Assembly (NCBI GenBank): GCA_028583605.1
Contig: CM053327.1
Location: 12,635,629 to 12,699,628, forward strand
Direction of reading: 5' to 3'
Source: Dastarcus helophoroides
Taxonomy: Eukaryota; Arthropoda; Insecta; Coleoptera; Bothrideridae
Length of the DNA: 64,000 bases
The position numbers were made by a program, and so were the translations under genes. Positions 1 to 64,000 of this stretch are shown here, one piece after another. The notes under the pieces are model-generated. The model saw only the letters and a program-made list of their open reading frames with translations. It made no database searches and was not told the origin of the DNA. How positions within the stretch are numbered: position 1 is the stretch's first letter; every line of letters starts with the position of its first letter.

Positions 1-1353
1 CATTAAAGATACAATGGGAAAAGTAGTATAGAATTTAATGCCTAATATTATTCCGCTGAAAAAACAATTAAATTCCAATTCGTATTGATTTTATTTAGAA
101 AAAACTATAAATTGCCATTTTTAAAAATCAGCTGTAACTTGTTTATTTGAAGTCAGATTAAAAAAATTCAAAAAATGTAATTAGTTGAATGTTGAGGCTT
201 TTTCATTGGTGTACATTATTTTTTTCTAAATTCAACTGTTTCCAAGAAAATTATGTCAACTTTGTTATTTCTTATAGGCGCCATATTGGATTCTATCATT
301 TTCGAATTTGGCATATTTTTCTGATTAATTTCATGTATGTCATGCTATACTTCAAATGTGGTATAGCGGGTTAAATGAACAAATTTTTTATTTTAATACA
401 AAAAAATTATAGTAGGCGATGCAAGTGCCATTACTTTTAATAATAAAAAATACAGTTCCTAAAAATGCAAAAATTATTATTAAAAAACCAAAAATATTAT
501 AAGAAACTGTATAGTATTGAAATAGTTATTATTAATCGTAACGTGCATGGTTCCATTTAAATTAAGTCGTTCTCAGAACATTCTAAGGGCTTTATTAGGG
601 ACGACTTTTCCATGACTCATAAGCAAATGTGCGTTCTAGACTTCTCTAGAAGTTAAATATTTTAAGACAGTGTTAGATTGTTAGATATTTCACCTTACAC
701 GGATAAGTATTCAATGTTTAAAGAATTTTTGTAAAAATAACCGACACAATTTTTAAAACATCTACACGTTTTCATATAATTACGCCATTTAAAGGGGTGC
801 ATGCACGTTAAGATTATACTAATAACTGTTTAAATATTGCACAGTTTGTTACAATATTTTTAATTTTGTAATAATTATTGTTACGTAATTAGCTACCGTA
901 TTTCTATTATTAACAGTTATGGCATTTGCATCGCCTACTTTAATTTTTTTGTTTAAAAATAGAAAATTAGTTCATTTAACCCACTTTGCCACATTTGATG
1001 TATGGCATATCCTGTATCAAATTAATCAGAAAAATATGCTAAATTCAAAAATGGTCCAATCCAATGTGGCATCCATAAGAAATGAAAAAGTTGACATAAT
1101 TTTCTTGGAAGCAGTTAAATTTAAAAAATATTAACGTACATTAATGAAAATGCCTCAAAGAATAACTAATTACAGTTTTTGAATTTGTTCAATCAGACTT
1201 TAAATAAACAAGTTACAGCTGATTTTTTAAAATGGCGATTTTCAGTTTTTTCTAAATAAAACCAAGACGAACTGAAATTAAATTGTTTTCTCAGCGGAAT
1301 AATATTAGGCATTGAATCCTGCACTAGCTTGCTCATTTAGGCTTCCTTGTATC
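1..1353. mobile_element. Fold-back element with about 480-bp inverted arms, left end cut
   Basis: The left arm (1-~480) and right arm (~855-1353) are diverged inverted copies. Landmarks: gcctaatattattccgctga near 40 matches tcagcggaataatattaggc near 1290; agttacagctgattttt near 1210 matches the left arm near 130; and gtaggcgatgcaa near 412 matches ttgcatcgccta near 927. The centre (485-850) is unique. Ends look like AGATACAAGG. The left arm reaches base 1, so the true end may be outside. No transposase is visible; the short ORFs are arm sequence. Confidence 0.8.
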
Positions 1354-3957
1354 TCTAATAGTTTACGAGATTCCTATAGTGGAAACCAAATTTGGTTCAA
1401 CCTGTATATTTTTAATCAGACTAAATGAAGAAACACATATCTGCAAAAAATACATCGTGTTCCATTTAAAACAGTCTAACCTTTTTGCATACCCTGTATA
1501 TGTACAACGCTACTGCCAGTTCGTTAGCAAAAATGAGAGCCATTTAAAAAACCATGAAAAACCAGCTTCTTAATTTTTTGAATCGTTCAGAAATAATAAT
1601 AATAAAAAGGGGGGTATCCATTAAGAAAACTAACCCTGTACAACTTTACCTGTATGGTAATATTGCATAAGTTACTTGTATAACATCACTACACACACGC
1701 TTATCTACACTACAGAAGTATTCCGTTCAAGTATACATGAGGGCCTTAAAAGAAAAACTCGTCACTTTCAAACCGAAAAACCCGGAGACATAATGGGTTA
1801 AGTTCGGGGCCCGGAGATACCTCTCTATCGATATTAATCGATATTAAAACATATATGCTAAGTGTCTTAACAATAATGCTTTCTGAACTCGATAAACATC
1901 GTCATCCCTAATTTAAATAATCAGTTTTAAGAACATTTACTTAGTTTTAATTTATTCAGGAAATCATAAATGAAATAAAGTTGTCCCAATTTTGATTTTT
2001 ATTAAATTTTATGCTATAAAGATATATGTGACCAATTCGACTTATTTTCTTTAAACATTCGACGTTAGTTTATGATACGAGCGTGAGCGGAATCACAATG
2101 AAATAAACTTGAAGCTCTTTGTGTTCCGGCAGTCAACAAATCTTCTCGCTAGTTATAAGTTTAATCGGTTCATTCTTAAAACGAACTTTACATGCTCTAA
2201 CAGCTCCCGATGACTATAACTGCGTTTAAAATTAAATGCAGTGTCCCGAAGTAAAGCAATTTAATGGGAATTTGTTTTATACAACCGTCTCCGCTTTAGT
2301 AACTTATCTTTTAAGAATCGCCGTTACAATTTAGTGCCCGCTCTCTGATGAGAGATTTCCGAGTTTCCACATCTCCTAGTTTATTAAACTGCTCTAAAAT
2401 AAAACGAACTACGCTCGACTCAACTCTAGCACAACGAATTTTTTACGACTCCACTTTTCATATAACTAATTAATTTAAACTTAATCGAGATCTCGAAAAT
2501 TCCTTCGATAATTTCAGCGTTTTGTATGCTAAGAGAAGCAGGCGAGTTTCCAAAAAAACCGCTCTCTAGAAGGAGGCTAATCCAAGGCAAGTGGGGTGGG
2601 TAATGTGAAAGGTTCGAGAGGATGATGACGGGGGCGGAATGGGGGGCGACGTGGGTGCATATGAGGGCGGCGGAATGGATGCAACTGCGGCACCGGCTTC
2701 GGCAGGAAGTTAGCACAAAGCCCGGCATCGGGGCCGACTATATATCTTCCTAGTTTCCACTAACCGCATTATCTGGCGCTTCTGCTCCAGCTACTGATGC
2801 TCCCACTTGCATACAGACCCATTTTTGCATGATGTATGGATCGTCTTAATTAATTCTATCGCAGATACCTATCCAGAGTCGTCCAGAAATCGCCATGGGA
2901 TCGAAAGAGCGACTACGGAACCTCCGCTGGCTTGAAATTGAATTCTGATTGTCTTCACTCCTCAAACAGAGTTTTAAATTTGTGATTTCATATTCCCCAA
3001 AAAATAAAGAATTCATGAGATGAATTATTATTAGAAAAATATTTTATCAAGTGAGTTTTCAAAATATTACTTCTTTTGATTAGCTCCTTGATACCCTTAG
3101 ATTCTATGTTAAGAAGTATTTTTCATTCAAACCACTTCTTCGATATTTAAATACTGAAATGAATAAAGCATTTCATTTATCGCTATCTCCATTTCCTACC
3201 CCAACTCGAAATAGTCCAAAAACTTTGGGTTACGCTTTGCGAGAGGATTATAGGTGCTGTATTAAGTTATATTATTAAATTACTAATATTATAATCAAAT
3301 TTGTTATATTTTATAAAATTTACTAGGCTTGGAACACTGATCTTACTTGAGAATATTTTAATCTTCAAATATTGTATAAAATTTTTACATAAATGTAATG
3401 CGTAAGAAATTAGCTCATAGTTTCTACAAATTAGATTATAGTATATGTTAGACATGGTTTTTAAAATTAAATCAGTTAAGCTGAAAAACAAGAAAAAATG
3501 GATCCTAATTCTGTTCTTGAAGAGTATTTTTTGAAAAAAATCACCAAAGAGACACAAAACTCAGAAACGTGCAACAATAAAAAGTGCAGCACGCAAAGGA
3601 GTTGCACTCTAAAAACATATAATAATTAACACTTGCAATTTTAAAATAAGTTTGATTTATTTGTGCTGGTCTTTTGAAATAATAATTTAAACTGTTGAAT
3701 TCATTTATGCGTTATCCTTTATATTATTTTGGTTTTGCATTACGTTTAGATTGTTTGGTTTTGAAGATGAATTCAGAAAAGTTTACATTATTGTATCGCC
3801 ATATTTTATAATTATTTTTCACTATTTCTCGTATATCATTTTGAGAAGTAATTTTTTAAATTTCTGTTTTATTCTTGTTTTGGATTTTGTTATGACCTTA
3901 GGCCCACTTATACTGAGATGTTGAACTTTTGAAATTAATATACATTTACACTAACAT
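1354..3957. other. No gene seen; GC-rich patch at about 2570-2790
   Basis: The block is AT-rich unique-looking sequence. Between 2570 and 2790 there is a purine- and G-rich stretch followed by ctatatat near 2738, which could be a TATA box or chance. The open frames across it lack recognisable domains, so nothing is called. Confidence 0.4.
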
Positions 3958-4375
3958 GCAAAAGTATAAGGACATTATTGTGATTGTTTTTTATTGTGCT
4001 CAACAGCACTTTATGATTATATCTTGTATATGATTTGTACATACATTTGCATTGAATTAGCTAATTATTGTTAGTCAAAAGGTAGCTTTATTTTTGGGCT
4101 GTAATTTCCAATATAATAAGTATTATTTTATTTTTAACTAAACCGTAATTATCAAAGCATGAAGTGGACACATTGATGAAAAAATCTGATTTGATTTGTA
4201 GTGACATTTCGGTATTTTTAAATATTTTTATACAAAATCTGCAGGTAATGCACATAAATCATAACAAAATAGCCTATTTTCTAATTTGCATGTACAAGGT
4301 TTAATCATAAAATATTGTCGAATACAATAAAAAACAATCACAAACTCAAGAAATCCATTTTTTCGATGATGTCCT
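3958..4375. repeat. Candidate small inverted-repeat element
   Basis: gtgattgttttttattgt near 3980-3997 recurs inverted as caataaaaaacaatcac near 4325-4341, within arms of about 60 bp that also share aggacat and tttatgatta. The centre has no coding potential. Likely a MITE; ends and target duplication not defined. Confidence 0.5.
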
Positions 4376-6467
4376 AGTAATTTTATACGGTAGTGTAATT
4401 ACTTCTAAATTTCTATTAAGTCTCATTTGAATTTTCCCCATCAGTGTATCAGTATTTTTTTTTTCTTTTTAAGTTAGAGCCATAACTTCTGTAACGTAAG
4501 TGGATGGAGTCGAATGCGACTGCCAGTGTCTTTACAAGTTGGAGCTATGGAACAACTTCTCTGCATTCTTTGTCCCTCCATAGGATTTGGTAATTTTCCA
4601 GTGTAAACGTAGGTAAGCAGCGGCACCAGTAAACTATCTTAATTCACCGAAATTATCAAACCATGTTAGGGAAATTTTTGAAACCGAAATTATAACAAGC
4701 GTGTTGAAGTTGACATGTCGAGGCAAGTTTAATGGTAGTGGTATGTTTTCCATAAAAGCTAGGAAAACACAGGTTCCCTTGCAAAATGTAGATTATTCAT
4801 ATAGATTAATATTTTTTTTTATACAACCCGTTTTTTACGGGACACCTCTAACCAATGTGCTTAAATTTGAAATGTCGTCGGTCGAAATTTAAAAATAAAA
4901 GCCTAAATTTACAAAACAATGGAGGCAATATTTCCAAGAAAAAGTCCAAAATAAAAATTAATTATAAAAATACCTAATAACTTCGGAATTTTAAAAAATT
5001 AAATGTTTTAAAAAGTATAATTAATTTTTACAAAAAGTCACAAAATCGCGAGAAGTAAAAGAGGAGTTTGCAATAAAATTTGGTGATAAAACTGGAAACT
5101 GTTAAATTTTTTAACTTCATTCCAAATTATTTTTCAAAATTTTGGTTGTTTTCCCAAAATCCTATCTTAAATATTAAAAATATTATTGTTCTAGACAGAT
5201 AACAAGAGTTTTTACAGCAAAATTTCTCAAAGAAAATCTAAATTTTGAGCAGGTCAAAATTTTTCAAAAACGAACAATATCATTAACATCTATAATTTTT
5301 TAATTTTGTGATCAACATACAAATATCGACAAAATTTTAGAGAAAAAAAATTGCAAGGTTTTATTAAAATTTTGGAAAAAAAATATCAAAATTTCAAAAT
5401 TAAATATTAACGGAAACTTTTAAACAAAATTTTGAAAAATTTCTAATTTTTTGAAATTTTGAACATACGTTGTCCCAAATCCCGAGTTTAAGCTTAAGAT
5501 TTTATTATTTTAAGGCAAAAAGTCCAAATTTTGAGATAGAAGTATTAAAGTTCCAACTTTATATCCAGATTTTGGTTTAAAATTTTTAAGCATTAAGATA
5601 TTTTATTGAAAAAAAGAGATTAGGTATTTTTAAGTTTTATTGCAAATTAAATTTGATATTTTCAAACTCTAAAATCCATAAAAAATTTAACATGCATTCT
5701 TCTCGAAATATCGCGATTAAAGTTAAAATTTCCAAATTAAAGTCAACATCTTAATTTTAAAATCTAAATTTCGTAATTAAAATTTGAAATTTCGCGATGA
5801 ACGTTAACATTTATTTATTCTTCTTTTATTTCGAAGTTTTGACTAGACCTGAAAACTTGAAACCCAAGAAAAATCGAAATTCCGACATTAAAGTCAAAAT
5901 TTTGAAGAAAGCAAACATTTGGATCCTATAGGCTAAATTTTAGGAAAAAAAGTAAACATTTAAGAACATTTGAAGAAAAATCGATGTTTACATAAAAGTT
6001 TAACTACTTTTTGTAAAAAATTATCTTGAGTTTTCGTTTTCTTTGGATGACTAGGACAAAAGTCTCGGTTTCAGTTTAACATAAAATTTGAAGATCTTGC
6101 TTAAAATCCAATTTTTGCCAAAATTTCGTGTTAACAAGAATTTCATTTCTGTAAATTTTGCTATTTTCTCGATATTCAAACAATTTTCTTTTCGTTCTAG
6201 TCAAAATGTTGTCTAAAAAAGTCAGAAGTTTGAAAAAAGTTCTTTTGTGTCAGTCAGAAGTGTTTTCGAAATATGTTGAGTTTAAACCTTAAACTTATTT
6301 TTCTGAAATTGCAACTTATTGAATCTAGACTTTTTGGAAATTTTGACTCATTGTCAGATTCTAAAATTTTAACTTGACAGCAAAGTTTAGACTTTTTATG
6401 AAAATTTCAAATTTAATCTCGAAATTTAGAAATCTTTCTCCAATTGTCGTATTAGAACTGAGTTTTT
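4376..6467. repeat. AT-rich quasi-repeat, no gene
   Basis: From about 4900 the sequence is saturated with variants of AAATTTCGA and GTCGAAATTTTGA at irregular roughly 20-30-bp spacing. No open frame resembles a protein. The stretch 4490-4640 looks more like unique sequence. Confidence 0.5.
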
Positions 6468-7296
6468 TATACGGTGTGGAACAGCCAAATGAAATAAATT
6501 CGAATTGTTAACTTAAAGAATGTGGATTTTCTTGAAACTCATTCATTATTTGCAATTTGGTATCATTAGTTAATGCATTCGAAAGTTCTTTTTTTAGCTT
6601 TTATACATGTCCAGGTTCGTGAATATGCTTCTCGATTTTACTAATAAGCGGTAAATCAGGAAATTTTTGTTGAAATAGACTAGCGACTTCGGCCTGTGAT
6701 CTTGCTCTATCTCCATAACCAATCATTTGTAAAATTATTATTTTATGCATATTTGTTAAATGAACCACATTAAAATTTCAAAATGTGCAAAAAGATTACT
6801 GAAGCACGCTTAATTATCTCACAGTTTTAGAAAGTTACTGGGATATTTACGAGAAAAAGTACAATTGACTATGATAAGGTTGATAAGTTTTTACGTTGCC
6901 TTTTTTACAAAATCAAAAAAGGATATCGAAATTGGTTTTATCCACTTTATGATTATCGAGGAAGAACCGGACGAGCTGCTATTAGTTATTATTGTAGAAA
7001 ATTTTATCTAGTTGATAAATTATTTTTATTAATGTTTATTTTCTAAATAAATGAAGCAACCACGACATTTTTGAATAGAGAATAAAAAGATCTTTCAAAT
7101 GAGGTAAACCAAGCCTCTACTTCTAATTAAAAAAATTAGGGGTTGAAACGGGAACTCGAAGGGTGTTGCATCTAGGGATGAAATATTTGCGATGCAGGAT
7201 GTCATGTTAAAATCTAAAATTGACTCAGGATTTTTTATAAATATGTATAATAACTGAGATATTGAATTTATTTCATTTGACTGTTCCACACTATAT
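6468..7296 (-). mobile_element. Degenerate DNA transposon with 35-bp terminal inverted repeats
   Basis: The left end (6468-6502, ...gtgtggaacagccaaatgaa) and right end (near 7263-7296, inverted gtgtggaacagtcaaatgaa) differ at only a few positions. Inside, on the minus strand, an open run of 53 codons (6765-6607) resembles a transposase helix-turn-helix. The rest of the transposase is absent or destroyed, so this is a non-autonomous relic of about 830 bp. The superfamily is uncertain; the N-terminal helix pattern is of the Tc1/mariner-like type. Confidence 0.65.
6604..6765 (-). pseudogene. Transposase helix-turn-helix fragment
   Basis: The minus strand reads MHKIIILQMIGYGDRARSQA then EVASLFQQKFPDLPLISKIE and KHIHEPGHV, followed by a stop at 6601-6603. 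The pattern (helix, GYGDR turn, EVxxLFxxKFP, SKIE recognition helix, GxV) is typical of the DNA-binding domain at the start of insect Tc1/mariner-like transposases. No catalytic DDE region follows. Confidence 0.6.
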
Positions 7297-8229
7297 ACAG
7301 GCGGTTCAGCGAGGATTGGAACACAACAATATCTCAGGAACCAATGATGATTTAGGCAATATAAAAATATAATGTTAAATTATATCACGGGGGGCACATT
7401 TTGAGGTACAAAAATTTAGATTTCTTGTAATTTTTCTGACAAAATTTGATGAAGCATTTAGTAGCCTAAAACCCATTGTTTCCACGAAATAAAATATTTT
7501 ACGGGTTAAACTCAAAATTAAGTTACTTGCATAAAAGGTATATCTATAATTACGTTAAACAAAAACTAAAAATAACAAACTAGTAACATATTTTACAATA
7601 AATGCTCAAAGACTGCTCTATTCTTTAATGCGCATTGTTGATATATCTTGATTACTGTAAAACCATTTAGCGCTTTTGGAGTTTGTGGGAAAATATCTGC
7701 ACATGTAAGTTTAATTTTGGTTTACAACTGCCGGTCATCTAATAAGACGGTTTTTACTCACCTATCGTGAGGAAACATATTTAAGAAATTGCTTATAACA
7801 TGACTATAAAAGCGCATTCTTATTGAAAGTGTAAATTTTATCCTGAAGAAGAACAGGAAGCTCGTTTATCAGAAAATATAATTTACATCATTTACCTGTT
7901 CAGGCAACATTATGAAATTATGGACCAGATAGTGCTTTTTGACTTTTAATCGACTATCTATCAATTTTGCGTTTAATTCGGAAAATATTTTATTCCGTAG
8001 AAACTATGGGCTTTAGGCTAGTAGATATTTACAAAATAAGATGTCAGGAAAGAATCCAAATATGCAATAAAAGGTATAGCTTCGTATTTAAAATAATATT
8101 ACTAAGGTGCCACCTAGTGATGAAAGAAAATTAAAATTTGTGTACCTGCACTTAACATCATGTATTTACATTACCTTTATCACCCTGTGCTCCTGAGATA
8201 TTCCATTCCTCCCAGAACCCCTTGTATAG
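7297..8229. mobile_element. Fold-back element with about 260-300-bp arms
   Basis: Left arm 7297-~7560, right arm ~7930-8229. tagcctaaaacccattgttt near 7461 matches, inverted, aaactatgggctttaggcta near 8001-8020, and aatatctcaggaacc near 7330 matches ggtgctcctgagatatt inverted near 8187-8202. Ends resemble TACAGGxGGTTC. The centre (7560-7930) is non-coding. It directly abuts the transposon on its left, so one may have inserted beside the other. Confidence 0.72.
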
Positions 8230-8825
8230 CTTTTAATTTCCCTGTTAAACTGTAAAGTGGAAACTTTAAGAATATTTTCCTAAGTCATTTCCTTAAATTC
8301 TTGATTTTTCTTAAACTTTAATTTGATTTTAATTCAATTTTTAAATTAATTTTTTCTTTAAAAATGCGGAGTTTTCTAAAATAAATTTTTAATATTTTTC
8401 CCAATTTTTTACCTTTGTGCTAAATCTTTCAGTTTAATTTTAAAATGTTTAATTTTTTTGCCAAGACTTGACTTTATAATTGAAATTTCGAATTATCTAG
8501 CAATTTTGACTTGGATTTCGCGACCTGAATTTGTAAAGTAAATGAAAAGTAAGTTTCCTTAAAAGGTATATTTCTATTATTAGATTAATAATTTTGAGAG
8601 AAAAATAGAGTAATTATATTGAGTAAAGACGAATTTCTGCTTGCAGAAAAAAGTCAAGCTTTTGATTTTTTTCTCAAAAAATATATGAGTTCGAAATTGA
8701 ATTGGAAATCTTAAATATTTTTTTATAAATTCATTTTCTTGACCTTAAGACTTTCTTTCCAAAATTCCCAATTTATAACTGTAAATTATCAACAATTGTG
8801 AACTCTATTACAAACTTTTTATTTT
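8230..8825. other. AT-rich, no gene seen
   Basis: Low-complexity A/T sequence with scattered AAATTTCGA-like words; no coding or RNA feature recognised. Confidence 0.4.
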
Positions 8826-9253
8826 AAAATTGATCAATTAACACTTGACATTTCGAAGTTACCTTGAAAAATTTGAATATTCAAGAAAAAGTAGACATTT
8901 CATGTTTAAACTCAAAATATTGATAAATCTGTCCCCAATAAATTTATTTTATAGGAAAAACCATTATTAGAAGATTGTCAATAAACCTTGAAACTACGGC
9001 GCATCCACCAACAATTAACGTAATGAATGTAGACGTTTTAGAAATTTTGACTCAGATAATCAAAATTGATCAATTAACACTTGACATTTTAAACTTTTCT
9101 GAAAAATTCGAAGTTTCAAGGAAAAGTAGAAATTTCATGTTTAAACTTCAAATATTGATAAATCTGTCCCCAATAAAGTTATTTTATAAGGAAAACCATT
9201 ATTAGACTATTGTCAATAAACCTTAAAACTCCGGCGCATCCACCAATAATTAT
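8826..9253 (+). repeat. Direct duplication of about 192-bp units, period 236
   Basis: aattgatcaattaacacttg begins at 8828 and again at 9064. Both units continue through tgataaatctgtccccaata and cggcgcatccacca with about 90 percent similarity, judged by eye. The spacer lies at 9019-9061. The short frame across the second unit has no recognisable domain. Confidence 0.8.
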
Positions 9254-10505
9254 CTAAACCAGGTTATGCTTGAATTCAGAATTTTATTGCAATTAAATAA
9301 TGCGGAGGAGAGTTGTCTAGAAGAAAATAACAATATTGACATTAAAAAATCACCTTCATAAAAAAAGATTGATCGTGTGTTCAGGTGGCATTGATGTCTA
9401 TTGGGAGATTAATATGCATTGCATATAGAATATTTCATTCACAACATAAAATCATACAAATTTCCCCGATTTCCCTCTAATATCCTTCATTATGCGCCAT
9501 CTAGTGGAATTTCAGTGTCAAGAGTCTCCAAGTTTACAGAATCCTGCTTCATTCTGTTGTTTAATTTTAGCACCAAATTGGAGACCTTTAAATATAAACC
9601 ACAACCACGACTTAGTCGGTTAACTGTATAACGTAAAATTACCTAACGTTTTCTACTTTTAATAGTATACGGAACAAATTTTAAAAAACGAAAATAGAAA
9701 ACTAGAAAACATCGTGGATTATATTATACCTAAAAAAAGCAACAAAAGATATTCGAAATTCATTCCTAATTTTAGTTCGATTTTCGAGGCCTTAAGCCAC
9801 GCGCGGCTTGATCTTTGGAAAAATCAGGTAAATGTCTAAGAAAAAAATTTAAATTTATTTTAAAAAACTGAATCTTAAAGCAAAAGATCTAAATTTAGAG
9901 ATTAAATTAGAACATTTTTGAGGTTAAAGATTTTGAAGACAAAAAACTTTGCACTGTCTGTAATTTTTAGTTTAATAACGGAATTCTGCGGAAAAATTTA
10001 CAAATTGTAAGTTTAGATACGAAATTTGTGGTCAAAATTTTGAAACGATTTGTAGATATTCGCAGTTTATATAGGCTGTACGCTCCTAACATGGAGGTAG
10101 CGTAACATTGTAATGTAAAACTTGATATGTTAGCTAACTTTTGTTGCATTACAAGTGAGTAACCACCGTCGCTAGACTCAAATTAAGACGATAAAATATT
10201 ATTTTTTTCTAAATTTTTGCCACATACAAAATAAAATTAAAAATTTTTTTTTTATGCATACTTGAAGCATTCTCGATATAGCTGAAATTTTTTTTCAGGC
10301 AGTTTTTTTTAATATTAAATATTTGGTGGTTGTAATTTTTTATCCCGTATAAATACAAAATATTTAAACATATTCGTATATTACTGGCGGGGCTACAAAT
10401 AAGGTTCTCTTGTAATGTTCTGTAGCATTGAGTAAATCATTTGGATTGTAAGGGAAAAAAAAGAGGTAGTTTTGAACCTGAAGTCAAAGTTTTAACTTGA
10501 AATTA
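9254..10505. other. No gene seen
   Basis: AT-rich intergenic sequence with several short open frames on both strands, none with a domain or splice structure I recognise. Confidence 0.35.
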
Positions 10506-10746
10506 AATTTTTTTTTGGTGGAACGGACTGGTTCTTGGTTATCTTTAAAAATTGAAATACAAATCTTGTCCTCTGAAACCAAGAAAGATTGAAAAACACA
10601 ACAAAGGTTGCTTTAATACGTTTTCATAGCTAAGCTATCACCTTCAGAGAGATACTAAGAGCTACTAGAGAGATACTAGAGCAACCTTTGTTGTGTTTTT
10701 TATTCCTTCTTGGTTTCAGGGGATAAGACTTGTATTTCAATTCTTG
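10506..10746. repeat. Hairpin repeat family, copy A
   Basis: This is an inverted repeat. The left arm has attgaaatacaaatcttgtc, ccaagaaagatt and cacaacaaaggttgct; the right arm has the complement (gcaacctttgttgtg, cttggtttcaggggataaga, ttgtatttcaatt). The centre keeps a decayed gatagct...ttcagagagatact. Related copies lie near 13261, 23361, 24975, 31671 and 41233. It begins with ggtggaacggactgg. Confidence 0.8.
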
Positions 10747-13260
10747 AAACTGAAATTTTTAACTTCGTTTAAACTTTGATTTTCAGTTTAATTTTAAATT
10801 TATAATTTCGACCCTTTTCATTAGATTATTGAATCTAACCGTAAAATTTTACGTTCAAAATTAAAATGTTATGATTATGAAAAATTGATTCTATAAAATT
10901 TTAACAAAAATCTAAAAAAAATAGTTGAAATCTATAAAAGAAATAAAGAATTTTTGGATTTGATGCAGAAAAATGGATGAACATTTTAAATGTAAATCTA
11001 AATTTAAGATTTGAAATGAAAATCTAAATATAGGGAAAACGGTTTAGTAGAATAAAATTTTAGATCAAAAATTTTAAGAGAAGTAAAAATTTGAAGATTG
11101 AACTGGAAATTTTAAAATGGAAATTAAAGTCCCCAGAAAAAACTGAAATTTAAGTTTAAAGCCAAAATTTGGAAAAAAGTAAAAAAAGACTTAAAATTCT
11201 GGGACAACATAATTCGAACAACAAAACTCGAAGTTTAAAAACAAATATTCGCACTAAATCTCTACAATTTTCAGAAAAAAAGTTGAAATTCCCAATGTGG
11301 AAAAAAATTTCAGACAAATTATCTAGAACTGGAAATTTGGATAAAAACTGAAAAGAGTGAAATTATTATTAGGTTTAAGTCAAAATATGTCGTTAAAAAG
11401 ATGTTACCATTTCGAGTTGAAACTCGAAAAGTCGAAATTTATTAGAGTCCGACCAAAGTTTGGATTTCTGTTCTAGTCTTAACCAGTTTCGGCTAAAAAA
11501 TCCGTAGTTTTGGTTTAGGCCCAAAATAGGTCAAAACTTTGCCCTAGCATAAATTTCAATTTGTAAGTTTACGTTCGGTTTTAAAAAACACAAAATTTTA
11601 AGAAAAAATGTTGTATTTATATAAAAGAAATTCAAGATTTCACCCCATTCATATTTCGTGTTTATAATTTATAAAATCAAAATTTTTAAGTTTTGAGTAA
11701 AAACCTTCAGAAAAAAGTTGACATTTAGAAAAAAAACTAAAAGTATATTAGAACTGATTTGGTGCAAAATTATGGGAGATAAAATGGTTTTCATGGCGAA
11801 AAATCATGTTTTTTGGCATTTCCCGATAATAGAATAAACCAATTATTATTAATAATAATAATAATGTATTCCTAAATTTTCAGGTTGCTGTTGCAAAAAA
11901 AACTGAATTTTAGAATAAAATTTCCAGCGAATAATTATTTTGAAGTTTCGAAAGAAAAAGTAGAAACTCCAAAGTTCTGTAAAAAAGGACATATTTTTAT
12001 CTAAAAATTTTGCACAAAACAATTAAAAATTTTAAATTTCAACTAAGAATTATGCAAAGAAACTCAACAATTTCGAATTTATGCACCAATTTTCAATTTT
12101 AATCCCGAAAATTCGGCTTGCGACTCTAAGATTCGAATTCTTTTTCGAAGTTTTTTTGATTAAATCCAAGATTTCTTTGAAATTTAAATGTCAGGAAAAA
12201 ATAACATTTTAAATTTAGTCGAATATTCGATGAAAAAAATAAAAAAATTTAAGGTTAAACTTTTTTTCAGTTACTGACTTTTTTGTGGGAATTTCAACTT
12301 TGAAGTTAAAAACTTATAAAAAAATGTAAAATTATTTAGCAAAGGAATGTAAGCTTTAACATCATATTTCGATTAAAAAAATAGAAACTTTGACAAAAAA
12401 TTAGATTAATTTGGAATTTTGATAAAATTACGACTACTCGATTTTTTGCTGAGAATTAAAAAAAATGAGATTAATTTGAACGACTACTCAATATTTTGCT
12501 GAGAAGTTCACAAAAAAAGGAAATTTTAAGGTTGAATTTTAAGGTCAAAATTTCCCTCCGAACCTAAAAATTTCTTAAAAACTCTTAAGAACATTCTTGG
12601 TTTCGTTTTAAAAATTCCAAATTCTTTTTTTATTTTCTAAAAAATTAGTTCCTCAAACTTGAGATGACTGCTCTCTTTTTTCGAAATTTAATAATTCCTA
12701 ATTAATTTTTAAAACTTTCTCAGCTTTGATGGAAAGCACATCTCTAATACAAAATGTCTTTATTTATTCAAGTATTTAGTTAAGACTGTTAAGAATAAAA
12801 AATAAAATAGCTACTAAAGTAGCTAATTTGAAGTTAAAGTAGTAGCTAAACATTTAAATTTACTGTTTATGTATATATTAATATCATTTTCAAGTTTTGT
12901 TTTCAGTTTCGTTTTCTGCCGAAAGTAGTGTAGAAGCCGAAATCCGGTTTCGGTTTCGGCCAAAAATCTAGTTTCGGTTGGTCTCTAAAATTTAATAGAA
13001 ATCATTTAGTTTTTATGTTTCAAATTTTGAATAAAATATAAGATACAAATTGCAAAATTAATGTCCAAAAAATTAAGTATAAATCCAACATCAAGGAATA
13101 GGTGCATATTGAGTATAAAGTCGAAATTTTGGGTTAAATAGTAAAAAATTGCTGATTTATGGTTGACATTTTTAGACTGTTTTTAGAGTTTCAAAAAAGT
13201 GGCAAATAAAGTAAGATAATGTTTAAAATTAAATTAATTAATATTCCTGGGATAACTTTG
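10747..13260. repeat. AT-rich quasi-repeat, no gene
   Basis: Long low-complexity stretch dominated by GAAATTT, AAATTTTG and GTCGAAATT variants on both strands. There is a (taa)n microsatellite at about 11847-11866 and tttcggtttcgg runs near 12945-12980. No protein or RNA gene recognised. Confidence 0.5.
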
Positions 13261-13530
13261 CTGGAACGAACTGGCCCTTGGTTATCTTTCAAAAATTGAA
13301 ATACAAATCTTGTCGCCTGAATCCAAGAAGGATTAAAAAACACAACAAAGGTACCTTTAACGCGTTTCGATAGCCTAGCTACCATCTTCAGAGAGAAAAT
13401 ACTACTTTTAGGATTAGGTGTTAATATCTCTCTGAAGATGGTAGCGTGGGTATCGAAATGCGTTAGAGCAACCATTGTTGTTTTTTAATATTTCTTGTTT
13501 TCAGGGGACAAGATTTGTATTTCAATTTCC
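13261..13530. repeat. Hairpin repeat family, copy B, with hammerhead-like arms
   Basis: Same family as copy A. The right arm (+) has ctgaaga at 13432-13438, an imperfect stem and gaaatgcgttag at 13455-13466. The left arm has the inverted equivalent (cgtttcgatagcctagctac then catcttcag). Flanks carry ctggaacgaactggcccttgg. Confidence 0.75.
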
Positions 13531-14200
13531 TGGAATAAAGCAAAATTTGGTAAAGAAAGTCTCAATTTATAGAAAACATTTTCTAATTGAAAGTAAATAT
13601 TTCGCAAAAAAATCAAAATATCCAGAAAGTTAAAAAGATTTACGGATGAAATTTAAAAAAAAAAGGAAAAATTATTAGAAAATCGAATGTCATCATTTTA
13701 CGAAATTTGTTTAAAAATCTAATTTGGAAATATCGTTATGACTTTAAATGGAGCCCATGATTAGAAGCCGCCCGAGTCTCCGAAGAAGCTAATCACGCCA
13801 TTCAATACGATCTAAAATATATGGCGTCTTTTTTTTGTCATTTATTTTGACGCCAAAATTAGATTTTTTTAAAGGCAGGCGTAATAATAGGTATAAAGTT
13901 TGCTCCATTAGTTTTTCCGATAGTTTTTTTTTGTAATTTTAAGCTAATGATTTTTTGCGTTTTGCTTCGTTTTTTATTATTAAATGTCAAGATATTCCTA
14001 ATCTGGGAACTAAAGCCAATGACCCAATAAGTTCAATTAAACAGCCTTATGAATTTCGCCTCAATTTTGTTGCGTGAATAATTTGTTTACTTAATTAATG
14101 GATCCAGTCAATTGATGAAAATTTATTTTCAATTTCACTGGGCGAACTATCAGTTGGCAAATACGAAGTTATTTTTATTAATACTGCTGTCGTAAAAAGT
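13531..14200. other. No gene seen
   Basis: AT-rich to 13740, then more balanced, unique-looking sequence from 13740 to 14200 that may belong with the GC-rich patch to its right. No frame or RNA recognised. Confidence 0.35.
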
Positions 14201-14574
14201 CCCAAACATCATAAATTTGCCTGGAATCCTCCAAATTTTGCAAACGAGGCAGCAGCAGAAACTGCGATAATCGAGGGCGGACGAAATCAACATTTTCGTA
14301 ATTGCGCGGCATCTGAAGTTCGCGTTTTCAGTCGTCCACCTCCACGCCTCGCTTCGATTTCAGGGATGGCCGAAGGCGACACATCGAGCCGTTCCGGCCG
14401 CCGTCGGCCCGGATCAAAACCCAAGCCGTCGCGCTCTATTCAAGCTCGGGAACGACGCGTGGCGTCGCGTAGAGGTGGTCAGTGAGTGACATGATATCAT
14501 TCGTACAACAGCGTCCGGCAGGAGAGACATGTATAGCAATGAATATCCACACGGCCAGTGTAGTATCACGTGCG
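14201..14574 (+). other. GC-rich patch ending at a strong splice donor; candidate distal 5' exon or promoter
   Basis: This is a patch clearly richer in G+C and CpG than its surroundings, ending at 14574 in GCG followed by the perfect donor GTAAGT (14575-14580). An ATG at 14491 opens 28 codons up to the donor in phase 0. Splicing to the acceptor at 46366 would not enter the transporter frame, so if used it would be untranslated or carry a uORF. It may be a promoter or first exon of the transporter 32 kb away, of another gene, or just a conserved element. Confidence 0.3.
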
Positions 14575-15340
14575 GTAAGTCCCAAATTTGTTACATCAGA
14601 ACCGGATAGCGCCAACTGGGGGGTATTTTGGGCGGCGAGAACGCTGAATAGTGGGGCGTCAACTCGCGTCCTTTTAACCCTTGAGGTTGAAGGTCTCGAT
14701 GACGCTCCAGGGCGCATCTCGTTGGGGACTTCAGTCCGGGATTTTGGCGTGGTTTTCAACTTATTTTAGCATTTCTGGGTTCGAGTGTCATTTAACATGT
14801 GAGACAGCCTGTAGATTAATTCTGCTCAACGCTGTTGAATGAAAATATTGCGAAGCATTTTTTCATTGATACCTCGTGGTGTTGCTTAATTTTCTCGGAA
14901 TTTCTAGTCGCTCTGCATTCCATTTCTATTTCTTGGCGTTCAGTATCTACGTGCAAATATCATATCGACTGTTTTGACAATATTATCGATGCAACTGTGA
15001 ATCACAGGGATTTCATCTTGTTGGTTTTGTTCGATTAAATAAACGCAGGTGATAAAAGTAATTAGCATCCGACTCATTGCAAAGATTGCAGTATGACATA
15101 AATTGTACCGTTTATTAGATAATACCCCAACAATGCCAAATTTACAAATAAATAAGTTCCAGAATTTCAATAAAAAATTGTATTAAGAACCCATAAAAAA
15201 GTCGATATACGGGGATCAATCAGTTAATATAGATAAAGGTAGGGGAAATTAGCTGAGTTCCTGGAACATCGATATTCCACAGAATGTTAATCTCTGTTAA
15301 GATTTACTTTGCCTCGTGCTATTTTGTAAATTTTAAACAT
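14575..15340. other. No gene seen
   Basis: The GC-rich patch tails off near 14750. The rest is AT-rich with open frames on both strands at 14835-15170 that lack recognisable domains. Confidence 0.35.
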
Positions 15341-15645
15341 CTACATGTGGCTTTTATGGTTTTGACCTGCTACAGGTAACTGAAGCAAAGTGTAGGCGAC
15401 CAACGATCCCTTGTCAGGAGTCATCAGTAATCGGTGATTTTCTTTTCTTAATGATGTAAATAATTTTATGCGCATCAAGTTCTCTATCATTTGTAACAGT
15501 TCTAAACAACTTAAAGTTTCAACTTTAATTTTGTGTTCGGAACTTATCATGTCTTGGGCTGCACTAGTTTTTTTGCGTCAGATGTTGGATATGTGACCTT
15601 AAATCTCATTTTATTAGATCTTCCAGTCTGACCTGTATATGTCAA
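15341..15645 (-). pseudogene. Penelope-like element GIY-YIG endonuclease relic
   Basis: On the minus strand 15639-15616 reads YTGQTGRS, followed by a basic KMRFKV, the conserved strand-and-helix start (YxGQTxR) of the GIY-YIG nuclease fused to Penelope-like reverse transcriptases. After a frame change, 15550-15341 reads ISSEHKIKVETLSCLELLQM then IENLMRIKLFTSLRKENHRL, fitting the later HxI...LExxxI part of such domains. No reverse transcriptase is found upstream. The match is short and decayed, so assignment is tentative; it matters because hammerhead motifs in this window are typical of such elements. Confidence 0.5.
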
Positions 15646-15784
15646 ATAATTAACGTTAGAGATTGGTTAGCAAAACATAGATTATAAATTAAACTATTAC
15701 TAGCAATATAAACTAATTTTGGTTACAATAAACGCTTCAGCGGACGAAATGCTTATCACGTAATATTTATTTATTTATATTTTT

Positions 15785-16204
15785 GTACTAGCTGGCCCTG
15801 GTGAACTTCGTAATGCCTCAGAATTAATAAATATTGTGTTAACTTATTAGCTGAATTAAATTATACATTAAAATATTTAATACATTTCCGAGAGAATCCT
15901 AGGCGAAAAAGCTCTAAAAACGGGCCAAAATCGAAATAGATACACCGCCATCTACTAGAAACTGGTTACAACACATTTACGGTTAGTGAAGGTGGCGATA
16001 CATTTCTGACATGTTCCTGTTATGAGATGGTTCTGTACTCTATACACGGATTCCTTATAAAAAAATTTTTCGTGAATTTTTTTAATATATTAGTATTTAT
16101 TCTGGTATTCAAGGCCGAGACAAATCCAACAAAGTTAAGATCATAAAAATTCATCCAGCCGTTATAAATGAGTTATAAATGGCGTAAATGGTCTATAAGA
16201 AAAA
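15785..16204. repeat. Dispersed insect repeat (ctagctggccc...cagccgtta type)
   Basis: The block starts with ctagctggccctggtgaact and ends with aaattcatccagccgttata followed by atgagttata. These paired phrases are familiar from unclassified dispersed repeats in many insects. No coding capacity is visible. Classification is from memory of the pattern. Confidence 0.45.
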
Positions 16205-17307
16205 ATGGGCCAACGCAAAATTGTGAATACTACACACCAAAATATTACGATTGAGCTTAACATGTCGTATATCAATATAGCTGGTTTAAGAGATACAGGG
16301 TGTTCAAAGTTTAAATTTTATTCTCAAATTTCTCAATAATTGGGAAAGTTTTGATGCTATAAATTTATTATTTAGGAATTTTATGTTTTTCGGTGTAAGA
16401 ACTATGAATTTTAGGTTTATTTTGACCCTACTTTTAGAGGGCGCTAGTTTCACATTATTATTTACGTAAATTAAAACATATTTTTTTGATATGTTGAGTT
16501 ATGCTTGAAACAAGTCGATAATATAAGACAACGATCAATTCTACAAAGAAAAGGTACTCTTGTTTGGGTCGCCTTAAGCTATCGGTTTTTGAGTTATTTG
16601 CTTTTAAAAGGTTCAATGTAATTTACTAGGGTTTTTTTATTTTTAAAATATTCAAAGTTACGAAGAAGCAATCAAAGTAACAGTAAATAACAAATAAGAT
16701 TATTGGTATGACAGTCAATATCAAACTTCAATAAATTTTAAATTTCACTTTCTTAAACGTCAAATTCAAAATTTCCCTATTATTTTTAAATGTATTTGCG
16801 GCTTCTTGGATTATTTACCAAAACTCCTAAAGATAATTTAATTCTTTCTGAAAAGCTAAATTCTCTAAATTTGAAAAAATATAGCAATATCTGCACCATA
16901 TAAAAATCGTCAAAAAATACTTTTAAATGCAAATATCTTAAAAATCGACCGATTTAGACGACTCAAACAAGAGGACCTTTTCCTTGTAAAATACATTTTT
17001 ATATTCTTTATTTGCTTTGAGCGTAACTCAATAGTTAAAAAAATATGTATTAATTTACATAAATAATACAGCGAGTCTAGTGTCCTCTAGGAGAACCAAA
17101 AAATATAAAACTGTTAATTTTTAGATGTATAGCATCAAATCCCTTTCATTTATTGAGAAATTTCAGAAAAAAATTTAAATTTTGAACACCCTGTATCTCG
17201 TAAATCAGCCACATTAGTATAAAGCATGTCAGCTCAAGCGTAATATTTTTGTGTCTAGTATTTCCAGTTTAGCGTTGGTCCATTCTTTCTGGCTCACCCT
17301 GTATATT
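16205..17307. mobile_element. Fold-back element with about 420-bp arms and ACAGGGTG boxes
   Basis: The left arm (16205-~16630) and right arm (~16880-17307) are inverted copies. ccaacgcaaaattgtgaata near 16208 pairs with the complement near 17270, agatacagggtgttcaaa at 16300-16317 pairs with tttgaacaccctgtatct near 17188, and aggtactcttgtttgggtcg near 16551 pairs near 16965-16985. The right end is gctcacccTGTATA; the left end is eroded. The centre (16640-16870) is non-coding AT-rich sequence. Confidence 0.8.
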
Positions 17308-19640
17308 AGTAATATAACGAATATTCACATCTATTTTAATATTTGCATTCGCAAGAAATTATACGAATATATTGCAAATGTATTTGGCAGCAAGACGGGA
17401 AATTATTTATGAAATAACAATGCAACTGCTAAGGGTTTCTAAAATTGGCGCTCATGGACCCTTGAGAGGGAGCCTATGGGCAGCGTAGCTAACAACATTT
17501 TTGAAGATAGTAACTAAACCAGTAATTTATCTAGTCCCATGTCATAAAAAGTATTTTTAAATTTCCTTGCTTTCTTTTCCTTTTAGTTAGCAACAATATG
17601 GCAGGGTGGGACACTTGCTCTCCCCTGGTTCATACACCCAACCGAAAATTTATGTTCTTAACTGCGAGAGCCTTTTCCAGAAATTCTAATTTTTTTTAAA
17701 TTAGCCCTTTCCTTGAAATTTCGACATTTCCTCGAAATTTCGACTTCTTTCTCAAAATCCACCTTTTTTCACAAAATTTCCCTTTTTCTTTAGAAATTTC
17801 GAATCCATTCTAAAATTCGATTTTCTTAAAATTTTAAATTATTATCTTAAAATTTGTCGTTTTTTAAATTTTCGTTATTCCTCAAAATAAGATTTTTTTT
17901 GAAAATTTCTACTTTTTTTTAAAATTAATCTTTCTGAAAATTGGTAGATCTTTTCATGAAAAATTAAAAATTAAAAAAAAACATTCATCTGGAAATTTTA
18001 AAATCTTTTTTAAAAATATTAAATTTTTGTAAAAAGACCAAAATTCCAGAAATTTCAAATTCCAACTTGTTTCTGAAAATTTCGTGGTTTATTTCAATAG
18101 TGGATATTTTCTGCATGTCACAGTTGGGCAGCGAGGGTAGGAGCTTGTCCTTCACTTAGGTAGCCGTTAAAAAGTAAATATTCAGTCTAAAAATTTCGAC
18201 TCTTTTTCTTGACATTTGGAATTATTTTTCTAAAATTTTCCCCTAAACTGGCCCAGTTTCGAAATTTCGACAAAATTTGACTACATCTGGGAAATTTTGG
18301 CTTTTTACTAAATTTCTACTTTTTTCTCAAAACTTCGATGTTTTTCTCAAAATGTCGATCTTTTTCTCAAAATTTTGATATTTTTCAAGCAAGTTTTTTT
18401 AAAAGAACAGGTTTTCATATTAAATTTGATTTTTAATTATAATTCGTCTTTTTCTGAATTACGACTCTATTCTCAAAATTCTACTTTTTCCTCAAAAAAT
18501 TGAATATTTTATAAGAATTTCAGCGTTTTTTCAAAATTTTGACTCTGGAAATTTTAGCCTGATTCTTAAAATTCGTTTTACTCTCGTTTCGATAAAATTT
18601 TTACCTAAAATTGAGCTCCTCATAATTCGTTTATTTTTCTAAAATTGAATTAAAATGTTCGTAAAAACCTAAAAATGGTGAAAATAATAATCTTACGAAA
18701 TTTAGAAAGAAAATTTCTTGTAAATTACGAGGTTATGTCAAATTTTAAATGAAAATAAAAATTGTAAGAGAAATATTTTAAAAACTGGGTTTTTGCTCCA
18801 ATTTCGATTTATTCTACAATTGCTAGTTTTTTTTTCAAGTGCTGGTGAAATAGCCAACATTCGCATTCGTGAATGTTTGAAATGAATATTCGCAATGTGA
18901 GAAAACCAAAATTCATTAAATCCCTAATATATATAGATTAATTTTGATGACTGCCTATGTTTTACTCACAAATTGTCAGTTTAAAGTCGAAATTATGAGT
19001 GTAAAGTCGAAATTTCAAGATTAAAATCAAAATTTCCGGATCAAAGTTGATGATGCGATGCGATAATAAATTCGACATGTCGAGATTAAAGGTGAAGTTT
19101 AAGGAATATAGAGAAATTTTAATACAGAAATAAATATACATGAAATATTGAGGAAAAAGTGGAAATTTTAGGAAAAACTTAAAATTTAAGTTTTTTATCA
19201 ATTTAATTTATTTTGTTACTGAGAAATTTTGAGTTTTAATTCTAAATTTCGAGTTAAAATCAAAATTTCGAGATTAAAATGAAAGATGAAGAAATTTTAG
19301 CCGAAAATAAAGTAGACATTTTGAGATTAAGGAAGAAAGAGTAATAATTGATATTAACCATTAATTTGATTTTTCATCAACAACCAACCCCAAAAACAGA
19401 TTATTTTCATGTAATATATTTTGGAATCATCTGTTAAAAGACAAGTAATACAATTTATCGAACATTTCTAGCTTTAAATCATATACTACATTAAATAACA
19501 TGATTTTTATTGCAAAAGGAAAAAACTCCACGATTTGGCAAATATGGTATTTATAAATTTAATTGCTTTGATTATAAGAATAATGCTGTCTACGTAGGGA
19601 GGGCAAACATCACGTAACTTTTACATTAGGTATAGTGTCT
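17308..19640. repeat. AT-rich quasi-repeat, no gene
   Basis: From 17640 to 18760 the plus strand is full of ttctcaaaatttcgac words. From 18960 to 19340 the same word appears on the other strand (aaagtcgaaatttcgagatt) with about 22-bp spacing, i.e. a diverged tandem array. 17308-17640 looks unique but has no recognisable gene. Confidence 0.55.
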
Positions 19641-19870
19641 TCAGAAAGATCAAATTCTTCACACATTTATTAGAAACGCAACATCAATTTACAACTGCTA
19701 ATACAGTGGAATCTTATACCTTTGCTACAAAAAACTTAATTTTTGGGAGAGAAGTTCACAAATATTTACAGTCTGGACAATTTACATTCATGAGCGAGCA
19801 GCTAGATCTTCTGAACACACCTTTGATAGAAGCTTTGGATGATGTTCGGATTAGACGAAATAATTCGTAG
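19641..19870 (+). other. Unidentified open stretch without start
   Basis: One plus-strand frame stays open for about 75 codons up to TAG at 19868. It includes NLIFGREVHKYLQSGQFTFM and SEQLDLLNTPLIEALDDVRI. Composition is protein-like compared with its surroundings. I do not recognise it; it could be a decayed transposon coding segment or an orphan exon. Confidence 0.3.
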
Positions 19871-20054
19871 CAAACTGTGATCCATGAAGATTGCCAGCAT
19901 AAAAAATGCCGAACAAACTACTGATACAATCGCCGATGGTAGTAAATAGCGAGACATGGTCCAGTCACATCAAATAATTGTCTAAAAACCAGGCAATTTT
20001 TAATATTCATTGTTGTATTTATTGTTTAAACTAATTTTTATTTTTTTTTGTTTT

Positions 20055-20755
20055 TTTCAATTTATTTAGCATTTCTTTGGCCCAGTTTGGAAATATTTAA
20101 ATTTTTATGGTTTGTTGACAATTTTCTAAACAGTTTTTGAAATGCGACTACGTGATATTTAAATTTATTGAAAACGTCACTTCATGACAGTTCACAAATT
20201 AAGAGGTTATTTTATTTTACATAGAATAGGAATAATGAAAAATTAGATATGGAAAAAATAAAACTTTTGTTTTTTTTTGATAAATTAGGAAAATATAAAA
20301 AAATACCTAAAAAGTTGTAGCACTGGACATCAATGTTTCGCTCTCATTTGAGCTCGTCAGCAGTGCATAACATGGAAAGGAAAAAATGAGGAAGAAATAC
20401 TTAAAAATAATTTTTTTTTTTTTAAATATAAAAAAGAAAAATAAAGAAATTTTAACATGAATAGACGTTTCATCATCAATTTACTGTGTTAAAAATTTAC
20501 TGTGTTAAAAATTTAAATATTTGAAGCCCGATCCACAAGAAACAACTACTCCGAGGGCTAATACCCCTTCCGGCATTGAACTACACTCGTGGGTCGAACT
20601 TACATGCTCTTGGTGACTACTGTTCCTAACCGCTGAAATCTATTCAGCTTGGTAGTTAGAAGCACTCACCATTTGCGGAGTCCGTTCGTTCCGTTAGAGG
20701 AATAGGTTTAAATATTTCCAAACTGGACCGAAGAAATGTTAAATAAATTGAAAAA
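20055..20755 (-). mobile_element. About 700-bp inverted-repeat element carrying a hammerhead ribozyme
   Basis: The left end (20055-20105, ...tttatttagcatttctttgg, then cagtttggaaatatttaaat) and right end (20705-20755, inverted) match over about 45 bp with few differences. The centre holds a complete hammerhead fold on the minus strand (20320-20366) and a less AT-rich block at 20520-20700. No protein is visible. Probably a non-autonomous element. Target duplications not seen. Confidence 0.65.
20320..20366 (-). ncRNA. Hammerhead ribozyme, type I, all core residues and three stems present
   Basis: Read on the minus strand: GCACTG (20366-20361) / CTGACGA core (20360-20354) / stem II GCTC, loop AAATGA, GAGC (20353-20340) / GAAA core (20339-20336) / stem III ACAT with a 2-nt loop and ATGT (first A shared with the core, 20336-20327) / cleavage triplet GTC (20328-20326) / CAGTGC (20325-20320). 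Stem I (GCACTG with CAGTGC) is perfect over 6 bp, stem II over 4, stem III over 4. CUGANGA, GAAA and NUH are exactly the hammerhead requirements. Self-cleavage would fall after 20326 (minus-strand reading). Activity is inferred, not shown. Confidence 0.85.
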
Positions 20756-21059
20756 AACATAATATTTCCGGTCAATAAGGGTCTACCATGAAGAATATTT
20801 TTATTTATGAAAGAGGCATAAATAAAAATTTGAAATAATATAGAATATTAATAAAAAAGTCGTAATTTCAGGAAAAACAAACATGAAATTTATATTTAAT
20901 TGATATTTATTGATTATATGTCACTAACATAGTGCAAGGCTAAAGTCTAGATTGAGATTATAAAGTCAAAATTCCAAAATTAAATTCGACATTTCGAGAT
21001 CAAACTTTATACTTTAATATTAAATACGACATTTCAAGATAAAAGATAAAACATATCTG
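20756..21059. other. AT-rich, no gene seen
   Basis: Low-complexity sequence with AAATTTCGA-like words between two small elements. Confidence 0.35.
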
Positions 21060-21512
21060 AGGGTACGTTTAGACTTGAGACTTATTTCATGATAGAAATC
21101 TCAGGTATCTGGGACTAAATTTCCTTGCCCGTTTACGCTGTGACACAATTATAGCTGAATAAAATTGCTGACACTTCTAGCTGAGATAAAGTGACGATAT
21201 AAAATGCCTTTGCTACTAAAAATAATCAAAATTTGTCTAATTAAATTTGCATATTACTTGTATGGAATAGTATCTTAATATTATAAGGGATATATAGTTA
21301 ATCGCATGAAATTTCTCAAGAGAATATAGACGACTACAACTTCTAGGATATATGTCAGACACTGGCTGAAATTTGTGTCGACATTGTATGTTGAGTAATT
21401 TATTTTAGCTGTTTGATTAGTCTCAGATAGCTTCTCTCAGGATGGTTTACACAAGATATAGTCTTATGCCAGAGAGAAATATACGGAATAGTGTTTAATC
21501 TAAACGCACCCT
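21060..21512. mobile_element. MITE with AGGGTGCGTTTAGA ends (hAT-like)
   Basis: The left end agggtacgtttaga (21060-21073) and right end tctaaacgcaccct (21499-21512) form a 14-bp inverted repeat with one mismatch. The 453-bp interior is non-coding. The end sequence resembles hAT-type MITEs; no clear 8-bp target duplication was found. Confidence 0.6.
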
Positions 21513-23360
21513 AAGGAATAAATCAAATGTTTAACTGTGCACGAAATATTGGGGGAAAAATTTAAATATCACAAAAAAAAACCTAAACTAATCCCAAAAA
21601 ACACAGTCAAAATTTCTTAAATGAGTCAAGATTTTAAAATCAAAACTTTGGAGAAACTCATGATATAAATTGCAAGTATAAGAAATTAAAAGAAAAAAAA
21701 GTTGTAATTTCACCGTTTTTCAACATTCTTAAATAAATGTTTACCCTAACTTACTGCGGCACGTATATGTCTTAGTTGTGGTGCGGTGGTAAAAATTAGC
21801 AATGATGTCTCTTTTACCTAATAATTATTTATTTCATGGTTATATGACACAGTTTAACTTTAAATGCACACATGCCCCAGGAGCATATAATAAACTCTCT
21901 TGAGTCCTCGGAAATATGTATCGCACATATAAATTAAAATCATATTTTTCTTCGTTGCAGTGAATGCAAAATTCGAGAAAATAATTACAAAGTAATTTTT
22001 TTTTATTTCTAGTACAAATTTCAATTCTAACGACATTTTATTGTAAAACGAAAGAATGAAAAATGAAATTTTAAATTGGAATTGGAATTAAATTTCGTTG
22101 AGTTGAAATTTCAGATGTATTCGAAAAATAGTTGAAGGTATGTACAAAAATAAATTCTCTAAATGTCGAATTACATTTTAAAATTTTGTTATAAAGATCG
22201 CAGAGATACTTAGTTTACCAGAAAAATAAAAATTTTGACCATTAAATTTTAAAAATCGGATTGTAAATTGTAAAACAAATTCTTAGAATTTCGAGGAAAA
22301 AGCAGATCTGAAAAATTTAAAAGAATATTTATATTTCTAAACAATCTTAAATTTATGTCCTTATCTTACATTTAAAAAAATTTGATATTAAAAATTTGAG
22401 AAATTGTTTCAGAAAAAAATAGTTCTTCTTAATATGTTTTTCTTAATATCGAGTTTAAACAGAGAAATTTTTGAGAAAAAGGTAGAAATGTTTATAACAA
22501 AGTCAAGGTTGAAAAAATAACTTGAAATTAATTTTTAAAATCTTGAGAGATAATTCGAAATTTTAAGATCAAAGTTGAAATTTTAGAACAAAGTCAATAT
22601 ACTTGGAAGAAGTCAAAATGTTGTATTTAAAATGGAAACTTTAGGAAACCAGTATAAAGGTATAAATCTAAAATTTTGGGGAACATCGACAAGATTTACA
22701 AAAATCCAAAATTCGAGAGTTTCCACTTTTTAATTAAATTTTTAGGAAAACGAAACCGTTATCACTTTGATTTTCACCTCCGAAATTATCAGTTAAATCG
22801 AGTTTTCATTAGATATAGATAAATTCAAAGTTTATTTTTGAAATTATTTTTTGAATTTACTGATTTGTACTTTCAACATTAATTTTTTTCAAAAATTTAG
22901 GATTAAAATTTGAGATTTTTTTAAGTTTACACGTTCAGCTATTAATTTTTTTCTTAACATTCTTATTTTAAATTTGAAACACAAATTTTTTCTAGATATC
23001 AAGCTTCGAATAAAATATGTAAGAAGGACATCCTGAATACTTTCAACATTATATTTCCTGCAAAGTTTTGAAAGGTTTGATTCCATAATGAATTAATCCA
23101 AATTTTTTACGAATTCATTGTTAGACATGGTTTTTGGGAAGTCCCACAGTCTGAATCTATACCCTCATAGCTGTGTGCAAAGTTCTGAAGGATTTAGTTC
23201 ACAGAATAGGTAAAATATTTTAGACAGCTGATTCACATAAAATATTTTTTCGATCTTCCAAAAAAATCTAAGACGACGTGATCTGCACTAAAAGTTTTAT
23301 TTAAAGTTAAAAGTCACAATATCAGTTTTTCACAAATGATTTCTAAACAGCAAGTTTTAT
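21513..23360. repeat. AT-rich quasi-repeat, no gene
   Basis: 21513-21960 is ordinary AT-rich sequence. From 22020 onward variants of AAATTTCGA and AAAGTCGAAATT recur. 23100-23300 looks more unique. No gene recognised. Confidence 0.45.
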
Positions 23361-23526
23361 AAATTGAAATACAAATCTTGTTCCCTGAAACTAAGAAAGA
23401 TTAAAAACACAACAAAGGTTGCTCTAACGTGTTTCGATAGCCAAGCCATCATCTTCAGAGAGATACTGTATCTCTGTTTTTAATCTTTCTTGGTTTCAGG
23501 GGACAAGATTTGTATCTCAATTTTCG
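23361..23526. repeat. Hairpin repeat family, copy C
   Basis: aaattgaaatacaaatcttg opens it and ggacaagatttgtatctcaa closes it in inverted form. The left arm has an inverted hammerhead-like core (gtttcgatagccaagccatc, then atcttcag). The right arm is shortened, lacking the second core. Confidence 0.75.
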
Positions 23527-24974
23527 AAGATAACCAAGCAAGTCTTATTACAAAATTTTAAACATATACTTATACTTTGAAGTATCCAAAAGGAAATCAA
23601 AAGATTTTTTGCAGTTCTAATCTTCGTACTTTCTGCAATATAAATTTAGAAGTCTGGAACCTTTTTAATTTAGAGCACACCACTGCTGTTACTTAATATT
23701 TATTCATTCGAGGCCACAAAATGTTTCGCATAACCTTAGCTTCCAGCACGAATTAAATTATCGCTTGCTCACGAAGTGTGAATGGACAGGATATCTACTG
23801 AAAGGTTTTTACAATTAGTTCAAAGAAATTAATTAATTAATTTTTTTGTCGATCTGTTGCAAGTTAACTGAATTTCTGTGACCTTTTTAGTTACAATGAC
23901 CATGAAAGGAAGTCGATATATAGTACATCGAAAATCTTAAGATGAAAATTCGGCTTAACATTGACAAGTCAAAAGTATGACATATACATGAAATGTATCC
24001 TATTTGTTAAGATTTTTCTATAGACTTTTCAATAGTTTGCGACTTCATTTCGGTCATTTTATTGTAATCAAAAAGCCACATAATATCTGAGAGATCAAGA
24101 TCTAATTTCAATTCAATAAAATTTATAAATATTTGACAAACAAAATTATTTATAAAGAGAAGGAGTTTAAATATTTAACCTGCGGGGTACCTGCTTCAAC
24201 AGAATATGAAGTTTAGATTTTTTTAAGGATCTATTCGAAACGAAGATTTTTTAAATGTTTTTCTCCGAAGTTCCAATTGTTTAAGCAGAAAAAAACGTTT
24301 CATTTCAAAAATGTTATCTAGGTATTGAAATGTTGAGTCTTTTTAAAATTTACAGATGAAATTCAAAATTGCGATAAATAAATTTGATTTCCAAAAAAAA
24401 ATCTAAAATTGTAAGTTTCCACTTTTATTATTTTTTATTTTTTCTGATATTTTGCTCTTAAAGTTTAAAAAAGGGTATTTTTAATCCCACTTTCGAATTT
24501 TCAAGTATCACACAAAAAATTTCGATCAGATTTCCATATACATAAAAAAATAGTTTAAGTTGGTCTATTGACTGCTCACTCTGGTCATATTGGTACGGAC
24601 ATTTAATTGTGCTAATCTTTTCTTATAATTTAAATATCAAAATCGAACTTCTAAAGGATAACTTGAAAAAAAAAACATATATTTCCCAAAATTTCAAGTT
24701 TCCTCTTTTGACATTCGCTGGCTTTTTTCTAATATTCAGATTTTAATCTGAAACTATCGATCTTTACGAAATATTCTGATTTTTTCTTTAAAACCTATAT
24801 AATCTATAATCTCAACATTTTTGGTCTTTATTTTTAAAATATTGAAATCAAAATAGGGATTATTCCGTGGATCAACTCTTTAAAATCCTTCATTATATGG
24901 ATCAACTTGTTAGACACTCTCTGCAGAAAATTATTCTGGAAACATTCAAACTGAAGCTTTAGGAACTTCATAAA
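23527..24974. other. No gene seen
   Basis: 23640-23800 has near-balanced, unique-looking sequence; the rest is AT-rich. No frame, splice pair or RNA recognised. Confidence 0.35.
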
Positions 24975-25162
24975 GAATTTAAATACAAATCTTGTCTCCT
25001 GAAACCAAGAAAGAACACAACAAAGGTTGCTTTAACGCGTTTCGATAGCCAAGCTATCATCTTCAGAGAGATACTGATATCTCTGAAGATGATAGCTTGG
25101 CTTTAAATGCGTTTTTTAATCTTTCTTGGTTTCAGGGAAGAGGATTTGTATTTAAATTTTTG
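24975..25162. repeat. Hairpin repeat family, copy D, best-preserved hammerhead-like arm
   Basis: The left arm read on the minus strand has CTGAAGA (25066-25060), one extra T, a perfect 6-bp stem GATAGC/GCTATC with loop TTG (25058-25044), GAAA (25043-25040) and the palindrome AACGCGTT ending in A. The right arm has ctgaagatgatagcttggct in direct orientation and then decays. Outer arms carry cctgaaaccaagaaag and its complement. Confidence 0.75.
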
Positions 25163-27304
25163 AAGATAACCAGTCCGTTCCACCAAAATTCCTAAAGAAT
25201 GACATTTTCTGCAAAATTCTAAAAAAAAATCCTCTGGATGAAGTACTAAAATTTTCTTAAGAAAACTATTCTGCAATCGTTTATAATGATTACCCTACAG
25301 ATGAAAACTGGTAAAAAAAACCATAATTTGCTGTTCTAAGTTCAAATAAGCGCATTTTGTAGATCAGCTCTTTAAAAGCATTTAGTCTATGGATCAGATC
25401 CTTGAAATCTTTCTAGAAAATTACGTTGCAGACATTACATTTTCACTCTACAAATTAAAACCTTTAAGAATTTGTAGAAAATCATATTTAACAAGATTTC
25501 TTTAGAAAATTTACAGATTCATTCTGTGGATCATGTTAGAATATTTGTGTAAAAAAAGGTATGCTTGAATCATTAAACAGTCGCCGGAGGTATTATAAGT
25601 TAAGAAATATTTTAAGAAATCGTATATTACTATAAACTTCCCTAGAGGATCATCTGCCACAATATTTTCTCGAAGTGACAAAAAATGCATCAAATCTTTA
25701 AAATTATTGTAAAAAATTACGCGAGAAGCATTGGAGACTGTCACATAAAGATTAAAACTGTAAAGGCTTCGTAAACAAAGATCTTCAGTGGTTAGTAAAT
25801 AAAAACCTTCAAACAAAAAGCAGTATCTGGATCAAATCTTACAGTCTTTGTAGGAAATCGTCCCTAAAACGTTTAAGGCTTTATAGAACATTTAAAACCT
25901 CTAAAAGATTAACATTTTTAATGCAAAGAAACTAAAAATTAATCATTCCTATAATTTAAAAATTTCAAAAAAAGTTCAAAATGCCCAAATAATATGTTTA
26001 AGCGTTGAGTGTTTTCTCCCAATTTGGAATTTTTTGAATCCGTTAAAAAATGTTAGGTTTTCTATGAAAAGGCAAACATTTTGGTTGTAAGATTGAAATT
26101 TTAACCATAAGCTGTAATTTTGAAACTTTAACTTTAGATTTTTTGAAAAAGAAAGATATTCCAGGAAAGAAGCAGGAGATTATTTGTAAAGAAACTTGTT
26201 AATTTGGAGTATTTTCTCAAAATTTATACTTTTTTTTCGAAATTTCCAGTCTAAATTGAAAACTTAAAATTAAAAAATTTTGGTTTTCATTTAAACAGTA
26301 CGATTTTTTTTGTAAATTTTTGATGGGTTTTCGTTTTGAGATCCCACATCTCACAGAACAAAGAAGAGCAAGACTCTTGCTATCAAGACTAGAATCAAAC
26401 CAGCAAGAAATTGGCAAAACAAGAAATAAACCAACTTCTTGTCTTGATCAGCAAGGCAAGGCAAGAAGGTGGATAGCAAGACAAGAAATCTTGCTTTGTG
26501 CATCACTATTTCTGAGGATCAAATCTTTAGAAACTTTGTAGCAAATTGAATCAAGACGAAATAAGTAGGAACGAATTGCTAGAGGTCGTCGACTTAATCC
26601 CAATTATTTTATTAGATAGATCTTAGATTTTTTGTTTTTCTCCAAATCGATACAATTGAATATTTATAACTTGGGTCTAATAATAGAGCTCGCGAAGTGA
26701 TGGGATTATTGAATTATTGAACCGGTTCAAATATTAAATAATGTCGTCAATACAACTAATTAATTTTAATTGGGTAATTCAAGTTGCGTCTTGAGGAGAG
26801 TATCTTTGAACTGATTCGTTTCGATACAAACTTCGATTGGCATTGCACGAAATACTGACCCGGGTTCAATATCAACTAATTGCGTTGCGACGTTTATGAA
26901 ATTTACAATCTCAAAGAGGATATCCGATGAACTTCTCCAGAACCAATCCACACGATGAATCTTAGTTTCCGAAGTTACTGCAGATTTTAATTGAAAAACA
27001 ACTCAACAAGAATTCGCAAGATTTGAGCTACATACTAGATAATCCTATTCAAAGTTTTCAAAATTTACCCCTCTAAGAAATTTCTAGCAGTTAAATCTTT
27101 AAAATCATTCTCAAAGGAGTTATCGAAGATTTTTTTTTAAATTTAATTTACACGATATTTTAAAAACATAAAGATGGTTGGGGGTCTTTAACAGGGAGTT
27201 TTAAAAACTGTATTCTTTAGAATGATTTATTAAAAAAATTAAGGATATATTTCAACAGACGAAGGTTCTCTACCGATCCTGTTTAATCGTTAATAATTAT
27301 TATG
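25163..27304. other. No gene seen; short unclassified repeat at 26330-26515
   Basis: 26330-26515 is rich in caagaaat, gcaaggcaagg and cttgcttt words and includes gctttgtgcatcac, suggesting a decayed element. 26700-26960 is unique-looking and holds a 14-bp perfect palindrome ttgaaccggttcaa at 26717-26730. The remainder is AT-rich without coding signal. Confidence 0.4.
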
Positions 27305-27420
27305 ACAGAAGAGCACAATAACTCAATGAGACAAAAAACAAGATTATTAACACAGGAGAGCATGGTAATTCAGTATGTCAACCATACCAAAGACGAAGCT
27401 GCTGTGTTTCTAAAACAAAA
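27305..27420. repeat. Two copies of the gagcacggtaactcagtatg word
   Basis: agaagagcacaataactcaa (27307) and agagcatggtaattcagtat (27356), the latter followed by gtcaaccatacca and agacgaagct, are decayed copies of the word seen at 32462-32636 and 62590-63130. No hammerhead lies next to this cluster. Confidence 0.55.
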
Positions 27421-28483
27421 ATCGAGAAAACCTGATCTAGAGAGTAATTCGTGGGGACAATTTTGAAGTTTTAAATTAAATGGTTTCAAATTTTCAAAAG
27501 ATTTAGACGTGGTGAGCTTTCACGAAGTTTCAAAAGGAGTCCTAAAAATATTATAAAAATATTACCCGCTCTTTAAAAATTTATCCTAAAAATGGATTCT
27601 TAAAAAAAGCCTGCAAAAATTCAATCCTTGGAGTGTATAATGAGGAGTTTCTACATTTTAATCTGAATTCTTACTGATATACATTAGTACTAGGCGCGAA
27701 GACAACGTATTTTTAAAAGATGCGTTACTTCCTAGAGGGTTTGCGGGCTGAAATTTGTCTAATCTAAAGGGATTTGAATGTCCACCTCTCAAAATGATTA
27801 GAATTTGTTTCATTTCTGGGAGATTTCTGGGATCCTTCGTCAGCACTTCTCCTTTAATCCTAATGAAATTCGCCGATCGATTTTAATCCAAGTTTTGCTT
27901 CCACCCACGCGTTCGTAATTCAAAGTGGGTGGTTGTATGCAAGCCTGCTGTTCATGTTTAACATGTCTTATGACACTTGTCTACAATGAAAACTCTTCTA
28001 ATCAATTAGTTGAAAGTTAAACATAGCTAATTTTGTAATTAACTAATGTCGTCGTGTATTGATGGTTTTTAGCGTAATGGGTTAAAATTCGATATCTACT
28101 CATTGCCAATGCCATTTAATTAAGCTTTTACCTTTATGTATTTGAGTAATTATCCTAGTTTTATTATCCTATAAATTGAGTGAGCAATTAATTCAATTGC
28201 AACTTTTGCATAAATATTTCAAAATTACTTCCCAGCATGGATAGATAAAATGATTACTAGTGCACAATTACTGACAAAAAGTGATAGTGTTCTCGTTACT
28301 ATTTTATGTAACACACAACTTATCAAAACTTCAAAGAGAGATCCCATGATATAATATAAGACTGCTAACGTAACTCGCTAGATCTCACTGTTGCGATAAG
28401 TGGTACTAAAACCGGAGACGATTGAAAAGAGAACACCATATGAAGGATAGAGAGTAGAAGGGATGCCTTGAGTGGATTAAGCA
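27421..28483. other. No gene seen
   Basis: AT-rich intergenic sequence; open frames lack domains. Confidence 0.35.
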
Positions 28484-28561
28484 GTGCTTTCTTATGCAAA
28501 TGTTGATACTTTATGCAATTGTTTCGCAATTTTTCGGTTTTATATTTATATTTTAATTACA

Positions 28562-28791
28562 GATTGGGTAAGACTCGTTTTGTGCCTATATGCAACAGTG
28601 GTTATAAAAGCTGCCATAAAAAAGTGTCGTTGTTTCGAGGGGCTAAAAACAAAGTCGATGCGTGGAGGCGAAAAATCTCGCGAAATGACCGGCTGTTGTC
28701 AATTCGAGATTTTGTATGCGAACAACATTTTAGTGCAGATTTTGTTTTAAGAGAAATGAACAATGAACTGTGGAGAGTACGCATTTCTTAA
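28562..28791 (+). pseudogene. THAP zinc-finger domain fragment (P-element-like transposase or THAP protein)
   Basis: The frame reads RFVPICNSGYKSCHKKVSLF, then RGAKNKVDAWRRKISRNDRL and LSIRDFVCEQHFSADFV. This fits the C2CH THAP DNA-binding domain: VPxCNSGYKS, VSLF, a central W, and VCxxHF. The first zinc ligand, expected two or three residues before VPxC, is not Cys here, so the finger looks inactive. A possible acceptor attacag ends at 28561. The stop falls at 28789-28791 with no transposase domain beyond. THAP domains begin P-element transposases and some host regulators; given the decay, a transposon relic is more likely. Confidence 0.62.
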
Positions 28792-29769
28792 TGAACTTAA
28801 TAAGTTTCTATTAAATGAATATCTTATGCCCAAAATAATTGAAGCATAAAATTCTTTTTGTATATTTAAGAATGAAAAATGATACTAATAAACAAATGAT
28901 CCGTTTGGTTTATCAGGGTCCGAACTATGTATAGAATATTTATAGAAAAGATGTGTCAGATGAACTTTTTTTGGTTATTTCTTTGTCATTTTCCATTTAT
29001 AAATTTTCAAATGGCACCTGAATTTTTTATTTGCTCTTTTGGAAAAATCTTAAATTTCTTCATTTGGTAAAATCAAATTTATAGGGATTAGACTTGGAGA
29101 ATTTCGAGAAATTATAATTTTACTGATTTTTATCATTCATTTTTTAATGTTATTTTTAAAGATACCTAATAAGTAGCTAAAATGAAATCATTATCAAAAA
29201 CGAACATAGATATACTAGCAAACATTTTATTTTAATTACTAACGCATGTTTGAAAATAGTATTAAATTAATATAAGAATAGGAAAAATTATGAATTTATG
29301 ATATTTTCTCGAACCTTTTTATTCCAAACCCTATAAGATTTGGGGTCACCAAATGCAGAAAGACATGCAAGTTCTAAAAAAGCAAACAAAAATACGGAGT
29401 TCATTTGAAAATTTAAAGTTCGTTACCGTAGTAATAAAACAAAAGCAGGGAAAAAGAAATAAAGGTCACCAAAAAGTGGCAAATAATTAACCAAAAAAAG
29501 TTCATTTGAAATATTTGTTTTTAAATTTTTTATAAAAATTGCAGCCAATATTCTAGATATACGCCGGACGGTGCCGTATACCTTTCACGGAATGACACCA
29601 GTTCCTAAACATCCTGCTCTCTATCTCTCTCTAAGCCGCCATTCTCTCAATTAGGTGCCACATTTCGCCTCGCGTCGGGGTACCTGACTTATACATTATC
29701 ATGGGTTCTCCTAAACTTTAGAATTAAAAAAAAATCAATCGCTCATGGATTGAGCCATTAGAACCTAAA
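28792..29769. other. No gene seen
   Basis: AT-rich sequence. 29560-29700 is more balanced, with a ctctctatctctct run, and may be conserved unique sequence. Confidence 0.35.
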
Positions 29770-30177
29770 GTGTTTTCCAAATTTGGAAAACTTTGGAGAC
29801 CACAATCTCTTAAGAATAACCTTTTACAAACATCTAATGCTCAGACCAATATGACAGAACATTTATCAGATTCGGAGTTTGGGAACAAAAGACAGGTTTC
29901 TTCTCGTTCGTTTGACAGGCGGGAATGTTTCTGTCCATGTAATCCCAAGTGTAGCACCACCTATGGGTCTTTTAAAGAAGCATATGCTGTTATCCTTCTA
30001 AACATAATAAGATGGACGCAGGCCTTTGGTTCGCAAACTCTGAATCTGATAAATTTTCAAACCTGTCTGTGCATTAGGAAAGAGTCTCTTACTTACCAAA
30101 GTGACCATTTCGGCTACATATCAGTGGGCCAACGATTGATAGTGCAGCTATCTATCGTATGCTACCACACCTGCTGA
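29770..30177 (+). other. Unidentified 135-codon open frame
   Basis: A continuous frame from a non-ATG start (first ATG at about 29851) ends at 30175-30177. It is Cys-containing (ECFCPCNPKCSTTYG near residues 52-66) with no domain I recognise. It lies in less AT-rich sequence than its surroundings. It may be a decayed transposon segment. Confidence 0.25.
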
Positions 30178-31364
30178 TTATTGCTGACTAGGTCGTGTTC
30201 TATTACCTCACAAACTTTATTAAACATACTCTGATTTTAAGCATTGTTGAAGAATAATAATTTTCAAGTAACATATTTACGACGGCAATTTTCTGAAGTT
30301 ATAAAATTGGAAATATAAAATTAACTTTATACAATCTCTAGAAATAACGTATAATTTATAAAAATTTTCAAAGTATTTATACTTGAAATAAATCCTTGGA
30401 AAGTCGTACAGAGGATGAAATATTAAAGAAAATCATTCTCTAGAGTTAGAACACTTTGGAAAGAATCAGTAATTAAATTAACTAGTTACAGAGGTAATGG
30501 TCTGATTTTATTTTAAAATATTTTATTTAGTGACTTTTTAAAGCTTTGAAAGCTACCAATTCTCTAAAAAGTGTGTAAAGGGTTTTCCTGAATTTTTTGG
30601 AGTTGGACTCAATTATTTTGCAATTATGCGAAATCCTGGCCAAATTATCCTTAACACAAATCCTTTGGATACTTAAAAAAAAATTCCTGTAATCTTTAAC
30701 AACTCAACAAGTCATTCTTAAATTAAATCTTTACAGCAATTGCATAAAAAGTGTATAAAACATTGCAGCACTATTTATATTAATGTTTTATTGGCTTTTT
30801 CTTCTCCTAGAAATACTAATACATACCTCGCAAACAAGATACATAGAATATTGCAACACTATGTTTAACATTAACTCCTTAGAAACATGATAAGAATTCT
30901 GAATCAGAATTGGCAGAAAGAGAAAGCTGCCGTCCTCTGACTAATGAAGTCGCACGAAAATCTAGGTTACATTAAGCCGAAAGATTTTTTTCTCGAAATT
31001 TCGATTTTTCTTGCAAAATTCGTCGTTTTTTGAAGTTGCGGCTTTATTCTTAAAGTATAACTTTTTTCTCCAAATTTTACTTTCTACGAGAATTTCGACT
31101 TTTTTCTCAAATTGCCGACTTTTGTCGAAATTTCGATTTTTTTCAAAATTCGTCTGTTTTGGGAACTTTTCCAAAAATTCAGTTTTTTTTCTAAAAATCT
31201 CAATTCATAAGTTCGATTTGATGGAAATTTCAATCTACTCATCAAAACTTCACTTTTTTCCATATTCGTGTCTCTTTTCAAGTAAAAACTTCTTTGAACA
31301 CGTTGAACACGTTGACAATGTTAAAAGTATTATTTAGCTCAAGACGTGTAATAATTTTAAAAAA
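30178..31364. other. No gene seen; quasi-repeat at 30960-31290
   Basis: 30960-31290 is a short island of the ttctcaaaatttcgac type repeat. The open frames in it on both strands are low-complexity shadows. The rest is AT-rich. Confidence 0.4.
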
Positions 31365-31369
31365 CCTAT

Positions 31370-31436
31370 ACTCGACACCGGGTTTGAACCTGTGACCTGC
31401 CAGCTAAGTTATACTGTCTGATGGCAAAAATATGAA
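31370..31436 (-). repeat. tRNA-derived SINE relic with A and B boxes
   Basis: On the minus strand TAACTTAGCTGG (31411-31400) matches an A box and GGTTCAAACC (31390-31381) a B box. They are only 9 nt apart, too close for a tRNA, so the region between is deleted. There is no cloverleaf. Probably the RNA polymerase III head of a SINE. Confidence 0.5.
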
Positions 31437-31670
31437 TTTTAACTGGGGTTAAGGGAGGTTGCGATGGGATAGTCCCATCAAAACGTAAATAATATTCTAA
31501 GTGGAAACTATTTCGCAACTGATGATCACAACTTGTTATAGGAATTGCAATACTTATTAATATTACAATAAACACTTATCTAAATCAATTTTACCATAAT
31601 ATATTGTTTATTTATGTTATAATTACTAATGTAAGGTAAGAATTTTAGTAAAAAGGACTGGTCCTTGGTC

Positions 31671-31796
31671 ATCTTGCCCCTTGAAACAAATAAAAATTAA
31701 AAAAAAACAACAACACTTGCTCTCATTTGCTGCAAGTGTTGTGGTGGTTTTTAATTTTTCTTGGTTTCAGGGGACAAGATTTGTGTATCAATTTTT
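31671..31796. repeat. Hairpin repeat family, copy E, short form
   Basis: Arms with cccttgaaac / tttcaggggacaagatttgt and cacttgc / gcaagtg flank a short loop. The central hammerhead-like part is missing. The flank aggactggtccttggtc matches other copies. Confidence 0.65.
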
Positions 31797-32459
31797 GTAA
31801 GTTAAGAAAAGCAGTAAAAAGAGCACAATACCATAATTCAGTATGAAGAAAACCATTTAATAAATTAAATATAGTAATCAAAAATAAGGCAATTTATCTG
31901 TTTTAAAGGAGCAATGTTGCAACTAATTAATAGCTGCTGACTACTACATTTGCGTAAGTTGTCAATAATTAATATAAACAAAAATGAATAATTTTTAAAT
32001 ATCAAGAAGTTGTGATAAAAATGGGAAAAATTATGTATGCGAAAAAGAAGCCTACACGACTGAAGCAGTTTATAAACAAACATCAAATTGAACTAACCCA
32101 AAACTCAACCTCCATCTAAACAAGTTAAACACACTGCATCAATCTTCATTATTATTTTAATTGTTTAACAGTAGAATCACTGTGCATTATAACAGTAAGG
32201 ATTATAGTAGTTTGAGCAACAAAAGCGGAAATGATGATAGTCTTAATTAATTAATACAACAATTAATGTGAAAATTAAAGAAAAATCACTTTCATTTCCT
32301 AGTTTTAAGTTTTCACTTATCAGCAGTTCCCTGAGTGCCTATTTTTTTAAAATTACACCATTATTGGTTACTACTAATTCATCTTTTCCGAAATTTGAAT
32401 TGTTTTTTAAATCGGTTTTTCTGGAAATTGTAACTCGTTTCTTACCATTTACCTTTTTG
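31797..32459. other. No gene seen
   Basis: AT-rich sequence without recognisable coding or RNA features. Confidence 0.35.
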
Positions 32460-32830
32460 GACAAAAGAGCACGGTAACTCAGTATGTCCACAATACCAGA
32501 GGCAAACCGGAAGAAGACATACTGAGTTACCGTGCTCTTCTGTCTAAACATTCATATTCTTTGTACTTACCAAATTTTCTATTCAGAAGAGTTTCGCCTC
32601 TGGTATAGTGGACATACTGAGTTACCGTGCTCTAATATTTTGAAATTGGCCTTTTCATTTTTCATTTTTGTATATTTACTTGTATTTTATTTTTTCATTT
32701 ATTGTTTCCTTGTTCCTGAAGAAGCCCCCTACGATGGTGGGCGAAACGTCGAACACTTTTAATAGTTCTTTGACACGGTCCAATCCCGGAAGAATATATC
32801 CTGTACTGACTCTGGCCGTGGAAGCCTTCG
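32460..32830 (+). mobile_element. Composite repeat: three gagcacggtaactcagtatg words plus hammerhead-like motif
   Basis: The word agagcacggtaactcagtat occurs at 32465 (direct) and inverted near 32515-32541 and 32605-32633, with ccagaggc and gtttcgcctctgg nearby. About 80 bp further is a hammerhead-like motif (32711-32755), then atagttctttgacacggtcc. The same order recurs at 62590-63230, so this is one element family rather than chance neighbours. Confidence 0.6.
32711..32755 (+). ncRNA. Hammerhead-like motif, minimal stem III
   Basis: TGTTC (32711-32715) / CTGAAGA core (32716-32722) / one extra A / stem II GCCC...GGGC (32724-32727 with 32739-32742) / GAAA (32743-32746) / C and GTC (32747-32750) / GAACA (32751-32755). 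Stem I (TGTTC with GAACA) is perfect. Stem III is only the palindrome ACGT, which fits hammerheads that work as dimers. The extra A after CTGAAGA departs from the strict consensus, so activity is uncertain. Confidence 0.6.
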
Positions 32831-34284
32831 TTATCACTATTAGCCGGCAATCAATAAAAACATGTTTTAAAAATTTTAATTTTCCTCGACATCTCATGAT
32901 AATTTCAAAATCCTAGCTGAAAAATAAGCATTCCATTTTTGGATATTTCGGCCATTTTTCTTCGAATTAAAATTTTTCTGAAGCTTTCAACTTTGTTTTA
33001 CAAAATTCTGCTTCTTGCAATTTACTTTTGTTTTCCTAGAAACTACCTATTCCTATTCCTAATCCTAATAAAATGATAAACTATCAAATAATTTTGAAAC
33101 TACCAAAAGGAGTGAGGCGTCGTTTACTACGGCCGGATGCTCGTTCAATATTTAGCTTCCACAAAAACTGAGTGTCCCAAGGTAGTGTTCTCACTCCGAC
33201 ACTTGACAGGGTACAGCCAGAACGCGATTTACAATTTATAAGCTGAAAGCTTTACTTTTTTACGGCAGGTTTTTGTAGGAGAGCTAGGATAGTGCTGAAA
33301 TGACCAGTAGTCACTCTGGAAGTCATCAGTAATTATTACGCAAGGCGTAGGGGAGCCACAAAATGGTTCAATGTTGAATTAAAAGGCAGCATTTCCACCG
33401 AAGCTTTACAATCCATATCGTGACTCTCTTCAACGCTTAATTCGATCATAACCCTTCGAGCATGCAAATTGGTCGCGTTCAAGTAAAATATGAAGGACGG
33501 CGGGAACGACGAGAGGTTGATATAAACATAAAACACGTGATTAAGCATTTGCGTCAGAAACGCAGAATGTCACGGATTCCATGTCATAAATTATCCAATT
33601 TCGCAGCGTGTGCCAATTCATAAAATCACGAAACGCATATCGGCGCGTTTTTGCCCGGAGGTGGGGGAGGGATTCCGAAAGGCGCCCATTTTCTATTAAT
33701 ACGGAGCTCTAATCCGCGACCACGTGAAATTCGTTTAAAAATAGAGCGATTCTATTATAGCGAGTTAACGTGTTTGCGTTTGAGTGTACGATTAAAAAGT
33801 CTTGGGATATTGTATGCCAAGTATCACGTAGGCTTTCGTGCTATTGTATGGAGGAGTTGAGGAATCTAAAGCAGAAAATCTCGCTCGACTTATGCGTATG
33901 AATTCGGATGAATACGGACTAATGAATGATGGCTTTTGCCAATAATCTCGTGAGCAGTTGTAAGCGTGTTTAAATTAAATTGGCACCAAAGAAAATTGTG
34001 ATCATTGATCTAATCCATCCTAATTTACGTTTCCCTATACACTAAGCGCTCAAACTGAAGTTCCGAAGGATTCAGTCTACAAGGATTAAGTTTCAGATGG
34101 CGCAATCAACACAATTATCTCCACTAAGTTTCTGAAGATTTAATCTGAAGAATAATTAACCACACAGCTTTTATAAAGGAACTGATCCCTAGAATTTCTT
34201 AATTACAAGTTCTTAGTTACAAGTCACTTAAGGGTCTTCACATATCATGAGTATTTATGTGGTTAACTAATCGTTATACATTGG
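32831..34284. other. No gene seen; more balanced unique sequence at 33100-33900
   Basis: 33100-33900 has clearly higher G+C and CpG than its surroundings (for example ggacggcgggaacgacgaga near 33495) but no frame with a domain. It may be a regulatory or conserved non-coding block. Confidence 0.35.
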
Positions 34285-34342
34285 AACTGTTTGCAGTGAC
34301 TGATGAGACCAAGAAAGAGCGAAACCGGTCTATGGCAGTTGG
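34285..34342 (+). ncRNA. Hammerhead-like relic with broken stem II
   Basis: The canonical CTGATGA core lies at 34300-34306, GAAA at 34321-34324, then the palindrome ACCGGT and GTC at 34328-34330. Flanks AACTG (34285-34289) and CAGTT (34336-34340) could form the outer part of stem I. The stem II region (34307-34320, gaccaagaaagagc) pairs poorly, so as it stands the fold is defective. Confidence 0.45.
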
Positions 34343-36177
34343 TTGTAGATATTTTTAACTGAAGCACTTTCGACTGTTTCATTATAGAACAATTTAATTG
34401 ACATTATTTTTTAAATTTAATATATTTAAAGTCATGCAAGTCGGTGATTTGTATGGACGTATTTAATGGATGTTGTTATGCAATACATAAAAGAAAACAG
34501 TTGTCTCATATCTAGTGCCTTTTAGACTTTACATAAAATTTTAAATTACTGACCCCACTTTGAAGATATTTAAATTATTATTTAAATATCAGATTCTATG
34601 TTCCCTCATACATGACCTGATTCTATTTCTTTCATAGTTTTTTAAAGTCGAATGAAAATGCCCCAAATTTATTTTTAAAAAAATTGAGTCTAAAATTATC
34701 CTTTGCATAAAAAGTCTAAATCTCAAAAATATTTTGATTAAAATACCTATACATGGGATTTTGAAAAAAAAAAGTCAAAAATTCGAGAAAATACCTAAAA
34801 ATTGTATAAATCCTCTACATGGTGAGATCAAACTCGTAAAAACCAAAATCCAGATTTCAAAAGTAAAAATGGCAAGATTACACTTCAAATTTTCAGTAAT
34901 AATTAATGGATATTAGAACTTCGAAATATAAATCAAAAAGGATTAAAATTGAAACTATGGGAAATAATCTTAAAAAACTCAAATTAATAAAATGAGAGCT
35001 TTATAGAAAGATATCAAGATTTGTAAGAAAATTGAGTGTGAACTCTATGGGAAAAAAAGAAATCTCACCATTAAATGGATATTTTGGGTTATAGTTTCCG
35101 AAACAAATATGAAATTTTAAGTTCGCCCTCGAAATTTTAGAAAAAAATGCATTTTCAAATTTCAACGCTGAATTACACTAAATTCATTTGAGATTCACTG
35201 AGCCTGTTTGGAAAATGTTTAAACTATTGTTTAAATAAATCAGATTTAAAGATTACGAACAATCCCTAAATTCCAGAAATAATTCAAAAAAATTTGCAAA
35301 ACAACTTGTCGAGTTTTAATTCGAAATATCTGAAAAAAGAAAATTTTGAGAAATACGTTGAAAGTCCCGAAATTACCGATATTTTGATCTAGTAATCCGA
35401 ACTTTTAGGAAAAAGTATAGATTATACGCTCAGAATATACAAGAGATTAAATTCTTTCGAGAAAAAATAATAAAATACATGGAACAATTGAAACACCATG
35501 TTTAAATTCAGAATATTAAAAATAATAGTTGAGTTTCCAAGTTTAAATTCGAAATTTCGAGATAAAAAATATCGAAATATCGAATTTCGAAAAAATTTAA
35601 ATTTGGAATTTATAAAGTCATAATACATAAAAAGTTAAAATGGAATTTTCACAGTTACAATTCGAAAAATAATTCAGATTTTATAAAATAAATTCTAAAG
35701 CTTTATCTTAAAATTGGAAGAAGAAAATTAAAATTATTAAAGCTTAATAACTATTTGTGAAAATAGTCGAAACTGTTTCAGTTAACAATCGAAATTTCAG
35801 GGACAAAAATATAAATTTGAATCGTATTATAGAAATTTGGAGAAAAACTGGATATTTTGATATTAATTTTTTTTAAAATAAGAAGTGATAACATGAATGG
35901 AAAAATCCAAACTTGGCTTTAAAGTCAAAACTTCAAATAAACGTTTGTGTTTCATGTGTATGGTCGAAATAAAAAAAATTTTGAAATTTCAAAACAAAGA
36001 TGAAGCCTTTGATAAAAAGAAAAATGAGAAAATGTTGAAATTTTGAATATAAACCGAAATTATAAAAAAATTTGAAGATTATTTTGCTTTCTTAGAAATT
36101 ACAAAAAAAATCATCTCCGTATAATTTATAATACTTAACTGGTTCTTGTAAAATATTTTTCTAATCCTAAATTATAA
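34343..36177. repeat. AT-rich quasi-repeat, no gene
   Basis: 34640-36100 is dominated by GAAATTTCGA and AAAATTTCG words. No gene recognised. Confidence 0.45.
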
Positions 36178-36320
36178 ATGCAAAAGTGTATTTGTCTGTT
36201 TGTCTGCTTCTCCGCATTTCATTTCTCATTTACTGAACGGATTTTGACCAAAATTGGTACAAACGCATCTTGGGGTTTTTAAAACTATTCCAGATACTCC
36301 CAAACTAATATATCTAGAGA
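36178..36320. repeat. Dispersed insect repeat (gtttgtctg...ctgaacggattttgac type)
   Basis: gtatttgtctgtttgtctgc followed by tactgaacggattttgacca and aaattggtaca is a phrase shared by many unclassified insect repeats. No coding capacity. Confidence 0.45.
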
Positions 36321-38523
36321 GAGTAGATAATCTATCTCCATTTTTTATACAAATAAATGATCTGAAAGCAACGACATCGTCAGTCTAAATGTTAGCGCAA
36401 GTTATTGTTAGAAGGAAAAAAATCACACCCGGAACGCTTGTCGATATTAAATTGTATCTGGCAGTAGTTTTAAGCCTGCCAACAGTTAACTCAAAATTTG
36501 CATAAAACCTACCTGTGGGGCTTTACCAGACTTACATTTGCTAAAATTTCAGCGGTAGAGTAGAAATTAGCGTAGACTTCGAACAATTTCACGAAGTTTC
36601 TTGTGTAATTTGAGACGAAATGTCTGCAATGATGCCATTAGATAATTAGCTTAAACCAACAACTTTGAAATTTTGCCGACCAATTCTAAAAGTGAATTTT
36701 CACCGATTATATGTCCAAATCGAGCTGAAGCGGTTTGAAGGTGACGTTTTAGTGGGAGGAAATTGCAAAGTAACTCATGTCAATATTGATCCGTTTGGAA
36801 GACGTAAATTTACTCGTTTTAATAGAAAAAAAGTCGCTATTTTTAACCAGTGCAAATATGGACGGTGCACAATCAATTGGCGCGGGAAAAACCTTTATGT
36901 AATTTACGAGCAATTCGAGCGCGTTATGTAAGCGATTGTAAAATTGACCGGTTCTGAGAAAATTGTGGTCTAACTAACCGTGAAAGTGATTCCCCATGAA
37001 GAATAAGCGTAAGTGATGAGTTTTTTGCGCACAATTTTCTGTTCCTGGTGAAATCCAATGAACGTGACAATCAAAAAGAGATTTTGATACGGAACTTACT
37101 CACTGCGTTTGGCGTTTTATAAAGTGACTGTTCAAAGATGAACTTCCTGAAACAAAACGAACAAAGTTTTTATATCCCAATTTTAATTATAGTAAAAACT
37201 ATGACTACAGTGTCATGTCGTCTTGGGTAGGGCTGTTAGGTTTTGAAAATCATAAAGGGGGATACTAGACATTAGGCCTTAAACTGGCATTTCACGACAA
37301 TCGAAAATGCTCCCTAATTAAAATTCGATCGACTGAAAATTTACTAAAGTGCACTTGATAAATAAAAAACCAAAATACCCCGTAATAAAATTTGACAACC
37401 AAATAAAAGACTGTTCGTTGAATATTTTTCAATATTTCAGTTGGGTCCCCCATATTTACTTTTGACAACCAAATAAAAAAAAAAGGTTATATTGTTTCAA
37501 GCAAGACTTTTTACGCCAAGTGCGGAACATCGATAAAACTGAGACTATTTAGGCCAATCGAGACACCTTACGGATCTAGTCTTGGGACTTCTTAAGTACA
37601 AACTATGACTTTTGTTTATTGTTTATTGTATCATGAATGCTCGGAGATTTAAAGTTCAGTGAGAAATAAATCAGTCAATCGACAGTTAAATCTGTTCACG
37701 TTCATATAACCTTCAAAACCTCAACATTCACTTACTTTTGATATTTTAAGTGAAACAAAGCATCACAGGGAATATATAAAAAAAAATCATTGAAAAGATC
37801 AAGAGGTTGATACTAACTTAAAGGAATTCGTCGCACTTTTTAGAAAGATACGCACAACGGAACGCTTTTAATAGACCGATACCTTTACGACAGATTTAAT
37901 TGGCAGGAAAAGCGGCGGGAAATTATTGGAGTACGATAATTGCATTCTTGGCATCTACGGTAGACTTCAAATTAGACGATATGCACATTTAGAAACATCT
38001 CTACTGTCACGTGACAACGAATGTTGTTTGGTTAAGTAGTGTAAACAGTTAATGTCGCTAGAGAAGTAGCATAATTTGGCAAATAACTAAGAAAATCGTT
38101 CCACATGTTAAATTAACTATTTAATATTTATATAGTTGATCCATAACATATTTAAGATAACAGGAAAGATAGTCACTTCAGTAGTTCTAAAACACCATAC
38201 TACATACAATCACTTCAAGAAAAGTCTGAAACAAGATCTTTATGAAAAATATTAACAGTTCAAATATTACTTGACTTGTGATTTAGTTTCTAATAATATT
38301 TGTCTTCAAAAAACAAACATTCGTTGAATTAAATTAAATTGACGGATATATTTTTTTTTAATGTTTTCATTTGTTTCTGAATAAACTAAATATTGCTTCA
38401 TGATAGCGGTACACGACGCTTTCGATCAAACATACCTTCTTATTTAGAAAATTACTTTGGTTAAATGTAATAAAATTAATTTAATCAGTATGCACAGCTT
38501 TAACGAATTCTGCAGATTACAGA
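36321..38523. other. No gene seen; unique-looking sequence at 36400-38050
   Basis: The base composition is more balanced than in neighbouring blocks. An 88-codon frame at 36665-36931 has no ATG at its start and no recognisable domain. aatttgacaaccaaataaaa repeats at 37389 and (as tttgacaaccaaataaaaa) at 37461. No confident gene. Confidence 0.35.
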
Positions 38524-38880
38524 ATGATGTTTTATTCGAATTCGTTGATACGATCTGTGTATATTTATCTTCCTAGAGAGTTTTCAGCTAGTAGCAGTAG
38601 TAATATAGCATCACTCAATGGTATAGCGAAGCAACGACTTGTCGCGTTAGATGACTATCAGACCATTATATTAAAAGAATCTTACTTGCAAAGCAAAATT
38701 ATGATGAGATTGTACTCTATCGTTAGATGACGCGGTCATCGCTGTCATACCATTTATTTGCAAAGAAAATCGAGAAAGATTATTTACTCTTTTTAAATAC
38801 ACCTAATGTTAGTTTAGGAGAATCTAGAACAGTTTTTCCATATAAAGGTTATTCTGCTAATAACTTAGATTTTGAAAAGG
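38524..38880 (+). other. Unidentified sequence fused to the non-LTR fragment
   Basis: Two overlapping frames (38524-38730 and 38727-38912) read SASSSSNIASLNGIAKQRLV and SLSYHLFAKKIEKDYLLFLN. The second runs without a stop directly into GYADDLLALL, the reverse-transcriptase motif. The upstream part does not look like the region before YADD in these polymerases, so a junction lies near 38880. Confidence 0.35.
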
Positions 38881-40597
38881 GATATGCAGATGACCTTCTT
38901 GCGTTACTGTAAGGGGAAAGCATGACAGAGTTATATCAAACCTGATGCAAACCGCCCTAAATATCATCAACAATTGGTGTTGGAAGGAAGGCCTAAGAGT
39001 CAACCTAAGCAAAACAGTTATATTTCATTCACTAAAGAAGGAAGTTCTCATTAATAGCTGCCATCATGAGCAAAGTACAAATTGACTTCTGAAGTGAGAC
39101 AAAATACCTAGGTTTAATGCTAGACCAGAAACTTACTTGGAACACACACCTTACAAAAGTAGTCGAACATGCAACAGTGGTAAACTGGATCTGACGTAGA
39201 CTCTTTGAAAAAACCTGGGAATTGAAGGCCAAAATGTTCTATTGGTCTTACCTGACGGTGATTAGACCATTGGTTACGTACGCCTCGTTATGGTGGCCAA
39301 AAGTAAAAGAAAAGACAGCACAAGATAAACTTGCAAAAGTACAACGTTTAGCATGTCTTGGAATTAGAGGAGCAATGAAAACCTATCCAACTGCAGCTCT
39401 GGAAGTCATACTGAATTTTCCCTCTTTACATCTACAGGTAAAGAAGGGACAATTCTGGACGCTTTAAGACTGGTTCAGGCAGTAGATCTGAAGGAAGGAG
39501 ACTTTGTCCGACACATGAGTATTCTTAAAGAATTTGTGTCATCGGCAACGATAAAACCGGTTGATACAATACGAATTAGGTTGAAGTTCGAACACTTATT
39601 TGAAGTGGTCATAAATGATCGCCATATGAGTGGGATGGACCAAAAACCTAAAGTGATCCTTGCGATCACTTATCTGGTACACGGATGGGTCAAAAACAGC
39701 AGAAGGAGTTGGGGTTGGCCTATATGGCTCAAGATAGAAGCTAACAAAAGCCTTGGGACAAACTCCCACAATCGTCCAGGCAGAAGTACATGCCACAGAA
39801 CTATGCACCCAGGATTGTCTATCGAAGGACTTTCCTTCGATAGACATACCGAGGAGCAAGGATCTATATCTGTTCAGACAGTCAAGCGGCACTTATAGCT
39901 CTGAGTAGCCTTCTGTCAAAAGTGTGGGACTGTCTACTGTCTACAACTACTAAAACAATTGACTGCCCGCAGCAAGGTAACTTTGATGTGGGTGCTAGCA
40001 CACATACTTATTGAAGGAAATGAGATTGGTGATCGCCTAGCCAGAGAAGGTGCACCATCCCCATTTCTTGGACCCGAACGTTACTTTGATACGGCAAAAT
40101 GCCATATTAGAAACTAAGTCCACAAATGGAAAGAGAAACAAAAAGAATTCCACTGGAAATTAATTTCAGGACAAAACCATGCGAAAAAGTTCTTTACATA
40201 TTCGCAAACCAAGACGAAGGGACTTCTCGAGTTAAGGTTAATAACAGGACTTCTCACTGGACACTAAGCGCTAAGATACCATCTCAAAAAGATAGACAAA
40301 GTGGAGTCAAGAGACTTGCCGCTTCTGCAACGAAGCCAAGGAAACTGCAGAAGATTTACTTTGCACATGCGAAGCATTGTTTTACGGAGACTACTTCACC
40401 TGGAACACGTACAAGTTACACCTGCAGAGATAAGTAAAATTTCTCCTAGGAAAATCATAGTCTTTTACAAAAGCTTGGGAATTTAGGAACAATATATATC
40501 GGGGTTTATCACAATAGATCTTTGAGGTCGCCGTGAGAGGAATGAGAGGAATGTATATATCCTGTCCGACCTATGTCATATCTATCTATCTATCCTG
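38881..40597 (+). mobile_element. 5'-truncated non-LTR retrotransposon (I/R1-type, with RNase H), decayed
   Basis: In order, with stops and frame changes: the YADD box (about 38886-38897); a thumb region MFYWSYLTVIRPLVTYASL, WWPKVKEKTAQDKLAKVQ (39234-39350); RNase H pieces TDGSKTAEGVGVGLYGS (about 39681-39730), IVQAEVHATELCTQ (39771-39815) and YIEGNEIGDRLAREG (about 40009-40055); and a terminal CRFCNEAKETAEDLLCTC zinc-knuckle-like motif (about 40317-40370). The element ends in a tctatctatctatc tail at 40580-40596. The endonuclease and most of the polymerase are missing. Same family as the minus-strand copy at 48371-51430. Confidence 0.85.
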
Positions 40598-42365
40598 CTA
40601 ATCACAGCTGTAACGAAACAGGTACAACCGCATAGAGCCCAGTGCTAAAGGGGCCCATAAATGTCGATTTTTTTTTAATTTAAAGATTGAAGTCGAAATT
40701 TTTAAATTAAGCCCGAAGTTTCGATATTGCAATTTTAAACTCGAAATTTTTTGATAAAAGTTTGAGGGTTTAAAACCAAAAGAAAAAAGTCGGAACTAAA
40801 AATGAAATTTAAAACCAAATTCGAAAAAGTGAAAAAAAAAATTTAGCACTGTCTTTTTAAATATACATTTTTCGAACTTTGTAAGATCATATCCAAAATT
40901 GTAAAAAGAGAATCAATCTTAAACTTAAAATTTCAATTTTTTATTGATAACTTTTTTCGATATTTCGACTTTTTTCGTGTACATAGTCAAGATAATCTCA
41001 AGCTTACAGTTGGAATTTTTAACAGATCGAAAGGCCAAAAGATTTAAATTAGCAAGAAGTGCATAAAAATGTCATTAGTAGAAATGGTTCGAAATTTCAT
41101 AATCACAATATTTTGATTCGAAAGAAAAACTGAAAAAAAAAACGTAAAAACAAATTCAAGTAAGTTATTTTAGAAATGAACTATTTCTAGAAATTCGGCT
41201 TAAAATTAAAAATTTTGACGTTGTCCAAGTATTAATATATAAATTTTGTCCCCTGAAACCAAGAAAGATTAAGAAACACAACAACACCTGATGTAACGCG
41301 TTTCGATAGCCAATCTATCATCTTCAGAGAGATACTAAATAGCTTGGCTATCGAAACGCCTTAGAACAAGTGTTGTGTTTTTGTATCCTACTTGGTTACA
41401 AGGGATAAGATATGTCTATCAATTTTTAAATATGATCAAGGACCAGTACGATCCTTTAGAATTTTTCTCTAAGTTCTAACATTTTTTAAACCTTCAGAAA
41501 AAATTTCAAATCTATACTTAAAATCTTTCAAAATTTTTAACCTAGCCGAAGCAAAAAAGTCAAAGATTTAAATAAATAGAAGTTAAAAAATGTTATTAGA
41601 TTTGGAGCCTTTCCGAAACCATATTCTTACTTTCTAAAGATAGTTTAAGAAAAATCTAATTTAAAAACTGAGATTTTCTCGAGATTGACTTTTTTAATTT
41701 TTCTGTTCTTTATTTAAGCTCTAAACTGAAAATGTTAAAATTTAAATTCAAAATTATGATCTTTTTCTGGGAAAAAAGTTTTATACAATAAGTCAGCGCT
41801 ATTTTGAAATATATGAACTTTCCCTGAGATCTAATATTTTAAAATGTGTAACAAAAATTCATTTTTGCACAAAACATCTTGAGTCCACCATGAAGAATAA
41901 TCTTGAAAAGGAAGAAATTTGGAGCTTGTTTAAACAGACAAGCTTGGAAAGCGTAACTGAATTTTCAAATTCGAAATAATGAGGTAAATATGAAATGAAG
42001 CAAGACATTTTCGGAAAATTCAAAATGTCGAAAAACTGATAACAATTTTTTCCAAATTTCTCAAGATAAAAATCGAAAGGTTTAGAATATTTTATCACTA
42101 TTTGAGATATCGTAGTTTACGATGTATTTGATTGTTATTTGAAATACATTTCAAAATTTTCAAATTTAATTTTCTTGACGATATTAATAAAATTCAAAAA
42201 ACCTTATATCGCTGGATAGAGAATTAAAAACCATTTCAAATTAGCTGTCACACGCACGGAGGGATATTATGCTAAAAAAAATGTCATTTTGAAATTCGAC
42301 GTGTTTCAGGATTTTACCCATGCATTGTAAATTACGTAGATAATGAATTTATGCGTTACTTTTGA
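40598..42365. repeat. AT-rich quasi-repeat, no gene
   Basis: GAAATTT and AAATTTCGA words dominate 40660-42200, interrupted by hairpin copy F. No gene recognised. Confidence 0.45.
41233..41428. repeat. Hairpin repeat family, copy F
   Basis: The left arm has cctgaaaccaagaaagatta, cacaacacctg and a minus-strand hammerhead-like core (aacgcgtttcgatagccaat, then ctatcatcttcag). The right arm has atagcttggctatcgaaacg and ttggttacaagggataaga but has lost the CTGAAGA half. Confidence 0.75.
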
Positions 42366-44321
42366 ACCTTAGGGGAGAATGAGGCATCTTAGCACAGGGG
42401 CAGGTTTGAATTTGTTCATTCTTGAACTCAGGTTTGTATTAGTCTAGGCCACAACTCAATTTTAATGTGGGCAATCTACAATCTGGGTATGTCACAGAGC
42501 GTGTGTATTTATCTGAAAAATTGAGTTATAACCTGTCACCATTCTAGTGCCGTCGAAGTTTAAAATCAAAATAAATGTTGTAAGGAATTATCAAACACGA
42601 GAGTAAACGTTTACCATATAGTTGTTTTTCACAATTATCCAGTATTTATTAGTTTTTCATCCACATGGCAGTTTTTGCTTGCCGGTTGTTTCATATATTT
42701 TTTTTGTAAATATTTATCTTTCAAGTGACTATGGAGCAGATTTGATCAAAACTAAGGGGACACATTTGAACGCTATGTTCAAATGTGCCCCATTCCCATC
42801 AATGGGCCATTTAAATAGAAAATGTCAGTAGCAAAAAATGATTAGCTGCTTGGCAGAACCATAACAATCCATGATCCGCCAGCCATTGTAACTCCAGCAC
42901 ACAATGCTTCTCATACGCTTAGTAATATAATATCAGGATTTTCAAAACCAGAAATTTATACATTTAACCGTAATGTACTTACGGACGATGATTTCCAATG
43001 TACAGAAGTAACCAATCGTCCTCAACTTCATATATCTACCGAGAATGAGGGTCCAATGGCAGCTAATGCTTTACTTAAAATTCCTGAAATTATTTAGCCA
43101 ATAGCAGTTTCACAAAGAGGGCCACATGCGACACAAACTTCATCTCCCGGACCAGAAGAAACTGATCAGAGATTCTTCAATCCAAGTATTTGTGATCAGG
43201 GTGAGCCCAATATCAATGAAACGTCTAGTGAAGTACCCAGTTCCATAACTCAGAAATGATTAAACCTTATGCTAAATTAACGTAAAAATGGCGCAAAAGA
43301 ACGAAAAAAAAAGGTCGCGAATTATGACTGACACTCCAGAGAATAATGCAATGAAAGAGGTACATTTAAGTCGGATGAAAAAATTAGAAAGGTCTGATAT
43401 TCGTCCACGTACAAAAGAAGGCAAGTCACATTCCAAAGTGAAGCAACCTACAAAAAACAAGCAACTTCCTGAAGGCAAACAGCTTCTAAAGGCAAATCTA
43501 AATCAAAAACGAGATCTATATTCACATCAAATCCTGATTTTGATGATTATGATGATTACATGTCCATGAATGACGACACAAACTTGGACGCAACTGATGC
43601 GAGTGACAGTCATATTAAGGATGAAAAACTGCAGGACCCAGCTCACAGTACTTCTTTTACTAGTGAAAGCGTGAATGTTGGGGGACTTTGTATTAGTTCA
43701 GTGCCCTTCAGAAAAACGAACAGCATCTTTAGCTTTCGTTGCTAGAATTGGAGAAAAACACTTAAATACTTTTACTGTCAATTACTTGAAGGAGATCTAT
43801 TTTACTTTCCTGAAAAAGCTGATAGATGGTATGGGATAAGTATGATTTTTATTTTAAAATAATGGCGCAATGTGATTCTTTTTGATACCAAAGTCTAATT
43901 CTGGCTAAATTAAAAACCATTAAGCTTCGTTACTGTAATACAGGATGTATCTTTAAAAGTTTCATATAAGTTTATTTTATGTGTGATTGTGGCTTTGTGA
44001 CAATATATATCTAAGTATATTAACAGCAAACGAATTCTCTATTACTGTCGATTTCCTGCATTTAAACCCTTTTTTCAAAACTGCCCCATGTCGATTCAAA
44101 TGTGCCCCCATGGCGAGGCAGATTTCAACAAATTCGGCTTTGTGAAAAAACAAAGATTTCATAATACAGCTTTTATCAAATTGAAACGTCTCGTCATTTT
44201 TAAACTAATCAAAGACTAAGAAAGCTAAGAAAAATATGTTGTTTCAATTTCTCTTTGCGATTGATTTGTTATGAGTCAAAATATGAAAAAATGTGCTAAG
44301 GTGCCCCCTTCTCCCCTACTG
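42366..44321 (+). mobile_element. Pogo-like (Tc1/mariner superfamily) DNA transposon, decayed
   Basis: The terminal inverted repeats are imperfect: left ccttaggggagaatgaggca then tcttagcacag (from 42366), right inverted cagtaggggagaagggggca then ccttagcaca (44321 leftward). A TA follows the right end, as expected for pogo insertions. The interior holds only the C-terminal third of the transposase, so this 1.96-kb copy is internally deleted and non-autonomous. Confidence 0.75.
42855..43830 (+). pseudogene. Pogo-like transposase C-terminal part
   Basis: Reading across frame changes: ISGFSKPEIYTFNRNVLTDD then DFQCTEVTNRPQ (about 42931-43025), the usual end of the DDE domain in insect pogo/Tigger-like proteins (G...IxPFNRNxFxDxDF...). 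Then SRIMTDTPENNAMKEV (43315-43365), the conserved xILTDTPxK segment, a Lys-rich linker, and near 43775 GDLFYFPEKADRW, resembling the small C-terminal domain of these proteins. The catalytic DDE core is missing. Confidence 0.7.
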
Positions 44322-45757
44322 TATAATAGTTAGGATTAAAGGATGGTACCTCTGAGATATTTTTAGCTTCTAAGAAAGAACTGCAACAGGTTCAATTAAA
44401 TTTGCTATCGATTATCAAATATCCACGTAAGCACAATTTTAATTATTCACGACGATGTTCGCCAAGGTCCTGTAAATATTAATAAACATATCACCTGCAT
44501 CTACTTCGAAATATTTATAGGACATTCCGAGACGCAGAAAAGGGAGCAAAACGCATAAAACTCCCTAAAATATCGCCGACGGAACGACGGGAGATAAATC
44601 GGATCCGAAATTCGACGATATCTCATTTTACCGCGTAATAAATTCGAAGCAATTTTCCTCCGCAATGTTTTCAGTTGTTAGAACATTATTTACTTTAAAT
44701 TATGCGAGGTGGTAATGTAATAAAAGCGCGTAATAAACCGTTTGTTCGGAATCTATTCTATTAATAAATCCGCTGAATTTCTACGCAAATTCGAATGCAT
44801 TCAAATACTTCGTCATGGCTTGTTATGAAATATGATAAGCTGCAATGCAATTTTCTTCGTGTTGGCGCCAGAAAAGATAGCTATTGTCCGTCTGCATCAT
44901 TTTTAACTGAAACGAAGTGACGAGAAATTTATTTCGCACTCAAATTTAGAACCTGATGAAGTGCAGAAAAATTTCGTCTTTTGGCATACAAAATTATATT
45001 TACAAGATAAAGCTTGTGCATTGACGAATGTTTTTGACAAGTATGTTTCGAGCATCTCTTTCGCGTATTTTGAAAGATTACAATGCTCATATGCATTTAT
45101 GAAAACACAAGCACGCATAGGAATCCCATGTGTGGAATTTATCTGTGCAAAAATATTTGAATAGTAGCATAACTCAAAAGCCTTTAACAAAGTCTAGCAC
45201 TGGTTTCTGCTCGCCATAGTATCTTATGAACTTCTATGGGGTCTCTGTCATTTGATATTCAGTGCATCATATCTGAGACATTTCCAATAAATGCAGGGGT
45301 GCCCTGTCGATCTCTTAGCTACCTTAGCTATCTTCCGATCCGATATACAGGGTGTTCAAAACGAACCCGGCCCTCATGCGAACTTTCTTATTACTACTTC
45401 GGTTAAATTAGAAAAGTGTGTGTGTTTTTTAAAGCTGATTATTATGGTGATACCAACAAAACAATGTTTAATTATTAAACGTTGCGTTTTTGAGTTTTAT
45501 CACAAAATTACAATGTTGTAAGTGGAACACTTCGTATATTTTATGTTTTTATGAATGACAACGGAATTTAGAATGAAAAAAGTTGTTATAATTTTTTTAC
45601 TAAAATGAAGAATAAAGGAGCTATGAGGAAAAGGTAAAGGTATATCATAAGAGATCGAAAATTAAAGGGAAATTGATTTAGTAATCTATGGAAACAAATG
45701 TAAACAGTCTAACATGTTCCGACATACGCTGAATATAAACTGAAGTAGATATATAAG
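44322..45757. other. No gene seen; balanced unique sequence at 44440-44900
   Basis: 44500-44900 is richer in G+C, with cgccgacggaacgacgggag near 44573, and may be conserved or regulatory. An isolated atacagggtgttcaaaacga lies at 45343-45362, probably the end of a fold-back-type element. The frames present lack domains. Confidence 0.35.
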
Positions 45758-46222
45758 GGGAGTTCTGGTGACGTAATAACTTTGCAAAATCAAATTTTTG
45801 ACCGAAAATTCGCGCCTCTTCCGCCGATATGCACGTTTTGCTTCATCCAATAGCTGGCATTAACCGTACGACCTTTTTGCAGAAAATCGACGTGCACAAC
45901 AGCGTTAATCTTATCCACAGTCACACTGGTCCGGGGATGACTGGCATGGGATTCATTTTCAAATTTAGTTCGTTCTTTCAAATTTTTTTTTTGTGCCATT
46001 CATACCCTTGAGTTTTCTTCAAACAAGTATTCCCAAACTGTGCTTCTAGTCTACGAACAATTTCGGCGGACTTTACACCTTCAACGGCATGGAATTTAAT
46101 AATAATGCGCTGCGCATCATGCGGATGAACCTTTTGCTCACTCATTGTATTTACAACTGACGAACGGCGAGAACGGAATTCGCTTGAGCGCAGGAAGTCA
46201 CGTGATATCCCCACATAACATG
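45758..46222 (-). mobile_element. Internally deleted mariner element upstream of the transporter
   Basis: On the minus strand the ATG at 46145 starts MSEQKVHPHDAQRIIIKFHA, then VEGVKSAEIVRRLEAQFGNT and CLKKTQGYEWHKK, the paired-like helix-turn-helix of mariner transposases. After a frame change SHASHPRTSVTVDKINAVV (linker region) is followed directly by HVDFLQKGRTVNASYW, which belongs after the second catalytic Asp. The DD34D core is deleted. Weak terminal repeats are seen at 45758 (aggggagttctggtgac) and 46222. It ends about 145 bp before the probable exon start at 46367. Confidence 0.78.
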
Positions 46223-46372
46223 TCTAAGAGCATACGCAGACTCCCGGCGCACTCATAGCGACATGATAGAAATTCCGATTCATATTTGATTTACCCTCAT
46301 ATAATAAAAAACTTCTCCCCAAAATATGATATAACTTTGCAGTAATAAATGATTATTTTGTTTCAGGAAACA

Positions 46373-46633
46373 ATGCGTCCACGAAGGAGGGCATACAGTG
46401 GCGCGGCAACAGGAGTTCCGCTGTCGGCAACAACCATTGCAACGGAGGGGGTCCAACAATCCTCAGAATGGGCTTCGGCAACGGGACAGAGGCGGCGGCG
46501 GACGGGACGTTGGCCGGAACTGATGGCTCGGATGCATCAGCAGGGTCAGACAAGCTGGAGGGGACGGGCCCAACTCAGAATGACGCTATTCACCTCAAGA
46601 GACGGGTGGGACTCATCAGTGGGGTGGCTTTAA
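46373..46633 (+). other. Out-of-frame ORF overlapping the transporter start
   Basis: This is the first ATG after the probable exon boundary at 46367 (A at -3). It opens an 86-codon frame that runs past the transporter ATG at 46468 and ends at 46633. The product is Arg-rich, low in complexity and unrecognised. If the exon starts near 46367 and holds the true start, this is an overlapping upstream ORF that could lower translation. If coding begins further upstream it is only a shadow frame. Confidence 0.35.
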
Positions 46634-46651
46634 TTGTCGGAACGATGATAG
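46468..46651 (+). CDS. Transporter exon 1 (first recognised coding exon), N-tail and start of TM1
   Basis: The exon encodes about 40 hydrophilic residues, then [20 protein letters not shown], the start of TM1. It ends after the first base of a Gly codon at donor GTAAAT. I chose the ATG at 46468 because it is the only in-frame Met and has A at -3 and G at +4. The exon probably starts at 46367, after the tract ending tttcag; the frame stays open back to that acceptor (codons from 46369 read NNASTKEGIQWRG...). Coding sequence could therefore begin in an undetected upstream exon. An out-of-frame ORF from the ATG at 46373 overlaps the chosen start. Confidence 0.88.
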
Positions 46652-49600
46652 GTAAATAATGGCCACAGAGTTCGTTTTACCTACTGTTTTTGCAAATTTC
46701 AATTGTAAACGCATTTTTGTTTATAAATTCTGAATGTTTTCAATATTTTGGCTTTAGTCTTCAAATAGAAATTTATTTTTAGAAATTTCGAACTTAAAAC
46801 TCGATTTTCCGAAATTCATACGATTTTCTATTATTGGCGTAGCTAGGGAGTCCAAGGGTGGTCAATACCCACCCTACAAAGCTCATTGCCTACCCTAGAT
46901 ATAGCATACATTTTTCATTATTTAATTACCGAAATTGAAGCCTTGCGGTGGCAGATTGCCACCCCCCCCCTCCCTAGATTTTCGGTTGCCACCCTAGGGA
47001 AAACCGTAGCTACGCCACCATATTTTCTATTCGATACTTCAATTTAAACTCAAAAATAACACATCTTCCAAAATTTCGCTTTAATCTTGAAATACTAATC
47101 CTTTTTTCTAGAAAAAAAAAAGAAATTGTTTCAATGTCCTCAATTTAAATTTCAAATTTTAGGTTTAAATAAAAACATGAATTCGTTAAAACATTACCAG
47201 AATTTTAAGTTTAACTTCAAATTTTTAAACCTCGACTTTTTAGGAAAAATGTGAAGTCGAAATTATATCTTAAAAAAGATTAAAATTTTCAAGATTGAAT
47301 TAAAAATGTTAAGGAAAACATCTAAATTTCGATAATGCGCCACAGAACGTATAAAATAAAATCGAAAATTTTAAATTTATTATTGAACTTATAGGAAAAA
47401 AGGTTAAAATTTCAAATGTAAAATGGAAATTTTGCCAAAAAAAAAATATTAAAGAAATGTCAAGAATAGGAAAAAGGTGCATCTGCTTTCCTGAAGTTTT
47501 AAGAAAATAAATCAGATGTTACCAATATTTAGAATACAATATCGAAACTTTGGAAAAAATGTAAAAATTATAAATTTATACTCGCCAATTCGAAAATAAT
47601 TGGACAATTTTTAAATTAAATAAACAATCCGAGATTTTGCAAAAAGTTTCATTTTAAACCAAAAATTTAAAAAAATCGACTTTTCGAAAGAAAATTCGAA
47701 AATAAGATGGCATTTTCTTGAATTTTGGATTTTCTCGTAATTCTGAGGTTAGGTGCGAAAATTCTAGATTAACATCTAAATTTTGAGAGTACCTTAAGTT
47801 AAAATTTCGAGAACAAAGTCGAAATTTCGAGACAAAGTTCGAAAATGTGAAAGCAAATTTGGAAATTTCGAGAACAAAAGTCGACAATTTCAGACAAAAG
47901 TTGAAATTTAGAGAACTAAGGTCGAATATTCGGAAATAAAAGTTGAAATTTCGACAACAAATCTAAATTTTCGACAACAAAATCTAAATTTCGAGAACAA
48001 AGTTGAAATTTCCGAGATGAAATTTGAACTTACCAGAATAAAATTTAAAATTATTGAAAATGTATAACAGTAAAAAATTTCCTGTTTAAAACATTATTAT
48101 TTATATAAAAATAGAGTTAAAATTTTAAGTTTCGATTCGAAATTTTGATGAAAAATTGAAAACTGAAACGCAAGTACTTAAAAATAACTAAAATATTTCA
48201 CACTAGGTCCGGAAATTAAGGAATATAAAAAAATCCCAAAATTTTAGGCAATTTGAAAAGGTGTGTAACTTAAAGAAACATAGTTATTAAGAAAAAAAAA
48301 CAAATTAAACGTCCAAGTTTCTAGTTTTTAGACCGTGCATTAAACATTTTCTAGGTTCAGCAGTTTCAAATTAGAGATTAGATTAGATTATATATGAGTC
48401 GTTTCGTGTTTCTTTTTGTGATCTTTTGTGCATATCCTGATCTATGTAGTTCCCAGGTTCAAAGTCTTGTAGAAGTTTATTATGGACCTGTGCCGAGTTT
48501 TTCCATATCTGAGGGGTTTAAGGATGCCCATCCGAGTTGGACATGCCTTTTGCATGCACGCGCATCGCATTTGCATAGCACATGTTCTGCAGTCTCCGCA
48601 GCTTCTCCGCAAAATCGACAGGGGTCGGTTTCAGCTTGACCCATTTTCTTGAGGTGATACCTCATAGGGCAATGTCCTGTTAAGAGGCCGGTTAGTATCC
48701 TCAATTCGAATTTGCTAAGTTCTAAGTAGACCTTTGTCTTTTCAAGCGTTTCCAGATATGAATCTTTTCCCCTGTCGTAATCCTGGATATGATCCCTAGT
48801 GGGGAAATTATTGAATTTGCTTCTTGTTGATCCTGTTGTGTTTAACCAGTTCCCTTAGAGTTTGTTGACAGTCTCAAACTAGTTTGGATGTGATAATGCA
48901 ACTGCTAAGAGCCTTTATTGCGACTTGATTGTCAGAGTTAATGTAGACCTTTGTTCCTTTCAGGTTTCTTCGAAGGACACTCGTAGGCGCAGAGTTCTAT
49001 TGCATGTATTTCATTTGGAAAGATAATTGGGTCTTTTGCTAAGGCTCTAGGGAACCTAAAGTTAGAGCCATGAATGTTCAGTCCGGTCCCATGTGTTATC
49101 TTTAATCCATCTATAAACCAGATGGAGAATTTGTGGATAATTTAGGTATTGATTAAGCGTCAGTGTAGCTATTTAGGTCCACTTCAAAGGAATGATCAAA
49201 TTCGTATCTGGGTTGTATATAATCAACCGATCTTGCTAAAATCACAAGGTTACATTCCTTGCGGATTCCCATGTGACCAATGGAGTCTCCTTTAAATTGT
49301 TTTAGTTGCAGTAATTTTGAGGCTCCTTTGATTGCCTCTCTCTTTACTAAAACGTGGAGAGGAGTTAGACCTAGCATTACCTCCATTGCCGCTGTTGGGC
49401 AGGTTTGGTTTTGTGCTGTCTTTTTCGTTATTTTTGGCCACCATACTAAAGAAGCATATGTGATCAGTGGTGTAATTATCATCCTATATGACCAGTAGAT
49501 CGGTTTCAGACCCCAGGTTTTGCTGAATAATCTATGGCACGTCCAGAACGCTGTCGTGGCTCGCTTGATTATTCGAGTCAAATGAGGATTCCAGATGAGC

Positions 49601-52600
49601 TTTTGGTCTAGGACTATTCCTAGATATTTAATCTCACTTGAGAAGTTAATGTTGAACTCCATTCATAGTGGAAGCTGTTAGATTTAGCTTTCTTCTCTTT
49701 GTGAAAGAAATCATTATTGTTTTATTTGTGTTTACACTTAACCCTTGCTTTGAACACCAGTTGGTAATGGTGTTTAGGGCTTTTTGCATTAAATCCCACA
49801 GGATTTTATCGTTTTTGCCCCTGATAATGACAGTAATATCATCTGCATAACCTATTGCTTTAAAGCCTGAGTAATGCAGTATCTTTAGGAGGTCATCAAC
49901 CACAATGGACCACAGCAGTGGAGATAAAACACCTCCTTGGGAACAACCCCATGCTGCGCTCACTCTGACTAAGTCACTGCCTAGGGTTACTTTGATTCTC
50001 CTAGCATCTAATATGGAGACTAATCCAGTCAACAGTAGGTTTCTCAAAACCTTTTTTGATAGCTGAGGTGTTATCAAAAACACTAGAATTCTTTCTTTGT
50101 TTGAGTATGCACTTTCTATCTTTTTGACAAGATTGTGTAAGGCTGCCTCTGTGGAATTTGCGTTGGTTCATAATTTTCTCCATTGGTTTAAGGAGAAATG
50201 ACGGTGGACTGAAGGGTCTATATGATTTAGGCTGCGCAGACATTTGTTTGCCTGCCTTTGGTAGCTAGACCATATTTATGTCTCTCCAGCTTATAGGAAT
50301 GTAGCTTAATGTGTAACTAGCTCTGAAAATAAGTTCCATTATGCCATGCTGTAGTAGGGCTGGGAAGATTTTATCTTTTCCTGGTGATTTATAGGGCTCA
50401 AAGGAATTTATCGCCCATTTTATCTTGTTTTTTGTAAATATTTTCCCCGCCAGGCTTTTTACTCGATTGTAGAGGTGTAAATGGTCCCCAACAATCGCAG
50501 CACTGTTGTGGGTATTTTTAATTTCTGTAGATCCAAGAAAGTGTGTTTGCATAAGCAGTCTTACACTTACCAGGCGGTTCTTGGTGTAACTTCCGGTTTG
50601 GTGTTGGAGAAGTCCTATTTCGTCCGAGTGATCTTTGGATAGGATTTTCTGAAGTCGTATTAACTAGGGCACATCTCACAAAAGCTCTTCCATGATTTCC
50701 TTTTAGATCTCCTAAGCTCTTTGTTGTATACTGTTAAGGCTTTTTTGTATTCGCCCCAGCTATTGATGCGTTTAGCCTTATTGAATAGTTTTTCCGTTTT
50801 GGCTCTTAATTTGCTGAGCGTCCTATTCCACGAGGGTGTTGGATTTATTTGCAACCCTTCGTTTTACTGGACAGCTGTACTCATAACTGTTTATTATGAG
50901 AGCTCTCACTTCGTTAGCATAATATTCTCAATCATCAACCGTTTCAATTGAGTAGTTGTGATCATTAATTTCCAATTTAAGTTGGGTTCTATATAGATCC
51001 TAATTGGATAATTTCGGGTTTCTGTATTCACTGAAGGCATTTATTTCAGCGTCTATGTGACTGTGGTCCGACATTGAGGTTCCTTATATGGTTACTGATT
51101 GTCGTGCTCGCAAGGGTTAGATCTAGTACCTCCTGACGAACGATGTTAGCAAAAGTGTTAATAATGTATTATATATCGCTAGTGAACAAATATTCAACAG
51201 GGCACTCACCTCTTTTATTTGTGTTTGTGCTGCCCCATAAAATATGGTGGGAGTTGGGATCACATCCAAGTATGAGTTGTCTGTTCCTTATTTTGCAGCA
51301 GCTAATGAGTCGTTTGACGTCCTCTGGTGGCGTCTTTATTTCGTTTCCCGTTCAGCACTTATAAGAAAATCCTGGGTCAAAAATGTTTTAAAACCTTTGC
51401 TTACTTTTAAGAGGGTTCACGAACGTCAGTAATTTTTTCCAGTGATCTCATTACACCGCTCTTCCAAATAATTTTAAATCGTTTACAATTTAACTGATCT
51501 CTGACCCTTCTATGATGATATTTCGTTGAGTTGTCATCGTTCAAAACAAAAGGCAGGCATTTTTGACTTCGATAATCAACAATTCAGAAAATGATGATCG
51601 TATAGAAAATGCGAGAAGATTTTTTGAAAACTGCAATGCATTCTCTACAAGTCTCAATCATTCACTTTTGATAAGCAAAAATTATAACTATTAAATTATA
51701 TTAACGATAAATACAACAAGGGGTATTAAAAATTCCATAATGTTTCTATAAATATTTGCTATGAACAGACCTGGCTTCGCTTTTTTTAAATAAAAACATT
51801 GTGAAATTTTTAATATCTCTTATTGCATTTAGCGTTAACAGAGTTAAATAGCAATGAATATTGATGAATTCCGCACAGTAAGGGTTAAAAATGTGAATTA
51901 TTTTAAAAAATTTTAGTGATTGAAAGAGAGGTAAAAATTTTTGTAATTTGGGATATTCGTTTAAATTGTACTTAACTTTGCAAAGAATAAATAAGGCTAT
52001 TGACTATAACTTTACAACTTCAAAAGATCCAAAAGGAAGCCTGGAAATTTCAAAGCGCTAAGATTTTTCATTTTGTCCAGAATGACTGAATATTTTGCTC
52101 TTGATAAAAATCAATTTAGGATAAATTTTTTACTTTTTATTCATTTTTTTTCATATTAAAGATGGTTTTTTATTCATTAAAAGATGTTAATTATGTAATT
52201 CAAGGACTAAAAAGTAACTTTGAGCTTTGATTTGCTTTTTTTGTATTTTTCTCTATGACCATTTTGCTTTGAGTTATAGGCTTTTGAGAACTACGAATTA
52301 CCTAAAAACTAGGGATATACATACTCCTTATTTTCTCAGCTTAAGTAAGTTGAAACAGCAAATTTCAACAAAAAAAATAATTATAATTTTTCAATATCCA
52401 TAAAATCGGGACTAAAAAGGGTTAATTTTTGTATCTAGTGTAAGTCGAAACTGTACTGTTTGACTGGTTTGAGTTGTAGGTAGAAATTTTTGGCAAAACT
52501 GAACATGTTGGGTTAAACTCTGAATGTTTAGGAAAAAAGCTGAAATTTAGATGATAAATCGATATTCATAAAAGACGGTGAAAAAAAAACTTAAACTTTT

Positions 52601-55600
52601 GTACAAAGAATCTGGCTTCTTTTTAGTAAACCTGACAATATTCAATTTTTAATGAGTGTTTTTAAAAACATTCGTGAATATAATAGACGCTATGAGAACA
52701 GGAAATCATTCCATGCACATAAGTTATGTGAAATTATTAAGTCCGTTTTATTTCTTCCTGATGCAATTTCGTCAATAGGAATCGAGATTTTCATAGTAAT
52801 ACGAAAGCCGCCGTTCTAACTGTCAAGAAAGAACATCGAAAACGTAATATCAAACCTCGTACAATTCACGTCCATCAAAATAGTAATTTAATGTTGCAAT
52901 TTTCACAGGATCTGGAATTTTCGTTTCCCCCTCCGGTTTGCTGGAAAGAACCGGATCAATTGGGATGAGTTTTGTAATATGGATGGCGTGTGGATTACTA
53001 TCTCTTTTGGGTAAGTTATACCAGTAGGAATTGCGACAATGTTCTGACAGAAGTGTGAATTGTGTTTGTTAGTTACAGAAATAAGCTAGACGTCTTGCTA
53101 AATGCTTTCTAAATATCTACATAATACATAAACTATTGACGAGTTGTCTGGTTGAACGTACAGACATTTCTATTGGTCTCACTTCAAGTGGTGTCATTCG
53201 TTGAACTTATTTCTTAAATAACTTTGGTGCTTACTCATTTAGATTTTGACCGGGGAGTCATGACGTCAAATCCACCTACGTATTTTATCTTGATAACTAG
53301 AATTTACATATAGAATTTTAATTGATATGAAAATGCAACAAGAGAATATTTCACGTTGCAAATTTTGCATTTTTTTTTATTTTGCTGTTAATATTTTATC
53401 AGTTGAAAACATTATTAAAACTGCTCTTTTTCTTGTCTTATCCTCTGATATGAATGATTGTAAGAACGTTTTTTTTACTCCGAATTAGTACCTTGTACAA
53501 GTTATTTATTTCCAACAATTAGGTAACCTAGAAAACTTTTGTTATCAGCGAGCGATCAAGACCCAATAAAGTTTATTCTTCAAATTATTACTTTGTTAAA
53601 TGTTTATATGTATGTACATAATTACGCCTACAAACGTAACTTTTTAAAATACTGAGATGATTCAATAAATTTTTTTTTACAAATTATACAAGGTAGAGTG
53701 AAGTTATCACCTATAACTATCGTCTCTTGAAAGATACGTTTAAGGCAAAGGAATTTCCTGGAGTAATGATGGAAGCATCTAAAATTCCACTTTTTTTAAA
53801 TTCAACATTCTGACTCCTACCTAATCTTTTAATATGCGATTATGTTTTTTTAATACCCCTTAATTATGTTAGTATCTAATTTAAATTTAGACCTAAAATA
53901 TTATAGTAAAGTTAAAAATATGCGATCAGCTACTGGGAGTCGAACCCAGGACCGTCACGTTACAGCCCAGACTCCTAACCACGGAGCCATCGCCACCACT
54001 ACTCTCAACTCTACTTTATTCCCTTCACATAATGAACTCTCGATATCTGCTGTCTGCTACAGCTCGGTCATTCCTGACAACACAGCCGTCCTCAGCTGTC
54101 GGCCATAATCCGACACCTCGGTAAACATAATACATAATCATAAATGCTATGCTGTCAGGTGGATCCCTAATCCCACTTCTGAAACTATAGTAAAGTTAAA
54201 AATATGCGATCAGCTACTGGGAGTCGAACCCAGGACCGTCACGTTACAGCCCAGACTCCTAACCACGGAGCCATCGCCACCACTACTCTCAACTCTACTT
54301 TATTCCCTTCACATAATGAACTCTCGATATCTGCTGTCTGCTACAATATTCATTTTTTTGCAAACTTTTCTTGTAAAAATTTGTTCAAGCTTTTGAAGAC
54401 AATTTTCTTCTTAAGTCAATTATGAGTGTATTTTCGAGACCTAGACTTAAAATTCCCCGTGACATTTTCAGTGTTTAACTCTTTTTGGTAAAATTTCGAA
54501 TTTAAACTGGAAATTAGGGGCGTTCCTAAATATGTAGTCGTCTAGAATTGGCTGCTCAACATTATTTTTTCTGTTTTCAATAAATTTCGGTGATTCTAGT
54601 GGTGACAAGGATTTTCTTCCAAAAAATAGCAAATACTAATTCTTAAAATATAATTGTTAAACCTAAAATAAGAGACCTTGAATATTGTTACACTTTTTTC
54701 AAAAACATTTTTTCAAAGATACAGTTCATCAAGCTCTATAATTTAAAAAAATATCTGGTTAAGTTCACACAATAAGGAGTCTACAGGGTGACTTAAAAAC
54801 AAATGAGATTGCCCTTCAAAAATTAATGGAAATTAAAAAAAAACAAAACTTATTTCAAAAAAGCGGAAAATTCACTTTTCAAGTTTTCAGTTAACTTATT
54901 TTAGTGAAAAGTTAATATTTCGAAATAAAAGTCGAATAGTTAGGACAACAATTGAAATATACATCCAGAAAAAATCGAAAAAAAAGTAAAAATTAAAAGT
55001 GTAATGTTTAACGAAGTCGAAGTTTCGAAACAGAAATCACAATTTCTATAAACAAAATGCTTAAAATGACTAGAAAAAAGTCAACACACGAAATTTAAAA
55101 AAAAACAGAATTATTCAAATAGAAATTCCAAAAAAAAATTTCCATAATTTTTTTTAATCAAGTTCGAAAGAAGACTAAAAAGTTCAAGTTTATGCAGAAT
55201 TAAAAGTTTTAAGTAGGGATTGAAAACAAATACTTTAATTTTCAAATTTATACTTACACATTGGAGAAAAATCAAAATTTTGATATTAAAATCGAAAATT
55301 CTAGAAATGGTAAACATTTTTGGAAAAATTTTACATTTTTTGAACAAAAAAATCGGAATTTATAAAACAAGCATCGTTAGAACTGTTTTGGGGAGACGAA
55401 ATGTTAAACATTTTCAACTATCATTATGAGAAACATTTTAAATTATTATGTATCACTAATATTTTCTTCAACCTCCTAACTATTATTACCACTATCTGCT
55501 TTTGCAATAATTTAGGTAAAAAAAATGTATAATGAAAATCTATGATGACATTTGTACTCCAAAGGCAAAATTCAACTCTTGAGTTTAAAATTAAAAATAT

Positions 55601-58600
55601 CACTTCCATAACAATTCAACTTTATTAACAATTAAAAGAACAACATATATTAAAAATACCACGACATTATCGTGGTATTTTTAATATCTGTTGTTCATTT
55701 AATTGTTAATAAAATTTAAAATTACCACGATATTATCGTAGTATTTTTAATATCTGTTGTTCTTTTAATTGTTAATAAAGTTTAATAGTTATAAATATTG
55801 AAGAAATCCACAAAGTAAGGATGAGAAATGTCAAATATTACTTTCGATTAAAAAAATAGAAACGGGAAAAAATATATCTTAAAAAAGCGAAATTACCATT
55901 AAATTTGAGTATTCAGTTTATTTGTGATTTGCAATAATTCTAATTGTGGCTCTACATTGTTTCTAATCTTATTTCTTAATATAATTAGTAATTTGAATGT
56001 GAATTTTTAGGAGTCGATATTTTCCAATTAGTTTACAGGTTCAAATAATTTGCATGCGTTACATTCATAAATCTTTTTAGAACAAAAGAATTACACATCG
56101 TAAATAAAACGATTCTTAAATGACTTTAAACAAGCCAATTAAAGTAACAATTCTACATAGTTCGCTTAGTAGACCTGATTAGTCATTCCATTCTAATGAA
56201 CAGAGTCTAAAAAAAAGTCGAAATTTTAATTGCAAAGCATAAATGTAAGAAATAATTTAAATTTCAACTTGGATTAGAAATATTCACCTCGAAATCAGTA
56301 AATTGTTTTCAAAATATCTACATAAAGCTTGCTATTTTCGATTTTAAAATCTTTCAAAAAAGTATTGTTTAAAACAAAGCAACGTTGTTATGTTTTCCTA
56401 ATTTAAAAGTTGAAAGTTAGCCCTTAAAGCTCAAATTTATTAAAAATTTTTGACCTAAGGTTAAATTTTTTACGTTAAAGTTCTACTTTTAAATCAAAAA
56501 GCTTTTAAACTAAAAATTTGTATACTCCTGATTTTTTATTTAGTTTAACGGACAAGCTATTTAGCTTTATTTTTTTAGTTTTATTTTTAAGTAGCAGGCT
56601 CCGCAACTTTGTCTGCGCAAGGTACACAATGTCATATTTCAAAATAAAATAATTTCTCATTTGATTTAAGTAGAATAATTGATCAAAGATCCGCGCTCTT
56701 ATTCCAGTACCCCTTAGAATTGTAGATGGTGCACAATATTATATCAGCTATAGACAGTGCGGATTGATTTTCCTTTTATATGCCCTGTGTTATAAACCAA
56801 CTAAAATTATTAGCACACTTAAGTCCTTAGAAGTGAAAAATTGGTTTTTTTTTACAAGGTGCCCCTAAAAATAGTCTACATTGTAGTAAAAGTTTCTGAT
56901 ATTAAACCAGTCCACAGACAGACAGACACTTAGCGCTTCAATTTTATTAATAAAGATTTAGATTTTTAAGTCTGATTTGAAAAAAAAATATTAACATTAA
57001 TGCTAACTTAACATTAGAAGATGATAATGACTTAATTCCTGTCGATTATGCCGAAATTAAAAGTATAAAATTTCTGATAATTTGGAAGAAAAAGACATAA
57101 GTAATCAAAAAAAATTTGATTACAACCTCTCATAAACGGACATCTCCATCAGGGGACAATTTTGGCAGTCCCGAAGGTGTCCGCTTAAAGGTAAATTTCA
57201 CTGTATTCGTAGTATTTATTTATTTGATATTTTGTAATTAATCAGTCAAACGAGCTAAAAAGCTGGAAATATTTGCAACGAATATACATACATAGATTGG
57301 TTTGGCTTTCCTTAGCCTGAGGAGCCACCATTCACAAATTACGTCACACAAATTTCATGACTTTTTGACACCCCCCTCACCGTTCTTGTCGCAGGTGGTC
57401 ACATTTGTATAACTCCCTCCCCTCTGGTGTGACGTGACATATTTGCAATTTTCAATTTTAAAATTTTTAAGTCAAAAAAGCATTTCAAAAATTATTTATA
57501 TTTCTCGGCGTATGTCTTAGTCATTTTTTTTTTCGAAATTTCGGGAAAATTTTTATTATTATTTATTTATATTTATTATTATTATTTTAGACATCTCTAA
57601 ATTCATTACAATGTTTACTAATTCTCCCTAAAATTGTGATTTCAAATTCGAAATGTCCATTTTAGGGCTTTTAATTTTATTTAGAAATTTCAACTTAATT
57701 TTTTTTATCGAACCTTACAGGAACTTTAAAAAAAGGCAAACATTCCGAGCGAAAGCAAATTTTTCAGGAAAGCCGAAATTTGAAAAAGCAGCAAATCAAA
57801 TTTTAAAAAAAGCAAATCGAATTTTAGCAATTAAGTCAAAATATCAAAAAAAGACAAATTTTCGGAATAAAACGAAATTTCGAGAAAAGAAAAACAAATT
57901 TGGAAAACACGTCGGGGCGTCGGAAAAGGTCGAACTTTAAAAAAAGGCGAATATTTCCAGGGAAAGTAAAATTTTCAGAAAATTCGAAATTTCGAAAAAA
58001 CAACAAAATATCTTGGGGAAAAAAGAATGACTTGGGAGAAAGTTTGAAATTTTGAGAAAAGGCCCAATAAAAAAACGCTAAATTTTCCAGATAAAATCCA
58101 TTTCGAAAATAAAATTTTTGGAAATATCTCAAAGTTTGGAAAATAAGATTTTTAAAAACAATTAAATATTTCGAGAAAAAGATAAAAAATAGTCAATACA
58201 TTTGTTGAGAAAGTCAAATTTTACGAAAATTGAGCGAGATGCTGAATATAAAGTTTAACTTTCGAGAAAAGTATGAAGTTTACAATGTGCAGAAACATGA
58301 ATGATTAAATTTTAAGGGAAAAATTTGAATTTTGAAAAAATTTTATGGTTGCAAAATCAGTTGAAATTTCTAGGAATTCGAATTTGGAAAAAAGTCAAAA
58401 ATGACAGCAATACCGAATTGTTTTTAAAAAAAGAGAAATATAAAAAGAATGTCGAACAAATGTCAAAATTTTGAGAAAAAAAACTAAAATCCGCAAGGGA
58501 ATAAAAGAAAAGGCAAATTTTGAAGAAAGTCGATGTTTGAGAAAAAAACACCGAAATCTTATTTATTAAAACATTCAAACTTTAAGAAAAAAGCCAATTT

Positions 58601-61600
58601 GGCGGAAAAAATCGAAATTTCCAGAGAATGAAATTTCAAAAAACTTATAATTTTTTAGAAAAAGCAGAATTTTGAAAAAAAATTGCGTAATTTAGAAATA
58701 TATAAGGGATTTTCAATAAAATATTTTAATCTGAAAAAATTCGAGTTTCCAGAAAAAACCAAATTTTGAGCAAGAGGTCAAACTTTGAGAACAATGGCAA
58801 TAGAAAAAACGATTTAAAAAAAAATCAAAATTGCGAAAAAAGTCGAAATTACGCAAAAAAAAATTATTTTTAAATAATAGTTGAAATTTTGAATAAAAAA
58901 TTCTTTCAACTGAATAGATATTTTCGCCTAACTGCTAATAAAGAGGAACAATGGCCCCGTTCTGCTTGCACTCACACGAGCGGTTGCATAATGAGATAAA
59001 ATCAGTATTTTGTAATTTATACATCCAAGAACAATGTGAAAATTTTTGTTGTTCTTAGAGATCTGGGGCATCCTAAAGAACGGCCCCGCAAAAACGAAAG
59101 AAATAGGGGCTCTGAAAAGTTTTTTGCACACCACTGTTAGAGAGTTAAAGTTGAGAGATTTAATACTTTCGATTTGTACATGTGACGTCACGAAGCTTAT
59201 GACTCGTCTGCTTCCTTGTCACACAACGTCACACTTCCTCTCCCTTAAAGTGTGACGTAAACATTTTTGCATCATACTAACAAGGAAAGGTCGCGAAGTG
59301 TCCGGCGCCGATTTTGCTAATTTTTGGATATGTTTTAAAGGACCAAAATCTAAGAGACACGTATTTTTTTTTATCGGCTGATAAACGGTTTTAAGGGTAG
59401 TTTTACCCCCTCAAAGTTGAGGCAAAAAAAGCAAATTTTGCTGTTTCTCACATACCACAAATGATATTCGAGTCGTTTCTTTCTCCAAAAGTTTTGCTTT
59501 GACGAGAAATAAAAGAAAAAAATTTTTTCAAAATGTTTCCACCCCCCTCATGGGGGCAAACTACCCCATTTAGAAGTTTTTTTTTTAATCATAAAAATGG
59601 TAATTACGTCAGCAAAATTTTGAAAAAAATATATGTTATTTTATATACCAAAACTAATTTTACCTGTTTTTGGATTTTGTCGAAAAAAAATTTTTTGGGG
59701 GGTAAACACCACTTATACGAATACGTATATGATAGGATGTATTTTTGTGATTTTTGTTTTCTTTTTTTTCTGAAGCGAAGTATTTCGACGAGAAACTAAA
59801 AAAATAATTTTTTAAGATTTTTTTCGGTGACCCCTCATCCCTACCCTCCACCCTTCCCTTATAGGAGGCTGAGCTACCTACTTAAAAAACTGGAAAATTC
59901 GAGATTATTATGATCCCTCTACTATCTATATACCCCAAAAAAAAGTTTACCAAATTTTTTTAAACCCACCCCTCCTGATAGGGGTAAATTACCCCTTATG
60001 AAATTTTTAATTAACAAGAAAATAGTCATTATAACAGATAAATTTTGAAAAATAAATGTTATTTTATACATCAAAATTAATTTTACTTTTATTTGGGTTT
60101 TGGTGAAGGAAAATATTTCAGGGGTAAACACCCTTTAGGGCAAACACGTATATAATAGGATATATTTCTATGATTTTTAATTCGTTTTTTATCTGAAATG
60201 AAGTATTTCAACGAGGTATTAGAAAATTAATTTTTTTGAACTTTTCCAGTCACCTCTCTTCCCCTCTCTCCACCTTATCTTACCAGAGGGTGAGTCATCT
60301 ACTTAAAAAATCGGAAAATTCGAGATCATTACGATCTCTTTTTATACACCGACAAAAATTCTAAACTTTTGCACCTTCGTAAGGGGGTAAACTACTCCTT
60401 TCTGAGGTTTTTAAGTATTCAAAAAATTGTCATTATAACAGCAAAATTTTGAAAGAAGAAAAACGCTATATTTTATATACCAAAACTTATTTTATTGAAT
60501 TTTTTTGGGGTTTGTCGAAGAAAAATTTTTGGGGGTAAATACCGTTTAGAGCAAATACGTATATAAAATATCTATATAAAAACTGCGGGCAGTTGTCTGA
60601 ACTTTATAAAAATTTAGACGTTTTGTATATTAGATATACCTACACGAGAAATATGGGAATTTACCAAAACATTTAAGTGTATATTATTATGGCGGTAAAG
60701 ATATTCGTTTCTTTTTTTCCTTGAACGAAATATTTAAACAAGAAACAATAAAAATAATTTTTCCGAATTTTTCCAGCCACACCTCGCGTCCCATTTCTAT
60801 CAGAAGGATAAGTCACCTGGGATGGGAAATGCAAAAATTTAAAACTTTTCTAAACTCTGTTTTGTGGTATCTAGAGAAAGCAATGATCTCGAATTTCCAG
60901 TTTTTCAAGTAGATAGCTAACTGGCTCATTCTACTGGTATGCCAACACGAAGGGTGGGAACGGTAGAACCCAAATTTAAAAATAATATTTTTCTACCCTC
61001 TTTAAAATACTTCGTTTCAAAAATAACGAACCGAAAATTATACAAATATATCTCCTATTATATATAAATATTTGCGTTAAAGGGTGTTCACCCCCAAAAT
61101 ATTTTCCTTCACCCAAACCCAAATACAGGTAAAATTAATTTTGATGTATAAAATAATATTTATTTTTCAAAATTGAGCTGATATAATGACTATTTCCTTG
61201 TTAATTAGAAATCTCATAAGGGGGTAATTTACTCCTATCAGGAGGGATGGGGGTAAAAAAATTTGGTAAACTTTTTTTCGGTGTATATAGATAGTAGATG
61301 GATCATAATAATCTCGAATTTTCCAGTTTTTTAAGTAGGTAGCTCAGCCTCCTATAAGGGAAGGGTGGAGGGTGGGGAGGAGGGGTCACCGAAAAATTCC
61401 TAAAAAATTATTTTATTAGTTTCTCGTCGAAATACTTCGCTTCAAAAAAAAAAATAAAACAAAAATTATAAAAATACATCCTATCATCATATACGTATTC
61501 GTGTAAGTGGTGTTTACCCCCCAAAAAATTTTTTTTCGACAAAATCCAAAAACAGGTAAAATTAGTCTTAGTATATAAAATAACATATATTTTTTTCAAA

Positions 61601-64000
61601 ATTTTGCTGACGTAATTACCATTTTTATGATTGAAAAACTTCTAAATGGGGTAGTTTGCCCCCATGAGGGGGGGAGGGGAAATTTTGAAAATTTTTTTTC
61701 TTTTATTTCTCGTCAAAACAAAACTTTTGAAAAAAGAAACGACTCGAATATCATTTTTGGTATGTGAGAAACAGCAAAATCTGCATTTTTTGCCGCAACT
61801 TTGAGGGGGTAAAACTACCCTTAAAACCGTTTATCAGCCGATAAAAAAAAATACGTGTCTCTTAGATTTTGGTCCTCTAAAACATATCCAAAAATTAGCA
61901 AAATCGGCGCCGGACACTTCGCGACCTTTTCCTTGTAAGTGAAGTACTTTTCTAGAGAGCTTTCCAAATTTCGAAAACAAGAGTCGATATTTCAAAACAT
62001 TTTTTTTTGTAAAAGTTCTTTTTAAAAAAGGTAACGTATTCCAGGTGCTCTAGCGTATGCCGAACTGGGCACCATGAACACGTCATCGGGGGCGGAATAT
62101 GCCTACTTTATGGACGCTTTCGGTGCACCGCCCGCGTTTTTGTTTTCCTGGGCCAGTACCTTGGTGCTAAAACCCTCGCAGATGGCAATTATCTGCCTCA
62201 GTTTCGGGAAATACGCCGTCGAGGCTTTCGTCAGCGAATGCGAACCGCCCGATATCGTCGTCAAGATGGTAGCATTACTGGCCATGGGTAAACAAAACGA
62301 GTTTCGTTTTTTCATTAACTGCATCGTTTTGTTTCAGTCGTCATCTTGTACGTTAATTGTTACAGCGTGAATTTAGCTACCAGCGTTCAGAACGTTTTTA
62401 CGGCCGCCAAGTTGGTAGCTGTCGCCGTTGTTATTATTGGTGGCGCCTATAAAATATTCGATGGTAAGTACCGCCTTCCACACGAAAGCTTCCCACAGTC
62501 AGAATTCAAAAAATTGGACATCGCGACCTAAAAGGACAGCTGAAAGGCTGCAATATTTCATCTGATTTCGCAGGGACCAAAAAAAGTGAAACGACAGAAG
62601 AGTATGGAAACTCAGTATGTCAACCATACTAGAGGCGAAACTCTTCGAAAACGAAAATGACACAAAAAGTAAAACGATTCAGTCAATATAGAAGAGCACG
62701 ATAATTTAGTAAGTCGGTCATAACGAGAGGCAAAGCTCTTTTAGACACTGTTAAATAAAAAGAAGATTCAAGACAAAAGAGCACGGTAACTCATTATGTT
62801 ACCCCTATCATACTCTTCCAAAATTGCAACTGTAGATAGTCAAACCTTGATTGGTTGTCTTGTCTTTTGTGCAATGCTGACGTGTTAAATAGCTCCTCTT
62901 CTGTGCTATCCTCATTTTGGACGTTTCGTCTCTAATATGGTTAACATATTGAGTTATCCTGCTCTTCTATCTTAAATCTTTATTGTCATTCTACAATCTC
63001 GGCATGGAATGCCTCTGTTATGAATGATATAGTAAGTGCTCTTCTTTACTGACTGCATTCCTTCCCCCCATTTTGTACCACTTTATTTTTGGAAGAGTCT
63101 CGCCTCTGTCAAACCGACTTACCGTATTCTTTTGTCTTAAATGTTTGTTCCCAAAGAAGCCCCTTACGATGGCAAGCGAAACCTTGAACAACTTCTACAG
63201 TTCCTCTATGCGGACCATTCCTTTCATCGAATAATCCCAATTAAGGTTCCCCTAATCAAGACAAATATTATTCCAGGCAATACTCAGCATTTACGAGAAC
63301 CTTTCAGGGGGACGCAATACTCAATAGGAAATATCGCTACGGCATTCTACACCGGCTTATGGGCGTATGATGGTTGGAACAACCTAAATTACGTCACCGA
63401 AGAAATCAAAAATCCATCCAGGTGAGTCTAACCTTCGAACTGACATAGAAAAACACCACTTTCAGTTTCTAGAGATCATTTTCCATTGTATCATGGATGA
63501 GAACCATTTTGAGGTCAGATCTTGCTTCATTCTCTACTGCCCCAAACTGTTAATTTTGGTATTTTTGCAGAAATTTGCCGCGCAGTATAGTCATAGGGAT
63601 TCCGCTAGTGACTATATGTTACGCGCTGATCAACGTTTCCTATCTGACCGTGATGTCGCCGTTGGAGATGACCACGAGTGAGGCCGTGGCGGTCACCTTC
63701 GGAAATAGAGTCTTGGGCGTGATGGCGTGGCTCATGCCACTGTCGGTCACGATTTCCACTTTCGGTTCCGCCAACGGGACACTATTCGCCGCCGGCAGGT
63801 TGTGTTTTGCTGCCAGCAGAGAGGGGCATCTCTTGGATATATTGTCTTACGTCCACATCAGGAGGTATACGCCGACACCAGGGCTCATTTTTCACGTAAG
63901 TTGACTTATAGAGAAATGTGGGGGATTGTTAATGTGGTTCTTGTGTAGTCGATAATCGCCGGAGCCATGGTGATGTATGGCACCATTGATTCCTTGATAG
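46468..64000 (+). CDS. SLC7 light-chain amino-acid transporter (b0,+AT/LAT type), 5' part, seven exons
   Basis: This gene encodes a multi-pass plasma-membrane amino-acid exchanger of the APC superfamily, the light-chain type that family knowledge pairs by disulfide with a 4F2hc/rBAT-like heavy chain. Joined exons give 392 codons of a protein usually near 500 residues; the 3' end lies outside the window. Visible marks: a hydrophilic Gly/Ala/Ser/Asp-rich N-tail; TM1 with the substrate-binding break GSGIF (split by intron 1); [17 protein letters not shown] in TM2-TM3; a Cys in [10 protein letters not shown] between TM3 and TM4, where the heavy-chain disulfide cysteine sits in the family; TM6 with [17 protein letters not shown]; then [12 protein letters not shown] and SREGHLLD. 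The Trp in GLWAYDGW (Phe in vertebrate LAT1), FTAAKL and AAGRL favour b0,+AT-like over y+LAT or xCT. All six junctions are GT-AG and keep frame. Substrate range cannot be read from the sequence. Introns 1 and 2 hold many transposons. Confidence 0.93.
46652..48370. repeat. Start of intron 1: quasi-repeat with a MITE
   Basis: Apart from the MITE at 46833-47021 this is AT-rich. The best-ordered part is 47760-48030, a tandem array of about 20-24-bp units close to gaaatttcgagaacaaagtt. No exon is apparent. Confidence 0.55.
46833..47021. mobile_element. 189-bp MITE with 10-bp target duplication
   Basis: Ends attggcgtagctaggg and, inverted, atggtggcgtagctacgg. The direct repeat attttctatt flanks it at 46823-46832 and 47022-47031. 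The interior has a C-run (ccccccccc near 46966). A 9-10-bp duplication is typical of Mutator-like elements, but no transposase is present to prove it. Confidence 0.7.
48371..51430 (-). mobile_element. Non-LTR retrotransposon (I/R1-type), minus strand, in intron 1
   Basis: From 5' to 3' on the minus strand: the end of an endonuclease domain (51360-51060, [10 protein letters not shown] and, after frame changes, a DxTLA and SDHSHID region); a linker [19 protein letters not shown] (50830-50770); polymerase [17 protein letters not shown] (about 50400-50345); [14 protein letters not shown] (about 49948-49907) and YADD (about 49849-49838); thumb [20 protein letters not shown] (about 49497-49438); and a terminal [18 protein letters not shown] (about 48617-48564). 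Stops and frameshifts break it many times. The 3' end is a ctaat-type simple repeat (48371-48392 on +). The 5' part is missing. Confidence 0.87.
49646..50083 (-). pseudogene. Reverse transcriptase palm fragment of the non-LTR element
   Basis: A 145-codon open frame holds [10 protein letters not shown] at residues 46-55 and the catalytic YADD at 79-82, with [10 protein letters not shown] after it. Both polymerase boxes are intact, but the frame shifts just after 49662, where the next frame continues with [18 protein letters not shown]. The full polymerase can no longer be made. Confidence 0.85.
51431..52908. other. Rest of intron 1, no feature seen
   Basis: AT-rich sequence between the non-LTR copy and exon 2. 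I saw no open frame with a domain and no structured repeat. Confidence 0.45.
52909..53010 (+). CDS. Transporter exon 2, TM1b-TM2
   Basis: The acceptor is tttcacag. The first two bases complete the Gly codon begun in exon 1, restoring GSGIF, followed by [14 protein letters not shown] and a hydrophobic stretch [16 protein letters not shown]. The donor is GTAAGT after the first base of a Gly codon. The GSGIF unwound segment of TM1 binds the substrate carboxylate in this family. Confidence 0.93.
53011..53901. other. Start of intron 2, no feature seen
   Basis: AT-rich intronic sequence after donor GTAAGT; no repeat or gene recognised. Confidence 0.45.
53922..53993 (-). repeat. tRNA-like head of SINE unit 1
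   Basis: The minus strand shows an A box TGGCTCCGTGGTTAGG (53989-53974) and a perfect B box GGTTCGACTCC (53946-53936). The T arm CTGGG/CCCAG is perfect and five acceptor pairs (GCGAT/ATCGC) close the 72-nt unit. The anticodon arm does not pair well, so this is a pol III-type SINE head rather than a working tRNA gene. Confidence 0.75.
54206..54277 (-). repeat. tRNA-like head of SINE unit 2
   Basis: Identical to unit 1, shifted by 284 bp, with the same A box, B box and T arm. Confidence 0.75.
54346..55609. repeat. AT-rich intronic quasi-repeat
   Basis: GAAATTT, AAAGTCGAA and related words recur at 54420-55400; ctacagggtgactt at 54781 resembles a fold-back element end. No gene recognised. Confidence 0.45.
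55610..55790. repeat. Palindromic hairpin element with duplicated arm
   Basis: actttattaacaattaaaag (55619) through taccacgacattatcgtggta (about 55657-55677) to ttaattgttaataaa (about 55700) forms a nearly perfect hairpin. A second right arm, with taccacgatattatcgtagt near 55723, follows directly to about 55785. Small MITE-like palindrome without coding sequence. Confidence 0.7.
55791..57314. other. Intronic, no gene seen
   Basis: Mostly AT-rich. ccacagacagacagacactt at 56912 is the tail phrase of a dispersed insect repeat. No open frame of note. Confidence 0.4.
57315..57445. repeat. Dispersed repeat (caaattacgtcaca...gtgtgacgt type), copy 1
   Basis: ccattcacaaattacgtcac, gacacccccctcaccg and tctggtgtgacgtgacat are phrases of a widespread insect repeat. 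A second version lies at 59170-59270. Confidence 0.5.
57446..59169. repeat. AT-rich intronic quasi-repeat
   Basis: Variants of gaaatttcgaaaaaag dominate 57650-58900; a (tta)n run lies at 57555-57590. Frames on both strands here are low-complexity and not genes. Confidence 0.5.
59170..59270. repeat. Dispersed repeat (gtgacgtcac...gtgtgacgta type), copy 2
   Basis: tgtgacgtcacgaagctt, cacacaacgtcacacttcct and aaagtgtgacgtaaac resemble the repeat at 57315-57445. It lies directly outside the left end of the large palindrome. Confidence 0.45.
59281..61935. mobile_element. 2655-bp palindromic fold-back element flanked by TAA
   Basis: The left end CAAGGAAAGGTCGCGAAGTG and the inverted right end CAAGGAAAAGGTCGCGAAGT match. 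TAA flanks both sides (59278-59280 and 61936-61938), fitting a 3-bp target duplication as in PIF/Harbinger elements. The arms run about 1.2-1.3 kb each and meet near 60600. Each arm holds about three diverged tandem units of roughly 420 bp (for example ggggcaaactacccc near 59550, ggggtaaattacccc near 59980, gggggtaaactactcc near 60382). No transposase is present. Confidence 0.85.
62045..62287 (+). CDS. Transporter exon 3, TM2 end through TM4 start, with heavy-chain cysteine
   Basis: The acceptor is ttccag. The exon reads [20 protein letters not shown], then [15 protein letters not shown] (TM3) and [19 protein letters not shown]. The Cys in SECEPP is at the position of the family's intermolecular disulfide to the heavy chain. 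It ends after the first base of a Val codon at donor GTAAAC. Only 110 bp separate it from the large palindrome upstream. Confidence 0.95.
62338..62463 (+). CDS. Transporter exon 4, TM4-TM5
   Basis: A 50-bp intron (62288-62337, acceptor tgtttcag) precedes this exon. It encodes [19 protein letters not shown] and then [19 protein letters not shown], two membrane segments. FTAAKL matches the b0,+AT/LAT consensus. The donor is GTAAGT after the first base of a Gly codon. Confidence 0.94.
62464..63276 (+). mobile_element. Intron 5 with composite repeat and decayed hammerhead-like motif
   Basis: gaagagtatggaaactcagt (62598), gaagagcacgataatttagt (62692), agagcacggtaactcattat (62778) and inverted decayed copies to about 63135 are variants of the word seen at 32465-32636. 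They are followed at 63146-63190 by a decayed hammerhead-like motif and a tail resembling 32755-32800. The element fills most of the 813-bp intron. Confidence 0.6.
63146..63190 (+). ncRNA. Decayed hammerhead-like motif
   Basis: It aligns with 32711-32755: stem I TGTTC (63146-63150) and GAACA (63186-63190) are kept, as are AGCCC and GCGAAAC. The core CTGAAGA has become ccaaaga and the cleavage triplet GTC has become ctt, so it cannot cleave. Confidence 0.5.
63277..63421 (+). CDS. Transporter exon 5, TM6
   Basis: The acceptor is tattccag. It encodes [14 protein letters not shown], then [19 protein letters not shown] and [14 protein letters not shown], i.e. the TM6 gating and substrate region. 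The Trp in GLWAYDGW replaces the Phe of LAT1. The exon ends with AG of an Arg codon at donor GTGAGT. Confidence 0.95.
63571..63895 (+). CDS. Transporter exon 6, TM7-TM8 and following helices
   Basis: The acceptor is tttttgcag. The exon reads [20 protein letters not shown], then [30 protein letters not shown], a TM8 segment with [16 protein letters not shown], and [28 protein letters not shown] and AAGRL are typical of SLC7 light chains. The donor is GTAAGT in phase 0. Confidence 0.95.
63949..64000 (+). CDS. Transporter exon 7, cut by the window edge
   Basis: A 53-bp intron (63896-63948, acceptor ttgtgtag) precedes 17 codons reading [17 protein letters not shown], which match the family after the TPxPxxIF segment. 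The exon continues past the window. Confidence 0.88.

Follow-up and report, generated by a model that had tools for sequence, protein, structure and literature searches.

The 752-bp insertion at positions 20046 to 20797 of the window (the whole 64,000-nucleotide stretch of Dastarcus helophoroides DNA that was analysed) consists of two arms of one 711-nt repeat that meet head to head, and a type I hammerhead ribozyme motif lies within the longer arm. Judging from its sequence, the element is probably, at a probability of roughly 0.8, a non-autonomous animal (non-LTR) retrozyme that has no protein, has an unusually long unit of 711 nt and was inserted by the machinery of Penelope-like elements (PLEs). 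An earlier sequence-only reading of this DNA had found the hammerhead motif, which was confirmed, and had interpreted the element in a way that was only partly supported. Its proposal that the element has an RNA stage was right. The features of the insertion are as follows.

20034..20043, no strand assigned: left target-site duplication of 9 or 10 bp, ATTTTTATTT; a further two T precede the insertion
20046..20797, no strand assigned: the entire 752-bp insertion, a head-to-head pair of arms of one repeat, from alignment to the 711-nt unit
20046..20710, minus strand: long arm, unit 325 round to 291, with a tailless 3' end at 20046
20320..20366, minus strand: type I hammerhead ribozyme (cleavage predicted), from sequence reading, Rfam and a core-plus-stems scan
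20525..20705, minus strand: G+C-rich block, about unit 330-517, approximate bounds
20707..20797, plus strand: short arm, unit 236-326, with a tailed 3' end at 20797; overlaps the long arm by 4 nt
20763..20797, plus strand: tail of about 35 nt that separates site 1 from site 2, the alternative 3' ends
20797..20806, no strand assigned: right target-site duplication ATTTTTATTT; its first A is possibly the insertion's own

The sense strand of the unit is the minus strand of the window, and each arm of the window copy is shorter than one unit. The element had been described as MITE-like, with terminal inverted repeats of 45 bp, an end at about 20762 and the hammerhead in its middle. Instead, the end is at 20797, the inverted arms are 56 nt long at 93% identity and represent the 3' ends of two RNA copies, and the hammerhead sits within one arm of an unequal pair rather than in a symmetrical element. 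Two 5'-truncated copies placed head to head are the Penelope layout. The absence of a protein was borne out, with no open reading frame of 120 codons overlapping the insertion. The G+C-rich block diverged between copies as little as the ribozyme and matched no Rfam family. A tRNA- or 5S-like origin of this block was considered and dropped, with no such Rfam match and no tRNA detected in the window by ARAGORN.

The minus-strand sequence of the ribozyme, 20366 to 20320, is GCACUG-CUGACGA-GCUC-AAAUGA-GAGC-GAA-ACAUUGAUGU-C^CAGUGC, with the predicted cut at the GUC site between 20326 and 20325. As had been claimed, every core residue of a type I hammerhead (CUGANGA, GAAA and NUH, with three stems and open at stem I) is present. 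Stems of 6, 4 and 4 bp had been reported; stem I (6 bp) and stem II (4 bp) agree with this, but for stem III the best reading is 3 bp closed by a UUGA tetraloop, because the fourth pair would leave a loop of only 2 nt. In most copies stem III is a perfect 10-nt palindrome, ACAUCGAUGU, and pairing between two molecules could also occur. A scan that demanded the full core, at least 5 bp in stem I, at least 4 in stem II and at least 3 in stem III gave one match in the window versus none in 300 dinucleotide shuffles, in keeping with the earlier judgment that a chance match is very unlikely.

Covariance and folding analyses, both suggested earlier as checks, were less clear. When positions 18000-23000 were searched against Rfam at E values up to 1, the sole match was RF02275 (Hammerhead_HH9) with an E value of 1.4e-07, which supports the motif, and a score of 39.3 bits, which does not reach the gathering score of 52, an outcome that had been named in advance as counting against the motif; no Rfam match over the window reached its gathering score. 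HH9 is an isolated motif in amniotes. It was the best Rfam match to the ribozyme, stem I internal loop included, but the window hammerhead and all 26 hammerhead copies that RF02275 matched in 17 of the first 30 loci (31.5-40.7 bits) scored below gathering. The catalytic fold was not favoured when the 67-mer at 20310-20376 was folded freely (z, -1.14; 26 of 200 shuffles equally good), and for the family-majority 47-mer it had an energy of -10.4 kcal/mol versus -12.9 kcal/mol for the best fold. Folding alone would therefore have missed the hammerhead, because free folding prefers another pairing.

The family is dispersed, as had been supposed: the 539-Mb assembly contains 1,896 ribozyme cores with up to two mismatches, compared to none in the reversed control. 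The search for other copies with paired stems was successful, with an intact hammerhead in 69 of 78 copies. However, covarying stem changes, which had also been sought, were not found among these copies, which are too alike (57 of the 78 are identical) for the stems to be proved by covariation. Older copies of the unit, with 76-84% identity, were seen at L013 500-739 and at L072 10-170 and 954-1235 and could be a source of covariation; in the older L072 copy, hammerhead letters lie upstream of the alignment and stem III is altered. Selection on the ribozyme was considered on the basis of its lower divergence (0.9% versus 2.9% elsewhere) but is not claimed, because 25 of 89 G+C-matched windows were equally conserved.

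The evidence for the mode of insertion comes from 55 insertions, 40 scored by the first search and 15 from a search with the 3' part of the unit. This second search gave 40 main places, 5 of which were already in the set; 15 of the other 35 were read, all on one strand and as stretches of 1.3-1.5 kb. The insertions share one structure, a head-to-head pair of arms of the 711-nt unit, in which each outer end corresponds to an RNA 3' end and each inner end to a 5' truncation whose place varies. Outer ends are located at one of two positions, unit 284-300 (site 1) and unit 317-340 (site 2), separated by about 35 nt; the windows for them were chosen after the ends were seen. In all 40 of the insertions that could be classified, a tailless 3' end was paired with a 3' end bearing a tail of about 35 nt, in a count that omits copies with less than 88% identity or shorter than 240 nt. 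The other 15 were unclassified, either because only one arm was detectable (n=10; L004, L007, L030, L051, L055, L073, L075, L076, L077 and L080) or because the second end was aberrant or cut (n=5; L011, L058, L069, L072 and L074). By eye, a 9-nt second arm from site 2 in L051 agrees with the one-tail rule, but an 18-nt second arm from site 1 in L030 contradicts it. The longer arm was the tailless one in 25 and the tailed one in 15 of the classifiable insertions. Target duplications of at least 8 nt flanked 28 of the 40 insertions from the first search, versus 3 of 393 mismatched flank pairs. Among the 100 core places listed, 10 of the 10 inverted pairs less than 2 kb apart were arranged minus then plus (by eye; at least 3 of the 10 fall in loci already read), and there was one close tandem pair (by eye). 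Tandem units also occur within arms, with 13 of 50 long arms exceeding 850 nt and the longest reaching 2,031 nt.

PLEs that could supply the enzyme are present in the same genome. GIY-YIG matches were found in 91 of 150 scored among 1,070 candidates; L046 has RVT_1 and GIY-YIG in one open segment, and GIY-YIG is also present in segments of L047 and L048. The PLE family represented by L047 has its own minimal hammerhead, with 20,168 copies (up to three mismatches; control, 0), and inserts as short head-to-head pairs. Six of these pLTR insertions, carrying the full or partial minimal hammerhead, were observed in the window.

10514-10748: GIY-YIG PLE pLTR pair
13254-13528: GIY-YIG PLE pLTR pair
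23361-23538: GIY-YIG PLE pLTR pair
24973-25190: GIY-YIG PLE pLTR pair
31673-31805: GIY-YIG PLE pLTR pair
41246-41465: GIY-YIG PLE pLTR pair

Among 19 such pairs, from the window and from fetched loci, one tailless and one tailed end were found in all 9 that could be classified, and the tail of this family is also about 35 nt. The available portions of published work describe a PLE protein that cuts and extends both target strands, with cDNA started at two adjacent sites, which accounts for the tail of genomic PLEs (PMC11167929), and rotifer Penelope elements with head-to-head pLTRs and 8-10 bp target duplications, in which one pLTR of the inverted pair may carry a 31-bp tail (PMC3846280). The 711-nt unit is linked to PLEs because the GIY-YIG family obeys the same end rule and because of this published priming. 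The PLE mark thus recurs from one retrozyme scar to the next, and a PLE family in the same genome bears it too.

Comparison with these known systems indicates where the element belongs. With metazoan non-LTR retrozymes, as far as the accessible text of PMC7229834 describes them, it shares a canonical type I hammerhead, the lack of a protein, low G+C content, tandem and dispersed units and coexisting PLEs with minimal hammerheads. It differs from them in a unit of 711 nt rather than about 170-400 nt, which is a reported range and not a strict limit, and in the arrangement of its insertions, which are paired head to head and carry 3' ends of the PLE type; this text does not describe such an arrangement. 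With PLEs, on the portions of PMC3846280 and PMC11167929 available, it shares head-to-head arms with outward 3' ends, short duplications of 8-10 bp, tandem units, start sites 30-40 nt apart that give a tail of that length on one inverted end, and a hammerhead in the repeat. An autonomous PLE has an open reading frame with reverse transcriptase (RT) and GIY-YIG, and no such frame is present in the 711-nt unit. The hammerheads of PLEs are minimal, whereas that of the unit is fuller, with a stem I internal loop. When the unit was compared with 15 PLE loci of the genome, no sequence similarity was found, and none of them has its 3' region; Rfam detected no hammerhead in these 15 loci and only weak microRNA and sRNA matches, and a regular-expression search found minimal hammerhead cores in them. 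Coexistence, together with type I hammerheads in both, has led PLEs to be named as likely mobilisers of animal retrozymes, and in the available parts of these sources the link is proposed without demonstration (PMC7229834; review, PMC7761336). Searches limited to open-licence papers brought up no evident description of the insertion ends of animal retrozymes.

A mechanism can be outlined from these features. The element would be transcribed in the sense of the window's minus strand; the hammerhead would cut the multimers to unit length, and a host ligase might close the units. The RT and GIY-YIG nuclease of a PLE would then cut both target strands and prime a cDNA from each, with site 1 as the start of one cDNA and site 2 as the start of the other. 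Joining of the two cDNAs would follow at the ends away from these starts, often where a few bases match.

The ribozyme cut left little trace in the insertions. Although L012 and L020 hinted that 5' ends gather at the cleavage site, only 2 of 77 arms began within 3 nt of it, versus 0.7 expected. Because the 5' ends are not piled up at the cut, cleaved linear RNA is not the main template, and because 57 of the 77 arms also run across the predicted cut, the template at that point was either uncut or re-ligated. In four arms (L073, L056, L004 and L080) the start lies at unit 16-18, immediately past the hammerhead, and in two (L075 and L077) it lies at unit 677-678, where the hammerhead core starts; perhaps these are stops at the folded ribozyme.

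An uncut template is what would be expected if the element were a short linear PLE derivative whose RNA has a 5' end set by a promoter near unit 310-336, so that the hammerhead and circles would be irrelevant to insertion. This alternative deserves serious attention, although we consider it doubtful. Among the long arms (600 nt or more), 34 of 50 stop between unit 230 and 336 (by eye), and hammerhead mutants still insert in vitro, according to the portion of PMC11167929 available. Stops at unit 309-336 occur in arms from both sites (6 of 27 from site 1 and 7 of 22 from site 2, by eye; the L004 arm was assigned to neither site), which is what a fixed RNA end predicts and hints at one. However, the stops are scattered over 100 nt rather than placed at one base, and arms of up to 2,031 nt require a circle or a multimer. 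Stops at unit 280-303 were seen in 6 of 27 site-1 arms versus 1 of 22 site-2 arms (by eye), a contrast that hints at one lap round a circle. In addition, the stops were sampled with a 717-nt query, which biases the sample toward arms over about 660 nt.

Within the reading as a PLE-inserted retrozyme, it is a tentative and somewhat unlikely possibility that circles are the direct template of insertion. In that case, two reverse transcriptases would start on one 711-nt circular RNA, at site 1 and at site 2 and on opposite target strands, and each would copy round until it met a cDNA start. Such a template, if real, would account for the rule of one tail per insertion, for arms one lap in length and for the fact that 5' ends do not gather at the ribozyme cut.

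Inverted arms joined at their 5' ends are also produced by twin priming, so that movement by a LINE reverse transcriptase rather than by a PLE has to be weighed. Broken frames that resemble a LINE reverse transcriptase (YADD motif, by eye) lie at 48480-50663 on the minus strand of the window. Arms made by twin priming on a single RNA have one 3' end between them. In contrast, both outer ends are RNA 3' ends here, at two fixed sites 35 nt apart in all 40 classifiable insertions, and the GIY-YIG family obeys the same rule; movement by a LINE enzyme is thus improbable, even though 15-bp duplications of hammerhead repeats in sea anemone have been likened to those of LINEs in the accessible text of PMC4918200. 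A MITE, a cut-and-paste DNA element of fixed length with matching terminal inverted repeats and a hammerhead by chance, would account for the inverted ends, the target duplications and the absence of a protein, but is hardly credible given the tail on only one end, the inner junctions that vary between copies, the arm lengths of tens of nt to 2,031 nt and the units in tandem.

If the element is a PLE-inserted retrozyme, the enzyme that moves animal retrozymes can now be tested for from genome sequence in other species, and head-to-head insertions of PLE type may lie behind other short elements that have been classified as MITEs. The strictness with which one tailless end is joined with one tailed end hints at the way in which the two target strands are primed.

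The 5' ends of the PLE family were also compared with its own hammerhead cut, in 45 of 46 arms (the arm L006 2223, which a retrozyme copy splits, was dropped); the edge of a locus truncates two of the 45. Four of the 45 start exactly at the cut (L016 2688, L022 583, L047 3975 and window 31723) and 6 of 45 within 3 nt of it. These starts are a lead only, in that microhomology in stem I (CUCU/AGAG) could place the junctions. Thirteen of the 45 arms start 37-50 nt upstream of the cut, about 30 nt after a TATATAA box.

Several other repeats were observed. At L006 1230-2325, a retrozyme copy sits within a PLE pLTR pair, and at L048 117-3506 a tandem array of roughly 285-bp units lies beside a PLE copy. 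A second dispersed family, in repeats of roughly 110 bp that are arranged head to head in L020, has hammerhead-like motifs with a near-palindromic stem III at the following positions.

Window 34300, plus strand: second hammerhead-like family
L020 791, minus strand: second hammerhead-like family
L040 1326, minus strand: second hammerhead-like family
L034 2701-2806: second hammerhead-like family

A third minimal hammerhead-like motif, CTGAAGAAGCCCCC..GGGCGAAACGTCGAACA, which we take to be of a kind known from PLEs, occurs at window 32716 (plus strand) and L041 2726 (minus strand). TTAGG arrays, as expected of an arthropod, are also present in the genome, with 7,110 overlapping matches versus 135 for the reversed control.
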